The position numbers and the translations under genes were made by a program. 64,000 nt of DNA from positions 1-64,000 of the forward strand of contig NZ_VHLH01000004.1 in NCBI RefSeq assembly GCF_006516965.1, read 5' to 3'. Below are positions 1 to 64,000 of the stretch, piece by piece. The DNA is from Pararhizobium mangrovi. GTDB lineage: Bacteria > Pseudomonadota > Alphaproteobacteria > Rhizobiales > Rhizobiaceae. Each line of letters opens with the position of its first letter. Positions within the stretch are counted from its first letter, which is position 1. The notes under the pieces are model-generated. The model was not told the DNA's origin, did no database searches, and was given only the letters and a program-made list of their open reading frames with translations.

Positions 1-2
1 AT

Positions 3-89
3 CCGGTCCCTCCCTGGACTCTGAAGTCTCACAACCTCAGCATCCCCGGTCCGGACCGGATGGACAACCTAATGAAAGCTCACATCTAG
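3..89 (+). CDS. C-terminal end of an upstream phage gene (partial)
   Basis: The frame is open from the left edge to a TAG at 87-89, and the next gene starts at the base right after the stop. Only about 28 codons are visible, ending in MDNLMKAHI. Tight abutment with the 90-749 gene suggests a tail gene in the same operon. The fragment is too short to assign a family. Confidence 0.5.
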   Translation, partial: PVPPWTLKSHNLSIPGPDRMDNLMKAHI

Positions 90-749
90 ATGCCCGGCTT
101 CTATGACGCCATCGACGGCCTTCTCGACGAGACGGCGAAGAGCGACCGGCAACTGGTCTGCCGGCCGACGGTCGAAGCACACTTCCTTTCGTCCACGGTA
201 CGCATCTGGGGCGGCATCGGCCCGATGATCACGCCGGACGGTGAGCGCTGGCACGGGTGGAATGCGATCAACGACGGCGGCGACGTGGTGTCGTTCTTCC
301 AGCCGCCGAAGCTCACAGACATTCGGGATGGGTCCTCGCCGCTCTACGAATTCACACTCGGCTATGTGGACGAGGAGACCTACCACAAGACGCGCGACCT
401 CGAGGAAGAGGTGAAGGGCCGCCTGCTCGTCTGCTCGTCGGTCTACCTTGAAGAGGGCAAGACGCGCGCCGCCACGCCGCCCGGCGATAGCTGGCGCCTG
501 CGGATGAAGCAGTCCCGGTTCAGCGAGAAGATCACGAAGGACGAGGACGGTGGCCACCGCCGGCTCTACTCCATGTCGGTGATCGCGAAGAACATCAACG
601 AGGGACGGTCTATGACGCAGTTCGGAATCATGAACGATGCCGGGCAGCGCGCCCGCTCGCTCGAGATGTTCGGTGTCGCGGACGATGCCTATGCGCAGTT
701 CGTGGTCGCCTACATCAACGGCAAGCACCTCAACATCAGCGACTCGTGA
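90..749 (+). CDS. Phage tail-module protein, unknown family
   Basis: This is a soluble 219-residue protein starting directly at the stop codon of the preceding frame, so it is probably translationally coupled. It has no signal peptide or membrane segment. A beta-rich, Trp/Gly-containing N-terminal half (WHGWNAINDGGDVVSF near residue 55) is followed by a charged middle. It lies ahead of a DUF6950 (lambda K-like) and a J-like tail-tip gene, so by position it corresponds to the lambda M/L class of tail-tip assembly proteins. That assignment rests on gene order alone; I do not recognise the family from sequence. Confidence 0.7.
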   Translation: MPGFYDAIDGLLDETAKSDRQLVCRPTVEAHFLSSTVRIWGGIGPMITPDGERWHGWNAINDGGDVVSFFQPPKLTDIRDGSSPLYEFTLGYVDEETYHKTRDLEEEVKGRLLVCSSVYLEEGKTRAATPPGDSWRLRMKQSRFSEKITKDEDGGHRRLYSMSVIAKNINEGRSMTQFGIMNDAGQRARSLEMFGVADDAYAQFVVAYINGKHLNISDS

Positions 750-755
750 GGCACG

Positions 756-1076
756 CTATGAAAGATCGGGCTGCCAGTCTTCTAGGGCTTTCTGTTCCGC
801 GGCTTCCATTTCCTGAGCCTCGGAAAATAGCTCTTGTGCTGACTTACCTTCAGCACATGAAAGAGCGCGGTGCATCTGTTCAACCGCTTCCCGATAAAGA
901 GCTTCGCGCATATCGCCGATGGATTGCTCTGCACTCGTCGTGATGCGGACTTTGACGCGGACGTTATGGGCGACCGGTATGTCGTCGACTTGCCCGTCGA
1001 AATTGAAGGCAACGGTGCCGTATACGCCGCGAACACCGTCTAGAAATCCAAACTCTTCAAACTGAAAAAACTGCAT
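756..1076 (-). CDS. Small antisense-oriented gene inside the tail operon (hypothetical, moron-like)
   Basis: This 106-residue protein reads against the tail genes. The ATG at 1076 has a good ribosome site (GGGGAGG, 5-6 nt upstream), which is why I chose it over the longer in-frame start at 1112. The N-terminal half is beta-like (MQFFQFEEFGFLDG then VRVKVRITT); the C-terminal half is an acidic helix rich in Ala, Glu and Gln. Codons are more AT-rich than in the flanking tail genes. It occupies nearly all of the gap between the 90-749 and 1150-1548 genes, as expected of a separately transcribed accessory gene inserted in a late operon. No function is recognised. Confidence 0.6.
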   Translation of the reverse strand: MQFFQFEEFGFLDGVRGVYGTVAFNFDGQVDDIPVAHNVRVKVRITTSAEQSIGDMREALYREAVEQMHRALSCAEGKSAQELFSEAQEMEAAEQKALEDWQPDLS

Positions 1077-1149
1077 GGTTGCCTCCCCTTTGAATGCTTG
1101 CCAGTCGAGCATGCCAGAGATCGGGAGCGCATGTCAGAGTGATCAATCC

Positions 1150-1548
1150 ATGAACATCGAAGAGGCGATCGCCGCAACGCTGGCCGATTGGCACGCGAAC
1201 CCTTTCGGTTGGGCCGATGCCAACTGCGACTTCTCGGTGGCGGACTATGTCGTCCGGCTGACCGGCCGCGATCCCGCTGCGGAATGGAGGGGGCGCTGTT
1301 CGGGCGAGAGCGAGGCCCACAGGCTCAAGGATGAGGCGGGCGGCAATGCTGCGCTGATCAGGCAGGGAATGCTCTCAGCGGGCGCATGTGTGGTCGATAC
1401 GCCGGCCCTCGGCGATGTGGTTGCCTGCCGCCTGCGCGGTCTGGAACTGCCTGGCATCTATCTCGAACCATACGCTGCCTTCCGCTCGCCGGCCGGTGTG
1501 CTGCGCAGCCGCATGCATGAACTGATCGAGGCATACCGATGCGTGTGA
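1150..1548 (+). CDS. DUF6950-family phage tail protein (lambda K-like position)
   Basis: This 132-residue protein has the DUF6950 pattern: an N-terminal helix with W, then a Cys in a short motif (ANCDFSVADYV, about residues 23-33), a GRDPAAEWRGR segment, and later a DVVACR strand. The family sits immediately before the tail-tip hub gene in many prophages of Hyphomicrobiales, where lambda has the NlpC/P60-like K protein. The Cys is a possible relic of a peptidase nucleophile; the rest of a peptidase triad is not clear. The start at 1150 fits the domain; in-frame ATGs further upstream are possible. Its end overlaps the next gene by 10 nt. Confidence 0.8.
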   Translation: MNIEEAIAATLADWHANPFGWADANCDFSVADYVVRLTGRDPAAEWRGRCSGESEAHRLKDEAGGNAALIRQGMLSAGACVVDTPALGDVVACRLRGLELPGIYLEPYAAFRSPAGVLRSRMHELIEAYRCV

Positions 1549-3758
1549 TGCGACCGCTCAAGATGCTTGCCGGTGCGCTGCTCATGTCGACCGCGCTCAC
1601 AGCGCCGGCAAAGGCCGACCCGGTCAGTGGGCTTGTGGCATTGATCTCTTCGGGTCTGAACGCCGTTGGCGCAACCGTCGCAACGCAGGCGATTGTAGGG
1701 CAAGCGATCGTCGGTGTCGCGGGCTCTGCGTTGGGGCAGGCGGCGATCGTCGCGGGGCTTTCCTACGCCGCCAACTCGCTGCTTGCGAACAAGCCGAGCG
1801 CCCCGCCGCCGCAGGCCCTGCAGTCGAATTTCACGACCGACCAGAAGAAGCGCTACTACGCTTCCGGCGAGCTTCGCCTCGGCGGCATCGTGACGTTCGC
1901 CGAAGCGAAGGATGGCCGGCTCTACAAGCAGATCGCGCATGCCGATGCGGAGGTGACGGAAGACATCCAGATGTACCTCGACAACATTCCGGTCACGTTC
2001 CACGATGGTGGGAATGGCGTTGAAACCGACGAGTTCTACGAGAGCGACGAGGATCCGTATTTCTACCTCTTCTCGCGACATGGGACGGTCGATCAAGCAG
2101 CGCAGGAAAAGCTGACATCGGTTTTCAGCGAATGGACCGAGCGGCACGTAGGTGCGGGCGTATCAGACACGTTGCTGCGCGTCCGGCAGATGAGCAACAA
2201 GCATCGGGCGCGCTATTACGTCTTTAGGGGCGTGCTCGGCCTCGGTGAGCCCGACATCACACGCGCAGCGATGTATGGCCGCTATTACGATCCCCGCAAC
2301 GACAGCACGCGCGGCGGGGACGGCGACGAGCGCCCCGACCAGCCAAGCACCTGGGGGCCAAGCAAGGGCAATATCGCCCTCCTGATCGCCCAGCATCGCA
2401 TGGACCCCGAGCGGTTCGCGATGAGCCCCGACGACATCAACTGGGCGAACATCGCCGAACAGGCCGACATCTGCGACGAGACGGTCGTCGATCGCTACGG
2501 TGACAGCATCAAGCGCTACCGTGGCTCCGTCATCATCGACAAATCGGAAGAGAGCAACATCGAGGCCGAGAACCGCCTGATGGCCGCGTGCGACGCGATC
2601 CGGTTCGAGGATGAGGACGGTCGTTTCGGGATCTACGTCGGCAAATATGTCGAGCCGGACGTGGTCCTGACCGATGCCGATGTTTTCGAGATCGAGAGCA
2701 ACGAGAACGACGACGGCGAGACGGACTACACCCACTATTACGGGATCTATACCGAGCCGGCTTTTGCGTACAAGGAAAGCTCCACGGCGCAATGGGTCTC
2801 GGACGACTGGAAGCAGGGCCAGCCGATCAAGACGAAGGACGTCACGCTCCACGTCCTGCTCGACCACAACACTGGGGTGCGCGCGGTCAAGGCCACGGCG
2901 CGGCGGCAGTCGGCGAAGCGCTCGCTTGCGGTTACGGCCGGCCTGCGCGCGCGGCGCCTGCGGTCCCGGCGTTTCGTGCGGCTCAGCCTCGGCGACGCCA
3001 ACCTGTCCGGTGTCTACGAGGTGGCGAGCCTCGCGCCGGGCGAGGACGGGCTGACGCAGCATCTCACGCTGATCTCGACCGACGCGAGCAACTGGACGCT
3101 TTTGCCCGGCGAAGAGGGCGACCGCCCGAACCTCAACATCACGGTGCAGAACAACGGCGGCAGCATCGACAACATCGATCCCGCCGACATGCAGATCGTC
3201 TCGCAGACCATCGAGGGTGCCGGCGTCCGGTTCGTGGCCGATTTCCCGGTCCCGAGCCGTCCCGACTACATCGTCCAGATCCAGTATCGCGAGAAGGGCG
3301 ATACGATCTGGGACGAGTTCGCGATGAAAACCGAGGACGGGGCAGGGCGATCCGGCGGCGTCGCGATCGGCACGACCTATCAAATCCGCTGGCGCGTGAC
3401 CACGATCACCGGCAGCTCCTCGGGCTGGTCCGACATCGTCGAGATCAAGGCGTCCGGTGACAGCACGGCGCCGGCTGAAGGCGTGCTCGGCACGCTGACC
3501 GTCATCAACTCGACCGTCCAGGTGCCTTGGCGCAATGCCAACGACCGGCGGGTCTCGGCGGCACTGATTTACCGCAGCGCGACCAACGACTTCTCGAGCG
3601 CAACCGATCTCTACGGCCCGATCTATTCCTCGCCCAACCAGCAACTGCAGCAGCAGGACAACCCAGGCTCGGGCACCTGGTACTATTGGGTCGTCATGCA
3701 GAGCGCCACAGGCGTGGCATCCGACCCTGACGGCCCCGGCTCCGTAAGCATCGCTTAG
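1539..3758 (+). CDS. Phage tail tip protein, J-like central hub
   Basis: This 739-residue protein is the largest tail protein in view. An N-terminal hydrophobic stretch and an Ala/Gly-rich segment (residues about 8-85) precede the hub-like body, a pattern common in J-like proteins, where the N terminus inserts into the tail tip rather than serving as an export signal. The second half contains fibronectin-III-like beta domains (about residues 540-640 and 645-735), with WRVTTITGSSSGWSD typical of such repeats. The gene overlaps the K-like gene by 10 nt, with GAGG just ahead of the ATG. Its expected role is forming the tail tip and carrying host-contact fibres. Confidence 0.85.
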   Translation: MRVMRPLKMLAGALLMSTALTAPAKADPVSGLVALISSGLNAVGATVATQAIVGQAIVGVAGSALGQAAIVAGLSYAANSLLANKPSAPPPQALQSNFTTDQKKRYYASGELRLGGIVTFAEAKDGRLYKQIAHADAEVTEDIQMYLDNIPVTFHDGGNGVETDEFYESDEDPYFYLFSRHGTVDQAAQEKLTSVFSEWTERHVGAGVSDTLLRVRQMSNKHRARYYVFRGVLGLGEPDITRAAMYGRYYDPRNDSTRGGDGDERPDQPSTWGPSKGNIALLIAQHRMDPERFAMSPDDINWANIAEQADICDETVVDRYGDSIKRYRGSVIIDKSEESNIEAENRLMAACDAIRFEDEDGRFGIYVGKYVEPDVVLTDADVFEIESNENDDGETDYTHYYGIYTEPAFAYKESSTAQWVSDDWKQGQPIKTKDVTLHVLLDHNTGVRAVKATARRQSAKRSLAVTAGLRARRLRSRRFVRLSLGDANLSGVYEVASLAPGEDGLTQHLTLISTDASNWTLLPGEEGDRPNLNITVQNNGGSIDNIDPADMQIVSQTIEGAGVRFVADFPVPSRPDYIVQIQYREKGDTIWDEFAMKTEDGAGRSGGVAIGTTYQIRWRVTTITGSSSGWSDIVEIKASGDSTAPAEGVLGTLTVINSTVQVPWRNANDRRVSAALIYRSATNDFSSATDLYGPIYSSPNQQLQQQDNPGSGTWYYWVVMQSATGVASDPDGPGSVSIA

Positions 3759-3833
3759 CCGGGCCTGTCACCCAGAAATCAAAGCATGAATGCCTTGGCC
3801 GCGTGCCGGGGCGCTTTCGCATGGAGCATTCGC

Positions 3834-5735
3834 GTGGCCAGTGCACCCCTCGATCCTAAGCAGATCTTTTTCGGCAACCCCGTTCGGGACGATCATCGAC
3901 CCGACCCGAAAGAGATTGTCCAATTCCTGATCTACCTCAAGTCAGCAATTGATGCCTTGCGCGGTGCGACCGGTGATGCCGACGCACTGGACGATATCGC
4001 GGCTGACATCGCAGACTTGCGAAGCGATCTCGACAAGATCCTGGCCAATGCGCCTGAAGATGCAGACACTTTTTCCGAAATCAGCGAGGCATTGAACGCT
4101 CTTACCGAGGGTGCGCCACCCGACCGGAATACATTTGCGGAAGTCAGTAGCGTACTCGACGAGCTCCTGAGCCTCACGGTGCAATCGCTAATGGTTGCAA
4201 ATAGCGATCCGAACAACATCGTTGCGGCGACTACCAGCCCGTCTAAATCCCTTAGCTCTGGGATGCTGTTCTCGCTGTCTCCCGCAGACACCAATACCGG
4301 CCCGGTGACGATCTCGATCGACGGCTCCGACCCGATCCCACTCATCGTAAACAGCCGGGCCTTGAAAGAAGGAGAGCTTACGCGGCCGAATACCGTTCTC
4401 ATCCGCATCTTTTCTGGCGGGGCCCAAGCCAGAATAGTCGGTGGGAACTTGGGCGCCGATCTCGTCAAGGACCGGGTCGATGATCTGACCGGGTTGCTTG
4501 TTCCATCCCCCTTTCCGGCACCGCGGACACTTTTGTCGACTAAGCAATGGGTGACGCGCAAAATCGCAGACATGATCGGCGATGATCCGGACGTCGTTTT
4601 CGTTGCCGATTTCCAAGCGCAGATGGCGTTGGCCGTCGGCGTTGGCACCATGGACGATTGTCTCGCCTACGATCGAGCTGCATCAGCTTACTACGTCGAC
4701 CAGGCGGGGCGATATATTTCGACGGCGAGCGGCGATCCGCGCTGGGGCGATCGCGGGTTGATGATCGAGCCATCTCGAACCAACCTTTTCAAGCAGTCGC
4801 GCGACCCGACCGCTTCCTCGTGGACGCGGGCCCGGTCGACCGTCTCGCCATCATCAATGTTTGTTGGTGGCCTGTCTGCTGCAAAGTTGATTGAGGACAC
4901 GTCGAGCGGCACGCACAACATCAGCCAGACGTTCGCCGTGACCGCGGGCGACTGGATCACGGTCTCGATGCTGGTATCCGCCGGCGAGCGGAACTTTGCG
5001 GCGATCCAGCTCCAGGGTTCCCCGTTTCCAGGGCAGCCGCGCGCGTCCTTCAACCTTTCCAGCGGGATCGCGAAGGTCACGCAAGGCACGGCCACCGCAA
5101 CCGCGCGCGCCGTTGCCGGCGGCTGGCTCGTCGAGATCACCGCTCAAGCGACGGCGACGGGCAACGCCGCCGCCTACGTCTTCGCGGCGGTCACGGACAG
5201 TGCGATCTCCTACGCGGGCGACGGGTCGTCCGGCATCTACGTGTCCGGCCTGCAAGCCGAGATCGGTCGCTACGCGACGAGCCTCATCCGCACGCTCGAC
5301 GCCGTCGGGACGCGGCCTGCTGATGTCATGACGTTCGCGGACGCGTCCTGGTGGCCAAAGGCCGTCGGCACCGTGTGGATGCAGGCAGAGGCGCGACCTA
5401 TCGACGGTGTCAGACTGATCGGTGGGCTCGGCTCCGGCGACACGCCGCTGGCGATGGTGTCGGCAACCGGGAGCATTTCGGCGCAGACCAACGGTGTCAA
5501 ACTGACCGCAGAAACCGGCGGCAATTCTTGGGGCCTCGGATCAACCGTGGAAGTCGTCTCGTCTTGGGACCTGACCGGGCGATCGCTGGCAATGGAAGAG
5601 GGGATCGTCGCTGCGGACGCCGAACCCTCCCGGTCGACCGTCATGACGCACATCGGATCGCGCGGCACCGACACGCCCATTGACGTGATGTGCGGCTACG
5701 TCAAGCAACTCAAAGTCTGGAAGGCGCGGGCATAA
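3834..5735 (+). CDS. Phage tail fibre/spike protein with head-spike-fibre type domain
   Basis: This is a protein of about 633 residues. I chose GTG 3834 because GGAG lies 7 nt upstream; an in-frame ATG at 3786 would add 16 residues but lacks a clear ribosome site. The N-terminal region (about 60-115) is predicted helical and acidic. The central part (about 300-550) has the concanavalin-like layout of phage head-spike fibre proteins: a GLMIEPSRTNLF motif, a W, then SAAKLIEDTSSGTHNISQ and alternating beta strands. The C-terminal part also looks lectin-like. It lies between the tail hub and two appendage genes, so host-receptor or polysaccharide binding is likely. The next ATG overlaps its stop (TAATG). 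Confidence 0.78.
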   Translation: MASAPLDPKQIFFGNPVRDDHRPDPKEIVQFLIYLKSAIDALRGATGDADALDDIAADIADLRSDLDKILANAPEDADTFSEISEALNALTEGAPPDRNTFAEVSSVLDELLSLTVQSLMVANSDPNNIVAATTSPSKSLSSGMLFSLSPADTNTGPVTISIDGSDPIPLIVNSRALKEGELTRPNTVLIRIFSGGAQARIVGGNLGADLVKDRVDDLTGLLVPSPFPAPRTLLSTKQWVTRKIADMIGDDPDVVFVADFQAQMALAVGVGTMDDCLAYDRAASAYYVDQAGRYISTASGDPRWGDRGLMIEPSRTNLFKQSRDPTASSWTRARSTVSPSSMFVGGLSAAKLIEDTSSGTHNISQTFAVTAGDWITVSMLVSAGERNFAAIQLQGSPFPGQPRASFNLSSGIAKVTQGTATATARAVAGGWLVEITAQATATGNAAAYVFAAVTDSAISYAGDGSSGIYVSGLQAEIGRYATSLIRTLDAVGTRPADVMTFADASWWPKAVGTVWMQAEARPIDGVRLIGGLGSGDTPLAMVSATGSISAQTNGVKLTAETGGNSWGLGSTVEVVSSWDLTGRSLAMEEGIVAADAEPSRSTVMTHIGSRGTDTPIDVMCGYVKQLKVWKARA

Positions 5736-6163
5736 TGAAGAGCATTTCTCAGATCTTCGCGGATGAACCCTATGTCGTGGCGACCGGCGGCAACGGCGCG
5801 GGCTTCGAAAACAGTTCAACGCTGGTCTTCACCAACACCTACACGTTCGGACGGCAGGAGATCGGCTCCACGAACGGCACTTTGACCGTCGATTACGAGC
5901 AAGGTCAGCAGGTGCGCGCGGTGCTGACGGAGAACGTCTCGACCATTGCGCTGCAGAACATGCCGGTGTTCGGCGGGCGGCTCGAGATGATCCTAGTGCA
6001 GGACGAGGTCGGCGGACGCACCGTATCGTGGCCAGCGGCTTGGGTCACCGGGGGCAGCTTCGCGCCGGAGGTCACCGCGACGCCGGGCGCGAGAGACCGG
6101 TTCGTGATCTCGAACGACGGCTTCGATATCTACCTCGACATCGCCGGGCAGGACTACCGATGA
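5735..6163 (+). CDS. Small phage tail appendage protein (hypothetical)
   Basis: This 142-residue soluble protein starts on the last base of the preceding stop codon (TAATG), so coupled translation is likely. It is beta-rich with few charged clusters; the segment around VSWPAAWVTGGSF and the C-terminal FVISNDGFDIYLDIAG resemble the jelly-roll-like decoration domains often found beside tail fibres. No family is recognised. Position between the fibre and the TIM-barrel-like protein supports a structural tail role. Confidence 0.68.
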   Translation: MKSISQIFADEPYVVATGGNGAGFENSSTLVFTNTYTFGRQEIGSTNGTLTVDYEQGQQVRAVLTENVSTIALQNMPVFGGRLEMILVQDEVGGRTVSWPAAWVTGGSFAPEVTATPGARDRFVISNDGFDIYLDIAGQDYR

Positions 6164-7254
6164 GCGAAAACACGTTCGGCCCCGCCGATCTCACGGCGCC
6201 GATCCGCATCCTCCACAACCGCGTCCAACCGCGGCCGGACGACACGATCGACAGCTACGACGGCTTCCCGATCGGGATGGCAGCATCCCAGAACATCGCC
6301 AACATGAACGCCGTGCCGGCGGGCTGGGACGGCGAGATCGCCCATTTCCAGTGGGCGCATCGCGCGTCGGCAATCGAGGGTACGGAGAAGGGCACCAAGC
6401 CGAACCCGATCTCGCCGACGATCCGGCGGGCGGACGGGATCGTCTGCCGCGTCCAGTATTCGACGATCGCCAAGGCCATGGCGGCATCTAAGGTCTGCAT
6501 CATGACGACGCTCGGCTACGACCCGGCCGAGTGCGCGGTCGTTGCGGCCGATGCTGGCTTCGATTCTTCGGCGATCGTGTCCTACGCCGACGCCGTGGAC
6601 GGGTGCGAGGCGCTGTTCGCGGACGACCCGAACCCCGACGCGACGCCGCCCTACGCCGGCGAGCCCTACCATGTCGCGACAGACCGGATCATCCTGGCCA
6701 ATGCGCGGATCGTCGACAACCCGGCTCAGGCGTGGGGTATCGTCTACGACTATGAAGCGCAGGACGGCCGCTCGTCCGATGCAACGCGCACACACATCGC
6801 CGATCTCGCCGAGGTCTGCCACACGAAGGGCTTCAAGCTTCTTGTCTACACCAACCCGCTGGACGGAGCCGGCGTCCTGCAGAGTGGCCTCACTCGCGAC
6901 AGCCTCGGCGACGTCCTGGCCGCCGTCGATCGCCTCAGCATCCTCGTCGGCACCGCCTATTCCGGCGGGAACGTCGTTGGGCATTTCCGCCGCCAGCTCG
7001 CAATGCTGACGGGGCCGGACGGCAGCGGATCACCTGACATGGCGAAGGTGTTCGTGACGTTTGCTTTATCGAGCGGCGAGGTCGACGCCCGACAGGTCCG
7101 GCGGCTACTAACCGAGCTCTCCGCAGTGCGGATGCTCTGGTATTGGCCGGACTTACAAACGCTCGGTGGCGATCGAAGTCGCACAGTTAATCGTGTTATC
7201 GCCGCCTCAGCCTACGGGCACTTGATGCCTCGCCCAAGCACCGCAATCGCTTAA
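6160..7254 (+). CDS. Predicted TIM-barrel (glycosidase-like) phage tail appendage protein
   Basis: This 364-residue protein starts in the ATGA overlap with the previous gene. There is no signal peptide. Between about residues 190 and 330 the strand-helix pattern fits a TIM barrel: AWGIVYDYEAQDG, then GFKLLVYTNPLDGAGV, then LSILVGTAYSGGN, then VFVTFAL, then VRMLWYWPD. Acidic residues at the strand ends (DYE, the D of NPLD) could be catalytic, as in glycoside hydrolases. As the last gene before the operon terminator it may be a tail-borne depolymerase acting on capsule or LPS. Fold and activity are inferred from pattern; no named family was recognised. Confidence 0.6.
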   Translation: MSENTFGPADLTAPIRILHNRVQPRPDDTIDSYDGFPIGMAASQNIANMNAVPAGWDGEIAHFQWAHRASAIEGTEKGTKPNPISPTIRRADGIVCRVQYSTIAKAMAASKVCIMTTLGYDPAECAVVAADAGFDSSAIVSYADAVDGCEALFADDPNPDATPPYAGEPYHVATDRIILANARIVDNPAQAWGIVYDYEAQDGRSSDATRTHIADLAEVCHTKGFKLLVYTNPLDGAGVLQSGLTRDSLGDVLAAVDRLSILVGTAYSGGNVVGHFRRQLAMLTGPDGSGSPDMAKVFVTFALSSGEVDARQVRRLLTELSAVRMLWYWPDLQTLGGDRSRTVNRVIAASAYGHLMPRPSTAIA

Positions 7255-7323
7255 TTTCAAAAGTGCTGGCAACATGCCGAGCCGCCTGCCTCCGAGCGGG
7301 CTTTCGATGGGCGGCGCCAGCAA

Positions 7324-7364
7324 AAAAACCGGTCCACAGGCAACAAGGTCGCGGACCGGTTTTT
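7324..7364. terminator. Strong bidirectional intrinsic terminator closing the tail operon
   Basis: A perfect 12-bp stem (AAAAACCGGTCC at 7324-7335 with its complement at 7353-7364) encloses a 17-nt loop. It gives a T tract on the plus side and, from the A run at 7322-7328, a longer one on the minus side. It therefore serves both the tail operon on the left and the minus-strand small genes arriving from the right. Confidence 0.88.
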
Positions 7365-7453
7365 AGGAGCAAAGCAGAAGGGAGGAGAACCTGCTTCGTC
7401 TGAGATCCTGCCCCAACATGGTTAACCGGTGGTAAACCGAATAAGGCCCGAAC

Positions 7454-7645
7454 TCAGTTCCCAGTTCCGGAACACGCCGTCCGTGAGCAGTATAATCTCC
7501 AAGCTGCGCCAATTATAAAGGTTGTCATAGCGATCGCCATGAAGGCTGCAGCCATCAGCATCAAGGTTGCCGTCAAGAACAGATGGCCGGCCAAGAGCAG
7601 ACTGCCGGCAAATCGTTCCGCAATGTTCGAATAAGCGATTTCCAT
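7454..7645 (-). CDS. Small phage membrane protein (63 residues)
   Basis: The ATG at 7645 is preceded by GGAGGGG. The product is one long hydrophobic stretch (about residues 14-48, Ala/Met/Leu/Thr-rich, enough for one long or two short helices) with a short basic Cys-containing tail. It faces the bidirectional terminator and is transcribed away from the lysis genes. Small inner-membrane proteins at this place in prophages can be exclusion factors or accessory holins/antiholins; nothing in the sequence decides between them. Confidence 0.55.
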   Translation of the reverse strand: MEIAYSNIAERFAGSLLLAGHLFLTATLMLMAAAFMAIAMTTFIIGAAWRLYCSRTACSGTGN

Positions 7646-7795
7646 GACCCCTCCATGGTTATGGAGCGAGATAAAAACACGGCATCGTTCTTGAGTCGAG
7701 TCTTACGTTCCTTAGAACCAGCCTCAGGGCGCGTCCAGGAATTACCGATAAACCGAAGAGTACGCTACGCGCTTCCATGAGAAGGGCGCGGCATT

Positions 7796-7870
7796 CTAAC
7801 GGTCGGCGGCCAAACGTGCGAGCGCATACGTGGCGGCAATAAAGCCGGCGGTGAGTGCGAGATAAAGCAT
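7796..7870 (-). CDS. Tiny membrane peptide (24 residues)
   Basis: The ATG at 7870 has GAGGGG about 8 nt upstream, and the frame closes at 7796. The product is a single hydrophobic helix (MLYLALTAGFIAATYALARL) with a basic/acidic tail. It reads on the same strand as the 63-residue membrane protein downstream and divergently from the lysis cassette. So short a frame could be chance; the ribosome site and clean transmembrane composition are the only support. Confidence 0.4.
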   Translation of the reverse strand: MLYLALTAGFIAATYALARLAADR

Positions 7871-7950
7871 TTCTGAATCCCCTCAGGTTGCATCGACCAG
7901 CAAAACACAAGTCGAGCTATCTGTCACATCCCCACGATCAGGAGACCATC

Positions 7951-8799
7951 ATGGACCCTACCGTTCCGTCCGGAGCGGCGCGGCTGCTCGACTACGTGCG
8001 CGACACGGAGACGGGCTCTGCCGGCGCCGACAGCTACCGCACGATCTACGGGCACAACGAGGACAAGCTCGCCAAGCCGCTCACGTCCATGACGCTCGGC
8101 GATGTGGTCGATGCGCAGGGTGGTTGGAGCAAGCGCTTCGGCTCGTCCGCTGCCGGTGGCTACCAGTTCATGCGCGCGACGCTGCAGGATCTGTCCAGTG
8201 ATCTCGGCCTGCGCGGCACCCAAGTGTTCGACCCGAACCTACAGGACCGGCTCGGCTACCACCTGCTCAAGCGGCGCGGCTACGAGGCGTTCGCATCTGG
8301 CGAGATCGGCCCGACCGAGTTCGGCCGGCGGCTGGCAATGGAATGGGCGTCTTTCCCCGTCCTCGAAGACTGTCAGGGCGCGCACCGTAAGCTCAAGCGC
8401 GGCGAAACCTACTATGCCGGCGACAAGCTCAACAAGGCGCTGATCAAGCCGGCAGAGATGGAAGCGTGCCTTCGCGAGGTGCGCGAGATGATTAATGGCG
8501 AGGCCGCGCCCGTGCCGTCGGAAATCCCGACCCAATCCCCTCGACCGACACAGGAGGCAGACATGCCCGAAAAGTCCACACCGGCCAAGCAGGTCGCCAA
8601 GGCCATCGGAGGCGGGAAGGGCGCCGCGCAGGGAGTGACCTTTGCCGGCGGCCTCGTGATCATCTGCTCGTATTTCGGGCTGATCCCGCCCGATACCACG
8701 CCGACGCAGATTGCACTGCTCTCGACGGCGGTAACCGCGGTGGTCGCGCCGCTCGTATCGTTCGTGCAGGCGTACATGGCGCCGCGCAATGCCGAGTAA
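7951..8799 (+). CDS. Endolysin (lambda R-like, GH104 type) fused to a holin-like membrane hairpin
   Basis: This is a 282-residue protein; AGGAG precedes the ATG at 7951. Residues about 8-180 match lambda R-type lytic transglycosylases: a Glu in a VRDTETGS context (E20, the likely catalytic acid), then SSAAGGYQFM, DLGLRG and AMEWASFP, aligning in order with the lambda STGAGRYQLL, QLGLKD and IWASLP segments. A Pro-rich linker (about 183-200) leads to two hydrophobic helices (about 225-245 and 252-275) separated by PPDTTPT, a holin-like hairpin. The expected role is cleavage of peptidoglycan during phage release. The membrane fusion is unusual for this enzyme class, which is normally soluble and about 160 residues long. 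A nested start is annotated separately. Confidence 0.85.
   Translation: MDPTVPSGAARLLDYVRDTETGSAGADSYRTIYGHNEDKLAKPLTSMTLGDVVDAQGGWSKRFGSSAAGGYQFMRATLQDLSSDLGLRGTQVFDPNLQDRLGYHLLKRRGYEAFASGEIGPTEFGRRLAMEWASFPVLEDCQGAHRKLKRGETYYAGDKLNKALIKPAEMEACLREVREMINGEAAPVPSEIPTQSPRPTQEADMPEKSTPAKQVAKAIGGGKGAAQGVTFAGGLVIICSYFGLIPPDTTPTQIALLSTAVTAVVAPLVSFVQAYMAPRNAE
8563..8799 (+). CDS. Nested in-frame holin-like product (78 residues) within the endolysin gene
   Basis: Inside the endolysin gene, in the same frame, a perfect AGGAGG (8552-8557) lies 5 nt before the ATG at 8563. Starting there gives MPEKSTPAK, a basic N terminus and the two-helix hairpin: the size, charge layout and topology of a small class II holin. 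The ribosome site is stronger than that of the full-length gene, so independent translation is likely. Two readings are possible: a normal holin gene whose upstream neighbour lost its stop codon, or a regulated pair in which the fused and free forms oligomerise together. That is inference; the nested signal itself is directly visible. Confidence 0.62.
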   Translation: MPEKSTPAKQVAKAIGGGKGAAQGVTFAGGLVIICSYFGLIPPDTTPTQIALLSTAVTAVVAPLVSFVQAYMAPRNAE

Positions 8800-9274
8800 G
8801 CGCGCAGCGATGCCGCAGCGAGATCAATGGAGCACGGCCGGTGAAATGTTCCCCTCGCGGGTCTTCGGCCGGCTCAAGCGCCGGTTCCCGGAGCGCATCG
8901 TCGAATGGCTGTGCGCTGCGGAGCTGGTCGGATGGGGGGCGGTCTTCTACGGCCGCCCCTTCATTTTCAGCAACCCGGCCATGGGCATGCTTCGTAAGAT
9001 GGCACCGGCCGAGCTGTGGGGCGTTTGCCTGATGACAGTCGGAGCCCTCTGGATCGTCGGGCTCGTCGTCAACGGCGCTCGACACAAGACGACATCCAAG
9101 ATCCGGGCGACCTGTGCGACCGCGGGCCTCGTTACCTTCCTGCTGCTCGCACTCGGCTTTGCCGTCGCATACCCGGAGCAAATGACCGGGCTGTGGCTCG
9201 TGACGCTCATCCTGCATGTGCTCGCCGCGGCCTACAGCGTCTTTCGCGCCATGGTCGACCACGAGCGCGGGTAG
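8789..9274 (+). CDS. Four-helix phage membrane protein downstream of the endolysin/holin
   Basis: This 161-residue protein starts 11 nt inside the lysis gene with no strong ribosome site, so it is probably coupled to it. A basic N-terminal region (about 1-38) precedes four predicted membrane helices at roughly 40-62, 72-95, 104-126 and 132-155. Proteins of this shape are common in lysis regions of alphaproteobacterial phages but have no established function; second holin, antiholin or membrane-stabilising roles are all possible. No spanin-like lipobox is visible. Confidence 0.68.
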   Translation: MPSKRAAMPQRDQWSTAGEMFPSRVFGRLKRRFPERIVEWLCAAELVGWGAVFYGRPFIFSNPAMGMLRKMAPAELWGVCLMTVGALWIVGLVVNGARHKTTSKIRATCATAGLVTFLLLALGFAVAYPEQMTGLWLVTLILHVLAAAYSVFRAMVDHERG

Positions 9275-9280
9275 GGCGGC

Positions 9281-9646
9281 ATGGGGGACGTAATGACCAT
9301 GGCATCAGTACCGGACTGGCTCGTCTATATCGCGGTCGGCGTCGGCATCGCGATCTCGACGGCGATTGGCCGGCTCGGCATGCAGTGGGGCCGAGCAAAG
9401 CCGCACGGCCAGGCCGGTGAGCAAAATTTTCAGCTATCAGGCGCGCTGGTTGATTCCTCGGCCGTCCGGCAGATGGCGAGCGCTGTGGAGGCGCAGACCA
9501 TGGAGATGATCGAGCAGCGAAAGATGGCTGAGAACCACGCTCATTCCCTCAATCGCCGGCTGGAAGCACTTGGCGACCAGGTCGACCATCTGACGGGCGA
9601 ACTGCGGCTGCTGCGCGAAGAGATGATCCGGGGCGTGCGCTTATAG
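9281..9646 (+). CDS. Phage membrane-anchored coiled-coil protein
   Basis: This 121-residue protein lies 6 nt after the previous gene. One N-terminal membrane helix (about residues 10-32, VPDWLVYIAVGVGIAISTAI) is followed by a polar linker and a long amphipathic helix (about 60-115) with heptad-like Leu/Met spacing. The topology recalls an inner-membrane spanin or phage membrane-tethered adaptor, but no outer-membrane partner gene is visible nearby. ATGs at 9293 and 9299 are alternative starts. Its place as last gene of the lysis block suggests a role in lysis or envelope modification. Confidence 0.65.
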   Translation: MGDVMTMASVPDWLVYIAVGVGIAISTAIGRLGMQWGRAKPHGQAGEQNFQLSGALVDSSAVRQMASAVEAQTMEMIEQRKMAENHAHSLNRRLEALGDQVDHLTGELRLLREEMIRGVRL

Positions 9647-9679
9647 AATTCTGTCGCGTGCTGTTTTACGCTCCATCAC

Positions 9680-10582
9680 ATGGGAAAATTCGACGACACA
9701 GATCCAATTGTCGCGCTTACGATCCTCGTTCGGAACGAAGCAGATATCATCGAAACGAATATTGATTTCCACCGCCGAGCCGGGTTCGACGTCATCATCG
9801 TCACCGACAATGCTTCTACCGACGGGACTAGCGAGATCCTGCGCCAACGGGAACAACTCGGTCAGATCGTCCTTCTGCAAGAACGATCAGACGCATATCG
9901 TCAGGACGCATGGGCCACGAGGATGGCGCTGCTCGCGCGAGAAACGTATGGCGCAGACTGGGTATTGAGCGGCGATGCTGATGAGTTCTGGGTTGTGCCA
10001 GGCGGTTCGATCAAGGATGAGTTGACCAACCGAAAGAAGCTCGTTCTGGCATGCGAGCGACGGAACATGGTGACAGATTACGAAACTCTCGGAAGAGAGC
10101 CGTGGTGGGAAGCCCTGATATACCGAGCGGATCCGCCTGTTCCCATGCCGAAGAACCACGACCGCATACGCGACCCACTGCCGGCCCCGTATTTCTTCCT
10201 GCAACTGCCGGGGAAGTCAGCCTTCAGCCTCGACGGTCTAGAGCGGATTGAGCGAGGCGCGCATAACGCCGTATATGATTCTGGGAAGCCGCAGAAAGGG
10301 GAATGTGGTATCGTCATCTATCACTTCCCGCTTCGCGATATCGCCGAATTCGAACGTTCGACCCGTCAGATCGGAGCTGCCATTCGCTCGGACGCATCGC
10401 TTCAACCAAATACATCGTGGAAGTATCGACGGTGGCTCGCGCAACTTGAGGCGGCGGGCTCAATCGATACCGCTGTTGCCGAAGCGCTGCCCAGCTCTGT
10501 TGAGCTTTCGGAGAGGCTCATGAACAACGAGGCAATCCAGGATACGTGGATGCGTGATCGTCTTCGAAAGATCGTGGCGTGA
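9680..10582 (+). CDS. Phage-borne glycosyltransferase, family 2 (GT-A fold)
   Basis: This 300-residue soluble protein has the GT-A nucleotide-sugar fold: an ALTILVRNEAD opening strand, then VIIVTDNASTDGT (about residues 36-48), and a DADEF metal-binding motif near residue 99 (DxD type). The C-terminal half lacks membrane helices, so it is not a bactoprenol glucosyltransferase of the Gtr type. Codon use is more AT-rich than in the tail genes, and there is no good ribosome site, pointing to independent acquisition. Prophage glycosyltransferases commonly alter LPS or other surface glycans and block superinfection; substrate and acceptor here are unknown. Confidence 0.75.
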   Translation: MGKFDDTDPIVALTILVRNEADIIETNIDFHRRAGFDVIIVTDNASTDGTSEILRQREQLGQIVLLQERSDAYRQDAWATRMALLARETYGADWVLSGDADEFWVVPGGSIKDELTNRKKLVLACERRNMVTDYETLGREPWWEALIYRADPPVPMPKNHDRIRDPLPAPYFFLQLPGKSAFSLDGLERIERGAHNAVYDSGKPQKGECGIVIYHFPLRDIAEFERSTRQIGAAIRSDASLQPNTSWKYRRWLAQLEAAGSIDTAVAEALPSSVELSERLMNNEAIQDTWMRDRLRKIVA

Positions 10583-10670
10583 TCCAGGTACAAGTCCCGT
10601 CTCGCACGTTCTGGATTGCCCATATCTGATACAACGGCCCGTCGGCCTTAGCGGTCGGCGGGGCGAATTG

Positions 10671-10850
10671 CTACTTGATCAGACGGATGCGCGCCTGCTC
10701 GTAGGCTCGGGCGATCGTAAGGCAGTTGCGCGCTTCGTCGCCTGCCATTTCGACGAGATGCGCGAGAAAGCCCCCATCCAGCTTCCTCGCATTGGTCAGC
10801 GCAGACTGCAGATCTTGCTGCACCGCTTCCAAGATTTCCCTCTCGCTCAT
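10671..10850 (-). CDS. Small hypothetical phage protein (59 residues)
   Basis: The start ATG at 10850 has GAGGGG about 8 nt upstream. The product is a charged, mostly helical soluble protein (MSEREILEAVQQ at the N terminus, RAYEQARIRLIK at the end). It converges with the glycosyltransferase gene. Nothing identifies it. The 287 nt to its right (10851-11137) holds no convincing gene and presumably carries the divergent promoters for this gene and the 11138 gene. Confidence 0.55.
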   Translation of the reverse strand: MSEREILEAVQQDLQSALTNARKLDGGFLAHLVEMAGDEARNCLTIARAYEQARIRLIK

Positions 10851-11137
10851 GGTCTATATTCCCCTCAATTGCAATTTACGCTGTGTAAGGTGTGCTCCAT
10901 AACGAGACGAGTCGAGCGCGAATACCGCGGTAAATGCCCTTCGATTGGGCAAATGCCATCACGGTCCTGTGAGATTCCATCTGAGAAAGGGTCCCGGCGA
11001 CAGGGACGCAGCCATCCCCGTGTTGTTGCGTCGCAGAACAAATAAGCGATGCAGCCAGCCGGGAAACAAGACGTTACTGATACATGGTTGCATTGCGGGG
11101 ACCGTCAGCCTTACGCATAGCGGCGGAGGGTGCTTCC

Positions 11138-11365
11138 ATGACTTCGAGACGAATGGCCGATTTAAGTGTGGAGTTCGAGCGGGCGATTTTTACGGGCGAC
11201 GGAGACCGGGCTGCAACGGCTTTCGCCGATCTGATCCGGGCCGGGGATCTCCAGATCTCCACCGACGCGCGCGAGTTTCTCGACGATGCGATCCACGGCC
11301 GCGACGCACAAACGCGGCTGCTCGACAAGCTCGGCCGATCTCGGCCTCAGGGATGCCGCGGGTAG
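11138..11365 (+). CDS. Small hypothetical phage protein (75 residues)
   Basis: The ATG at 11138 has GGAGGG 7 nt upstream, a better start than the longer frame from 11084. The product is acidic and helical, with short repeat-like helices (MADLSVEFERAIFTGDGD, then AFADLIRAGDLQI, then AREFLDDAI). Such compact helical proteins are frequent prophage accessory products. It converges with the 11382-11780 gene. No function is recognised. Confidence 0.55.
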   Translation: MTSRRMADLSVEFERAIFTGDGDRAATAFADLIRAGDLQISTDAREFLDDAIHGRDAQTRLLDKLGRSRPQGCRG

Positions 11366-11381
11366 AATTCCGTGGCCGACT

Positions 11382-11780
11382 TCAATCGTCGCGCAAGCTA
11401 AAGCCACGCTTTTCGGCCCACGCTGCATGGGCCGCCCGGGCTGCCGTTGCATGTTCGTCGGCCTCAACGAGTTTGTCGCGCCAGCCAAGTGCATCGACCG
11501 CGTCGAGCATGCGGAAATGCGCCGCCTCGGCTAGACGGGCTGCTTCGCCTTTAGTCGCCGCATAGCCTCTGTCTTGACCGATACGAGGCGAAATCCGCGT
11601 GTCGCTCCCCACGACGTGGTTGGCGTGCCATTCCCACGGCTCGCGCCCGGGATTGCCTGTTGGTTCGAAGACCCAACAGACGGATACGGAAAAGCAGTTT
11701 TCCCGGTCCATCGCGATGTAGTTCCGCGGCACGTCGGGCCAGGTATGTCGCCAGTCGAGGCGTAGGGGGGCATCAACCAT
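11382..11780 (-). CDS. Hypothetical phage accessory protein (132 residues)
   Basis: This protein has a Trp-rich N-terminal half (LRLDWRHTWPDVPRNYIAMDR, about residues 6-26; WEWHANHVVG near 48) and an Ala-rich helical C-terminal half. The N-terminal region reads like a compact beta domain of unknown family. The start is uncertain because no strong ribosome site precedes 11780. It lies downstream of the SNase gene on the same strand with a gap of about 50 nt, so the two are probably co-transcribed. Function unknown. Confidence 0.55.
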   Translation of the reverse strand: MVDAPLRLDWRHTWPDVPRNYIAMDRENCFSVSVCWVFEPTGNPGREPWEWHANHVVGSDTRISPRIGQDRGYAATKGEAARLAEAAHFRMLDAVDALGWRDKLVEADEHATAARAAHAAWAEKRGFSLRDD

Positions 11781-11828
11781 GCCGCGATGCTGCCGATTCC
11801 AGACCGGAACATCAAGAGAACATTTTCG

Positions 11829-12236
11829 CTATCGGCACCATGGGTTCCCGTGGTTCGGCCACTTCTGCGCCAAACCTTCGCTCATCAGTACATCACCCGC
11901 GTCGCGCCCATCCGCCAGCGTGATCGTCACGATCTTGCGGCCGTAGTAGCCTGTCTCGCCGGTGTCGTTGACGGTGTAGCCGTCAGCCATCAGAGCGCGC
12001 AGTCGGTCGCGGGACTGCTTCGCCAGGCGCTTCTCTCGCGGGCATGACGCATGCGATCCCATCTCCGGCGCGTCGATCGCGGCATAGCGCCATTTGACGC
12101 CGTCCTGCCATCCGCTATCGCCATCGATCAAGCAAGTGACCTTGCGCTCGGCGCGGTGCGACCCGTGGCAGATCGGGATGGCGAAGGCAGGGGTGGCGCA
12201 CAGCATGAGTGCGGCGGTGATGATGGTGCGTCGCAT
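11829..12236 (-). CDS. Secreted thermonuclease (SNase-like) family protein
   Basis: This is a 135-residue protein from ATG 12236, with a GTG at 12248 as alternative. A short signal peptide (basic MRRT, hydrophobic to ATPAFA, about residue 19) implies export. The mature part has the SNase OB-fold active-site set: IDGDSGW (Asp), WRYAAIDAPEMG (Arg, Asp and Glu, the R35/D40/E43 equivalents of staphylococcal nuclease), and YYGRKIVTI (the R87 equivalent). The C-terminal LMSEGLAQKW also matches the fold. The predicted product is a Ca-dependent nuclease in the periplasm or outside, odd as phage cargo. It begins 2-14 nt after the preceding small gene. Confidence 0.8.
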   Translation of the reverse strand: MRRTIITAALMLCATPAFAIPICHGSHRAERKVTCLIDGDSGWQDGVKWRYAAIDAPEMGSHASCPREKRLAKQSRDRLRALMADGYTVNDTGETGYYGRKIVTITLADGRDAGDVLMSEGLAQKWPNHGNPWCR

Positions 12237-12249
12237 GACGGCTGCCACG

Positions 12250-12471
12250 CTAGGGTCTCCGTCTGCGGAGCTTGATCAACTCGCTTCGAAGCGCTTCTCG
12301 GCAGTTCCGCATCGCCGTCTGAAATTCATCGGATTCTATCTGTCTGCTGATTTGCGTAGATGTGGCGGCGAGTGACGATCGAAGCCGATCAAACGCGAGG
12401 TCCCGTTCTCGGGCACGCTCGTTGTGGAGGCGCTGCTGGGGCTTGGGATCTTGGGCGCGCGGTTCGAGCAT
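12250..12471 (-). CDS. Small basic helical protein upstream of the SNase gene
   Basis: This is a 73-residue protein from ATG 12471, chosen because AAAGGA lies 6 nt upstream; an in-frame ATG 27 nt earlier is possible. It is strongly charged and helical (RLHNERARERDLAFDRLR, then a polar linker, then REALRSELIKLRRRRP), a predicted coiled coil. The stop lies 1 nt before the alternative GTG of the SNase gene, so the two form a transcription unit. No family is recognised. Confidence 0.55.
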   Translation of the reverse strand: MLEPRAQDPKPQQRLHNERARERDLAFDRLRSSLAATSTQISRQIESDEFQTAMRNCREALRSELIKLRRRRP

Positions 12472-12630
12472 AGCCGGTCCTTTCGAATGTGCTGTCATTG
12501 ACCATGTCCCATCTTCCGTTCCTGCGCAATAGGACCACGGGGAAGCAGTGCTCCCCGGTTCACTTGAACCAGAGACCGTGCCCATACCGTGAACATCAGT
12601 CCGGCATTGCCGCAAGCGTCCGCGAATAAG

Positions 12631-12649
12631 CCCCGCATTTCCGGGGTTT
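12631..12649 (+). terminator. Short hairpin next to the attachment site
   Basis: CCCCG (12631-12635) pairs with CGGGG (12642-12646) around a 6-nt loop and is followed by only three T. It is a weak terminator candidate at the very end of the prophage. Confidence 0.35.
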
Positions 12650-12660
12650 CCTGCTTGCCC

Positions 12661-12711
12661 ACTGCCTTCACACGGCAGGGGTCCCTGGTTCGATCCCAGG
12701 CGCGCCCACCA
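12661..12711 (+). other. Prophage attachment site: 3' half of tRNA-Val(CAC)
   Basis: The sequence folds as the 3' part of a tRNA. Anticodon stem CTGCC/GGCAG (12662-12666, 12674-12678) encloses the loop TTCACAC with anticodon CAC. A five-base variable region follows, then T stem CCTGG/CCAGG with loop TTCGATC, the 3' acceptor strand CGCGCCC, discriminator A and CCA (12709-12711). No D arm or 5' acceptor strand precedes it, so it is not a functional gene. This is the usual scar of phage integration into a tRNA 3' end; the reconstituted tRNA should lie at the left prophage border. Confidence 0.87.
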
Positions 12712-12751
12712 CCTTCGCTCACCTCTGTTTATTCACGCCCGAGAGGCTCGC

Positions 12752-13426
12752 TCAGTCGGCGAGCATGTCGTGCACGAGCTCGGCCGTCAGCCCTTCGTAG
12801 CTGTCGAGCACGCGGTCGGCGCCGAGCGTCGTGACGGGAACGTCGGAATAGCCGAAATCGAAGACGATTGCGGGAACGCCGGCCGCCTTGGCGGCATCGA
12901 CGTCGTTGTGCGTGTCGCCGACCATGACCGCACGGGTTGCGCCTTCCACCTTCTCGATCGTCGCGAGGATCGGGCCGCCGTCCGGCTTGCGCGTGGAAAA
13001 CGTGTCTCCGCCTCCGACGAAGGCAAACCGCGAAGAAAGGTCGAGAAGATCGAGCAGTTTGCGTGCCAGCCTTTCGTGCTTGTTCGTGCAGACCGCGAGT
13101 TTCATCCCGTCGGCCGCGAGCCGGTCGAGGCATTCGAGCATGCCCGGATACGGTTTGGAGGCGCCCGGCATCGAACGCTCGTAGTGATCGAGAAAGACCG
13201 TGAGCAGCCGCTCCACCTTCTCGTCGTCATGGGCCACACCGCGGATGTCGAGCGCTCTCTGGACCATGACGCGCGTGCCCTGGCCGACGAGGCGGTTGAC
13301 GTCGGCGTTTTCGAATGGGGCGACGTCGATCGTCGCCAACGCATGGTTCAGCCCTTCGACGAGGTCTGCGCCGGTATCGAGCAGCGTTCCGTCGAGGTCG
13401 AAGATGACGAGGTCGCTTTGCGGCAT
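12752..13426 (-). CDS. gph: Phosphoglycolate phosphatase (HAD family)
   Basis: This 224-residue HAD hydrolase would convert 2-phosphoglycolate, from DNA repair or Rubisco side reactions, to glycolate. Motif I is DLDGTLLD (nucleophile D10, acid/base D12), motif II is T114 in AVCTNK, motif III is K147 in TRKPDGGP, and motif IV is GDTHND (D171, D175). The helical cap between motifs I and II is typical of Gph. It is transcribed divergently from rpiA, a pairing also seen in rhizobial genomes. It is the first chromosomal gene after the prophage scar, only 40 nt away, and its end looks undisturbed. A related HAD phosphatase of other specificity is possible. Confidence 0.87.
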   Translation of the reverse strand: MPQSDLVIFDLDGTLLDTGADLVEGLNHALATIDVAPFENADVNRLVGQGTRVMVQRALDIRGVAHDDEKVERLLTVFLDHYERSMPGASKPYPGMLECLDRLAADGMKLAVCTNKHERLARKLLDLLDLSSRFAFVGGGDTFSTRKPDGGPILATIEKVEGATRAVMVGDTHNDVDAAKAAGVPAIVFDFGYSDVPVTTLGADRVLDSYEGLTAELVHDMLAD

Positions 13427-13605
13427 GGCGGCAGGGTCCCAATTCGTGCGGCTTGAACGGATCGACGGCGTAGCGTCGATCTTCGGCTAAGCGATTGTGC
13501 ATGGAAGCGCAATGTCGAACGTCTCGCTGCGCTGTCACGCCGCTTTGCTCCCGCGGGGCTTCATGCTAACAGCGCGGGCGAGAAAATCGGGAAGGACCGG
13601 GCGCA

Positions 13606-14322
13606 ATGGACGCCGAGACGTTGAAGAGGCAGGCCGCCGAGGCCGCGTTGTCCCATGTGGAGGACGGCATGCGGCTTGGAATCGGAACGGGATCGACGGC
13701 CGAAGCCTTCGTTCACCTGCTCGCCGAACGGGTGGCGGACGGCTTTTCCGTCGTCGGCGTGCCGACCTCGGAGCGCACGGCGCGGCTCTGCCTGGACCTC
13801 GGCGTGCCGCTTCGCTCGCTCGAAGAGGAACCGGAACTCGACCTGGCGATCGACGGGGCCGACGAGGTGGACCACGAACTGCGCCTGATCAAGGGCGGGG
13901 GCGGGGCGCTTCTGCGCGAGAAGATCGTCGCTGCCGCCTCCCGCGCCATGGTGGTGATCGCCGACGAAGGCAAGCTCGTCGATACGCTCGGCGCGTTTCC
14001 GCTGCCGATCGAGGTCAATCCCTTCGGCCTGAGCGCAACGCGCATCGCCATCGAGCGTGCCGCCGAGCGGTGTGGGCTGAGCGGTGACGTCACCGTGCGC
14101 ATCGGCGGCGACGGCGCTCCGTTCGAGACCGACGGCGGTCATTACATTCTCGACGGCGCCTTCGCGCGGATTCCGAATCCGGAGGGCCTTTCGAGCGCGC
14201 TTTACACGATACCGGGCGTCGTCGAGCACGGCATCTTTCTATCCATGACCTCGGCGGCCATCGTCGCCGGCGAACAGGGCGTGCGCACGCTGACCCCGCA
14301 ACGTCACGAACAGGAGCATTGA
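13606..14322 (+). CDS. rpiA: Ribose-5-phosphate isomerase A
   Basis: This 238-residue cytosolic enzyme of the non-oxidative pentose phosphate pathway interconverts ribose 5-phosphate and ribulose 5-phosphate. It shows the RpiA signatures in order: GTGST (27-31, phosphate loop), TSERT near 54, DGADEVD (83-89) and [11 protein letters not shown] (96-106) carrying the catalytic Glu. Length is normal for the family. The following DUF2059 gene begins 4 nt after the stop, so the two are co-transcribed; gor follows in the same direction. Confidence 0.96.
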
Positions 14323-14326
14323 TACC

Positions 14327-14878
14327 ATGACCCCATTCTTCCGACGCGGCGGCCTTGTGACGGCCTCCTTCGCTGTGGCCATGCTGGCGCTTTCGTCGGC
14401 CGCGCCTGCCCAGGACGCCCCCTCCAAGGAACAGCTCGACGCGGCACGCAATGCGATCGACGCGCTCAACGCGACGGATCGCTTCGACGCGATCCTGCCC
14501 AACGCGGCGGCCCAGATCAAACACTCCTTCATCCAGGCCGAGCCGAACTACGAGAACCAGATCACCAAGACGGTGGACGATCAGGCGCTCAAGCTTGCGC
14601 CGCGCCGGGCCGACCTCGAAAACGAGATCGCGAAGATCTACGCCAAAGACTTTACGGCCGACCAGCTGAAGGCGATCGCGAAGTTCTACAATTCCGATGC
14701 CGGGAAGGCCCTTCTCGACAAGGGTGACGATGTCGCGCAGGAAACGCTGAAGGCGGCCAATATCTGGGCAAGCGGTGTCTCCCGCGATCTTGCCACCGCA
14801 AGCCGCAAGACGCTCGAGAGCCAGATCGGCAAGACGGTCAAGGCCCAGCCGTCGGAAACCTCCAAGACGGACCAATAG
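14327..14878 (+). CDS. DUF2059 periplasmic protein
   Basis: This 183-residue protein has a signal peptide (arginines near residue 6, hydrophobic core, cleavage near SAAPAQD, about residue 29). The DUF2059 domain follows (about 90-160), with the family pattern FTADQLKAIAKFYNSDAGKALL. Function is unknown. In many Hyphomicrobiales it sits, as here, between rpiA and gor, suggesting an envelope role linked by co-regulation only. It starts 4 nt after rpiA. Confidence 0.88.
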   Translation: MTPFFRRGGLVTASFAVAMLALSSAAPAQDAPSKEQLDAARNAIDALNATDRFDAILPNAAAQIKHSFIQAEPNYENQITKTVDDQALKLAPRRADLENEIAKIYAKDFTADQLKAIAKFYNSDAGKALLDKGDDVAQETLKAANIWASGVSRDLATASRKTLESQIGKTVKAQPSETSKTDQ

Positions 14879-14977
14879 CCACGGTCGATTCGACCGAAGG
14901 GTGTCGGCCGCCACTGGTTTCGTCTGCTCGGCGTCCTAGGTCGGCGTTAACGGACCGTGCAGCATGAAGGGATTGTG

Positions 14978-16378
14978 ATGGCCGGCTACGACTACGACCT
15001 TTTCGTCATCGGCGGCGGCTCGGGCGGCGTGCGTGCCGCGCGGCGGGCTTCGTCGCTCGGCAAACGCGTGGCGATCGCGGAGGAATACCGCTACGGCGGA
15101 ACCTGCGTCATTCGCGGTTGCGTACCGAAGAAGCTGTTCGTCTACGCCTCGCAATTCTCCGAAGCGTTCGAGGATGCCGCCGGCTACGGCTGGACGGTCG
15201 GCGAAACCCGCTTCGACTGGCCGACGCTGATCGCCAACAAGGACGGAGAGATCTCGCGTCTGGAGGGTCTTTACCGTAAGGGCCTCGACAATGCCGGCGC
15301 GACGATCCTGGATACGCGTGTCACGCTTCGCGACGCCCATACGCTCCATCGCCAGGATACCGGCGAGACGGTGAGCGCCGAAACCATCCTGATCGCGACG
15401 GGCGGAAGGCCCAATCCCTTCGCCTCCATGCCCGGCCACGAGCTCTGCATCACCTCCGACGAGGCCTTCCATCTGGAAACGTTGCCGAAGGCGATCACGA
15501 TCGCCGGCGGCGGCTATATCGCGGTCGAGTTCGCCAACATCTTCAACGGCCTCGGCGTCGACGTCACGCTCGTCCAGCGCGGCCCGAAGATCCTTTCCGA
15601 CTTCGACGAGGACTTGCGCGACATGCTCGACGGCGCGATGCGCGAGAAGGGCATTCGGCTTGTCTACAAGAACGTCCTCGAAAAGGTCGAGCGCGGCGAG
15701 GACGGACGGCTGCGCGCCCATACCTCCGGCGGCGAAGCCATCGAGGCGGACACTGTCATGCTGGCGCTCGGGCGGACGCCCAACGTCGAGAACCTCGGTC
15801 TCGAAAAGGCCGGCGTCGAGACCGCGCGATCGGGTGCCATCTGCGTCGACGGGTTCTCGAAGACGAACGTCGACAACATCTATGCCATCGGCGACGTGAC
15901 GGATCGCCTGCAACTGACGCCGGTCGCGATCCACGAGGCGATGTGCTTCGTGGAGACGGTGTTCCGGAACAACCCGACTTCGCCGGACCACGAACTGGTG
16001 CCGACGGCGGTCTTCTCGCATCCGGAAATCGGCACGGTCGGCATCACCGAGGCGAAGGCCGCGAAAGATTACGCGCATGTCGAGGTGTATCGCGCCGAGT
16101 TCCGCCCGATGAAGCATACGCTGACCGGCCGGAACGAACGAATGATGATGAAGATCATCGTCAACGGCACGGATCGCACGGTGCTCGGCGTCCACCTCTT
16201 CGGGGCGGATGCCGGCGAGTTGGCGCAGACGATCGGCATCGCACTGAAGGCGGGCGCCACGAAGGACGATTTCGATCGGACAATGGCGGTCCACCCGACG
16301 GCGAGCGAGGAACTCGTGACGATGTATGCCCCGAGCTACGTGCTCAGGGACGGCAAGCGGCTCGACGAGGCGGCGTAA
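14978..16378 (+). CDS. gor: Glutathione-disulfide reductase
   Basis: This 466-residue flavoenzyme uses NADPH to reduce glutathione disulfide in the cytosol. It has the FAD-binding GGGSGGVRAARRAS near the N terminus, the redox disulfide GTCVIRGCVPKK (C43/C48), an NADPH-binding GGGYIAVEFANIF segment, and the C-terminal HPTASEE whose His (about 439) is the proton relay. ATG 14978 has AAGGGA 8 nt upstream; a GTG at 14957 is a less likely start. A gamma-glutamylcyclotransferase-like gene begins 2 nt downstream, giving a glutathione pair. Confidence 0.95.
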   Translation: MAGYDYDLFVIGGGSGGVRAARRASSLGKRVAIAEEYRYGGTCVIRGCVPKKLFVYASQFSEAFEDAAGYGWTVGETRFDWPTLIANKDGEISRLEGLYRKGLDNAGATILDTRVTLRDAHTLHRQDTGETVSAETILIATGGRPNPFASMPGHELCITSDEAFHLETLPKAITIAGGGYIAVEFANIFNGLGVDVTLVQRGPKILSDFDEDLRDMLDGAMREKGIRLVYKNVLEKVERGEDGRLRAHTSGGEAIEADTVMLALGRTPNVENLGLEKAGVETARSGAICVDGFSKTNVDNIYAIGDVTDRLQLTPVAIHEAMCFVETVFRNNPTSPDHELVPTAVFSHPEIGTVGITEAKAAKDYAHVEVYRAEFRPMKHTLTGRNERMMMKIIVNGTDRTVLGVHLFGADAGELAQTIGIALKAGATKDDFDRTMAVHPTASEELVTMYAPSYVLRDGKRLDEAA

Positions 16379-16380
16379 CG

Positions 16381-17016
16381 GTGGCCTCCGACGGCAGCGC
16401 GAACGCGCTCGGCAAGGCGCCGATCGCCTATTTCGGCTACGGCTCGCTCGTCAATCGCGCCACGCATCGCACGGAGATCGTCGCGGCCTACCGAGCGCGG
16501 CTTCACGGCTGGAAGCGCATGTGGCGTTCGCGGCCGGACGTGCTTCTCGATCCCGCGCACGGTACGGCGTTGTCCCTGTTGAGCGTCGCCTGCAAGGCCG
16601 AGGCGGAAACCGACGGTCTTCTTGTGGTCGACCGGGCAGAGAATCTACCGGCCGTCGACGAGCGCGAAGCGCATTACGACCGTCACCTCCTGAGCGCTGC
16701 TGACATCACGCTCTTCGAGGGAAGCCTCCCGTGCGACTGTCCGGTCTACGTTTATGAAGCGCGTTCGGGCGCCGGCGACGCGGTCGCATGCCCGACGCGG
16801 CAATCCTACCTCGATGCGGTAATGCAGGGCTTTCTCGCCGAGCACGGCGAGGCGGGCCTGCGCGCCTTCGTCTTCGAGACGGACGGCTTCGACCTTCCCG
16901 TTCTCGCCGACCGTGCCGTGCCGCTCTATCCGCGTGCGGTGCGCCTCGACGCCCGCGAGGCCGGGCTCATCGACGGGCTGCTGCACGAGCGGGGCGTGCG
17001 CTTTCTCGCGGTCTGA
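16381..17016 (+). CDS. Gamma-glutamylcyclotransferase-like protein
   Basis: This 211-residue cytosolic protein starts with GTG two bases after the gor stop. The N-terminal IAYFGYGSLVN (about residues 14-24) is the substrate-binding loop of the gamma-glutamylcyclotransferase fold, and the Glu in VDEREAHYDR (about 96-105) is the likely catalytic residue. Family members release 5-oxoproline from gamma-glutamyl substrates. Adjacency to gor suggests glutathione or gamma-glutamyl-dipeptide turnover, but the middle region diverges from ChaC-type enzymes, so the substrate is uncertain. Confidence 0.78.
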   Translation: MASDGSANALGKAPIAYFGYGSLVNRATHRTEIVAAYRARLHGWKRMWRSRPDVLLDPAHGTALSLLSVACKAEAETDGLLVVDRAENLPAVDEREAHYDRHLLSAADITLFEGSLPCDCPVYVYEARSGAGDAVACPTRQSYLDAVMQGFLAEHGEAGLRAFVFETDGFDLPVLADRAVPLYPRAVRLDAREAGLIDGLLHERGVRFLAV

Positions 17017-17139
17017 AACGGTGGGTTTCGCGTGCGGACTATTGGCGCTATAAGCGCGGTCCAGCGCGCGAAAAGAGCCGGATCGGCGACATTTCGCGCC
17101 GAAACGCAAAACGGCACGAAGGCCGACGGGAAACGCGCC

Positions 17140-18519
17140 ATGGCACAGGATTGGACACCCAAGAGCTGGCGGAACAGGCCGATCGAGCAGGTTCCGGAAT
17201 ATCCGGACCCGGCGGCGCTCGCCGATGCCGAGGCACGGCTCGCCTCCTATCCGCCGCTCGTCTTCGCCGGCGAGGCACGCCAACTGAAGGCTGGGCTCGC
17301 CAAGGTGGCCGAAGGCAAGGCGTTCCTGCTCCAGGGCGGCGACTGTGCGGAAAGCTTCGCCGAGCACGGCGCCGACAACATTCGTGATTTCTTCCGCGCG
17401 TTCCTGCAGATGGCGGTAGTCCTGACCTTCGGCGCGCAGAAGCCGGTCGTGAAGGTCGGGCGCATCGCCGGCCAGTTCGCCAAGCCGCGCTCGTCGCCGA
17501 TGGAAACGCAGGCGGGTGTCCAGCTGCCGAGCTATCGCGGCGACATCGTCAACGGCATCGACTTTTCCGAAGCGGACCGCCTGCCGGATCCAGAACGCCA
17601 GATCATGGCGTACCGCCAGTCGGCCGCGACGCTGAACTTGCTGCGCGCCTTCGCGCAGGGCGGATATGCCAATCTCGACAACGTCCACCAGTGGATGCTC
17701 GGCTTCCTGCAGGATTCGCCGCAGGTGGAGAACTATCGCCGTCTCGCCGACAGGCTTTCCGAGGCGATGGAGTTCATGAAGGCGATCGGCATCAGCTCGG
17801 AAAACCATCCGGCGCTGCGCGAGACGGACTTCTTCACGAGCCACGAGGCGCTGCTTCTCGGCTACGAGGAGGCGATGACGCGCATCGATTCGACGTCGGG
17901 CAACTGGTACACGACGTCCGGCCACATGATCTGGATCGGCGACCGCACGCGCCAGCCCGACCATGCGCATGTCGAGTTCGCGCGCGGCGTGAAGAACCCG
18001 ATCGGCCTGAAGTGCGGCCCATCGCTCAAGCCCGACGAACTCATCGAACTGATCGACATCCTCAACCCGGAGAACGAGGCCGGCCGGCTGACGCTCATCT
18101 GCCGCTTCGGCCACGAGAAGATCGGCGATCACCTGCCCGAACTGATCCGCGCCGTGGAACGCGAAGGCCGCAAGGTCGTCTGGTCGTGCGATCCGATGCA
18201 CGGCAACACGATCACGCTCAACAGCTACAAGACGCGGCCCTTCGAGCGCGTTCTCTCCGAAGTCGATTCCTTCTTCCGCATCCATGCCGCGGAGGGAACG
18301 CATCCCGGCGGCATTCATATCGAGATGACGGGCCAGAACGTCACGGAATGCACCGGTGGCGCACGTTCGGTTTCGGCGGACGACCTGTCCGACCGCTACC
18401 ACACCCACTGCGATCCCCGGCTCAATGCCGACCAGGCACTGGAGATGGCCTTTCTCGTCGCCGAACGGCTGAAGGACGGGCGGCAGAGCAAGCCTGCCAT
18501 GCAGGTCGTCGGCCTTTGA
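17140..18519 (+). CDS. Class II 3-deoxy-7-phosphoheptulonate (DAHP) synthase
   Basis: This 459-residue enzyme catalyses the first step of the shikimate pathway, condensing phosphoenolpyruvate and erythrose 4-phosphate. It belongs to the plant/Mycobacterium type II family: [13 protein letters not shown] (metal-ligand Cys, about 69), [27 protein letters not shown] and CDPMHGNT are all present. The N-terminal WTPKSWR motif is also typical, which supports ATG 17140 over a longer in-frame extension from 17032. Often named aroG or aroAII in this group. Confidence 0.93.
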
Positions 18520-18614
18520 CGAACAGCGCGCCCTGCCACCGGGGCGCGCCCTCCGAATGAATGTGCGGTTCCGGCCGGCCTCCGGCAAGAACGCATGACG
18601 GCCCGGGAAACGCC

Positions 18615-18962
18615 ATGCGCTTGATCAAGGCCTTTCGCAACTCGTGCGCGGGGATGGCGCACCTGATCCGCCACGAAGCTGCCTTCCGTTCGGAAATGAT
18701 CCTCTTCGTCGTCGCGATTCCTGCCGCCTGGTACCTGGCGGATTCGCTGGCAACGTTCATCTGGCTCCTGGGCTCGCTCCTCGTGATCATGATCGTGGAA
18801 CTGTTGAACACTGGCATCGAGCAGGTGTGCAACGCGCTGACCCGCGAGTATCGGGACGAGATCCGGATCGCCAAGGATTGCGGTTCGGCAGCTGTGCTGC
18901 TGGCGACGCTGCTTGCCGGCGCGGTCTGGCTCGTCACGCTCTACACGGTGTTTGCAGACTGA
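18615..18962 (+). CDS. dgkA: Diacylglycerol kinase (prokaryotic, integral membrane)
   Basis: This is a 116-residue membrane protein with three helices (about 33-50, 55-73 and 95-113). It carries the DgkA signatures VELLNTGIEQVCN and IAKDCGSAAV, including the catalytic Glu and the metal-binding Glu/Asp positions. It phosphorylates diacylglycerol, recycling lipid from glycan-backbone modification into phosphatidate. ATG 18615 gives the family-typical N terminus; a longer frame from 18561 lacks support. Confidence 0.94.
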   Translation: MRLIKAFRNSCAGMAHLIRHEAAFRSEMILFVVAIPAAWYLADSLATFIWLLGSLLVIMIVELLNTGIEQVCNALTREYRDEIRIAKDCGSAAVLLATLLAGAVWLVTLYTVFAD

Positions 18963-19021
18963 ACGGTTCTTCGCTCACCGTCGGCGTTGCGCAAAGGACG
19001 GCCAGGGGCTAATTGCCCGGT

Positions 19022-20701
19022 ATGACCGGCTCAACGATCACCGATACGATCCGCATCGCGCTCGCGCAGCTCGATCCCACCGTCGGCGACATCGCCGGCA
19101 ATCTCGAGAAGGCGCGCGCGGCCCGTTCGCGAGCGGCGGAGGAGGGGGTCGACCTCCTCGTCCTCACCGAACTGTTCCTGTGCGGCTATCCGCCGGAGGA
19201 TCTCGTCCTCAAGCCCGCGTTCATCGCCGCTTGCGGCCGTGCGCTGCAGGCGCTCGCCGAAGACACGGCGGACGGCGGGCCGGGCGTCGTCATCGGCTTC
19301 CCGCGCGAGGAAGACGGCAGGCGCTACAACTCGGTCGCGCTGCTCGATGCCGGCCGGATCGTCGCGGTCCGCGACAAGGTCGATCTGCCGAACTATGCGG
19401 AGTTCGACGAGAAGCGCGTCTTCGCCGCCGGCCCGATGCCGGGGCCCGTCAATTTCCGGGGCGTACGGCTCGGCCTGCCGATCTGCGAGGATCTCTGGAA
19501 CGATCTCGGCGTGTGCGAGACGCTTGCCGAGAGCGGTGCGGAACTGCTGCTCGTGCCGAACGGCTCGCCCTATTACCGCGGCAAGCTCGACGTGCGCCAG
19601 CAGGTCGTCATCCGGCAGGTGATCGAGAGCGGTCTGCCGATCGTCTTCGTCAACCAGCTCGGCGGGCAGGACGAACTCGTTTTCGACGGTGCGAGTTTCG
19701 TAATCGGCGCCGACAAGACGCTTGCGTTGCAGATGCCGCAGTTCGAGGAGGCGATCGTCGTCTCGACATGGCGGCGTGCGGGCGAGGGGTGGCGCTGCGA
19801 GCCGGGACCCTTCGCTACGATCCCGGTCGGCGAGGCTTCCGACTATGCCGCCTGCATGCTCGGTCTACGCGACTACGTGAACAAGAACGGCTTCCAGGAA
19901 ATCGTCATCGGCCTTTCGGGCGGCATCGATTCGGCCGTATGCGCCGCGCTCGCCGTGGACGCGCTCGGTGCCGAACGCGTGCGCGCGATCATGCTGCCGT
20001 ATCGCTACACATCCGAGCATTCGCTGCGCGACGCGAAGGAATGTGCCGCAGCACTCGGCTGCCGCTACGACACGGTGCCGATCGCCGGTCCGGTCGAAGG
20101 CTTCGCTGCCGCCCTCGAACAGACCTTCGACGGCGATAGCGGAGGCGTGACGGAGGAAAACCTGCAATCGCGCACCCGCGGCACCATCCTGATGGCCGTT
20201 TCCAATCGCTTCGGCTCGATGGTGGTGACGACCGGCAACAAGTCGGAGATGTCGGTCGGCTACGCGACGCTCTACGGCGACATGAACGGCGGCTTCAATC
20301 CGATCAAGGACCTTTACAAGATGCAGGTCTACGCGCTGGCGCGCTGGCGCAATACCGCGCGTCCGGCCGGCGCGCTCGGACCGGAGGGTGAGGTCATTCC
20401 GCCGAATATCATCGAGAAGGCGCCTTCGGCGGAACTGCGCGAGGACCAGACGGACCAGGATTCGCTGCCGGCCTATCCGGTCCTCGACGACATTCTGGAA
20501 TGCCTGGTGGAAAAGGAGATGGCCCTCGAGGATATCGTCGCGCGCGGCCACGAAGGCGAGATCGTGCGCCGTATCGAAAATCTTCTCTATATAGCCGAAT
20601 ACAAGCGCCGGCAGGCCGCCCCCGGCGTGAAGATCACGCGCAAGAATTTCGGGCGCGATCGCCGCTATCCGATCACCAACCGCTTCCGCGACGTGCTTTG
20701 A
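19022..20701 (+). CDS. nadE: Glutamine-dependent NAD+ synthetase
   Basis: This 559-residue two-domain enzyme makes NAD+ from nicotinate adenine dinucleotide, ATP and glutamine. The N-terminal nitrilase-type glutaminase (about 8-260) has the Glu-Lys-Cys triad: E50 in LTELFLCGYPPED, K119 in RDKVDLPNY and C155 in LPICEDLWND. The C-terminal synthetase has the PP-loop SGGIDSA (about 299) and TTGNKSEMSVGY. The ATG at 19022 is preferred to an upstream TTG. Length is typical for the long bacterial form. Confidence 0.96.
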   Translation: MTGSTITDTIRIALAQLDPTVGDIAGNLEKARAARSRAAEEGVDLLVLTELFLCGYPPEDLVLKPAFIAACGRALQALAEDTADGGPGVVIGFPREEDGRRYNSVALLDAGRIVAVRDKVDLPNYAEFDEKRVFAAGPMPGPVNFRGVRLGLPICEDLWNDLGVCETLAESGAELLLVPNGSPYYRGKLDVRQQVVIRQVIESGLPIVFVNQLGGQDELVFDGASFVIGADKTLALQMPQFEEAIVVSTWRRAGEGWRCEPGPFATIPVGEASDYAACMLGLRDYVNKNGFQEIVIGLSGGIDSAVCAALAVDALGAERVRAIMLPYRYTSEHSLRDAKECAAALGCRYDTVPIAGPVEGFAAALEQTFDGDSGGVTEENLQSRTRGTILMAVSNRFGSMVVTTGNKSEMSVGYATLYGDMNGGFNPIKDLYKMQVYALARWRNTARPAGALGPEGEVIPPNIIEKAPSAELREDQTDQDSLPAYPVLDDILECLVEKEMALEDIVARGHEGEIVRRIENLLYIAEYKRRQAAPGVKITRKNFGRDRRYPITNRFRDVL

Positions 20702-20826
20702 GGCAAACTGCGCCGATCGTCCGGAGGGGGGTAGCGTCGCGCCCCCTCGCGGGAACCGGAAGGCGGCGGCTGCATTCAATGGGCGTTGCATCGTCCCGTC
20801 CGGGACCCCTTCGGCGGGAGTGCTGA

Positions 20827-22029
20827 GTGTCCATCGATCCGATCGATCTCGTCGTTCTGGCTGCCTTCGTTCTGATCGGCGCCCTGTTCTTTTTCCCCTT
20901 CGTATCCAAGGCGAAGCTCTGGCGGGCGACGATCACGCCGCTCGCCTCGATCATCGGCAGCGGTTTTCTTGTCTCGGCCCCGCTCATGGCCGAGATCGCC
21001 GGGCGATACGCCGTTATCGTCATGGCGGTGCTGTGCGTGGCGGCCTTCTTCATCGGCTCGGCCGTGCGCCACAATATCGACGTTGTGGAGGACCGGCTGG
21101 AAAGCGATGACGCCGGCCGCACGCTCGTCTGGCTCGGCGTAGCGGCGGACACCGCGCTGTCGATCGCCTACGTCATCTCGATCTGCTTCTACGTGAAGCT
21201 GCTTTCCGCCTTCGCTCTGAAGCCGCTCGGCATGAATGCCGGCGTCATCGGAGACATTCTGACGACGGTCATCGTCGCCGGCCTCGGCCTGATCGGGCTC
21301 ATTCGCGGCTTCGGCTCGCTGGAGATCGTCGAGGAATATTCCGTCGCGCTGAAGCTCGCGGTGATCGCCGGTCTCATCGGCGGGCTCGCGATGTACGACG
21401 TCGATGCGCTGAATGCAGGAAGTCTGACGCTGCCCGCTCCGCCATCGGATTTCGGCTGGCAGTCGATCCGTCAGGCGCTCGGCGCGTTGCTCATCATCCA
21501 GGGCTTCGAGACCTCGCGTTATCTGGGCGCGCACTACGAAAAGCAGACGCGCATCCGCTCCATGCGCTTCGCGCAATTGCTGGCCGGCGCCATCTACATC
21601 GCCTTCATCGCCCTCATCACGCCGCTGCTTGCCGACTTGCACGACACCAGCGAGACGGCGATCATCGACTATGCCCGCATCGTCACGCCGTTGCTGCCGA
21701 TCCTGCTCACGGCGGGTGCGATCGCGGCGCAGCTTTCCGCCGCGACGGCGGATTTCGTCAGTGCGGCCGGCCTTGCGAGCCAGAACGTGCCCTCCCTGTC
21801 GCGGCGCATCCTCTATCCGGCGATCGCCGCCGTCGTCATCGCGCTGACGTGGGTGACGGATGTTTTTCAGGTGTTGACCATCGCCTCGCGCGCTTTTGCG
21901 GCCTATTATGCGATTCAATGCGTTCTCGCCCTCATGTGCCGCAGCCGCGGACTGGGCAGGAACCTCCTGTTTTCCATCGGCCTCGTCGTTTCGCTGGCAA
22001 CGCTCGTCTTCGGCGTTTCGGCGCACTGA
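20827..22029 (+). CDS. Polytopic membrane protein, APC/LeuT-like transporter of unknown substrate
   Basis: This 400-residue GTG-start protein has about 10-11 predicted membrane helices. An unwound-helix-like motif IIGSGFLVSAP near residue 45 resembles TM1 of amino acid-polyamine-cation transporters, and GFETSRYLGAHY near residue 230 resembles their TM6 region. Overall similarity to characterised families is weak. It stands alone between nadE and an MFS gene, both on the same strand. Ion-coupled transport of a small metabolite is a reasonable inference; the substrate is unknown. Confidence 0.65.
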   Translation: MSIDPIDLVVLAAFVLIGALFFFPFVSKAKLWRATITPLASIIGSGFLVSAPLMAEIAGRYAVIVMAVLCVAAFFIGSAVRHNIDVVEDRLESDDAGRTLVWLGVAADTALSIAYVISICFYVKLLSAFALKPLGMNAGVIGDILTTVIVAGLGLIGLIRGFGSLEIVEEYSVALKLAVIAGLIGGLAMYDVDALNAGSLTLPAPPSDFGWQSIRQALGALLIIQGFETSRYLGAHYEKQTRIRSMRFAQLLAGAIYIAFIALITPLLADLHDTSETAIIDYARIVTPLLPILLTAGAIAAQLSAATADFVSAAGLASQNVPSLSRRILYPAIAAVVIALTWVTDVFQVLTIASRAFAAYYAIQCVLALMCRSRGLGRNLLFSIGLVVSLATLVFGVSAH

Positions 22030-22099
22030 CGGCCCCTGATCCTCGATCGATCCGAACGCTCCGGTGCGGCCGGCGGCACGGACTTCTTGCGTGCGTCCC

Positions 22100-23356
22100 A
22101 TGAACCTTTCGGCACCCGCCGCCTTCCTTCGCGACAATCTGCGCTGGCTCGCCGGCGGCTTCCTGCTGACGTTCTTCTCCTCGTTCGGCCAGACCTTCTT
22201 CATCTCCCTGTCCTCCGGCCACATCCGCTCCGCGTTCGACCTCAGCAACGGCCAGTTCGGTACGCTCTACATGCTGGCGACGCTTGCCAGCGCGGTGACG
22301 CTGACGCGCCTCGGCAAGATCGTCGACACGCGAAGCGTGGCGAGCGTGGTCGTGCTCACAATGCCGTTCCTGGCGCTCGCCGCCCTGTCGATGGCCGTCT
22401 CGGGCTCCGTGCTGGTGCTGGGCGTGACGCTCTACGGGTTGCGCCTTTTCGGGCAGGGCATGATGACCCACAACGCGTTGACGGCGATGGGCCGATGGTT
22501 CTCCGCGCAGCGGGGACGGGCGGTCTCCATCACCGTGCTCGGCCAGCAGGCCGGCGAGGCGATCTTTCCGAGCCTCTTCGTGTGGCTCGCCGTCTTCGTC
22601 GGCTGGCGCACGACGTGGTTTGCCGGTGCGGTCTTTCTCGTGGTCGTCGGCCTGCCGGCGATCTACGTGCTGATGCGCGTGCCGCGTACGCCGCGTGCTT
22701 CCGACGGGCCGGAGCCGCGCAAGGCGCCGCGCGAGTGGACGCGGCCGGAAGTCCTGCGCGACCCGTATTTCTGGCTGACGCTATGCGGCGTGCTGGCGCC
22801 CGGCTTCATCGCCACGACGATCTTCTTCAACCAGGTCTATCTGGTCGAGTTGCGTGGCTGGTCGATGCCAGTCTTCGCGGGTTCCTTCGCACTGATGTCG
22901 GCCTTCAACTGCATCTTCGCCCTCATCGCCGGTTCGCTGATCGACCGCTTCACGGCCGTTGCGATCCTGCCGAGCTTTCTGGTGCCGCTTTCGCTCGCCT
23001 GCCTCGTGCTCGGCTTCGTCGGCGAACAGTGGTCGATCTTCGTCTTCATGCCGCTTCTCGGCATATCGTGGGGCTTTGCCTCCACGCTCTTCGGCGCGGT
23101 CTGGCCGGAGATGTACGGCACGCGCCATCTCGGCGCCGTGCGCTCCATCGTCATGGCGCTGATGGTGTGTTCCACCGCGATCGGTCCTGGCCTCAGCGGA
23201 TACCTGATCGACATCGGCGTTTCCTATCCGGGCCAGATCGTCGCCATGGGATGCTATTGCGTCTTCGCCGCCGGCCTGATGCTCGTCGTCTCACGGCGCA
23301 TCAGCGCCCGTAACGCCGTGGCCGAGACCGACGGCATGGTTCCCGTACGCGGCTGA
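22100..23356 (+). CDS. Major facilitator superfamily transporter
   Basis: This 418-residue protein has about 12 membrane helices in two six-helix halves and a charged central loop (RVPRTPRASDGPEPRK, about residue 195-210). The start was set at ATG 22100 so that the N terminus (MNLSAPAAFLRDNLRWL) precedes helix 1 directly. The opening FFSSFGQTFFISLSSGHIR and the later LGAVRSIVMALMV pattern match an MFS clade common in proteobacteria and annotated only as MFS transporter. Substrate unknown. Confidence 0.82.
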   Translation: MNLSAPAAFLRDNLRWLAGGFLLTFFSSFGQTFFISLSSGHIRSAFDLSNGQFGTLYMLATLASAVTLTRLGKIVDTRSVASVVVLTMPFLALAALSMAVSGSVLVLGVTLYGLRLFGQGMMTHNALTAMGRWFSAQRGRAVSITVLGQQAGEAIFPSLFVWLAVFVGWRTTWFAGAVFLVVVGLPAIYVLMRVPRTPRASDGPEPRKAPREWTRPEVLRDPYFWLTLCGVLAPGFIATTIFFNQVYLVELRGWSMPVFAGSFALMSAFNCIFALIAGSLIDRFTAVAILPSFLVPLSLACLVLGFVGEQWSIFVFMPLLGISWGFASTLFGAVWPEMYGTRHLGAVRSIVMALMVCSTAIGPGLSGYLIDIGVSYPGQIVAMGCYCVFAAGLMLVVSRRISARNAVAETDGMVPVRG

Positions 23357-23472
23357 GGCGAGACCCGCCGACCGGGCGTCGATTGTCGCCGCGCCGAGGC
23401 CTCTTCGCCTTGCGGCCCGGCTGGCCTTCCCCTATGCGGAAGGTCGGACTTTCGAACCATCCTCAATGAAAG

Positions 23473-24897
23473 ATGCTCGCCATGAGCGACCTTCTCGAAA
23501 AAGATAGCAACGAGAAGTCGGCCGATCCGCGTGAGGCCGAGGACATCTATGCCGAGGATGGCTCCGTGCGTTCGAGCTATCTGGACCGCGTGCGCGCGGC
23601 GCTCGCCGAGGGTCGATCCGACGCGCTGACGCGCGACGTCGGTCGGCTGCACGAATCCGAACTCGGCGACCTTCTGGAGGCGCTCGACCCGGAAGAACGT
23701 ACGCGGCTGGTCGATCTCCTCGGCGATGCCTTCGATTTCTCGGCGCTGACCGAGGTCGACGAGGGGATCCGGCTCGAGATCGTCGAAAGCCTGCCGAACG
23801 ACAAGATCGCCATCGCACTCAGCGAGCTCGATTCCGACGATGCGGTCTACATCCTCGAGGATCTCGAGGAAGACGACCAGAACGACATCCTCGCCAAGCT
23901 GCCCTTCACCGAGCGCATCCGGCTGCGCCGTTCGCTCGATTATCCCGAGGATACCGCCGGCCGGCGCATGCAGACGGAGTTCGTCGCCGTGCCGCCGTTC
24001 TGGACGGTCGGCCAGACGATCGACTATCTGCGCGACGACGAGGAACTGCCGGAAAGCTTCTCGCAGGTCTTCGTCATCGATCCGACCTTCAAGCTGCTCG
24101 GCGCAGTCGATCTCGACCGCGTGTTGCGCACGCACCGGGCGACGAAGATCGAAGACATCATGCGCGATACGAGCCACCCGATCCCCGCGCAGATGGATCA
24201 GGAAGAGGCCGCGCAGATCTTCGAGCAGTACGATCTGCTTTCGGCCGCCGTGACGGACGAGAACGGCCGGCTCGTCGGCATCCTGACGATCGACGACGTC
24301 GTCGACGTCATCAACGAGGAGGCCGACGAGGATATCCGCCGTCTCGGCGGTGTCGGCGACGAGGAGCTTTCGGACACTGTCAGGCGCACCTCGCGCTCGC
24401 GGGTGCCGTGGCTGACGATCAACCTCGCGACGGCGATCCTGGCCGCGACCGTCATCAATCTCTTCGATGCCACGATCCAGAAGGTCGTGGCCCTTGCCGT
24501 GCTGATGCCGATCGTCGCCGGCATGGGCGGCAATGCCGGTTCCCAGACGATGACCGTGACGGTGCGTGCCCTGGCGACGCGCGACCTCGGCATCAACAAC
24601 GCCGCTCGCATCATTCGCCGCGAAGTGCTCGTCGGGCTCGTCAACGGCGCCGTCTTCGGTGTCCTGATCGGCGTCGTCGCCGGCCTGTGGTTCGAAAGTC
24701 CGCAGATCGGCTACATCATCGCCATCGCCATGGTGGTCAACATGCTGGCCGCGGCCCTTGCCGGCATCTTCATCCCGCTTCTGCTCGACCGGGTCGGCGC
24801 GGATCCGGCCGTCGCTTCGACGGTGTTCGTCACGACTGTCACCGACGTCGTCGGCTTCTTCGCGTTTCTCGGCATCGCCAGCATCTGGCTGGGATAG
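23473..24897 (+). CDS. mgtE: Magnesium transporter MgtE
   Basis: This is a 474-residue Mg2+ channel of the inner membrane. Order of domains: the acidic MgtE N domain (about 40-145, LLEALDPEERTRLVDLLGD), two CBS domains (about 150-275), a plug helix, then five membrane helices. The pore signature PIVAGMGGNAGSQTMT begins helix-rich segment 2, and the ion-site Asp lies near the C terminus (VTTVTDVVGFFAFLG). A second ATG 9 nt downstream is an equally good start. I saw no Mg2+ riboswitch in the 116 nt upstream. Confidence 0.94.
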   Translation: MLAMSDLLEKDSNEKSADPREAEDIYAEDGSVRSSYLDRVRAALAEGRSDALTRDVGRLHESELGDLLEALDPEERTRLVDLLGDAFDFSALTEVDEGIRLEIVESLPNDKIAIALSELDSDDAVYILEDLEEDDQNDILAKLPFTERIRLRRSLDYPEDTAGRRMQTEFVAVPPFWTVGQTIDYLRDDEELPESFSQVFVIDPTFKLLGAVDLDRVLRTHRATKIEDIMRDTSHPIPAQMDQEEAAQIFEQYDLLSAAVTDENGRLVGILTIDDVVDVINEEADEDIRRLGGVGDEELSDTVRRTSRSRVPWLTINLATAILAATVINLFDATIQKVVALAVLMPIVAGMGGNAGSQTMTVTVRALATRDLGINNAARIIRREVLVGLVNGAVFGVLIGVVAGLWFESPQIGYIIAIAMVVNMLAAALAGIFIPLLLDRVGADPAVASTVFVTTVTDVVGFFAFLGIASIWLG

Positions 24898-24944
24898 CGT
24901 CGTCTCGGGTTCGCCGGGACGAGGACTCGTTGCCGAGCACCGGA

Positions 24945-24960
24945 TTGACGTTTACGTAAG
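24945..24960. promoter_or_regulatory. Candidate operator for the adjacent MerR regulator
   Basis: TTGACGTTTACGTAAG is an imperfect dyad of ACGT half-sites, ending 33 nt before the MerR gene start. It closely resembles the TTWACGTWWACGTWAA-type sites described for LiuR-like MerR regulators. Autoregulation is inferred from position. Confidence 0.5.
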
Positions 24961-24993
24961 ACGGAACCGGCGTCTTTGGACAGGGAGCGAGCG

Positions 24994-25380
24994 GTGGAAC
25001 GAACTTACGGCATCGGCGATCTCACGCGGGAATTCGACATCTCGACGCGCACCCTGCGCTTCTACGAGGAGGAGGGCCTGATCCAGCCGGAACGGCGAGG
25101 GCGCACGCGCATCTATCGCGCGGCGGACCGGCGCACGGTGCGCGACATTCTCCGCGGCCGGCGCCTCGGTTTCACGCTGGCCGAGATCCGGGACATTCTG
25201 GCAGCGCGCGACGGCCCGCCGGCCGAGGGTGCCGACGTGCAGCGGCTTTTGAAGGACGTCGGCGAGAAGCGCGAGGCGGTACGCCGCATGCGCCGCGACA
25301 TCGACGAAATGCTGGCGCAGCTCGACCACGTCGAGGAGGCCTGCCTGACGCGCCTTGCCGAAATCGGCGTCGGGACCTGA
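24994..25380 (+). CDS. MerR-family transcriptional regulator (LiuR-like)
   Basis: This 128-residue DNA-binding protein has a winged-helix MerR domain at residues about 4-72 (TYGIGDLTREFDISTRTLRFYEEEGLI, a REFDISTRTLRFYE helix-turn-helix core) followed by a dimerisation coiled coil (about 80-120). There is no Cys-based metal-binding loop, so it is not a metal sensor. GTG 24994 has AGGGAG 6 nt upstream; a TTG at 24976 is possible. In alphaproteobacteria such regulators often control branched-chain amino acid or acyl-CoA degradation genes, but none of these lie nearby. Confidence 0.83.
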   Translation: MERTYGIGDLTREFDISTRTLRFYEEEGLIQPERRGRTRIYRAADRRTVRDILRGRRLGFTLAEIRDILAARDGPPAEGADVQRLLKDVGEKREAVRRMRRDIDEMLAQLDHVEEACLTRLAEIGVGT

Positions 25381-25405
25381 AAGGCTCTGAGCCTGCGGCA
25401 GCGCC

Positions 25406-26419
25406 TCATCGGGGATCGGATGGCGAAGCGTCGGCGCGCCGCGTGCACTGGCGCGCAAGGGTGAGCACCCGTTCGTCGCGAGACGTGTCGATGCGACCTT
25501 CGGTGACATCGCGGAACAGGTGCCGGCCGTTGAGTTCATCGAGCGTGCAACCGCAAAAGCGCGTGCAGAAGGCTTCGCCGCGCGAGGCGGTGCACTGCGT
25601 CCGGCAGCTCGACAGGTAGCTTTCCTCCACCCCGCTCGTGCTCGGCGGAACGGTCTGGCTGGCGAGGAAAACCAGACCGAACAGGATCGGCTGGTGAAGG
25701 AGATAGACCCCCAGGCTGTGTCGACCGGCAAGGGCGAGCCAGCGCGTCGGGCGGATGTTGCGGGCAGGGGCGCGCTCGCGAAGCCATGTGAAGACGCCAT
25801 AGCGCAGGCCGAGGCGCGCGCCGGCGATGCCCGCCAGGACCGGTGCCAGCCATGGAAGCAGCGGCACGTAGTCGTTCGACGGCGGCAGATGTCGCGAAAG
25901 TCCGACGAACCATAGCGGCGCAACGTCGAACAGGGAGCTCGAGTCGAAGAAGGGGACGACGAGGACCACACACGCGACGACGAGCGTCGCGACCGCCGGA
26001 AGGCGCAGGAAGGCGAGCCCGATCACGCTCGAAAGGGCAATGGAGTGGAGGATGCCGAAGAAGATGAAGGTCTCCGGCGTCATGAAATAGGTGACCACCG
26101 TGATGGCGGCCGCGCCGGCGAGAATCATCGCCAGGCGCTTGGCGAAGCTTCGCCACCGAATGCCGGGCCCGTGCGCGAGCACGAGGCCGACACCGACGAG
26201 GAAGAGGAAGCTCGAAGCGTCGATGCGTGCGAGCAGCTTCCAGCCGCCGACATCGACCGCGGGCGCGGCGATGTAGCCGAAATACTGAAGATCCCAGCCG
26301 AAATGGTAGGTCGCCATGGCGACGATCGCGAGTCCGCGCAGCGCATCGATCCAGACGATCCGTCCCGATCCGCGAGCGACGGGCGACAGGCCCGTCGCCT
26401 CGGGCTTTACCTGCTGCAT
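25406..26419 (-). CDS. DUF1624 acyltransferase-like membrane protein with Cys-rich tail
   Basis: This 337-residue protein starts at ATG 26419 (MQQVKPEATG; AGGG upstream). About eight membrane helices begin with the DUF1624 signature RIVWIDALRGLAIVAMATYHFGWD (split here into its parts: the RGLAIVAM and YHFGWDL motifs, about 30-45). The family is related to heparan-alpha-glucosaminide N-acetyltransferase and is thought to transfer acyl groups across the membrane. After the last helix, residues about 262-337 form a polar tail with CRTQC and FCTRFCGC, five or more clustered cysteines that could bind metal or form disulfides. It converges with the MerR gene. Confidence 0.82.
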   Translation of the reverse strand: MQQVKPEATGLSPVARGSGRIVWIDALRGLAIVAMATYHFGWDLQYFGYIAAPAVDVGGWKLLARIDASSFLFLVGVGLVLAHGPGIRWRSFAKRLAMILAGAAAITVVTYFMTPETFIFFGILHSIALSSVIGLAFLRLPAVATLVVACVVLVVPFFDSSSLFDVAPLWFVGLSRHLPPSNDYVPLLPWLAPVLAGIAGARLGLRYGVFTWLRERAPARNIRPTRWLALAGRHSLGVYLLHQPILFGLVFLASQTVPPSTSGVEESYLSSCRTQCTASRGEAFCTRFCGCTLDELNGRHLFRDVTEGRIDTSRDERVLTLARQCTRRADASPSDPR

Positions 26420-26588
26420 GAAGACCCTACCCTTAGCACCTCGACCGTGCCGCGCTGCGACGATGACGATCCGTCCATCGACGGCGACAATCGCAGCGAC
26501 GCGGCATGGCCACGCCCGACCTATATGGACGGCACCGTTTGGGCAAACCGAACGGTGCCCCCGAACCCTCGAAATCAGGAGCAGCCCC

Positions 26589-27416
26589 ATGGACGCCATT
26601 TCCGCCGGCGGTGCAGAAATCCCCGTCATCGGCTTCGGAACGTGGACGCTGAAGGGCGACGCGTGCACCGATCTCGTCAGCGAAGCCCTCGCGGCCGGTT
26701 ACCGGCATATCGATACGGCGATCATGTACGGAAACGAGGAAGAGGTCGGCAAAGCCATCGCCGGTTCGTCGCTGGCGCGAGACGACGTCTTCCTGACGAG
26801 CAAGGTCTGGTACACCGACATCGGCCCCGGCGACCTCGAACGCGCGGCCGAGGCAAGCCTCGGAAGGCTCGGCGTCGAAACGCTCGACCTCTTGCTCATC
26901 CACTGGCCGAACCCCCAGATCCCGCTCGCCGATTCGATCGGCGCCCTGAACCGGGCGCGCGAGCGCGGCCTTGCACGGCACATCGGCGTATCGAACTTCA
27001 CCATCGGCATGCTGGAGGAGGCCGTCGAACTGTCCGACGCGCCGATCGTGTGCAATCAGGTCGAGTCGCATCCCATGCTCGACCAGCGCCGCGTCCATGC
27101 CGCGTGCCGCGAGCACGACGTCGCAATGACGGCCTACGCCCCGCTCGGCCGTGGCGAGGCGTTGTCTGCAGACCCCGTGAAGGACGCAGCGGAGGCGCAC
27201 GGCAAGACGGCGGGGCAGGTCGTCCTTCGCTGGCACGTGCAGCAGGGCGGGATCACCTGCATTCCGCGCAGCTCGCACGCCGAACGCGTGCGCGAGAACA
27301 TCGACATCTTCGACTTCGAATTGAGCGATGCCGAGATGGATGCCATCGGTACGCTTCGCAGCGCGAACTACCGCATCTGCGATGCGGATTTTGCGCCGAC
27401 ATGGGACGCGCCGTAA
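26589..27416 (+). CDS. Aldo/keto reductase
   Basis: This 275-residue NADPH-dependent oxidoreductase of the AKR superfamily has a TIM barrel. The catalytic tetrad is complete: D42 and Y47 in HIDTAIMYGNE, K72 in TSKVW, H105 in LLIHWPNP. The cofactor-binding IPRSSHAERVRENIDIF lies near the C terminus. AGGAG precedes the ATG. It is closest in pattern to 2,5-diketo-gluconate reductase (DkgB) type enzymes, which act on methylglyoxal and other aldehydes; the real substrate is unknown. It is divergent from the DUF1624 gene. Confidence 0.92.
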   Translation: MDAISAGGAEIPVIGFGTWTLKGDACTDLVSEALAAGYRHIDTAIMYGNEEEVGKAIAGSSLARDDVFLTSKVWYTDIGPGDLERAAEASLGRLGVETLDLLLIHWPNPQIPLADSIGALNRARERGLARHIGVSNFTIGMLEEAVELSDAPIVCNQVESHPMLDQRRVHAACREHDVAMTAYAPLGRGEALSADPVKDAAEAHGKTAGQVVLRWHVQQGGITCIPRSSHAERVRENIDIFDFELSDAEMDAIGTLRSANYRICDADFAPTWDAP

Positions 27417-27688
27417 GGAGGTATCGGGCCGCCGGCGCGTTGACGCCGCGTTAACGTTCGAGGCCGAAAGATGGTCGCGGCGGGTAGGCTTTTCGAGGCC
27501 GTTTCCGTCAAGCCATTGAAAGGACAAGGGCCGATCGGGAGCCGTTGCGTCATGCACATGGCTGACCTGTGAAAATGCGCCACGCAAAAGCCGTTTTCCG
27601 GGTTGTCGGGCCTGCCGCCTTTCTGTAGAAGCCGCCACGCGCCGGGCGGGGAGCTCGGCAACGTGTTCACATTGGATCGGGAGTCGTC

Positions 27689-27790
27689 ATGGAAGAGACT
27701 GCTCACAAGTCCTGCTGGGGCGTAACGCTCCGTGCGGTTATCGGCTTTGCGGGTGTTCTGGTTCTGGCGTATCTGCTCGGCGGAATCTGA
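27689..27790 (+). CDS. 33-residue single-helix membrane protein
   Basis: ATG 27689 has GGGAG about 6 nt upstream, and the frame ends 44 nt before a strong terminator. The product has a polar start (MEETAHKSCWG) and one membrane helix rich in Val, Leu and Ala ending in LLGGI. It stands alone, with its own upstream space of 270 nt and its own terminator, which is how independently expressed small proteins look. Function unknown. Confidence 0.55.
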   Translation: MEETAHKSCWGVTLRAVIGFAGVLVLAYLLGGI

Positions 27791-27834
27791 AGCGCCCCCG
27801 AAGCGAGCGATATTCGCATCTATTTCCGAGATCG

Positions 27835-27870
27835 AACGGGCGGCTCCATCGGCGAGCCGCCCGTTTTCTT
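27835..27870 (+). terminator. Strong intrinsic terminator
   Basis: AACGGGCGGCTC (27835-27846) pairs perfectly with GAGCCGCCCGTT (27854-27865) around a 7-nt loop, followed by TTCTT. It lies 44 nt after the 33-residue protein gene and before the DUF1489 gene. Confidence 0.88.
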
Positions 27871-27955
27871 TGTGTGAACGAGCCAGTTGTGGATCGACGC
27901 TCTTCGCCCGAGCGCGCATGCTTGACGGGGCGTGCGGGCGATCTAACAAGGAACC

Positions 27956-28378
27956 ATGGCCCTCAATCTTCTCAAGCTTTGCGTCGGAGTCGAGACCGTC
28001 GAGGATCTCGAGGCGAGCATAGCGCGCCGGATCGCCGGAAACGGAACGCATCGCCCGTTCCACACGACGCGCATGGTGCCGCGCCGGGCGGAAGAACTGC
28101 TTGAAGGCGGTTCGCTCTACTGGGTCATCCGCGGCAACGTGCAGGCCAGGCAGCGGCTCGAGGCGATCGATCCGTTCACCGACGCGGAAGGCATTTCGCG
28201 CTGCCGGCTCGTGCTCGATCCGGCGCTGCAGCGCACCCGCTGGCAGCCGCGCCGTCCGTTCCAGGGCTGGCGCTATCTGGCCGCGAAGGACGCTCCGCCA
28301 GATCTCGGCGCGGACGACGATATGGCCGGCTTGCCGGGCGAGCTGCAGCGCGAACTCGCCGACCTCGGCCTTCTGTGA
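27956..28378 (+). CDS. DUF1489 family protein
   Basis: This 140-residue cytosolic protein of a family confined largely to alphaproteobacteria has unknown function. Typical family segments are visible: MALNLLKLCVGVETVEDL at the start, TRMVPRRAEELLEGGSLYWV near residue 40, and the Trp-rich QRTRWQPRRPFQGWRYL near 80. AAGGAACC precedes the ATG. It converges with the 28382-28672 gene with a 3-nt gap. Confidence 0.9.
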   Translation: MALNLLKLCVGVETVEDLEASIARRIAGNGTHRPFHTTRMVPRRAEELLEGGSLYWVIRGNVQARQRLEAIDPFTDAEGISRCRLVLDPALQRTRWQPRRPFQGWRYLAAKDAPPDLGADDDMAGLPGELQRELADLGLL

Positions 28379-28381
28379 ACC

Positions 28382-28672
28382 TCAACCGTCCGTAAGCGGT
28401 GCTTCCAGGCTGATGCGCACGGCGCTCTCGCCGATGGGCGAAAGGACGTCGATCCTGATGCGCGTCTGCGGCTGGGAGGCGCGCCAGGCGCGTGCGCCAT
28501 GGCAGCGCAGGAGGCCAACGATGTCGCGTGTGCGCATGCGCGAGCGCGAGAAGCGAAACTCCGCCAGCCGCATGGCCGCTTCGTGCAGCGGATTGAGCCT
28601 CTGGCGGCGTGGCGTGGTGTCGACGGGTCCCGGGTCGGTGGGAAGATCGACGGCGCTTTCCCGTATGGTCAT
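28382..28672 (-). CDS. Hypothetical protein (96 residues)
   Basis: ATG 28672 has GAGG 5 nt upstream, better than the longer frame from 28735. The product is basic in the middle (RLAEFRFSRSRMRTRDIVGLL) and ends in a beta-like segment (IRIDVLSPIGESAVRISLEAPL). The basic region resembles a small DNA-binding helix pair, but no family is recognised. It lies downstream of the DD-carboxypeptidase gene on the same strand. Confidence 0.5.
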   Translation of the reverse strand: MTIRESAVDLPTDPGPVDTTPRRQRLNPLHEAAMRLAEFRFSRSRMRTRDIVGLLRCHGARAWRASQPQTRIRIDVLSPIGESAVRISLEAPLTDG

Positions 28673-28717
28673 GGTTGCCTCGCTACGCAGAACAAATGAA
28701 AACGCGTGGTCGTTGGA

Positions 28718-28748
28718 GCCGTCCGCCGGCCGCAAATCGGCGGGCGGC
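28718..28748 (-). terminator. GC-rich hairpin after the DD-carboxypeptidase gene
   Basis: GCCGTCCGCC (28718-28727) pairs with GGCGGGCGGC (28739-28748) with one mismatch. It begins 7 nt after the minus-strand stop at 28756. There is no T tract, so termination is only a possibility. Confidence 0.35.
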
Positions 28749-28755
28749 CCGTCTC

Positions 28756-30261
28756 TTACTGTTCGCTCGCCCAGCAGGCGAAGCCAGCCTTCTTCAGCCG
28801 GTCGCAGGCCGACCAGGCATCGTCCTTGCCGTCGAAGCCGCCGAAGCGGGCGCGGTACATGCGCGTATCGCCATTGCCGTAGACGACGGTGAAGGGCTGG
28901 GCGGAAGCGAGCTGGGCACCCTTGGCGTCTTCTGCCTTGCGGAGAAGCCGCGCTGCCGCGGCGTGGTCGGGCATGGCGCCGATCTGGATCACCCAGCCGC
29001 TCTGCGAGGCGATCGTCGAACCCGTCGTCATGGCATCGATCTTGGCCGTCTCCCGCGCCGCATCGGGCTGCGGCAGGGTCTGCGCGCCGGGATCGGCGGC
29101 AGGAACCGCGATCGCGTCCTCTTGCTGCTGCAGCGTGCGGATGAGCGCCTGACGGCCGATGACCGGGCGCGGCTCGGGCATCGGGAAATCGTCCTCGGGC
29201 ATCGGTTCCGCATAGGCGAGCGCGACGCGAGCGGTCGTCGATTCGCGGAACTGCGGACGCGGGCCGTGGTTGGGCAACTCGATCGCAGCCAGCGTCGGGG
29301 CAGGGGCCGTGCGGGCGATGAGGTCCGAGGAGCCCCGGGTGGAGGCCTTCGGCACGTAGGTCGCGAGAAGCTTCTTCATCGTGTTGTCGCGCGAGCGCCA
29401 GCTCGTGCCGCCCATGACGACGGCGACGACCTTGCGGTTGTCGCGATCGACCGAGGTGACGAGATTGAAGCCCGAGGCCGAGGTGAAGCCGGTCTTGATG
29501 CCGTCGACGCCCTTGACCTCGCCGAGCAGGTGGTTGTGGTTGCCGATCGTATGGCCCTTGTAATGGAAGGCCTGCGTCGAGAAGAAGTGGAAATACTGCG
29601 GGAAATGCTCGCGCAGGGCGATGCCGAGGCGCGCCATGTCGCGCGCCGTGGTCATCTGGTGGCGGTTCGGAAGACCGTTCGCGTTGCGAAACGTCGTGCG
29701 CGACATGCCGAGCGCATGCGCCTTCGTCGTCATGATCCGCGCGAAGTTGTCCTCGGTTCCGCCGAGCAACTCGGAAAGAGCGACCGCGACGTCGTTGGCC
29801 GAGCGCGTGACGAGCGAAAGGATCGCCTGCTTCACGGTGACGGAGGAACCCACTGGCACGTAGAGCTTCGACGGTTCCTGGCTCGCGGCGAGCCTCGAGA
29901 TCGGCACGGGCGTATCCATCGAGATGCGTCCGCGGGAAAGCGCCTCGAAAGTGAGGTACAGCGTCATCATCTTCGTCAGCGACGCGGGATAGCGATGTGC
30001 GTCGGGCGCGCTCGAATAAAGCGTCTTGCCGGTCTTGGCATCGACGACGATCGCGGCATCGTTGGAGTCGGCCATGGCGGTCGACAATCCGCCTGCGACG
30101 AGCGCAAACGCCAGAACGACGATCTGGACGAGCGCCGCGAAACGGCGATGGTCCTTATTCAGTTGGGGACGATATGGCTTTAAATGAAACACGCGGAGAC
30201 TCTTCGGCTCGAACTCGATTGGATTCGTTTCGGACCGCATCCCCGTAGCACCCCCGTGCAT
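28756..30261 (-). CDS. D-alanyl-D-alanine carboxypeptidase with C-terminal SPOR domain
   Basis: This is a protein of about 501 residues (an ATG at 30240 is an alternative start). A membrane/signal segment (about 42-64) precedes the peptidase S11 domain with all three penicillin-binding motifs: SLTK (S94 nucleophile, K97), SAN (in TRSANDVAVALSELL) and KTG (GIKTGFTSASG). A long Pro-rich linker leads to a SPOR domain (about 420-500, GWVIQIGAMPDHAAA ... ARFGGFDG), which binds denuded glycan strands at the division septum. It trims peptidoglycan pentapeptides in the periplasm and is probably recruited to the septum. Confidence 0.9.
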   Translation of the reverse strand: MHGGATGMRSETNPIEFEPKSLRVFHLKPYRPQLNKDHRRFAALVQIVVLAFALVAGGLSTAMADSNDAAIVVDAKTGKTLYSSAPDAHRYPASLTKMMTLYLTFEALSRGRISMDTPVPISRLAASQEPSKLYVPVGSSVTVKQAILSLVTRSANDVAVALSELLGGTEDNFARIMTTKAHALGMSRTTFRNANGLPNRHQMTTARDMARLGIALREHFPQYFHFFSTQAFHYKGHTIGNHNHLLGEVKGVDGIKTGFTSASGFNLVTSVDRDNRKVVAVVMGGTSWRSRDNTMKKLLATYVPKASTRGSSDLIARTAPAPTLAAIELPNHGPRPQFRESTTARVALAYAEPMPEDDFPMPEPRPVIGRQALIRTLQQQEDAIAVPAADPGAQTLPQPDAARETAKIDAMTTGSTIASQSGWVIQIGAMPDHAAAARLLRKAEDAKGAQLASAQPFTVVYGNGDTRMYRARFGGFDGKDDAWSACDRLKKAGFACWASEQ

Positions 30262-30373
30262 CCCCAGCGCGACCCGTGATGAAACGCTAGCCGCGCGCCG
30301 TTACCATTCCGTTTATCGTGAACGGAAGCTTGACGAGGGGCAACCCTTCCGTGCCGATAGCGAACGCCAGAAA

Positions 30374-30423
30374 TTGTGCGCTGCACCATACGGCTTGACA
30401 TTTTTGTGCGCTGCATTCATATT
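30374..30423 (+). promoter_or_regulatory. Phasin promoter with duplicated TTGTGCGCTGCA operator-like repeat
   Basis: A -35 box TTGACA (30395-30400) and a -10 box CATATT (30418-30423) are 17 nt apart. The 12-mer TTGTGCGCTGCA occurs exactly twice, at 30374-30385 and 30404-30415, 30 nt (about three helical turns) apart; the second copy fills the spacer between the boxes. TGC-rich sites of this type are bound by the PHA-responsive repressor PhaR in several alphaproteobacteria. Binding here is inference. Confidence 0.6.
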
Positions 30424-30462
30424 CCGGCCATGCGAACGACAAACACGAAGGGAGTGACGGCG

Positions 30463-30792
30463 ATGTATAATTTCGACGATGCGAACAAGGTCGGCCAGGA
30501 AGCCATGGATACGATGCTCAAGAGCTATTCCATGATGGCGCAGGGCTTCCAGACGCTCGCCAGCGAAGCTTCGGACTATTCGCGCAAGTCCTTCGAGGAC
30601 AGTGCTGCGATGGTCGAGCAGCTCGCCGGCGCGAAAAGCATGGAAAAGGCTTTCGAGATCCAGGGCGAATATGCCCGTTCCGCCTACGAAAGTTTCGTCA
30701 GCCGCGCCACGCGCATGAGCGAGATCTACGGCGAGATGGCGCGCGAAGCCTACCAGCCTTTCGAGAAGGCCGCGTCGAAGGTCAACGGCTAA
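30463..30792 (+). CDS. Phasin family protein
   Basis: This 109-residue, almost wholly alpha-helical amphipathic protein starts at ATG 30463 with AAGGGAG 8 nt upstream. It has the phasin_2 layout: FDDANKVGQEAMDTML, then SASDYS-type helix (ASEASDYSRKSFED), then AYESFVSRATRMSEIYGEMA and a short tail. Phasins coat polyhydroxyalkanoate granules and affect their size and number. It has its own promoter and terminator. No other PHA genes are in the window. Confidence 0.88.
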   Translation: MYNFDDANKVGQEAMDTMLKSYSMMAQGFQTLASEASDYSRKSFEDSAAMVEQLAGAKSMEKAFEIQGEYARSAYESFVSRATRMSEIYGEMAREAYQPFEKAASKVNG

Positions 30793-30826
30793 GCCGCGAC
30801 CGAACGACCCAATACGCTCGATATGA

Positions 30827-30855
30827 CCCGGCAGCGCCTCCGCTGTCGGGTTTTT
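30827..30855 (+). terminator. Intrinsic terminator after the phasin gene
   Basis: CCCGGCAGCG (30827-30836) pairs with CGCTGTCGGG (30841-30850), one G-T pair, around CCTC, followed by TTTTT. It is 35 nt after the phasin stop. Confidence 0.87.
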
Positions 30856-31023
30856 CGCGTTTCAAGACGACGAACGGGTGAATGTTTACCGTTGCGGCAC
30901 GCTTCAAGGGGCTTAAAATCATGGTCGAAGAACCCATTTAGCTGGGTGAGGCAAACCGGGCCGAAAGGCCGGCTTTCGTCGGTCGGGGCCGCAAACGCAT
31001 TGGGGATACGACGAGTGCTCGTG

Positions 31024-31377
31024 ATGTCGATCAGGATGGCCGACAAGGACGGCGACAACGGCGACCGCAAGAACGGCGACGACCGTGGGACGTCCGTCAT
31101 CACGCGCACCAAGCCGCGGGTAAAGAAGCCCAGCCTCTACCGGGTTCTCCTCCTCAACGACGACTACACGCCGATGGAGTTCGTCATCCACGTACTGGAG
31201 CGCTTTTTCAAGAAGGACCGCGAAGCGGCGACGCGCATCATGTTGCACGTGCATAATCACGGCGTCGGAGAGTGCGGGATATTCACCTACGAGGTGGCGG
31301 AAACGAAGGTCACGCAGGTCATGGACTTCGCCCGTCAGAACCAGCATCCGCTGCAATGCGTGATGGAAAAGAAATGA
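31024..31377 (+). CDS. clpS: ATP-dependent Clp protease adaptor ClpS
   Basis: This 117-residue adaptor delivers N-end-rule substrates to ClpAP. After a charged, disordered N-terminal tail (about 1-34) comes the ClpS core: [20 protein letters not shown] (about 39-58) with the N-degron pocket Asn-Asp and Met, then [13 protein letters not shown] with its pocket His. The start is set at ATG 31024; ATG 31036 is possible. clpA follows after 9 nt, the standard arrangement in rhizobia. Confidence 0.94.
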
Positions 31378-31386
31378 GGATTCATC

Positions 31387-33858
31387 GTGCCTACATTTTC
31401 TCCAAGTCTTGAAAAGGCGCTGCATCAGGCGCTGACGCTGGCGAACGAGCGCCATCACGAATATGCGACGCTCGAACACCTGCTTCTCGCGCTGCTCGAT
31501 GATACCGACGCATCCGCCGTCATGGGCGCATGCAGCGTCGATCTCGCGGAACTTCGCAAGGTCGTGACCGACTACGTCGACAACGAGCTTTCGAACCTTG
31601 TGACAGGCTACGACGAGGACTCCAAGCCCACTTCCGGATTCCAGCGCGTCATCCAGCGCGCGGTGATTCACGTGCAGTCGTCCGGTCGCGAAGAAGTGAC
31701 CGGGGCCAACGTGCTGGTCGCGATCTTCGCCGAGCGCGAGAGCCATGCGGCGTATTTCCTGCAGGAGCAGGACATGACGCGCTACGACGCGGTGAACTTC
31801 ATCTCCCACGGCATCGCCAAGCGTCCCGGCGCCTCCGAAGACCGTTCGGTGCACGGCGCCGAGGAGAGCGAGCAGGAGAACAAGGCTTCCGGCGAACCGG
31901 AAGAAGGCGGCAAGAAGAAGAACCAGGACGCGCTCACTGCCTATTGCGTCAACCTCAACGAGAAGGCCCGCAACGGCAAGATCGATCCGTTGATCGGCCG
32001 CGTTTCCGAGGTCAATCGCACGATTCAGGTGCTGTGCCGCCGCTCCAAGAACAACCCGCTCTATGTCGGCGATCCCGGCGTCGGCAAGACGGCGATCGCC
32101 GAAGGTCTCGCCAAGCGCATCATCGAGGGCGACGTTCCCGAAGTCCTGAACGAGGCGGTGATCTACGCCCTCGACATGGGCACGCTGCTCGCCGGCACGC
32201 GCTATCGCGGTGACTTCGAAGAGCGGCTGAAGCAGGTCGTGAAGGAACTCGAAGAGATGCCGCACGCGGTGCTCTTCATCGACGAGATCCATACCGTGAT
32301 CGGCGCCGGCGCGACGTCGGGCGGTGCGATGGATGCGTCGAACCTTCTCAAGCCCGCGCTTTCGTCCGGTACGATCCGATGCATCGGTTCGACGACCTAC
32401 AAGGAGTTCCGCCAGTTCTTCGAGAAGGACCGGGCGCTGGTGCGCCGCTTCCAGAAGATCGACGTCAACGAGCCGTCGCTTGACGACGCGATCGACATCA
32501 TGCGCGGGCTGAAGCCGTATTTCGAGGATTACCACAAGATCAAGTACACCGATCAGGCGATCCGCACCGCCGTGGAACTGTCCTCGCGCTACATCAACGA
32601 CCGCAAGCTGCCGGACAAGGCGATCGACGTGATCGATGAGACGGGCGCAGCGCAGATGCTCCTTTCCGAGAAGAAGCGGCGCAAGACGATCACCGAAAAG
32701 GAGATCGAGGCGACCGTCGCGACCATGGCCCGCATCCCGCCGAAGACCGTCTCCAAGGACGACGAATCCGTCCTCGAAAATCTTGAGCAGGAACTGAAGT
32801 CCGTGGTTTACGGCCAGGATCTGGCGATCGAGGCGCTCTCGTCGGCGATCAAGCTGTCGCGGGCCGGCCTTCGCGAACCGGACAAGCCCATCGGCAGCTA
32901 CCTCTTCTCCGGCCCGACCGGTGTCGGCAAGACGGAGGTCGCCAAGCAGCTCGCGACGTCGCTCGGCGTGGAACTGCTGCGCTTCGACATGTCGGAGTAC
33001 ATGGAGCGGCACACGGTCTCGCGCCTGCTCGGTGCGCCTCCCGGCTATGTCGGCTTCGACCAGGGCGGCCTGCTGACGGACGGAATCGACCAGCATCCGC
33101 ACTGCGTGCTCCTCCTCGACGAGATCGAGAAGGCGCATCCGGATCTGTTCAACATCCTGTTGCAGGTGATGGATCACGGCTCGCTGACCGATCACAACGG
33201 CAAGAAGATCGACTTCCGCAACGTCGTCCTCATCATGACGTCGAATGCCGGTGCGTCGGACATGCAGAAGAACGCTATCGGCTTCGGTTCCTCGCGCCGC
33301 GAGGGCGAGGACGTCGAGGCGATCAACCGCCTCTTCACGCCGGAGTTCCGCAATCGTCTCGATGCCATCATTCCGTTCGGCGCGCTGCCGACGCCGGTCA
33401 TCCACCGCGTCGTCGAGAAGTTCGTCATGCAGCTCGAGGCACAGCTCGCCGAGCGCGGCGTGACCTTCGACCTTTCGGAGGAATCGATCTCCTGGCTCGC
33501 CGAAAAGGGCTACGACGAGCGCATGGGTGCCCGTCCGCTCGGCCGCGTGATTCAGGAGAACATCAAGAAGCAGCTCGCCAACGAGGTGCTCTTCGGCAAG
33601 CTCAGGAAGGGCGGAACGGTGAAGGTCACCGTCGGCCAGAAGGACGACGGCACGAACGGCCTCATCCTCGAGGCGATCCCGGACGAAAAGCCGGTTCGCC
33701 CGAAGAAGGAGAAGGCGGCATCGCGCGGCAAGGCGAGGTCCGGTACCGCAGCGGGCGCCGCGAAGGTCGGCGACGGCTCGAGCGAGCCGAACGACAAGGC
33801 CGAAAGCAGCGCGCAGCACAAGAACGGAACGGTTCCGAAGGTCTCCCGGAAGAAATAG
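31387..33858 (+). CDS. clpA: ATP-dependent Clp protease ATP-binding subunit ClpA
   Basis: This 823-residue GTG-start AAA+ unfoldase feeds substrates to ClpP. Order: N-terminal Clp_N double repeat (about 5-150, [20 protein letters not shown]), an acidic linker (about 155-185), AAA module 1 with Walker [15 protein letters not shown] (about 228), AAA module 2 with [14 protein letters not shown] (about 510) and the ClpP-binding IGF loop (NAIGFG, about 634). The basic C-terminal extension (about 760-823, Lys/Ala/Gly-rich) is longer than in E. coli and is common in rhizobia. Confidence 0.96.
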
Positions 33859-33877
33859 AGAACCGATCCTTCTGAAC

Positions 33878-33913
33878 GAGAAAGCCGCGGGCCTTCCGGT
33901 CCGCGGCTTTCTC
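33878..33913. terminator. Strong bidirectional terminator between clpA and the HIT gene
   Basis: A perfect 13-bp stem (33878-33890 with 33901-33913, centred on AAAGCCGCGG) has a 10-nt loop. It separates clpA from the convergent HIT gene and can act on both, with A/T-containing flanks on each side. Confidence 0.85.
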
Positions 33914-33991
33914 GTATGGGTCGTCCATCGAGCGGGGTCGTCGAGCCGCTATCGAGGCGGCTTGCCGGTCGATCGGTGCGGTACGCGCGGC

Positions 33992-34417
33992 TCAGCCGAG
34001 TGCGGCGCGGATCTTTTCGCCGCCTTCGCGAAGCGTTTCGGGATCGGCCATCGCGTCGCTGTGGCGCTTCAGTTCCACCCCTTCGAAGCGCGGCACGATG
34101 TGGACGTGCGTGTGGAAGACGGTCTGGCCGCTTGCGGGTTCGTTGTAGGACTGGATGAGCACGCCATCGGCCCCGAACCCCGCTTTCGCCGCACGCGCGA
34201 CCTTCTGGACCGTCGCCATCAGATGCGAAAGATCCTCCGGCCCGATGTCGAGGAGGTTGCGCGAAGGCGCCTTCGGAATGACCAGGCAGTGGCCCGGCCC
34301 CATCGGCATCGCGTCCATGAACGCATAGCAGTGTTCGTCCTCGTAGAGCTTCTCCGAGGGGATCTCGCCGCGCAGGATCTTGGCGAAGACGTTGTCGGGA
34401 TCGTAATCGGCGGCCAT
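33992..34417 (-). CDS. HIT family protein (nucleotide hydrolase/transferase)
   Basis: This 141-residue histidine-triad protein has the active-site HTHVHIVPRF (His 102, 104, 106) and a typical N terminus (DNVFAKILRGEIPSEKLYED). Family members hydrolyse nucleoside phosphoramidates or adenylates, using the middle His as nucleophile. ATG 34417 has GGAGA 8 nt upstream. The SMR gene lies 35 nt upstream on the same strand. Confidence 0.93.
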   Translation of the reverse strand: MAADYDPDNVFAKILRGEIPSEKLYEDEHCYAFMDAMPMGPGHCLVIPKAPSRNLLDIGPEDLSHLMATVQKVARAAKAGFGADGVLIQSYNEPASGQTVFHTHVHIVPRFEGVELKRHSDAMADPETLREGGEKIRAALG

Positions 34418-34451
34418 GCGCGTTTCTCCGTGAATTTTCCTCGCGGTGAGA

Positions 34452-34781
34452 CTAATGCGGCAGGTTCCGCGAGAACAGGTTGACGATGATGATTCCGGCA
34501 ATGATGAGGGCAAGCCCGATAACGGCCGGCGCATCGAGGCGCTCGCCGAGAAACACGACGCCGATGGTCGCGATGAGGACGATGCCCGTCCCCGACCAGA
34601 TGGCGTAGATCACGCCGACGGGCATGCTGCGCACCGTCAGCGAAAGGAAATAGATCGCCAGCGCGTAGCCGACGATGCAGATCGTCGATGGAAGCAGTCT
34701 GGTAAAGCCGGCGGTCTGCTTCAGGGCAGAGGTGGCGACGACCTCGAAGCACACGGCGACGAAGAGCAGAAAATAGGTCAA
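34452..34781 (-). CDS. Small multidrug resistance (SMR) family efflux protein
   Basis: This is a protein of about 109 residues with four membrane helices. E13 in CFEVVATSALK is the proton/drug-binding Glu of the family, and the GVIYAIWSGTGIV and LGERLDAPAVIGLALIIAGI segments are diagnostic. TTG 34781 gives the family-standard N terminus; the frame continues upstream to an ATG at 34862 that would add a 27-residue basic leader not usual for SMR proteins. The expected activity is H+-coupled export of quaternary ammonium compounds, or guanidinium for Gdx-type members. Confidence 0.85.
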   Translation of the reverse strand: MTYFLLFVAVCFEVVATSALKQTAGFTRLLPSTICIVGYALAIYFLSLTVRSMPVGVIYAIWSGTGIVLIATIGVVFLGERLDAPAVIGLALIIAGIIIVNLFSRNLPH

Positions 34782-34877
34782 GGCACGCGATCTTGAACGG
34801 ATGGAACGGTCGGTCCGGGAAGGACGGTATCGGGACGTGAATGCCCCGAACGGCTCTAACACGACGCGAAAGGCGGG

Positions 34878-36068
34878 TCAGCCCTTGCGGTAGGGTCCTC
34901 GGTCGCTCAGCACCTCGCTCACATGCTCGACCTCGTCGCGTTCCTCTTCGAGATAGGCCGAGACGGCACGGCGCAGCCCGCGGTGCGAAATGAAGTGCGC
35001 CGAATGGGTCGTTACCGGAAGGTAGCCGCGCGACAGCTTGTGCTGCCCCTGCGCGCCCGCCTCGGCGCGGGCGAGCCCGTTGGCGATGATGTAGTCGATC
35101 GCCTGGTGATAGCAGATCTCGAAATGCAGGAAGGGATGGTCCTCGACGCATCCCCAGTGCCGGCCGTAGAGGCAGTCGCCGCCGATGAAGTTGATCGCGC
35201 CGGCGATGTAGCGCCCCTCGCGCCTGGCCATGATGAGAAGGACGTCGTCGGCCATGCGCTCGCCGATCATGGAGAAGAACGAGCGCTTGAGATAGGGCCG
35301 GCCCCATTTGCGGCTGCCGGTATCCATGTAGAATTCGAAGAAGGTATCCCAGGTGTCCTCGGTCAGGTCGCGGCCCGTCAGCCATTCGACCGAAACGCCG
35401 TTTTCGAGCGCCTCCCGGCGTTCGCGCCTCAGCGTCTTGCGCTTGCGCGAGGCGAGCGTCGCAAGGAAATCGTCGTAGCTCCCATATCCCTCGTTGGCGA
35501 AGTGGAACTGCTGGTCCGTGCGATGCAGGTAGTCGTGCTCGGTAAAGACGCCGATCTCGTCGTCGGGCACGAAGGTGACGTGCGCCGAGGAAACGTCGTG
35601 GCGCCGGGCGAGCGCCTTCAGCCCCTCGGCAAGCGCGACCTGGACGCTTGGACGGCGCTCGTCGGCGACCGTGAGCAGGCGCGGGCCCGTCGCCGGGGTA
35701 AAGGGAACGGAAGCCTGCAGCTTGGGATAGTAGCGCCCGCCGGCGCGCTCGAACGCGTCGGCCCAACCGTAGTCGAAGACGTATTCGCCCTGGCTGTGGC
35801 TCTTCAGGTAGCAAGGCAGCGCGCCGATCACGCTCCCGTCTTCGTCGCGAAGCAGGAGGTGCTGGCCGAGCCAGCCGGTGTCGGCCGTCGCCGAGCCCGA
35901 TTCTTCCAGCGCCGAAAGAAAGGCATGGGAAAGAAACGGATTATAGGGGTGTGCTTCCGTGGAAGCCGCGCGGGTCGTACCGGCAAGCCGGCTCCATTCA
36001 GCCGGGTCGATGTCCGAGAACGAGGAAACGACCTCGATGCGGACCTCCCGTTCGTCTGGACTGCTCAT
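34878..36068 (-). CDS. FemAB/GNAT-like N-acyltransferase (DUF482 type)
   Basis: This 396-residue cytosolic protein is of the peptidogalycan biosynthesis / GNAT-like family. The N-terminal FSDIDPAEWSRLAG and PFLSHAFLSALEESG, the central SSAHVTFVPDDE and the C-terminal GGDCLYGRHWGC and LHFEICYHQAIDYI are its family marks. Two tandem GNAT-like folds are expected. ATG 36068 has GGGGAAG upstream. Physiological acyl acceptor is not established for the family. It lies downstream of the gdpD-ridA pair on the same strand. Confidence 0.85.
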   Translation of the reverse strand: MSSPDEREVRIEVVSSFSDIDPAEWSRLAGTTRAASTEAHPYNPFLSHAFLSALEESGSATADTGWLGQHLLLRDEDGSVIGALPCYLKSHSQGEYVFDYGWADAFERAGGRYYPKLQASVPFTPATGPRLLTVADERRPSVQVALAEGLKALARRHDVSSAHVTFVPDDEIGVFTEHDYLHRTDQQFHFANEGYGSYDDFLATLASRKRKTLRRERREALENGVSVEWLTGRDLTEDTWDTFFEFYMDTGSRKWGRPYLKRSFFSMIGERMADDVLLIMARREGRYIAGAINFIGGDCLYGRHWGCVEDHPFLHFEICYHQAIDYIIANGLARAEAGAQGQHKLSRGYLPVTTHSAHFISHRGLRRAVSAYLEEERDEVEHVSEVLSDRGPYRKG

Positions 36069-36175
36069 CGCTTCCCCGCCCGATCCTGCGTGATCCATGA
36101 ACCGGGATGTAAACCTTTGCCGCGCTGCGGCAAGAACCCGGGTGGCAAGGCGACGCACCGGGCCGGTCGCCACAT

Positions 36176-36895
36176 TCACTCGTCTGCGCGTGGGTCGAAT
36201 CCTTCGAAGGTCATCTGATCGGCGTGCGCACGGCTCGTCTCGCGGCCTGCCGTGTTGCGCACCGTCCAGGAAACGACCGGGATCCCAGCCTTGCGAAGCC
36301 CGTCGGTAAACGGGTTCGGCAGGTGGTCGACATTGTAGGAGACGAAGTGGAGGCCCTGGGCCATGAGGGAGCGGTGGCGCGAGAACGCCTTCTCGTCGTT
36401 TCCTTCCGCCGTCAGTCCGATGGGCACGGAGGGTTCGAGTGCAATCAATTCTTCGAGAATCCAGTCATCGAACGACATGAGCGCGACCGGTCCCACATAG
36501 GTTTCGACTGCTTCGAGGACGGCGCCGGCAAGGCCGTCGTCGTCTCCACGGCGGCCTTTCAGTTCGATGACGAGCGGAACGCGGCCGGCGACACGATCGA
36601 GCGTCTGGCCGAGCGTCGGGATGCGCTGGCGGGTGCCGGCGAGCACCATCTGCTGCAGGTCGGTCGAAAGCTTGTCCGCCACCGCACCACCGAGCGGGCA
36701 AAGCCGATCCAGCGTTTCGTCGTGAAAGACGATCGGAACGCCGTCGGCGGGAAACTGGACGTCGCACTCGATGGCGAAGCCTGCTTCGGCCGCGCGCTCG
36801 AAGGCGGCGAGCGAGTTCTCGACGATCCCCGCATCGAGGTCGTGAAAGCCGCGATGGGCGATCGGGTGCGCAGTCAGCCATTCGAGATCGGGCAT
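36176..36895 (-). CDS. Glycerophosphodiester phosphodiesterase
   Basis: This 239-residue GDPD-domain TIM barrel has the catalytic pair AHRGFHD (about 13-19) and the metal ligands EN in VENSLAAFERA and E/D in IECDVQFPADGVPIVFHDETL (key residues E43, D45, H58-D59). It cleaves deacylated phospholipid diesters to glycerol 3-phosphate and an alcohol. No signal peptide, so cytosolic. GGAGG precedes ATG 36895, and ridA ends 14 nt upstream: an operon. Confidence 0.91.
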   Translation of the reverse strand: MPDLEWLTAHPIAHRGFHDLDAGIVENSLAAFERAAEAGFAIECDVQFPADGVPIVFHDETLDRLCPLGGAVADKLSTDLQQMVLAGTRQRIPTLGQTLDRVAGRVPLVIELKGRRGDDDGLAGAVLEAVETYVGPVALMSFDDWILEELIALEPSVPIGLTAEGNDEKAFSRHRSLMAQGLHFVSYNVDHLPNPFTDGLRKAGIPVVSWTVRNTAGRETSRAHADQMTFEGFDPRADE

Positions 36896-36909
36896 CGGCA
36901 GATCCTCCT

Positions 36910-37374
36910 TCAGGCGATTTCGAAATGCGCGTCGATCTCGACGGCGGCATTCATCGGCAGCGCGGCCATGCCGACCGCCGCCCGCGCATGGCCGGCCCGC
37001 TCGCCGAGAACGTCGGCGAAGAAGTCCGATGCGCCGTTGATCACCTTGTGCTGGTCGGTGAAATCCGGCGTCGAGGCGACGAAGCCGTTGATCTTGACGA
37101 GGCGGACGACGCGTTCGAGCTCGCCGAGCGCCGAAGCGGCCTGCGCGAGGATATTGACGGCACACCACAACGCCGCTTCCTGGCCCGCCGCGACGTCGAG
37201 GTCCCGGCCGAGATGGCCCGTATATGCAAGCGTGCCCTCCCGCATCGGCAACTGGCCGGAAACGTAGAGCGCGTTGCCGCAAACGACGAAGGGCAGGTAG
37301 TTCGCTGCCGGGGCGGCGGCGTCGGGCAGGGCGATGCCGCGCGCTTCCAGGCGGCTGGCGATGGTCGTGCTCAT
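36910..37374 (-). CDS. RidA family enamine/imine deaminase
   Basis: This is a 154-residue YjgF/YER057c/UK114 protein. It has the LYVSGQLPMREG strand (about 37-48), the LVKINGFVAST strand (about 93-103) and the family's C-terminal AAVGMAALPMNAAVEIDAHFEI. It is the longer YjgF-like subgroup (about 150 residues) rather than the 128-residue RidA; the Arg that binds the substrate carboxylate in true RidA is replaced here in the AAVGMAAL segment, so deaminase activity is uncertain. Confidence 0.87.
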   Translation of the reverse strand: MSTTIASRLEARGIALPDAAAPAANYLPFVVCGNALYVSGQLPMREGTLAYTGHLGRDLDVAAGQEAALWCAVNILAQAASALGELERVVRLVKINGFVASTPDFTDQHKVINGASDFFADVLGERAGHARAAVGMAALPMNAAVEIDAHFEIA

Positions 37375-37482
37375 GAAAGGCTCCGTGGCGGATGGGGCGG
37401 GGATGGCGATCGAAGCGAACCGCTCGCTTCTGCCTTCGCCTGTCTATATCATGCGAGAGCGGGTTCGACAGGAGGCGCGTGC

Positions 37483-38313
37483 ATGCGAATTCGGGCGGCA
37501 TGGATGGCGAAGGCCGCCGCACTCGTCTGGCTTCTGGCCGGCAACGCGCCGGCGTTTGCCGTTTCGGCGAGCGACCTCGCGACGCATCGTGCCGTCTACG
37601 ACCTTTCCCTCGTCGACGCGACCGACCGTTCGGGCGTCGGCGCGATGAACGGGCGGATGGTCTACGAGTTCACCGGCTCGTCCTGCGAAGGCTTTTCGTC
37701 GCGCTTTCGCCTCGTCACGCAGATGGCGAGCGACGGCACGGTTCGCGTCAGCGACCAGCAGTCGACGACCTACGAGGATCTGAAACGGCGGATCTTCCGC
37801 TTCATCAATCGTTCCTTCGTCGACGATCGCGCGGATTCCGTCGTCCGCGGCTTGGCCGAAGGCGAGGCGAACGGCATTGCGGTCGACGTCACACGGCCGG
37901 CCGGTCGTCACTTCGACCTGCCGGCCGCCCTTTTCCCGACCGAGCACACGCTCGAAATGATCGACCATGCGCAAAAGGGCGAACGGGTCTACCAGTCGAC
38001 GATCTACGACGGTACCGGCCGCGCGGACGCCACCTCCATGACGACGGTGGTGCTCGGACACCGGCATGCGCCCGATCCCCAGAACGCCGAGACGAAGGCG
38101 CTCGGCTCGATGGCGGACCAGCCGTACTGGCCGGCCAGTGTCGCCTTCTTCGACCAGAACAAGAGAGCCGATGAAACGCCGAGTTATCGCATGGAGTTCA
38201 AGCTCTACCGGAACGGCGTCACGCGCGACCTGACGATGGATTACGGCGATTTCGCCCTTCACGGGACGCTCGTCGACCTCGCCTTCCTCAAGCAGCCCAC
38301 CTGCACGCAATAG
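37483..38313 (+). CDS. eipB: Cell envelope integrity protein EipB (DUF1849)
   Basis: This 276-residue periplasmic protein has a signal peptide cleaved near APAFA (about residue 27). The DUF1849 domain starts with the family hallmark LATHRAVYDLSL and includes GSSCEGFSSRFRL; that Cys and the Cys in the C-terminal QPTCTQ correspond to the conserved disulfide of EipB. In Brucella, EipB is a spiral beta protein needed for envelope integrity. AGGAGG precedes ATG 37483. It is divergent from ridA. Confidence 0.91.
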   Translation: MRIRAAWMAKAAALVWLLAGNAPAFAVSASDLATHRAVYDLSLVDATDRSGVGAMNGRMVYEFTGSSCEGFSSRFRLVTQMASDGTVRVSDQQSTTYEDLKRRIFRFINRSFVDDRADSVVRGLAEGEANGIAVDVTRPAGRHFDLPAALFPTEHTLEMIDHAQKGERVYQSTIYDGTGRADATSMTTVVLGHRHAPDPQNAETKALGSMADQPYWPASVAFFDQNKRADETPSYRMEFKLYRNGVTRDLTMDYGDFALHGTLVDLAFLKQPTCTQ

Positions 38314-38486
38314 GTCGCGTATTCACCCGTTCAGCAAACCGACAGGTTCTCTCCGGTAGGATGCCGGCCAATCGCATAGCGTGCCTGTGGCGTAGCGTAT
38401 CGGCGCCGTTGTCCGCACGTCTGGGGTTTGGCGTTTCGAACGGATCGCGCCGGCCCACTCACGATCGAACATACGGGAGTCGCCTG

Positions 38487-39701
38487 ATGAAACGAGGATT
38501 GAAGAAACTTCTGCAAACCCTTGTCGTCGCGGGACTCGTTGTGGTCGTCAGCGGTGCTGGCTGGATGATGTTCGGCGAAAGCGAGCCCCAGGCCGCGCCT
38601 GCGACCGCAAGCGTGGAGCCGGGCACGATCGAGGAGACGGTACTCGCTTCCGGTTCCCTCGAAGCAAGTTCCGTCGTCAGCATCGGTGCGGAGGTTTCCG
38701 GACGCATCGAGACGATCGCTCCGAAGCTCGGCGATCACGTCGAGAAGGGCGATCTCGTCGCCACGATCGATTCGCAGAGCCAGCAATACGCGTTGAAGAC
38801 CGCCGAGGCGCAGCTTGCCAACGTCAAGGCCGAGCGCGCGCAGCAGGACGTCGCGTTGAAGCAGGCGAAGATCGCGCTGACCCGTTCCAGCCAGCTGCGC
38901 AAGAAGAACCTCGTCTCGGAGCTGGACTACGAGACGGCAGAGGCGAACGTCGATTCCGCCGATGCCAAGCTGCAGGGCGTCGACGCGCAGATCGAGCAGG
39001 CCGAACTCGCCGTCGACACGGCGAGGGTCGACCTCGACCGCACGCGTATCCGCGCCCCTTCGAGCGGCACGGTCGTCGCGGTGCTCGTCAGCCCCGGCCA
39101 GACGGTGAACGCCAACCAGACGACGCCGACGCTCCTCAAGATCGCCGATCTCGCGACGATGGAGATCAATGCGCAGATCTCCGAAGCGGACGTGACCAAG
39201 GTGAAGCCGGGCCAGAAGGCCTATTTCAGCATCCTCGGCGAGCCCGATCGCAAGATCGACGCCGAACTGCTCTCCCTGGAGCCGGCGCCGACGGACATCA
39301 AGACGTCGGATACGGGCCTCGCCTCGGACGATCAGGCCGTCTACTACAATGCGATCTTCCGGGTGAACAATCCGAACGGGCTGCTGCGCATCGCCATGAC
39401 GGCGCAGGTGACGATCGTCATCGATCGCAAGAGCGGCGTCCTGACGGTACCTTCGGGTGCCGTCGTCCACCGCGGCGGTGCGAGCTACGTCCTTGCCTAC
39501 GATCCGCAGACGAAGGACGTCACGCGCACGCCGGTCACCGTCGGCCTCGACAACGACGTGACCGCCGAGATCACCGACGGCCTCGAGAAGGGCGAGACGG
39601 TGCTTGCCACCGGCAGCCGTTCCGCCGCCGGCTCCGGCATGGAGGACCGGCAAGCCAAACGCATGATGCGCCATATGGGCGGCCCGGGCTTCGGAGCCTG
39701 A
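38487..39701 (+). CDS. macA: MacA-like periplasmic adaptor of an ABC efflux system
   Basis: This 404-residue membrane-fusion protein has an N-terminal membrane anchor (about 8-30), a beta-barrel/lipoyl split domain (GAEVSGRIETIAPKLGDHVEKGD, halves near 70-92 and RIRAPSSGTVVAVLV near 190), a coiled-coil hairpin (about 105-180) and a C-terminal barrel (TVGLDNDVTAEI). The Ala/Glu-rich hairpin would contact an outer-membrane TolC-type channel. macB starts 1 nt after the stop. Substrate may be macrolides, peptides or lipoproteins; specificity is not evident. Confidence 0.9.
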   Translation: MKRGLKKLLQTLVVAGLVVVVSGAGWMMFGESEPQAAPATASVEPGTIEETVLASGSLEASSVVSIGAEVSGRIETIAPKLGDHVEKGDLVATIDSQSQQYALKTAEAQLANVKAERAQQDVALKQAKIALTRSSQLRKKNLVSELDYETAEANVDSADAKLQGVDAQIEQAELAVDTARVDLDRTRIRAPSSGTVVAVLVSPGQTVNANQTTPTLLKIADLATMEINAQISEADVTKVKPGQKAYFSILGEPDRKIDAELLSLEPAPTDIKTSDTGLASDDQAVYYNAIFRVNNPNGLLRIAMTAQVTIVIDRKSGVLTVPSGAVVHRGGASYVLAYDPQTKDVTRTPVTVGLDNDVTAEITDGLEKGETVLATGSRSAAGSGMEDRQAKRMMRHMGGPGFGA

Positions 39702-39702
39702 C

Positions 39703-41691
39703 ATGAGCGCGACCGGCGACACGGGTGCGACCCGAAAGGACGGCGAGCCTTTGATCCGGCTTGCCAACGTCACGCGCGCGTTTCCCAGCGGCGAGGATAC
39801 CGTGACGGTTCTGCATGGCGTGGACCTGACGATCGAGGCGGGCGAGATGGTTGCGATCATCGGCTCGTCCGGGTCGGGCAAGTCGACGCTGATGAACATT
39901 CTCGGCTGTCTCGACCGTGCCTCCGAAGGAAGCTATCTTTTCCGCGGTAAGGACGTTTCGGCGCTCGATGCGGAGGAGCGCTCGGCCCTCCGGCGTGAGC
40001 ATTTCGGCTTCATCTTCCAGCGATACCAGTTGCTCAGCGAACTCGATGCCGTTGAGAACGTCGAGGTTCCGGCGGTCTATGCCGGCGAAAATCGCAGCGA
40101 ACGGCGCCGCCGCGCGGTCGATCTCCTGACGGGACTGGGACTTGGCGATCGGCTGCACCATCGTCCCGGCCAGCTTTCCGGCGGACAGCAGCAGCGCGTC
40201 AGCGTCGCCCGCGCGCTGATGAACGGCGGCGACGTGATCCTTGCCGACGAGCCGACGGGCGCGCTCGATACGGCGAGCGGGAGCGAACTGATGAAGCAGC
40301 TCAAGGCGCTGAACCGGGCAGGGCACACGATCATCATCGTCACGCACGACCGCGAGGTGGCCGCCGAAGCCGAGCGCATCATCGAGATCAGCGACGGCCG
40401 CATCCTCGCCGACACGCGCAAGGACGGCGCGGACGAGGCGCACGCGGTCCTGGCCGATATCCAGCCCCGGCAGCGTTCGGCGCTCGGCGGCCTCGGCGAC
40501 GGTGTGCGCGAGGCGATGCGCATGGCGTTGCGGGCGATGGCCGCGCACAAGCTGCGCACGTTCCTCACCATGCTCGGCATCATCATCGGCATCGCGTCGG
40601 TGGTTTCCGTGGTCGCGCTCGGCAAGGGCAGCCAGGAGGCCGTGCTCGAAAGCATCAGTTCGATCGGTACGAACACGATCACCATCATGCCCGGTCGCGA
40701 GGCGGGCGACCGCCACTCCGGACGCGTGCACACGCTGAAACCTTCCGATGCCGAGATGCTCGCGCGCCAGCCCTATGCCGACAGCGTCACGCCGCAGGTT
40801 TCCACGAGCGAAACCGCCGTCTTCAGGGATTCCGCGGCAACGGTTTCCGTCCAGGGCGTCGGCGCGAGCTATTTCCGCGTGCAGGGAAGCGAATTCACCG
40901 CAGGGCGCGCCTTCGACGAATCGAGCGTGGGCGAGCGCGCCCAGACGGCCGTCATCGACAGCAACGCCGAGGAAACGCTTTTCGGCGACGGCACGAACCC
41001 GATCGGCCAGGTCGTTATCCTGAACAAGGTGCCCGTGCGCGTCATCGGTGTCGTCGACGCCAGCCACGCGGTCGGTCCGCGCAGCGGCTCGGCGACCTTC
41101 TACCTGCCTTATACGACCGCGATGAGCCGCGTCATGGGCCGCGACTATCTCGAAGCCATCACCGTGCGCGTGGGCGACGGCTACAACATGGACGACGCGG
41201 AAGCGGCGATCTCCAACCTGATGACGCGCCTGCACCGTACGCAGGACTTCTTCCTGCTCAACGCCAACACGATCCGCGACACCATCGAAAGCACGGGCCG
41301 CACATTGACGCTGCTCGTCTCCTCGATCGCGGTGATCTCGCTCGTCGTCGGCGGCATCGGCGTCATGAACATCATGCTCGTCTCTGTGACCGAGCGCACG
41401 CGCGAGATCGGCATTCGCATGGCCGTCGGCGCGCGACGAGGGGACATCCTGCGCCAGTTCCTCATCGAGGCGGTGCTCGTCTGCGCCACGGGCGGGGTCG
41501 CCGGCGTCGCGCTCTCCTTCGTCATGGGAGCCGGGCTCTCGCGCTTCGTGGAAGGCACCGAACTTTCCTACTCGCCGGCGACGATCGTGCTCGCCTGCCT
41601 GTCGGCGAGCCTCATCGGCATCGTCTTCGGCTTCATGCCGGCGCGCTCGGCCGCCCGGCTCGATCCCGTCGTCGCGCTGGCACGCGAGTAG
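39703..41691 (+). CDS. macB: MacB-like ABC transporter ATPase/permease
   Basis: This 662-residue protein has an N-terminal ABC ATPase (Walker [10 protein letters not shown] about 55; signature [15 protein letters not shown]; Walker [13 protein letters not shown]) fused to a MacB-type permease: one membrane helix (about 285-310), a large periplasmic domain (about 320-535) and three C-terminal helices (about 540-655). It powers the MacA-TolC mechanotransmission pump. It ends 172 nt before rpsB, in the same direction but as a separate unit. Confidence 0.92.
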
Positions 41692-41863
41692 AGCCGGTTC
41701 TCGTGGCATCCGGCTTGCAAAGCGCGGCACGGGTCGTTATATGCGCGCCATCCCTCACGCGGAGATGCGGGAGCGGACGGGAGAAATCCGTTCGCTTCCA
41801 CCGGTGGTGCCCGAAAGGGCACTGATGATTTCCGCGGCGGCTCAACCGGAAAGGAGACAAGGC

Positions 41864-42691
41864 ATGGCATTGCCTGATTTCAGCATGCGCCAGCTTCTCG
41901 AGGCTGGCGTGCACTTCGGCCACCAGACTCACCGCTGGAACCCGAAGATGCGCCCGTATATCTACGGCGACCGCAACAACGTCCACATCATCGATCTTGC
42001 CCAGTCCGTCCCGTTGCTTTCGCGGGCGCTGCAGGTCGTGTCCGACACCGTCGCCGGCGGCGGTCGCGTGCTCTTCGTGGGCACCAAGCGTCAGGCCTCC
42101 GACATCGTCGCCGATGCCGCGCGGCGTTCGGCGCAGTATTACGTCAATTCCCGCTGGCTCGGCGGCATGCTGACCAACTGGAAGACGATTTCGCATTCGA
42201 TCCAGCGCCTGCGCAAGCTCGACGAGATCCTGGCTCAGGACGACACCGGCTTCACCAAGAAGGAACGCCTGAACCTCGATCGCGAGCGCGACAAGCTCGA
42301 GATGGCGCTCGGCGGTATCCGCGACATGGGCGGCACGCCGGACCTGATGTTCGTCATCGACACCAACAAGGAAGCGATCGCCATTCTCGAGGCGCGTCGC
42401 CTCAACATCCCGGTCGTCGCGATCATCGATTCCAACTGTGATCCGGATCCGATCGCCTATCCGATCCCCGGCAACGACGATGCGGCCCGTGCGATCTCGC
42501 TTTATTGCGATCTCGTCTCGCGCGCCTGCATCGACGGCATCGCCCGTCAGCAGGGGGCGTCCGGCGTCGACATGGGCGAACAGGCCGAGCAGCCGCCCGA
42601 GCCTGCTGTCGCGGGCGAGGTCGAAGGTCTCGAGCCGATCGCCGGCAAGAACGAGCCGGCTGAACCGTCGCACAGCGGCGAAGCGAGCTAG
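41864..42691 (+). CDS. rpsB: 30S ribosomal protein S2
   Basis: This 275-residue protein starts at ATG 41864 with AAGGAG 8 nt upstream. Signatures [22 protein letters not shown] and [15 protein letters not shown] (their cores near residues 8-28 and 105-120) are complete. The acidic C-terminal tail (about 225-275, Glu/Pro/Ala-rich) is longer than in E. coli, as usual in rhizobia. It opens the rpsB-tsf-pyrH-frr block; a terminator-like hairpin follows it, and tsf lies 166 nt further on. Confidence 0.97.
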
Positions 42692-42707
42692 AGCCAAGCG
42701 CGAGTGT

Positions 42708-42732
42708 AAAGGCCGCGGGAAGCGCGGCCTTT
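42708..42732 (+). terminator. Hairpin between rpsB and tsf
   Basis: AAAGGCCGCG (42708-42717) and CGCGGCCTTT (42723-42732) form a perfect 10-bp stem with loop GGAAG, followed by CCCTCCC rather than a long T run. It may attenuate rather than end transcription, giving different S2 and EF-Ts levels. Confidence 0.7.
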
Positions 42733-42739
42733 CCCTCCC

Positions 42740-42775
42740 GCGTACGCGCAACCACGACCTGCGTACGCGCAACCA
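42740..42775 (+). repeat. 15-bp direct repeat in the rpsB-tsf spacer
   Basis: GCGTACGCGCAACCA occurs at 42740-42754 and again exactly at 42761-42775, a 21-nt period (two helical turns). Each copy contains the palindrome GCGTACGC. It lies between the rpsB hairpin and the tsf start, so it could be a regulator site for tsf. Confidence 0.75.
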
Positions 42776-42857
42776 TGCATATGGCGCCGACCCGTGCGCC
42801 GAAGGTCCGAGCCGTTCGCGCGCCGAGCGGCCGACCGACGTTTGAAGAGAGGCGAAG

Positions 42858-43760
42858 ATGGCAATTTCAGCTTCACAGGTGAAGGAACTGCGCGAAAAGA
42901 CCGGCGCAGGCATGATGGACTGCAAGAAGGCGCTCAGCGAGACGGACGGCGACATGGACGCTGCCGTCGACTGGCTGCGCGCCAAGGGCATCTCCAAGGC
43001 GGAGAAGAAGTCCGACCGTGCGACGGCCGAGGGCCTGATCGGCGTTGCCGCGGGCGAGAACGAAGCCGTTCTCGTCGAGGTCAATTCGGAAACGGACTTC
43101 GTCGCACGCAACGAGACGTTCCAGAAGCTCGTCGCGGAGATCGCCGGCGTCGGCCTTTCCACGGACGGCAGCGTCGAGGCGATCTCGGGCGCCACCCTGC
43201 CTTCGAGCGGCCAGCCGGTTTCCGATACAGTGCGTGATGCGGTCGGCACGATCGGCGAGAACATGACGTTCCGCCGTGCGCAGAAGCTTTCCGTCGAGAA
43301 GGGCGCCGTCGCGAGCTACATTCACAATGCCGTCGGCCCCGATCTCGGCAAGCTAGGCGTGCTCGTCGCCCTTCGTTCGGAAGGCGATCGCGGTGCGCTC
43401 GAAAAGCTCGGCAAGCAGATCGCCATGCACGTCGCGGCGACGAACCCGCTGTCCCTGACGAAGGATGACGTGGCGCCGGAAGTCGCAGAGCGCGAGCGCC
43501 GCGTCTTCGCCGAGCAGGCGCGCGAGTCCGGCAAGCCCGACAGCATCGTCGAGAAGATGGTCGAGGGGCGCATGCGCAAGTTCTACGAGGAGGTCGCACT
43601 TCTCTCGCAGGATTTCGTGGTCAATCCGGACCAGACGGTCTCGGAAGCCGTAAGTGCGGCGGAAGCGGAAGCCGGCGCGCCGATCACCGTCGAGGGCTTC
43701 GTTCGCTTCTCGCTCGGCGAAGGAGTAGAGGCGCAAACCGAGGGTGCCGAGGCGGCCTGA
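42858..43760 (+). CDS. tsf: Elongation factor Ts
   Basis: This 300-residue guanine-nucleotide exchange factor recycles EF-Tu. The N-terminal UBA-like domain has [19 protein letters not shown] (about 8-26), and the core has [16 protein letters not shown] (about 73-88), which contains the TDFV motif contacting EF-Tu. A long core with two subdomains follows; length is normal for alphaproteobacteria. AGAGAGG precedes the ATG. Confidence 0.97.
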
Positions 43761-43862
43761 CCGTCACAACGCGGAATCGGTTCGAACCTGCGGGCATCGC
43801 GTGACAACGCGGTGCCCGTCGTGTATCCGGCAGGGAAACGAAGACAGAACGGCAAAGGGTCT

Positions 43863-44585
43863 ATGGTGGCGAGTCCCCTCTACAAGCGCGTACTTTTGAA
43901 AGCCTCCGGCGAGGCGCTGATGGGGAAACAGGGCTTCGGCATCGACGTCACCGTCGTCGACCGCATTGCCGCCGACATCGCCGCCGCACGCGAGCTCGGT
44001 ACGGATGTCGGCGTCGTCGTCGGCGGCGGCAACATCTTCCGCGGCGTGGCCGTCGCCTCGCGCGGGGGCGACCGGGTGACCGGCGACCACATGGGCATGC
44101 TCGCCACCGTCATCAACGCGCTGGCGCTCGCGACGTCCTTGCGCAAGCTCGGCGTCGAGACAGAGGTGCTTTCGGCAATCTCCATGCCCGAAATCTGCCA
44201 GAGCTTCTCGCAGCGCGCGGCCCTCCATCATCTCGCCAAGGGCCGCGTGGTGATCTTCGCCGGCGGTACCGGCAATCCCTTCTTCACGACGGACTCGGCC
44301 GCCGCGTTACGGGCGGCGGAACTCGACGCCGAGGCGATCTTCAAGGCGACGCTCGTCGACGGCATCTATTCCGCCGATCCCAAGAAGGATCCCGATGCGG
44401 TGCGCTACGACCGGCTGACCCATGGCGAGGTTCTTTCGAAGGGGCTGAGCGTCATGGATGTCGCCGCGGTGGCGATCGCCCGGGAAAACGATATTCCGAT
44501 CGTCGTCTTTTCCATCCACGAACAGGGCGCTTTCGCCGAAATTCTGCAGGGGCGGGGACGCGCGACGGTTGTCAACGACGGCTAG
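43863..44585 (+). CDS. pyrH: Uridylate kinase
   Basis: This 240-residue hexameric UMP kinase of the amino acid kinase fold makes UDP for pyrimidine nucleotide synthesis. It has [15 protein letters not shown] (about 7-21, Lys for phosphate), [11 protein letters not shown] (about 53-63) and the C-terminal [25 protein letters not shown] lies ahead of ATG 43863; GTG 43866 is also possible. It follows tsf as in nearly all proteobacteria. Confidence 0.96.
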
Positions 44586-44656
44586 AGTATTTCCTATGCG
44601 CGCAAGCCATTTCGATCTGGCATGCTGACGCGCGACACGAACGGGAGAACGAACGA

Positions 44657-45217
44657 ATGAGCGACGGAGTGGACATCGGCGATCTCAAACGGCGCATGGA
44701 GGGGGCGGTCACCGCCTTCAAGAGCGACATCGCCTCGCTCCGCACGGGTCGCGCCTCGGCCAACCTTCTCGATCCGGTCGAGGTCTCGGCCTACGGCACG
44801 CGCATGCCGCTCAACCAGGTGGCGAACGTCTCCGCGCCGGAACCGCGCATGCTTTCGGTCAATGTGTGGGACAAGGGGCTGGTGGTTTCCGTCGACAAGG
44901 CGATCCGCGAGGCGAATCTCGGCCTGAACCCCGTGGTCGACGGACAGAACCTGCGCATTCCGCTGCCGGACCTGACGGAAGAGCGGCGCAAGGACCTCGT
45001 CAAGCTTGCACACGGCTATGCCGAAAACGCGCGTGTCGCCGCTAGGCACGTGCGCCGCGACGGCATGGACACGCTCAAGAAGGCGGAAAAGGACGGCGAC
45101 CTCGGCAAGGACGAGAGCCATGCCCAGTCCGAACGCGTGCAGAAGCTCACCAACGAGACGATCGAGACGATCGATCACCTTCTGGCCGACAAGGAAAAGG
45201 AAATCATGCAGGTATAG
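44657..45217 (+). CDS. frr: Ribosome-recycling factor
   Basis: This 186-residue protein splits post-termination ribosomes with EF-G. Domain I helix 1 ([25 protein letters not shown]) carries the conserved RTGRAS, domain II lies about 32-105 ([20 protein letters not shown]), and helix 3 ([21 protein letters not shown]) carries the VRRDG motif. The key segments are near residues 8-32 and 125-145. GGGAGA precedes the ATG. Length equals the family norm. Confidence 0.97.
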
Positions 45218-45273
45218 CTTCGCATAAGGCCGCCCGCCCCGCGTTCGAGTTCAGCCCCGGCAAGGAGATCGGA

Positions 45274-46002
45274 TTGTCCATTCCGCAGCATGTCGCCATT
45301 ATCATGGATGGCAACGGCCGCTGGGCGCAGCAGCGCGGCCTCGCGCGCTCGTTCGGACACCGCAAGGGCGTCGAGATGGTTCGCCAGACGGTCCGCACGG
45401 CCGGCGAGATGGGCATCGGCTGTCTGACGCTCTTCGCCTTCTCCTCGGAAAACTGGCGCCGACCGCCCGAGGAGGTGACCGATCTGATGGGGCTGCTCAA
45501 GCTCTTCATCCGGCGAGATCTCGCCGAACTCCATCGCGAGAACGTGCGCGTGCACGTCGTCGGCAGCCGCAAGAATCTGGCGCCCGACATCAAGGGTCTG
45601 CTGGACGAAGCCGAAACCCGCACGCGCGAGAATACCGGCCTCAACCTCGTCATCGCCTTCAATTACGGAGGTCGCGACGAGATCGCCCGGGCCGTGCGCG
45701 AGATCGCCGAGGACGTTGCGGCCGGACGGGTCGCGGCCGACGAGGTCGACGATGCGCTGCTGGGCGCGAGGCTCGACACCGCCGGCTTGCCCGATCCCGA
45801 CCTCATCATCCGTACGAGTGGCGAGCAGCGCCTTTCCAACTTCCTGCTCTGGCAGGCCGCCTATGCCGAGCTCGTCTTCGTGCCCTGCCTCTGGCCCGAC
45901 TTCGACCGCGCTGCCTTCGAGGGTGCGCTCGCCGAGTTCGACCGACGCGACCGGCGTTTCGGAGCCGTGGACGACGCCGATCTCGCCGTCGGTTCGGGAT
46001 GA
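45274..46002 (+). CDS. uppS: Undecaprenyl diphosphate synthase
   Basis: This 242-residue cis-prenyltransferase makes the C55 carrier lipid for cell-wall and LPS glycans. The start is TTG 45274, with AAGGAG 6 nt upstream deciding it. [15 protein letters not shown] (D12 and N14-G-R17) is the active-site motif, and [20 protein letters not shown] (about 195) carries the isopentenyl-diphosphate-binding Arg-Ser. The next gene overlaps its stop (ATGA). Confidence 0.96.
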
Positions 46003-46919
46003 GCGGCGATCTCGGCCGCCGGGCGGCTTCCGCCCTCGTCATGGGCGTCGTCGTTCTCGTCGCGACCTGGTTCGGCGGGCTTGCGTTTCGCATCCTCATG
46101 GCGGTCGCGGCCGTTCTCGTTTTTCACGAATGGGCCGGCATCGTCGGCGCCCGGGTGCTGCACGAAAAGGTGGCGATCTTCGCAGGGCTCGCGGTCGTGC
46201 TCTGCGCGCTCGCCATCGTCTTCCATCACGGCGAGATCGCCATGGCGCTCGCCGTCATCGCGGCGGTCTGTGTCGCGGCATGGCAGCGATTGGCACGACG
46301 CAGGCTCTGGCTCGCCGGCGGCATCGTCTATGCGGTCGTTCCGGCGGTCGCGCTCGCCGTTCTGCGCGGTGACGGCGGGCAGGGGCTCGTCGCCATCCTG
46401 GGCCTGTTCGCGGTCGTCTGGACCAGCGACATCGCGGCCTATTTCGTCGGCCGGCGCGTCGGCGGGCGCAAGCTCGCACCGCGCATTTCGCCCGGCAAGA
46501 CGTGGTCCGGTGCAGTCGGCGGCACGCTTGCCGGCATCGTCGTCGGCACGGCGGTCTTCAGCATCGGCGAGGGCGGCGGTCCGATCGTCTGGCTCGGCCT
46601 CGTCTGCCTGGCGCTTTCCGTTTGCGGCCAAGCCGGCGACCTTTTCGAATCATGGATCAAGCGGCGCTTCGGGGTGAAGGATTCGAGCCGGCTCATTCCC
46701 GGCCATGGCGGCCTGATGGACCGGATCGACGCGCTTGTTTTCGCCGCTTTTGCGGCCTATCTCGTGACGGTTCTGGTGCCGGGGCTCATCAAGCCGGCAC
46801 AGGCGGGCACGATGACGAGCCGGGCCGTTTCGTCGAGAGGTGCAGCGCTTTGCGCGGACGCTCGCCCGTCTCGTCGTGCACTGCGCGTTGCTCAAGGGGG
46901 TGGTTCATGGACATCCTGA
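45999..46919 (+). CDS. cdsA: Phosphatidate cytidylyltransferase
   Basis: This 306-residue integral membrane enzyme makes CDP-diacylglycerol from phosphatidate and CTP. About seven helices are predicted, and the signature [20 protein letters not shown] (about 229-248) with catalytic Asp pair is near the end. The reading frame runs past the last helix into a polar tail of about 38 residues ([11 protein letters not shown] ... GGGSWTS) that overlaps the start of rseP by 13 nt; most CdsA proteins stop shortly after the last helix. Confidence 0.94.
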
Positions 46920-48040
46920 CGTCGATCGGTAGTTTCCTCATTGGCACGATCGTGCCGTTCCTCCTCGTCCTCACGGCGGTCGTCTTCTTCCATGAACTCG
47001 GGCACTACCTCGTCGGGCGCTGGTGCGGCATCCGGGCGCTCGCCTTTTCGGTCGGATTCGGGCCTGAACTCATCGGCTGGACGGACAAACGCGGCACGCG
47101 CTGGCGCCTGTCGGCCGTTCCGCTCGGCGGCTATGTGCGCTTCCTCGGCGACGAGAATGCCGCAAGCGCGCCGGACACCGGCTCGATCGCCGAACTGTCG
47201 CCGGAAGAGCGCCGGCATTCGCTGGGCGGGGCCGATCTCTGGCGGCGCGCGGCGACCGTCGCCGCCGGTCCGCTTGCCAATTTCGTTCTGGCGATCGCCG
47301 TGTTTTCCGCCCTCTTCCTGATGGATGGCCGGATGGTCGCCGACCCGGTGGTCGCGCGCGTGCAGCCTGGAAGTGCCGCAGCAGCCGCCGGTATCGCGCC
47401 CGGCGATCGTTTCGTATCCATCGACGGGGCCAGAACCGCGACCTTCGACGACGTGCGGCGCATCGTCAGCCAGCGGCCGGGCGAACGGCTCGACATGGTC
47501 CTTTCGCGGGACGGTCACGACGTCTCGCTCGATATCACTCCGCGCTCCAGCGAGATCACCGATCGCTTCGGCAATACGATGCAGGTCGGGCTCATCGGTG
47601 TCGTCACCGATCAGTCGGCCGGCAATTTCCGGCGGATCCGGTACGGTCCGGTCGAGGCCTTGGGGCAGGGCGCGCTCGAAAGCTGGCGCATCGTCGCGCA
47701 TACTGGTCTCTACATCGGCAATATATTCGCGGGCCGCCAGAGCGCCGACGAACTGGGCGGACCGATCCGCGTCGCGCAGGTTTCCGGCCAGGTCGCCACA
47801 CTCGGCGTCGTCGCGCTCATCCATCTCGTCGCGGTTCTTTCCGTCTCGATCGGTCTTTTGAACCTGATGCCGATTCCCATGCTCGACGGCGGCCATCTCG
47901 TCTTTTATGCTATCGAGGGAGCGACGGGCCGTCCGCTGGGCGAACGGATTCAGGAGGCGGCGTTCCGGTTCGGGCTCGCGCTGGTGCTGATGCTGATGGT
48001 GTTCGCCACCTGGAACGACGTCAGCCGCATCTTCGGATAA
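46907..48040 (+). CDS. rseP: Site-2 intramembrane protease RseP (MmpA)
   Basis: This 377-residue zinc metalloprotease of the inner membrane cleaves membrane-bound anti-sigma factors and signal-peptide remnants. HEXXH is in VVFFHELGHYLVG (H29, E30, H33), a PDZ domain spans about 125-200 (GSAAAAAGIAPGDRFVSIDG) and the third zinc ligand is in PMLDGGHLVF (about 325). One PDZ only is clear, as in the Caulobacter MmpA type. AAGGGGG precedes ATG 46907, inside the end of cdsA. Confidence 0.95.
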   Translation: MDILTSIGSFLIGTIVPFLLVLTAVVFFHELGHYLVGRWCGIRALAFSVGFGPELIGWTDKRGTRWRLSAVPLGGYVRFLGDENAASAPDTGSIAELSPEERRHSLGGADLWRRAATVAAGPLANFVLAIAVFSALFLMDGRMVADPVVARVQPGSAAAAAGIAPGDRFVSIDGARTATFDDVRRIVSQRPGERLDMVLSRDGHDVSLDITPRSSEITDRFGNTMQVGLIGVVTDQSAGNFRRIRYGPVEALGQGALESWRIVAHTGLYIGNIFAGRQSADELGGPIRVAQVSGQVATLGVVALIHLVAVLSVSIGLLNLMPIPMLDGGHLVFYAIEGATGRPLGERIQEAAFRFGLALVLMLMVFATWNDVSRIFG

Positions 48041-48250
48041 GCGGCCGTGGAGGGATCGTGGTGCCGGGCGGAAACCATTCGTTTACCATGACTGATCGCA
48101 CCTGTCGCTTAAGGGTCACGATGCGGATCGAAGTAAACGGAATTTAACCGGGCGCCTTGTCTCTAGGGGAAAAGCGAGTACAACGGCGATCGGGTGCGGG
48201 GTACCTTCTAGTGGTGCCGCGGGGACAAAACGGGACAAGAAGGTGACGAT

Positions 48251-50614
48251 TTGACCATGAGGGCCGCATCGAGCTTTTTGGGTGCCGCTTCGGCACTTGC
48301 GCTATCGACAACCATGGTTGTGTCCGGCGCCGCCGTCGTCACGATCGGCACCGTCGAGATGGCGCAGGCAGCTACCGTCAGCCGCATCGTCGTCAAAGGG
48401 AACGGCCGCATATCCGCTTCTACGGTGCGTGGAAACATCACCATCAAGCCGGGCAAGTCGTTCACCAACGACGACATAAACGAATCCGTCAAGCAATTGT
48501 TCCAGACGGGTCTGTTTTCCGACGTGCAGATGCAGGTCTCCGGTAACAGCCTCGTGGTGACGGTGCAGGAAAACCAGATCGTCAACGCGGTCGTCTTCAA
48601 CGGCAACAAGAAGATCAAGGACGAGCAGCTCGAGCAGGCGGTCCAGACCAAGGCGCTCTCACCCTACAACAAGCCGCAGCTCGAGGCCGACAAGCGGACG
48701 ATCCAGCAGGCTTACGAATCGATCGGGCGCAAGGATGCGACCGTCGAGACGCAGGTCGTTCCGCTCGACAACGGCCGCGTGAACATCGCCTTCAACATCA
48801 ACGAGGGCGACCGCACCGACATCAAGTCGATCAATTTCGTCGGCAACCACGCTTTCACCGACGGGCGTCTGGCCGACGTGCTTCAGACGAAGCGCACCAA
48901 CTTCCTGAGCTGGCTGACGCGCAAGGACGTCTACAACCCGACGAAGCTCGACGCCGATCAGCAGCGCCTGCGGCAGTTCTACTACAATCACGGCTTCGCC
49001 GACTTCCGCATCGTCTCCTCGGTCGCCGACTTCGATCCGAACGCCAACGCCTATACGATCACCATCACGGTCGACGAGGGCGCGCGCTACAAGTTCGGCA
49101 ACGTGCAGATCGACAGTTCCGTCGCCGGCGTGAACTCCTCCGAATTGCGCGGCCTGTTGCAGACACGCAAGGGCGATACCTACAACGCCAAGGATGTCGA
49201 GGATACGGTCGAAGCGATCTCCGATCGCATTGCGAGCCAGGGCTATCCCTTCGCCGAGGTGACCCCGCGCGGCAACCGCGATTTCCAGAACCACACGATC
49301 GGCGTTTCCTATCTGGTCGACCAGGGCCAGCGCGCCTATGTCGAGCGCATCGAGATCGCCGGCAACACGCGCACCCGTGACTACGTCATCCGCCGCGCCT
49401 TCGACATTTCCGAGGGCGACGCGTTCAACAAGGTCGCCGTTCGCGAAGCCAAGCGTCGCCTCGAAGCGCTCGGCTACTTTTCTTCCGTGGACATCGACAC
49501 GCGCCAGGGCTCCGAGCCGGATCGCGTGATCCTCGTCGTCAACGTGCAGGACAAGCCGACCGGCGAATTCTCGATCGGCGGCGGTTATTCCACCGATCAG
49601 GGCGCGACGGTCAACGCGAGCATCACCGAGCGGAATTTCCTCGGTCGTGGACAGTTCATCCGTGTCTCGGCCGGCGGTGGCTCCGACTCGCGCAACTATC
49701 AGGTGTCGTTCACCGAGCCGTACTTCCTCGGTTATCGGCTCGCGGCCGGCTTCGACGCCTCGCACATCGACAACAGCTATTTCGACAATTACGACTACTC
49801 GCAGGACAGCTTCACGCTGCGCGCCTCTGCGCCGATCACCGACGATATCCGAGCGGGTCTCGCCTACACGTTCGAGCGTACGGACTACGACATCACCGAC
49901 TCGGACGACCTGTCGCAAACCTATAAGCGCGACCTCAGCGTCGACGATCGCATCACCTCGTCGGTAACGGCGAGCCTGACCTACGACACGATCGACGACC
50001 ACAACCTGCCGCGTGAAGGCTTCTACGCGAAGGCTTCGGCACAGTTCGCCGGGGTCGGCGGCGATGCCGATTTCCTGAAGATCACCGGCAAGGCGGCCTA
50101 CTACCATCCGATCATCGAATCGGCGGACGTGATCGGCTCGCTCAGCGCCGGTGCTGGCCAGCTCATCAAGACGAACGGATCGGTCAACACGTTCGACCAG
50201 TTCTTCCTCGGCGGCGAGACCATTCGCGGCTTCGATACGCGCGGCATCGGCCCGCGCGCCTATTGCGACGACGACACGTCGGGTTGCGATCACAGCTACG
50301 ATGATCCGCTCGGCGGCGCGACCTACCTGAACGCGTCGGCGGAAGTGAGCTTCCCCATGCCCGTCATTCCGCAGGATGTCGGTATTCGTGGCGCGGTGTT
50401 CGCCGATGCCGGCACGCTCTACGGCTTGGACAACAATCCGGCATCGGACGATCGCATCGTCGGCGACGACTTCAACATTCGCGCCTCGGTCGGAGCCAGC
50501 ATCATCTGGGCCTCGCCCTTCGGTCCGCTGCGGTTCGACTATGCCGTGCCGGTCGCCAAGGAAGATTATGACGACGTCCAGAACTTCCGCTTCGGAGCGT
50601 CGACCAACTTCTAG
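48251..50614 (+). CDS. bamA: Outer membrane protein assembly factor BamA
   Basis: This is a 787-residue protein starting at TTG 48251 (ATG 48257 is the alternative two codons on). The signal sequence ends near residue 40 (AQAATVSRI). Five POTRA repeats (about 40-360) are followed by a 16-strand barrel (about 390-787), with the conserved loop 6 VRGF-like motif [14 protein letters not shown] (about 658) and a C-terminal Phe ([10 protein letters not shown]). It folds beta-barrel proteins into the outer membrane. 210 nt of free space precede it. Confidence 0.96.
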
Positions 50615-50615
50615 G

Positions 50616-50654
50616 CACGGGGCCCCGTGTAGCGCCCTGCGATCGGCGGGGCGC
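50616..50654. repeat. Palindromic hairpins between bamA and lpxD
   Basis: A perfect 14-bp palindrome CACGGGGCCCCGTG (50616-50629) starts 2 nt after the bamA stop. A second stem, GCGCCC (50632-50637) with GGGCGC (50649-50654), follows. No T tract is present, so they may stabilise the bamA mRNA end rather than terminate. Confidence 0.55.
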
Positions 50655-50763
50655 CTTCGTTCGTCGGCGCGTGGCAGGAGGTTGCCGTCTTCATGGGAAA
50701 AGCCCGCTTCGCGCCGCACCCGACGGCCAGCCACCAACGCCGTGTCGTAGCCCGGCGGCGCCC

Positions 50764-51825
50764 ATGAGTGCGCGTACCTTCTTTCCACAGGAACGGACAA
50801 TTCCGGTCGGGGAGCTCGCATCGATGACCGGGGCCGAGCTCAGCGATCCGGGGCTTTCCGAAACGTCGATCCGTGGCGTCGCGCCGTTGTCGCGCGCCGT
50901 GGCGGGCGAGGTGACCTTCGCGCTTTCCAGGCGCAATACGGCGGAGCTTTCGGCAACGCGCGCCTCGGCGGTCTTCTGCTCGAAGGCGATGGCGGTCGCC
51001 GTGCCACGCGGCACCGCGGCCCTTCTGACACCCCATCCGCACAATTGCTTCGCGAAGGCGGCGTTGGCTCTGTACCCGACCGCAGCGCAGCCCGGCCCAA
51101 TGACGAACGCGACGGGAATCAGCGAACGCGCGGTCGTCGACGAGACGGCGGTGCTCGAAGCAGACGTCGTCGTCGAGCCTTTCGCGATCGTCGGTGCCGG
51201 TGCGCAAATCGGCCGCGGCAGCCGGATCGGTCCCGGCGCGGTCGTCGGACCGGGCGTGACGCTCGGCCGGAACTGCGTGGTGGCGGCAACCGCGTGCGTC
51301 CAGTACGCGCTGGTCGGCAACGATGTCGTCCTTCATCCGGGCGTGCGGATCGGCCAGGACGGCTTCGGCTATGTCCCGGGGCCGTCGGGTATGGAAAAGA
51401 TCATCCAGGTCGGCCGCGTCATCATTCAGGATTCCGTCGAGATCGGCGCGAATACGACGATCGATCGCGGGGCCATCGACGACACGGTGATCGGCGAGGG
51501 AACGAAGATCGACAACCTCGTCCAGATCGGGCACAACGTGCGCGTCGGCCGCCATTGCGTGATCGTCAGCCAGGTCGGGATCGCCGGTAGCGCGAATATC
51601 GGCAACCAGGTCATGATCGGGGGCGCGGCGAAGATCAACGGGCACCTGTCGGTCGGTGACGGGGCGCAGATCGCCGCGCTGAGCGGCGTCGCTTCCGACG
51701 TGCCGGCAGGCGCGCGCTGGGGTGGGGTGCCCGCTCGGCCGATGCGCGCGTTCCTGCGCGACGCGGCGGAAATCAACGCCAGGGCATTCGGAAGGGACAA
51801 GAACCGGGACAAGGGCGATGAGTGA
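50764..51825 (+). CDS. lpxD: UDP-3-O-(3-hydroxyacyl)glucosamine N-acyltransferase
   Basis: This 353-residue trimeric enzyme adds the second acyl chain in lipid A synthesis, after LpxC. The N-terminal uridine-binding domain (about 15-115) is followed by a left-handed beta-helix of hexapeptide repeats (about 120-330). The catalytic His is in NLVQIGHNV (about 257). A short charged C-terminal helix ([16 protein letters not shown]) ends the protein. Its stop overlaps fabZ by 8 nt. Confidence 0.96.
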
Positions 51826-52285
51826 CGATTGGACGAGCGCGCTGGAGGCAGCGGATATTCAGGAAATCATGCGGTTGCTTCCGCACCGTTACCCTTTTCT
51901 CATGGTCGACCGGATCCGTGACATCGATGGCGATCAATCGGCCGTCGGTATCAAGAACGTGACGGCCAACGAGCCGCATTTCACCGGCCATTTCCCCGAG
52001 AACCCGATCATGCCCGGCGTGCTTCTGATCGAAGGGATGGCACAGACGGCAGGCGCGATCTGCGCGCGCAGCCAAGGGGGCGGGTCGAACGACGTGTTCT
52101 TCATGACGATCGACAACGCCCGTTTTCGCAAGCCCGTCGTTCCGGGCGATTGCGTGGAGTACCATGTGACCAAGACGCGCCAGCGCGGCAACATATGGAA
52201 GTTCACCTGCCAGGCCATGGTCGGCAGTGCCAAGGCAGCCGAAGCCGAAGTCGGCGCCATGCTCGTTCCGCGGGAGAAGTCCTAG
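51818..52285 (+). CDS. fabZ: 3-hydroxyacyl-ACP dehydratase FabZ
   Basis: This 155-residue hot-dog-fold enzyme dehydrates 3-hydroxyacyl-ACP during fatty acid elongation and competes with lipid A synthesis for 3-hydroxyacyl-ACP. Active-site His 58 ([20 protein letters not shown]) and Glu 72 are both present, and [17 protein letters not shown] is the usual start of the fold. It overlaps lpxD by 8 nt, and lpxA starts 3 nt later. Confidence 0.96.
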
Positions 52286-52288
52286 TTC

Positions 52289-53098
52289 ATGGCGTCAGCC
52301 AGCGACATTCATCCAAGTGCCATCATCGAACCGGGTGCCGAGATCGGCGCCGACGTGCGCATCGGCCCGTTCTGTCACGTCGGTCCGAAGGTCCGGCTCG
52401 GGGCCGGGGTCGATCTCGTCAGCCATGCCGTCGTGACGGGCAATACGTCGATCGGTGAGCGTACGCGCATCTTTCCCGGCGCAATTCTCGGCGGCGAACC
52501 GCAGAACGTGAAGTATCGTGGCGAGGATACGCGGCTCGTGATCGGCGCCGACTGCACCATCCGCGAAGGCGTCACGATGAACACCGGCATGCCCGACGCC
52601 GGAGGCGTCACGTCCGTCGGCGACCACTCGCTCTTCCTTGCCTATTCGCATGTCGCGCATGACTGTCACGTCGGCGATCATGTGATCCTTTCGAACAACG
52701 TCATGCTCGCCGGCCATGTCAGCGTCGGCGACCGGGTGATCATGGGCGGCGGAGCCGCCGTCCACCAGTTCACGCGCGTCGGCCACCACGCCTTCATCGG
52801 CGGGCTTTCCGCGGTCAGCCACGATGTCATTCCCTATGGCATGCTGAACGGCAATCCGGGCGTGCTCGCCGGGCTGAACGTCATCGGTATGGCGCGAAAC
52901 GGCATGAGCAAGACCGAGATCCATACGGTTCGCCGTGCCTTCCGTCAGATTTTCCATGGCGAAGGCGCCATCCGCGAAAAGGCTGCGAAGCTTGATGGCG
53001 GTGCGGACGTACTGCCCGCCGTGCGCGATATCCTGGATTTCATCCTCACCGATCACGAGCGGGCGCTTTCCTCGCCGGCGCGCATCGACAGGCCCTGA
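52289..53098 (+). CDS. lpxA: UDP-N-acetylglucosamine acyltransferase
   Basis: This 269-residue enzyme performs the first acylation of lipid A synthesis. A left-handed beta-helix (about 8-185) leads to a C-terminal helical domain (about 200-260). The catalytic His is H124 in [21 protein letters not shown] (about 68-76) and the hydroxyacyl-binding [14 protein letters not shown] (about 185) are typical. It starts 3 nt after fabZ; lpxI begins 1 nt after its stop. Confidence 0.96.
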
Positions 53099-53099
53099 T

Positions 53100-53975
53100 A
53101 TGCCGGGAGATCCCGGCACGGACGGTCGTCTGGCCATCGTCGCAGGCAGTGGCCGCCTGCCTCATGACGTCGCGGTGGCCGCGCGCGCCAACGGCGAAAA
53201 CCCGTTCATCGTCGTCCTGCGGAACGAGGCCGATCGCGACTGGTCGGACTTCGATCACGTGACCATCGGTACAGGCGATTTCGCCGCGCTGCAGGCAGCC
53301 TTTCGGCGCGAGCAGATCGGCAGGGTCGTGCTTTCGGGTGGCGTGCGCCGACGCCCGGAACTGCGCGAGATCCGTAGTACGTTCAGCCACCTCCTTCAGG
53401 TTCCTCGGGTCGTGCGCATCCTCACCCGTGGCGGTGACGATGCCGTATTGCGCATGGTAATCACGCTGATCGAAGGCGGCGGTTATCGCGTCGTCGCCGC
53501 GCAACAGGTCGTGCCCGGCCTGCTTGCCGAAACCGGGCCGCTTACGCAGAAGCGTCCCGGCGCCAGCGAGGAACGGGATATCGCGGCAGCACGCGAGGCC
53601 GCATCGCTGCTCGGCCGTCTTGATATCGGCCAGGGCGCCGTTGCCGTCGGCGGCCGGGTCGTGGCACTCGAAGGCGTGGAGGGGACGGACGCGATGCTCG
53701 AGCGCGTGGCGTCCCTACGCGCTGCCGGTCGCCTGTCGCAGCGCAGCCGCGGCGTTCTCGTTAAGCTGTGCAAGCCGCAGCAGGACGAGCGCGCCGATCT
53801 GCCCTCCATCGGCTTGTCCACGATTGCCGAGGTCGCGGCCGCGGGTCTTGCGGGGATCGCCGTCGAGGCGGGCCGCTCGCTGGTCCTCGATCGGGAGGCG
53901 CTAATTGCCGAAGCCGATGCGAAGGGCCTTTTCGTCCTCGGTCTCTCGATGGATGTGCGCGGGAACGACACATGA
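53100..53975 (+). CDS. lpxI: UDP-2,3-diacylglucosamine pyrophosphatase LpxI
   Basis: This 291-residue alphaproteobacterial substitute for LpxH hydrolyses UDP-2,3-diacylglucosamine to 2,3-diacylglucosamine 1-phosphate. The opening RLAIVAGSGRLPHDVAVAAR (about residues 9-28) and the C-terminal LVKLCKPQQDERADLPSIG and GIAVEAGRSLVLDRE segments are hallmarks of the LpxI (DUF1009) family. It has no calcineurin-type metal motif, which distinguishes it from LpxH. Overlaps lpxB by 4 nt. Confidence 0.94.
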   Translation: MPGDPGTDGRLAIVAGSGRLPHDVAVAARANGENPFIVVLRNEADRDWSDFDHVTIGTGDFAALQAAFRREQIGRVVLSGGVRRRPELREIRSTFSHLLQVPRVVRILTRGGDDAVLRMVITLIEGGGYRVVAAQQVVPGLLAETGPLTQKRPGASEERDIAAAREAASLLGRLDIGQGAVAVGGRVVALEGVEGTDAMLERVASLRAAGRLSQRSRGVLVKLCKPQQDERADLPSIGLSTIAEVAAAGLAGIAVEAGRSLVLDREALIAEADAKGLFVLGLSMDVRGNDT

Positions 53976-55180
53976 GTGATGCGGGCGAAGGTCGGAAGCT
54001 TCGCAAAGTCGCCATCGTCGCCGGCGAAAGCTCCGGCGACGCGCTTGGCGCAGCGCTGATCGCCGCCCTGCGCAAGCGCGTCGGGGGCGATCTGGAACTG
54101 ATGGGCGTCGGCGGCGAAGCGATGGAAGCGAAGGGCCTGCGCTCGCTTTTCGACTACCACGTCTTTTCCATCGTCGGCGCCAGTGCGATCGTGACACGCC
54201 TTCCGGTGCTACTCCTGCGTATCCGGCAGACGGCCGATGCCATCATCCGCGAGCGACCGGACATGCTCGTCATCATCGACAGTCCGGGCTTTACCCATCG
54301 GGTGGCACGACGCGTGCGGCGCCATCTGCCGGACGTTCCGATCATCGACTATGTCTGCCCGACGGTGTGGGCATGGAAACCGCGCCGGGCCGGGCGCATG
54401 GTCGCCTATGTCGATCACGTGCTCGCCGTCCTGCCGTTCGAGCCGGAGATCGTCACCGGGCTCGGCGGCCCGCCGATCACCTATGTCGGCCATTCCCTGG
54501 TCGAGGAGCCGGCGCTCGTCGAAACCCGCAGAAACCGGTCAACCCTGGACCAGGCTTCCGGCGAACGGACGGGGCAGCCGGTCTTCCTGCTTCTGCCGGG
54601 CTCGCGTTTGAGCGAGCTCAAGCGGCACCTGCCGGTCATGCGGGACATGCTCGTGGAACTTGGCGGCCGTTATTCCGCGCCCCGCTTCGTTCTGCCGGCC
54701 GTCCGCCGGCACGAGGAACGGATCCGCACCGCGGTTGCGGACTGGCCGGTAAAGCCCGAAGTCGTGGTCGGGCCCGAGCGAAAATGGAAGGCCTTTGCGG
54801 AAGCGGACGCGGCGGTCGCAGCTTCCGGCACGGTGCTTCTGGAACTGGCGCTCGCCGGCGTGCCGTGCGTCTCGATCTACAAGCTCGATCCGCTCGCACG
54901 CCTGCTCGTATGGCGCATCACGGCGTGGTCGGCGGCCCTGCCGAACATGATCGCCGACTATCCGGTGATCGCGGAATACATGAACGAGACGGTTCGTCCG
55001 GGCCGGCTGGCACGTTGGCTCGAGCGGCTTGCCGGCGACACGCTTCAACGCCGGGCGATGATCGAAGGGTTCGCCTGCGTACGAGAACGCATGGAGACGG
55101 CCCGTCCGCCGAGCGAACACGCCGCCGATATCGTGCTCGACGTCTTCGCCCAAAAGCAAAAACGCAGCGAAACGCGATAG
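53972..55180 (+). CDS. lpxB: Lipid A disaccharide synthase
   Basis: This 402-residue GT-B glycosyltransferase (GT19) joins UDP-diacylglucosamine and diacylglucosamine 1-phosphate to form the lipid A disaccharide. KVAIVAGESSGDALGA (about 11-26), the membrane-facing CPTVWAWKPRRAG (about 130) and the UDP-binding VAASGTVLLELALAGVP (about 285) are conserved. It closes the bamA-lpx block; ATGA overlap with lpxI. It ends 73 nt before the convergent gltA. Confidence 0.95.
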   Translation: MSDAGEGRKLRKVAIVAGESSGDALGAALIAALRKRVGGDLELMGVGGEAMEAKGLRSLFDYHVFSIVGASAIVTRLPVLLLRIRQTADAIIRERPDMLVIIDSPGFTHRVARRVRRHLPDVPIIDYVCPTVWAWKPRRAGRMVAYVDHVLAVLPFEPEIVTGLGGPPITYVGHSLVEEPALVETRRNRSTLDQASGERTGQPVFLLLPGSRLSELKRHLPVMRDMLVELGGRYSAPRFVLPAVRRHEERIRTAVADWPVKPEVVVGPERKWKAFAEADAAVAASGTVLLELALAGVPCVSIYKLDPLARLLVWRITAWSAALPNMIADYPVIAEYMNETVRPGRLARWLERLAGDTLQRRAMIEGFACVRERMETARPPSEHAADIVLDVFAQKQKRSETR

Positions 55181-55253
55181 CGTCCCGCTGCGCTGGCAGG
55201 GAAAACGGGTCGGGCGCTCGCGTTCGATCCGATCCGCAAACGCCCGATAAGGC

Positions 55254-56546
<1,293 letters not shown>

Positions 56547-56997
56547 GGTGAGGATCTTCCCGTCGTTTTCCGTCGGGACCGGGACGCTGCTCGGCCGCTC
56601 GCTTTATCGGGCAATTTGCTATCCGATTTCACATCGCCTGCCAAGTTCACGAGCATGCGATGCTGCGACGCAATGCAGATCTAGAGCGTTCGATTACCAT
56701 TTCAATCGGCAGAAAAGCCCGCAATTACGGGGTGCGCACGTACGAAGACATGATTCTCTGCCTCATGGCACCGCGACGATTTCGCAGGTGCTGCCCGTTT
56801 TGTGAGCACTGCACCATGGCCTTTATCCTGAGGCCGAACTGCGATCCATCGGCGCGAACCGACCGGCTTTCGCCTGAAAACACCGCCGGTTTCATCGCGA
56901 AAGTCTCTCCATACGCCGATCCAGCGTTTGCAGTCGGAGCCGTTCCAGCCGAATGTATCGCGTTCCGGGATCGGGCGGGGAAGGGCGTTCGGGGGCA
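56547..56997. other. 450-nt intergenic region between gltA and comEC
   Basis: It separates the divergent gltA and comEC genes. On the gltA side a promoter-like pair is visible. Beyond about 56660 I see no convincing gene: the open frames there lack ribosome sites and family features. In relatives gltX is often near gltA and comEC, but no glutamyl-tRNA synthetase sequence is present here. Confidence 0.6.
56616..56644 (-). promoter_or_regulatory. Candidate gltA promoter
   Basis: On the minus strand TTGGCA (56644-56639) and TAGCAA (56621-56616) are 17 nt apart, about 70 nt ahead of the gltA ATG. The match to sigma-70 consensus is moderate. Confidence 0.35.
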
Positions 56998-59457
56998 ATG
57001 AGCATGCACAACGACCCCACGGCCGACCGCGTCGGCGATCGTTCTCGCATGCGGGCGGCGTCTGCTGGCGCGATGTTCCGGGGCATCGGCGAGATCTCGA
57101 CGTGGGTCCGGCGCCAGTGCGCCGAGGAGGCGCGCTACGGCCAGCCCTTCCTGTTCCTCCCAGTCTTCGCGGTTTTCGGTGCCGCCGGCATCTTCGCCGC
57201 GGCAAGGCCGGTTCCCGTGCTTCCCATCGCGCTCGGCCTTCTCCAGTTCGCGATGCTTGCGCTTTTCGCCCATGCGCGCGGTCGGGCGTGGGCGCCGCTC
57301 GTCCTCGCGGTCGCGGCGGTGCTGACGGGCATGCTTGCGGCGAGCGCGCAGATCGAGCGCCGCGGAACGATCCTGCTCGACGGCGAGGTCACCACGCGTC
57401 TTCATGGTCTCGTCGTGGCACGCGAGAACGATGCGGACGGGAACTGGCGGTACCTCGTTCGCATCGCCGATACGCACGATCCGACCATCCACCGCCCGCC
57501 GCAGACCGTGCGCCTGCTTGCGCGCGGGCGAGCGCCGCCGGTCGAGATCGGCCAGGAAATCAGCGGTCTCGCGCGCCTTATGCCGCCGTCCGGCCCAGTC
57601 ATGCCCGGCGAGTTCGACTTCGCCTTCAATGCCTACTTCCACGGGATCGGTGCGGTCGGCTTCTTCTACGGTCCGCCGGCCCCGGGCGTCCGCCTGCCTG
57701 CCTCCGAACTGACACTCGGACTTCGTTTCCACCGCGCGATGTCGCGGCTTCGCGGAACGATCGACCATCGCATCCGGACCGTCCTGCCGGGAGCAAACGG
57801 CGCCTTCGCTTCCGCGCTCGTCACCGCGCACAGGCGTGCCATTCCCGATCACGTGGTCGCAGCGCTCCGCGCGAGCGGCCTGGCGCATATCCTCGCCATT
57901 TCCGGGCTCCACATGGCGCTTGTCGCAGGAACGCTCTTCCTTTTCGTAAGGCGTGCGGCATCGCTGATTCCGTCGCTTTCGGAAGCCTTTCCGGTCAAGA
58001 AGATCGCGGCCGTCGCCGCGCTCGTCGTCGCCACGGCCTATCTGGTGCTATCCGGTGGGGCGGTCTCGACGATCAGGGCATGGCTGATGCTCGCCATCAT
58101 GCTTCTCGCCATCTGCTTCGACAGGCCGGCGATCACGCTTCGAAACGTGGCACTCGCCGCAGGCCTGATCGTGCTGACGAACCCGGCGGCGGTCGTCGGA
58201 CCGAGTTTCCAGATGTCGTTCGCGGCGACCCTTGCGCTGGTCGCCACCTATACGGCATGGCGCGGACCGGCCGGATCGTCTCCAGCCGAAACGGGATCGC
58301 GCGGCGTGCGTGTACTGCGCGGGCTCGTGGTCGGTCTTGGCGCGATCGCGCTGACTTCGCTGGTCGCGGGCTTCGCGACGGGCATCTTCGCCGCGTATCA
58401 TTTCCACCGCGTCGCGCTGCTCGGCGTCATCGGCAACCTCGCGGCGATGCCGCTCGTCACCCTTGTCGTCATGCCGCTCGGGCTCGTCGCGACCCTTGCC
58501 ATGCCGTTCGGGCTCGATGCGCTCGCCCTGAAGGGGATGGGGCTCGGGCTGACCGGCGTCATCCGGATCGCGGAGACGGTGCAGGCACTTGGCGGCACGG
58601 CGGCCACCGGGCGCGTTCCGCCGGCGATCCTGCTTCTCTTCGTCGTCGGGCTGGTGCTCGCGACGCTGCTGCGCTCGCGTTTGCGCCTGCTCGGCATCGT
58701 CATGCTCGTCGGCGCCGGCATGCTCGTCGCCTTTCCCGTATGGCGACACGCTCCCGATATCGTCATCGCGGGGGACGGCGGCATGGTGGGGTTGCCGCGC
58801 GGACAAACCGTCGCCGTCGATCGCAAACGCCCGCCCGGTTTCATCATGGACCAATGGACCGACGCCCTCGCCGGGCGGAAAGCGAAAACCCCCGTCTTCC
58901 TCGAAACTGCAAACCGGCCGGGTAAGCCGGACGGCGAAGGCGAAACGCTGCCGCCGAAAGACGCCGCACGTACCATACGAAAGGTACTGCAGACGGCCGC
59001 GTCCGGCACGTTCACGTGCCTGGAGAAGGAATGGTGCGCGACAACGCTCGACAACGGCGCGCGGATCGTCACGCTTCGCGACCCGGCACTTCTCGGTGCC
59101 GCGTGCGATCTCGCCGACATCGTGGTGACCGACCGGCCGGTGCGCATGGAGCACTGCCACTCCGGTGCGCTGCTTTATACCGCACGCACCCTGCGGCACT
59201 CGGGCGCCGTGACGCTTTCGCTTACGCGGCTTTTACCGTCATCGAACGGGGAGGGTCTCAAGCGTAATGCCAAGAGCGGCCCCGTCCATGGAGCGACCCG
59301 CTGGAGCGCAGCAAGCTACCGGGTCATCGAGCATACCGCGCTTGGCGGGATCGTTCGCGCATGGACCCGGCAACGCTATTACGACTGGCGTACGGCGCGC
59401 TTCGATTTTGCGCATGTGCCGCCGAGAACGAGGCGACTAATGATAGCGACGGATTAG
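56998..59457 (+). CDS. comEC: ComEC/Rec2-family DNA uptake channel protein
   Basis: This is a protein of about 819 residues from ATG 56998 (ATG 56953 would add 15). A periplasmic OB-fold-like DUF4131 domain (about 105-225) follows two helices; the competence domain has [15 protein letters not shown] (about 298-312) and [13 protein letters not shown] (about 362), and about ten helices run to residue 590. The C-terminal region (about 595-790) is a degenerate metallo-beta-lactamase-like domain without a clear HxHxDH, the form usual in Hyphomicrobiales. It would carry single-stranded DNA across the inner membrane. Its 3' end overlaps lexA by 21 nt, convergent. Confidence 0.9.
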
Positions 59458-60156
59458 ACCGACGAGCCGTCCCTGGATCTTGATGCGGTCCGGACCGAAG
59501 ATACGTGTCTCGTAAGCGGGATTGGCGGCTTCGAGGGCGATCGATGCGCCCTTGCGGCGGAAGCGCTTGAGCGTCGCTTCCTCCTCGTCGACGAGGGCGA
59601 CGACGATATCGCCGGGATTGGCCGTGGAGGCGTTGCGGATCACCACCGTATCGCCATCCAGAATGCCGGCCTCGATCATCGAATCGCCCTTCACCTCGAG
59701 CGCGTAATGCTCGCCATTGCCAAGCATCTCGGCCGGAACGGAAATCGCGTGCGTATTGTTCTGGATCGCGGAGATCGGCACGCCGGCCGCGATTCGGCCC
59801 ATGACGGGCACTTCGTTGGAAGCGGGGGCAGCGGGTGCCGCATCGCGACGAACTGGAAGGTTCGAAGATGCGGTTTCCTTGCCGAGGCTGCCCTCAATGA
59901 CGCTTGGCGAAAAGCCACGCCGGGGCGATGCGCCGCCTTGCATATCGGGCAGCTTCAGCACTTCCAGTGCCCGCGCGCGATTGGGAAGGCGGCGAATGAA
60001 GCCGCGCTCCTCGAGCGCCGTGATCAACCGGTGGATACCCGATTTCGAGGCGAGGTTCAGCGCCTCCTTCATCTCGTCGAAAGAGGGGGGAATGCCGCTT
60101 TCCTTCATTCGCTCGTGAATGAAGAACAACAACTCGTGCTGCTTGCGTGTCAACAT
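59437..60156 (-). CDS. lexA: LexA repressor
   Basis: This 239-residue SOS repressor and autopeptidase has an N-terminal winged helix (about 1-65, [17 protein letters not shown] and the recognition helix [18 protein letters not shown]), a linker, and a cleavage site Ala124-Gly125 in RIAAGVPI. The Ser-Lys dyad is S159 ([10 protein letters not shown]) and K197 (EEATLKRF). RecA-stimulated self-cleavage would release SOS genes after DNA damage. An SOS box lies 45 nt upstream of its start. Its end overlaps that of comEC. Confidence 0.97.
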
Positions 60157-60175
60157 GCCGCTCTCCGGCGCAACG

Positions 60176-60215
60176 AAACAAAGACAGAACAGAATTAACC
60201 GTTCTATTTGTGTTC
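60176..60215. promoter_or_regulatory. LexA (SOS) box region upstream of lexA
   Basis: GTTC-N7-GTTC, the alphaproteobacterial LexA site, is perfect at 60201-60215. A weaker inverted copy, AAAC-N7-GAAC, is at 60176-60190, nearer the gene. Together they indicate autoregulation of lexA. Confidence 0.87.
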
Positions 60216-60366
60216 CGCAAGGCTTAATGCAGCGTTAAGCGCGCGTTCGGGACGGCACAGAGCTAGAGAATGAGGCTCAAAACATCGATTTCGGGATAAG
60301 TCGACCTCGAAAAGGGCTGCCGGGCACGATGAATGTCGTTGACCGATCGGCGTGATTCGCCGCTCG

Positions 60367-61329
60367 TCAGCCAGCGCGCATGTCGTGCCTTGCGAGCCGC
60401 GCCAGCAGATAGTCGATATCGGCGAGCGTCTCAGGCGAAAGCGCGGGCGCCGGCGCGCGCAGCGTCTCGTGGGCGATCGCGCCGCGGCGCGCGAGCACGT
60501 GCTTTCGAACGGCGAGCCCGACCACCGGCTGCTGCTCGTAGCGCAGGAGCGGCAGGTGCGTGTCGTAGATGTCCTGCGCAGCCTCCCGATTTCCGTTGCG
60601 GTAGTTGCGGACGACGTCGACCAGCATTTCTGGGAACGCGTAGCCCGTCATCGCGCCGTCGGCGCCACGTGCCATCTCGAAATCGAGGAAGAGCGCGCCG
60701 TTACCGCACAGGATCGCCGTGCGGCGCATCTCGCCGGCATTCTGCCAGGCGCGGATCGTGGTGATCTTGTCGAGCCCGGGCCAGTCCTCGTGCTTGAGCA
60801 TGACGCAGGACGGACATTCCTCGACGATACGCCGGATGACGATGGGCGACATGACGAGCCCGGTCGCAGTCGGATGGTCCTGTAGAACGAAGGGAACGTC
60901 CGGCCCCAGCGTCTCGCTCACCGTGCGTGCATAGCCGACGATCTGGTCGTCCGTGCGAAGGGTCGAAGGCGGGGTGAACATGACGCCGGCAGCACCCGCC
61001 GCCATCGCCTCGCCGGCAAGGCGTTCGAGCGCGCGAAGGTTCGGCGACGAAACGCCGACCACGACGGGTCGTCCGGAAAAGCGAGCGATGACGCCACGAA
61101 CGAGCGTCAACGCCTCTTCCGGCAACAGCTTGTTCGCTTCGCCCATGATGCCGAGCACCGTCATGCCGTCGACACCGGCTTCCGCGTAGAAGTCGCACAT
61201 CATGGAGACGGACGCTTCGTCGAGCGCGCCATCCGGAAGGAACGGCGTCGGTGCAATGGCGAAGACGCCGTGCGTACGGCTCGTCAGCTCAGCGGTCGGA
61301 GCTTGCGCATTTTCCTTCGAAGTCGGCAT
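60367..61329 (-). CDS. Dihydrodipicolinate synthase superfamily aldolase, not true DapA
   Basis: This 320-residue TIM-barrel aldolase/lyase of the DapA/NanA superfamily has the Schiff-base Lys K179 (CVMLKHEDWPG). The Tyr of the DapA YNxP motif is missing: the matching place reads LQDHPTATG (150-157). The substrate-carboxylate loop is GIMGEANKL rather than the GTTGE of DapA, so another 2-keto acid substrate is likely. ATG 61329 has AGGG upstream; the open frame continues into accC antisense territory only by chance. It lies 108 nt downstream of accC on the same strand. Confidence 0.82.
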   Translation of the reverse strand: MPTSKENAQAPTAELTSRTHGVFAIAPTPFLPDGALDEASVSMMCDFYAEAGVDGMTVLGIMGEANKLLPEEALTLVRGVIARFSGRPVVVGVSSPNLRALERLAGEAMAAGAAGVMFTPPSTLRTDDQIVGYARTVSETLGPDVPFVLQDHPTATGLVMSPIVIRRIVEECPSCVMLKHEDWPGLDKITTIRAWQNAGEMRRTAILCGNGALFLDFEMARGADGAMTGYAFPEMLVDVVRNYRNGNREAAQDIYDTHLPLLRYEQQPVVGLAVRKHVLARRGAIAHETLRAPAPALSPETLADIDYLLARLARHDMRAG

Positions 61330-61436
61330 GGCAGATCGCCCTCGATTGGCCGCGAACCGGAACCGGTCGGCGGAACGCCGTCCCGTTCCCGACGGCTGGT
61401 GATCCTCGAACGCGCTCCGCCCCGCCGAAAGTCTAT

Positions 61437-62795
61437 TCAGGCCTGCGGAACGGGCGGGCTCTCCTCGAGGAAATGCTCGAGCCAGTGAATGTCGTAATTG
61501 CCGTCGGCGATGTCGTGATTCGCCAGGAGTTCGCTGAAGAGCGGGATCGTCGTCTTGATCCCGTCGATCACGAATTCGTCCAGCGCGCGACGCAGGCGCA
61601 TCATCGCTTCCATGCGCGTGCGGCCGTGCACGATGAGCTTGCCGATCAGGCTGTCGTAATAGGGCGGGATCGAATAGCCCTGATAGACCCCGGAATCGAC
61701 GCGAACGCCGAGCCCGCCCGGCGTGTGGTAGTGCGTGATGCGGCCGGGCGAGGGCACGAAGGTGCGCGGATCTTCCGCGTTGATGCGGCATTCGATGGCG
61801 TGGCCCATGAAGCGCACTTCTTCCTGCGTGCACGAAAGGCCGGCGCCGGACGCCACCCGGATCTGCTCGTGGACGAGATCGATGCCCGTCACCGCCTCGG
61901 TGACGGGATGCTCGACCTGCAGACGGGTGTTCATCTCGATGAAGTAGAAATTGCCGTCTTCGTAGAGGAACTCGATCGTGCCGGCCCCGCGATAGCCGAG
62001 CTTGCGCATGGCCGCAGCGCAGGTTTCGCCGATCTCCAGGCGCTGGTCGGGGTCGAGTGCCGGCGAGTTGGCCTCTTCCCAGATCTTCTGATGCCGGCGC
62101 TGGAGCGAACAGTCGCGCTCCCCAAGATGGATGGCGGCACCTTCGCCGTCGCCCATGATCTGGATTTCGATATGGCGTGGCTTGGCGAGATATTTCTCGA
62201 TATAGACCTCGTCGTTGCCGAAGGAGGACAGTGCCTCGCTGCGCGCGGTCGAAAGCGCCATCGACAGGTCGTCGGGGCCGCGTGCGACCTTCATGCCACG
62301 CCCGCCGCCGCCGGCGGTCGCCTTGATGAGCACCGGATAGCCGATCTCCTCGGCGATCGCGGCGGCTTCCTCGTCGGTCGAGACGCCGCCTTCGGAACCG
62401 GGAACCACCGGAATGCCGAGTTCGGCCGCCGTCTTCTTGGCCGTGATCTTGTCGCCCATCATGCGGATGTGCTCGGCCGTGGGGCCGATGAAGGTCAGGC
62501 CGTGCGCTTCCAGGATCTCCGCGAACTTGGCGTTTTCGGAAAGGAAACCGTAGCCCGGATGAATGGCGTCCGCGCCGGTGATCTCGCAGGCCGATACGAT
62601 CTCGTGGATGTTGAGATAGCTCTCGCGCGAAGGGGCCGGGCCGATGCAAACGCTCTCGTCGGCCAGGCGAACATGCATGGCATTGTGATCGGCCGTGGAA
62701 TGGACGGCAACCGTCGGGATGCCGAGTTCCTTGCAGGCGCGAAGCACGCGAAGCGCGATCTCGCCGCGATTGGCTATGAGGATTTTCTGAAACAT
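61437..62795 (-). CDS. accC: Acetyl-CoA carboxylase biotin carboxylase subunit
   Basis: This 452-residue ATP-grasp enzyme carboxylates biotin on AccB, the first half of malonyl-CoA synthesis. [20 protein letters not shown] (about 7-26) starts the biotin carboxylase N domain; the glycine-rich [12 protein letters not shown] (about 162-173), [15 protein letters not shown] and [16 protein letters not shown] (about 285-300) are catalytic. accB ends 8 nt upstream, a standard accBC operon. Confidence 0.97.
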
Positions 62796-62803
62796 TGCCG
62801 CGC

Positions 62804-63274
62804 CTATTCGAGGACGATCAGCGGTTCACCGTACTCGACCGGCTGTCCGTCCTCGACGAGAATCTCGACCACCTTTCCGCCTTGCGGGGAAGGGATCTGG
62901 TTCATCGTCTTCATCGCCTCGACGATCATGACCGTCTGGCCTTCGCGGATCGTCTGGCCGACCTCGACGAAGGGCCGTGCGCCGGGGGAAGCCGCGAGAT
63001 ACGCCGTGCCGACCATCGGCGAGTTCACGGTGTTGGCAGGCACGGGCGCCGGCGTATCGGCGGCCGCCTCGGTCGCCGCCAGAGCGGGCGGCGAGACCGG
63101 CATCGCACCGGGCATCGCGGCGGTCGCCTGAACGGTCTGGACCGTGCCGTTTCGGGAGACGCGAATGCGCAGTTCTTCCTGCTCGATCTCGATTTCCGTC
63201 AGATCGGTCTCGGTGAGAATGTTGGCGAGATCTCGAATGAGTTGCTGATCGACGCCGTTCTTCTTGATGGCCAT
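62804..63274 (-). CDS. accB: Acetyl-CoA carboxylase biotin carboxyl carrier protein
   Basis: This 156-residue carrier has an N-terminal helical/beta segment (about 1-50), an Ala/Pro-rich linker (about 50-82) and a C-terminal biotinyl domain (about 83-156) with the biotin Lys K122 in [17 protein letters not shown] precedes ATG 63274. It is co-transcribed with accC. The 270 nt upstream, to the dsbA-like gene, contain no further gene; aroQ, which precedes accB in many relatives, is absent. Confidence 0.96.
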
Positions 63275-63544
63275 CGGGTTTACCCCTTTATTCCTTATGT
63301 CCGTCGATGCCGCGCGCCCAGCGCCGGCGGCATCGCGGTCACGATATCCGTACGGATCGACGCCGGCTGCGGTCGACCACGACCAAGCCCGGCACGCGAC
63401 GGATCCCGTTTCCGGAATCGCCGTTACCGACCCTCGGTGCGTGGTATAAGCAAGTCATTTCCGGGATGAAAGGACTCTTTTCGCCCCGTACGCTGCGCCA
63501 TTCACGGTAAACGGAGCGTTAACGCCGGATGTTGCCCGTTTTCA

Positions 63545-64000
63545 TCACGAGCACGTCGTGCTTCCGCATGCGCGTACGTTGCCGATCGCCTTGCGCAGGG
63601 CGTCGGCACCGATCACGCCGGAGACCGCCATGTCGCCCACGACGTAGGCCGGCGTGCCAGTCAGGTTCAGCTTGTCGGCGAGCGCGTATGTCTGGCGAAT
63701 GCGCGCGCCGATCTTCGGATCCTTCATCTTCGCTTCGAGCTGCTTGGGATCGACGCCGAGATCGGCGGCGATCTTCTCCGCGCGTTCGGCATCGGCAGAG
63801 CCCTTGATCGCCATCAGGCGGTCGTGAAAGGTCTTGAACTTGTTCGGCGCAAGCATCTCGAACGCCATGCTCGCCCGGCTCGCCGCCATCGAATCGTCGC
63901 CCAGAATCGGGAATTCCTTCAGCACGTAGCGAAGGCCCTTCTCGTTGGCGACGATCGTCTTCATGTCGGAAACGGCCGCCCGGCAATACGGGCAGTTGTA
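63545..64000 (-). CDS. DsbA-type thiol-disulfide oxidoreductase (N terminus beyond the window)
   Basis: The frame runs from the stop at 63545 out of the right edge; the start and signal peptide are not visible. At the edge the thioredoxin-like active site YNCPYCRAAVSD is present (CPYC), followed by the DsbA-type helical insert (about residues 40-110 of the visible part) and the cis-Pro loop TGTPAYVVGD. The tail RACGSTTCS has two extra cysteines. It would oxidise or isomerise disulfides in exported proteins. Visible length is 151 codons plus stop; typical family length is about 210-270. Confidence 0.88.
   Translation of the reverse strand, partial: YNCPYCRAAVSDMKTIVANEKGLRYVLKEFPILGDDSMAASRASMAFEMLAPNKFKTFHDRLMAIKGSADAERAEKIAADLGVDPKQLEAKMKDPKIGARIRQTYALADKLNLTGTPAYVVGDMAVSGVIGADALRKAIGNVRACGSTTCS

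Follow-up and report, generated by a model that had tools for sequence, protein, structure and literature searches.

The endolysin gene at positions 7951 to 8799 of the window, the 64,000-nucleotide stretch of Pararhizobium mangrovi DNA that was analysed, was found to end in a two-helix membrane hairpin that recurs as a module on several kinds of phage lysis enzyme and that carries, in the window, an in-frame ribosome-binding site and ATG of its own. The whole explanation proposed for this gene, an endolysin-holin fusion in which a muramidase of the lambda R type, a linker and the hairpin give two co-assembling products, was given even chances. For its parts, it was judged fairly probable that the fusion replaces a holin gene, translation of the free hairpin was favoured with slightly less assurance, and action of the free hairpin as a holin was regarded as somewhat doubtful. 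Two products, a tethered enzyme of 282 amino acids and a free hairpin of 78, are likely because the module of the window, like some of its other copies, has retained a ribosome-binding site and an ATG; we infer that initiation would take place at 8563 and that the products would co-assemble and form holes.

The coordinates of the features are listed in Table 1. The mechanical list of open reading frames had begun the gene at a GTG (7855, 314 amino acids), and this start, with a weak Shine-Dalgarno energy of -4.4, was rejected in favour of the ATG at 7951, which together with its AGGAGA is most plausibly the start of the full frame. An AGGAGG and an ATG at 8563 in frame within the endolysin gene, opening a 78-residue two-helix reading frame, had been claimed in the initial annotation and were borne out by the sequence. 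The two are 5 nt apart, the predicted product equals the last 78 residues of the full frame, both frames share one stop codon (TAA, 8797-8799), and the AGGAGG-ATG pair lies at the edge of the two-helix module, which is a domain boundary in the endolysin gene. Two possible small hydrophobic ORFs were also seen on the minus strand between the tail gene and the endolysin, at 7454-7645 (63 aa) and 7796-7870 (24 aa, MLYLALTAGFIAATYALARLAADR).

Table 1 Features of the endolysin gene and of the genes that follow it in the window
Feature	Position	Strand	Extent	Basis or remark
Endolysin with C-terminal two-helix membrane tail	7951-8799	+	282 aa, stop included	Open frame; phrog_90; Shine-Dalgarno AGGAGA at 7940-7945, energy -7.4
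Catalytic domain, predicted lambda lysozyme fold	7951-8484	+	Residues 1-178	AlphaFold2 model matched to 3d3d and 1am7
Glu20, likely catalytic acid	8008-8010	+		Invariant in 14/14 aligned sequences
Flexible linker	8485-8622	+	Residues 179-224	pLDDT <50 for residues 204-225
Internal Shine-Dalgarno AGGAGG	8552-8557	+		Duplex energy -10.3 kcal/mol
Nested in-frame ORF, two-helix hairpin	8563-8799	+	78 aa, stop included	Module homologues in family genomes
Predicted first transmembrane segment	8635-8685	+	Residues 229-245	Kyte-Doolittle 2.08; model helix 225-241
Predicted second transmembrane segment	8716-8766	+	Residues 256-272	Kyte-Doolittle 2.12; model helix 251-281
Four-TM membrane protein, rival holin or partner	8789-9274	+	161 aa	Overlaps endolysin stop by 11 nt; four hydrophobic segments
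One-TM protein with polar tail, next in cassette	9281-9646	+	121 aa	

The enzyme part matched the PHROG endolysin family phrog_90 (E 7.3e-34, residues 3-184), and no match to Pfam or NCBIfam was obtained at E 1. In an AlphaFold2 model built from 14 sequences (mean pLDDT 78.5), confidence was high over most of the enzyme domain, the linker was disordered and the C-terminus formed two helices. The top structure match of the modelled enzyme domain was the cyanophage baseplate enzyme 8kea (Z 11.8), followed by 3d3d (Z 9.4; 136 residues, 3.6 A) and 1am7 (Z 9.0; 142 residues, 3.9 A), all rows beyond these three lying below 5, and a Foldseek search of the PDB gave no match at E 0.001. By the fold of the model, with the 3d3d and 1am7 matches, the earlier assignment of the enzyme to the phage lambda lysozyme (R) type was borne out. 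Glu20 of the window enzyme may correspond to lambda Glu19. The description of the full frame as an enzyme tethered to the same hairpin also held, with a predicted lambda-type fold and two hydrophobic C-terminal segments; enzymes of the lambda R type are normally soluble single-domain proteins, whereas the window enzyme has a C-terminal two-helix membrane tail.

The charges summed over 21 modules (K+R / D+E) were 50/34 before the helices, 4/36 in the loop and 45/20 after the helices, and from this distribution the hairpin is predicted to have both termini inside (N-in/C-in), with the enzyme side in the cytoplasm. N-in/C-in is the topology given for class II holins in the available part of PMC9636201. 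Class II holins have two TM segments, the N-in/C-in orientation and a dual start; the hairpin resembles them in size, number of helices, charge-predicted topology and position within the lysis cassette, and differs in being fused to, and nested in, the enzyme gene. Scans of 21 module copies against Pfam and PHROG placed the hairpin in no known holin sequence family.

The best viral structure match of the model was the endolysin of Rhizobium phage Paso (QOE32135.1, E 1.3e-14), a related lambda-lysozyme-like enzyme (44.6% over residues 1-176) with a transmembrane part. It is annotated as a signal-anchor-release (SAR) endolysin, and the name in the record together with the structure match would suggest the same class for the window enzyme. 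This assignment is highly improbable, as both hydrophobic segments stand at the C-terminal end, the charged N-terminus belongs to the enzyme fold with no signal anchor there, and the charges predict a cytoplasmic enzyme side. The Paso genome has a class I holin annotated at another place, and its presence in a genome with a related membrane-tailed enzyme counts against the endolysin-holin fusion reading.

The presence of some AGGAGG-ATG inside a gene is unremarkable by itself, because 4 AGGAGG-N4..10-ATG sites occurred on both strands of the window compared to 1.63 expected (at least 4 in 12 of 100 shuffles), and 3 in-frame internal AGGAGG-ATG sites, the one at 8563 included, occurred in 319 modelled genes (394,725 bases) of the same genome. 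Codon usage makes an AGGAGG fairly likely where Gln-Glu-Ala is encoded (CAG makes up 0.89 of the Gln codons and GAG 0.56 of the Glu codons), and mRNA folding around 8563 was ordinary, being neither open nor closed to an unusual degree (z -0.11). What is remarkable is the strength of the site: a duplex energy of -10.3 kcal/mol was attained at 6 of 1862 in-frame ATGs inside genes and at 5.3% of the 319 chosen gene starts, the endolysin's own start being weaker. It is the place of the site at the module edge, and its recurrence in other module copies, that give it an above-chance standing.

Recurrence was counted over the 60 codons before the core lysine, with the expectation obtained by codon permutation. 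An ATG with a Shine-Dalgarno energy of -7 or lower was present in 7 of 22 fused module copies compared to 1.76 expected (P 5.5e-4), namely the window, L196, L200, L201, L203, L206 and L231, with L200, L201 and L231 being three copies within one genome. In the controls, a strong internal ATG was found in 1 of 52 enzymes with other membrane tails (2.02 expected) and, inside the catalytic domain, in 4 of 52 (4.58 expected). Without the prompting case and near copies the count was 4 of 17 (1.21 expected, P 0.022 at -7), with P from 0.05 to 0.19 at four other energy thresholds on the same 17 copies. Several copies had a Met at the same place, before IGHNGGP-type linkers. When GTG starts were added the count rose to 13 of 22 (4.39 expected); the conclusion was based on ATG only because the GTG controls were also somewhat high (16 of 52, 12.65 expected).

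A strong internal ATG was absent from 15 of the 22 module copies, 7 of which had no in-frame ATG in the 60 codons tested; among the five other lambda-R-type enzymes with the module, three (L202, L204, L205) were without one. The internal start is therefore enriched in this module, yet it is neither essential nor a constant element of the arrangement. Some relatives, like the window, may produce the nested protein, and elsewhere the module may work as a fused tail without it.

These counts bear on the possibility that the tail is a mere membrane-anchoring or membrane-crossing domain of a single-product enzyme, as in Enc34, M4Lys and LysAP, and that the internal AGGAGG-ATG is unused or functionless, which was considered possible but well short of an even chance. 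C-terminal membrane segments are usual in these enzymes (at least one in 55 of 65 dereplicated enzymes by Kyte-Doolittle, the window included), C-terminal two-helix endolysins are known (PMC8943055), and holin-independent lysis on overexpression has been reported for M4Lys in the available text of PMC7143992. The flat counts in the 52 enzymes with other tails, and the module copies without a strong ATG, are what an anchor would lead one to expect, but the rarity of sites as strong as that of the window, its position at the module edge, the confinement of the internal-start excess to this module, and the occurrence of the module as a gene of its own argue against an anchor alone.

The distribution of the hairpin was followed through whole-protein relatives collected from viral contigs, named genomes and further genomes near that of the window, and through a family search that also gave tail-only matches. 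A module profile made from 11 copies found 26 places in 21 of 394 same-family genomes, the window's included. These comprised 22 fused copies, 1 clean stand-alone copy (L233), 1 fragment without a start codon (L223) and 2 weak, small stand-alone candidates (L228, E 3.9e-5; L230, E 0.003) that were not used as evidence. The 22 include L234, a hybrid whose enzyme is mostly replaced by another frame; in this hybrid frame (L234/L198) the other frame fills most of the lambda-R enzyme, and the enzyme end and the hairpin are still in frame.

The same tail was carried by an amidase with SH3 and Phage_lysozyme2 domains, by PF11860 muramidases with or without a peptidoglycan-binding domain, by PF00959, PF00182 and Amidase_2 enzymes and by PF18013 alone (Pfam scan of a sample), and by five other lambda-R-type enzymes in other genomes. 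The free-standing copy L233 was a 91-aa gene (profile E 1.1e-14) located after a PG-binding/M15-peptidase endolysin and a lipoprotein-like gene, which is a lysis cassette. An enlarged profile run over 397 genomes of the order found the module in the window's own genome only (396 negative), and the hairpin was not found in phage records or plasmids. Among viral contigs, some queries for the hairpin gave no match, and others gave three contigs with the module between them. The sole other hairpin-alone match among 201 genomes (L151, E 6e-4) lay within a 438-aa frame and was attributed to chance.

The DNA similarity between module copies on different enzymes stopped 5-9 nt past the stop codon in seven pairs, and in the same pairs its 5-prime end lay 23 to 108 nt before the core lysine; in other pairs the similarity ran beyond the stop or ended within the frame. 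The tail is a mobile module and not the product of a lost stop codon. A sequencing error that deleted a stop, raised in the initial annotation as the case against a nested holin, or a recent mutation that took out the stop between enzyme and hairpin, is hardly credible: no evidence in its support was found, the same tail is fused at 21 other loci (five with the same enzyme in other genomes), and the protein alignment with L202 is unbroken over residues 1-282.

It was considered that the 5-prime edge of the module might be the ribosome-binding site, and this was dropped; the edge varies, and the shared linker motif IGHNGGP can explain part of it. The motif (I/L/V)GH(N/D)(G/S)GP recurs in unrelated phage proteins (L247, L248, L259-L264), large ORFs that read by eye like terminase, portal and DNA polymerase, and in the endolysin linkers of L200, L202, L203, L206, L219, L220, L226, L227, L229, L231 and L234. 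Short stretches of 23-36 nt were 86-95% identical between endolysins of different enzyme class, and the motif could be a joint for recombination or a functional peptide. In genome G631 the module occurs three times, on L200 (a PF11860 muramidase), on the closely similar L201 and on L231 (a PF00959 lysozyme), and the DNA similarity of L231 to L200 and L201 goes on for at least 600 nt past the stop.

For the comparison of tails with neighbouring genes, 117 enzyme sequences were dereplicated at 90% identity and cover to 65, the window included. Six were left out as distant, truncated or broken (L056, L087, L109, L111, L112, L148), as was L022 with less than 350 nt downstream, giving n = 58. By a definition of the separate gene that was set after the neighbours had been viewed, a small two-TM gene at the stop was absent from 39 of 40 enzymes with a two-helix tail and present at 13 of 18 whose tail was short or missing (Fisher 3.4e-8, on related rows). 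Five of the six dropped rows were tail-less or short-tailed without a separate gene, so that dropping them favoured the fusion reading; with the six restored the figures were 40 of 41 without and 13 of 23 with the gene (Fisher 1.0e-6, again on related rows), 10 of the 23 short-tailed or tail-less enzymes having no qualifying gene. Homologues with separate and with fused genes, for which the initial annotation had proposed a search, thus both exist, separate two-TM genes being at 1 of 40 two-helix-tailed enzymes (1 of 41 restored). The exclusion of tail and separate gene supports an endolysin-holin fusion. In the lone exception, the two-helix-tailed L015, the small gene at the stop looks on inspection like an Rz-like protein with one TM segment.

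All 13 separate genes were scanned against PF23987 (Phage_holin_10); 5 were past the cut-off, 8 had E <1e-4 and 3 gave no match. The enzyme with the highest catalytic identity to that of the window (L002, 69-70%) is short-tailed, and a PF23987 holin (51.5 bits) begins on the last base of its stop codon. The genome of L002 (G015) also has the two-helix-tailed copy L015, and its sole PF23987 match adjoins the short-tailed enzyme. Genome G646 likewise combines the two arrangements, the short-tailed L129/L208 with a separate two-TM gene after it and the module-bearing L202. In a search of 13 genomes, PF23987 was not found in the 11 that bear the module, and G535, with a short-tailed enzyme, gave no PF23987 match.

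A tree of the enzyme domain requires at least 12 changes of tail state (bootstrap 11-14; 6 changes forced by well-supported branches) and, with L015 taken out of the separate-gene label, at least 10 changes of separate-gene state (5 forced). The close enzymes L032 and L051 differ in both tail and separate gene, and the tail and the neighbour gene can be swapped together by one recombination. Such repeated swaps between separate and fused arrangements among close enzymes provide ready-made pairs for testing. The PF23987 genes stand at the position where the tail seems to substitute for them, with no detectable homology between the two (hhalign probability 2.8%). Judged from these alignments and gene neighbourhoods, the tail seems to stand in for a separate small class-II-like holin; this would be a replacement by function at most and not a fusion of the same gene, because the tail shows no detectable relation to PF23987-type genes.

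The gene that follows the endolysin offers another candidate for the holin. The four-TM protein of 8789-9274 could itself form the holes through which the tethered enzyme is released, with the free hairpin, if made, acting as an antiholin that tunes the timing, and this was considered rather unlikely. Its overlap with the endolysin stop and its weak start of its own (Shine-Dalgarno energy -1.5) make the gene look translationally coupled. Homologues lie near other endolysins, some of which bear the module (L197, E 1.9e-21; L227, E 5.4e-14) and some of which do not (L077, L106, L028/L132). Multi-TM genes of similar size begin 2 nt past the stop in L200 and L201; the distance is at most 81 nt for L197 and L236, and 746 nt for L202. 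However, the four-TM protein matched no holin family, its PHROG matches being phrog_8980 (unknown, E 9.2e-5) and phrog_1298 (minor tail protein, E 2.3e-4); L199 has a one-TM gene and a lipoprotein-like gene after the enzyme, with no such multi-TM gene listed within 1.8 kb; and it is the two-helix tail whose presence excludes the separate small gene. After the lysis genes, at 9680-10582, the window has a family 2 glycosyltransferase (PF13704, E 9.7e-19) at the prophage edge, which could be a host-modifying passenger gene.

Under the endolysin-holin fusion, the tethered enzyme would be kept inactive at the inner face of the membrane, with the tail in the inner membrane and the active domain inside the cell. 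Tethered and free hairpins would insert N-in/C-in and co-assemble through the same helices, as class II holins do, and when the assembly opened, the enzyme already at its rim would reach the wall. The free hairpin would add hole-forming units without the bulky enzyme, and the fusion may delay opening, an effect ascribed to the longer of the two dual-start products in lambda S and in phage 21 (PMC9636201). The four-TM protein could be a second membrane partner or the true holin. The nested holin of the initial annotation is upheld in part: the anatomy, the fold, the homology and mobility of the module, the exclusion of tail and separate gene and the enrichment of the start are borne out, but the module copies without a strong ATG, the lack of detectable homology to separate holins and the rival four-helix gene count against the nested reading. 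A more far-reaching version, in which a mobile holin gene with its own ribosome-binding site and start has spread by in-frame fusion to the 3-prime ends of unrelated endolysin genes, the tethered enzyme and the free holin co-assemble, and the ratio of the two starts on one mRNA sets the timing of lysis with the fusion as brake and cargo, was held to be improbable in its entirety.

The gene shares features with several described systems. A survey (PMC9430671) reports that phages of Gram-positive hosts commonly have endolysins with internal starts; it set Gram-negative hosts aside because such starts were considered unlikely in their phages. In lysA of mycobacteriophage Ms6 an in-frame embedding yields a shorter enzyme (PMC3111421). 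In the available text of both sources the in-frame internal ATG with a Shine-Dalgarno sequence and the common stop are as in the window; the short product is typically the wall-binding part, whereas in the window it would be a two-helix membrane protein. The nested start, if true, would allow phages of Gram-negative hosts to obtain both parts from a single gene.

C-terminal membrane tails have been described for ORF39 of Enc34, M4Lys of BSPM4 and LysAP of AP1 (PMC8943055, PMC7143992, PMC8879335). These enzymes resemble that of the window in having an N-terminal enzyme and a C-terminal membrane tail, with two helices in Enc34, and the available parts of the three papers describe no internal start. 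The Enc34 enzyme belongs to the PHA02564 family, whereas the fold search for the window points to lambda lysozyme instead, and the Enc34 cassette, as presented there, has a separate holin-like gene beside the endolysin. The route of an Enc34-type C-terminal-tailed endolysin to the wall is stated to be unknown in the part of PMC8943055 available; the exclusion suggests a testable answer, in which the tail would do the work of the holin.

A natural holin-endolysin fusion has been described from Clostridium sporogenes (PMC9527704), and like the window gene it has holin and endolysin in one polypeptide. As far as that account extends, its holin is N-terminal and its host Gram-positive, whereas the hairpin of the window is C-terminal and could be made alone. 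The window case thus joins known kinds, namely the internal start, the C-terminal membrane tail and the holin-endolysin fusion, to which it adds the test of exclusion and the mobility of the module. No endolysin gene with a holin nested in frame was found among the titles and abstract openings of the open-licence literature. An out-of-frame holin within an endolysin gene is reportedly present in a staphylococcal case. In the relatives collected here, the endolysin L134, on a contig labelled Bacillus subtilis SK6B4, grouped with those of Pseudochrobactrum-type phages, and the label probably belongs to a mislabelled genome.
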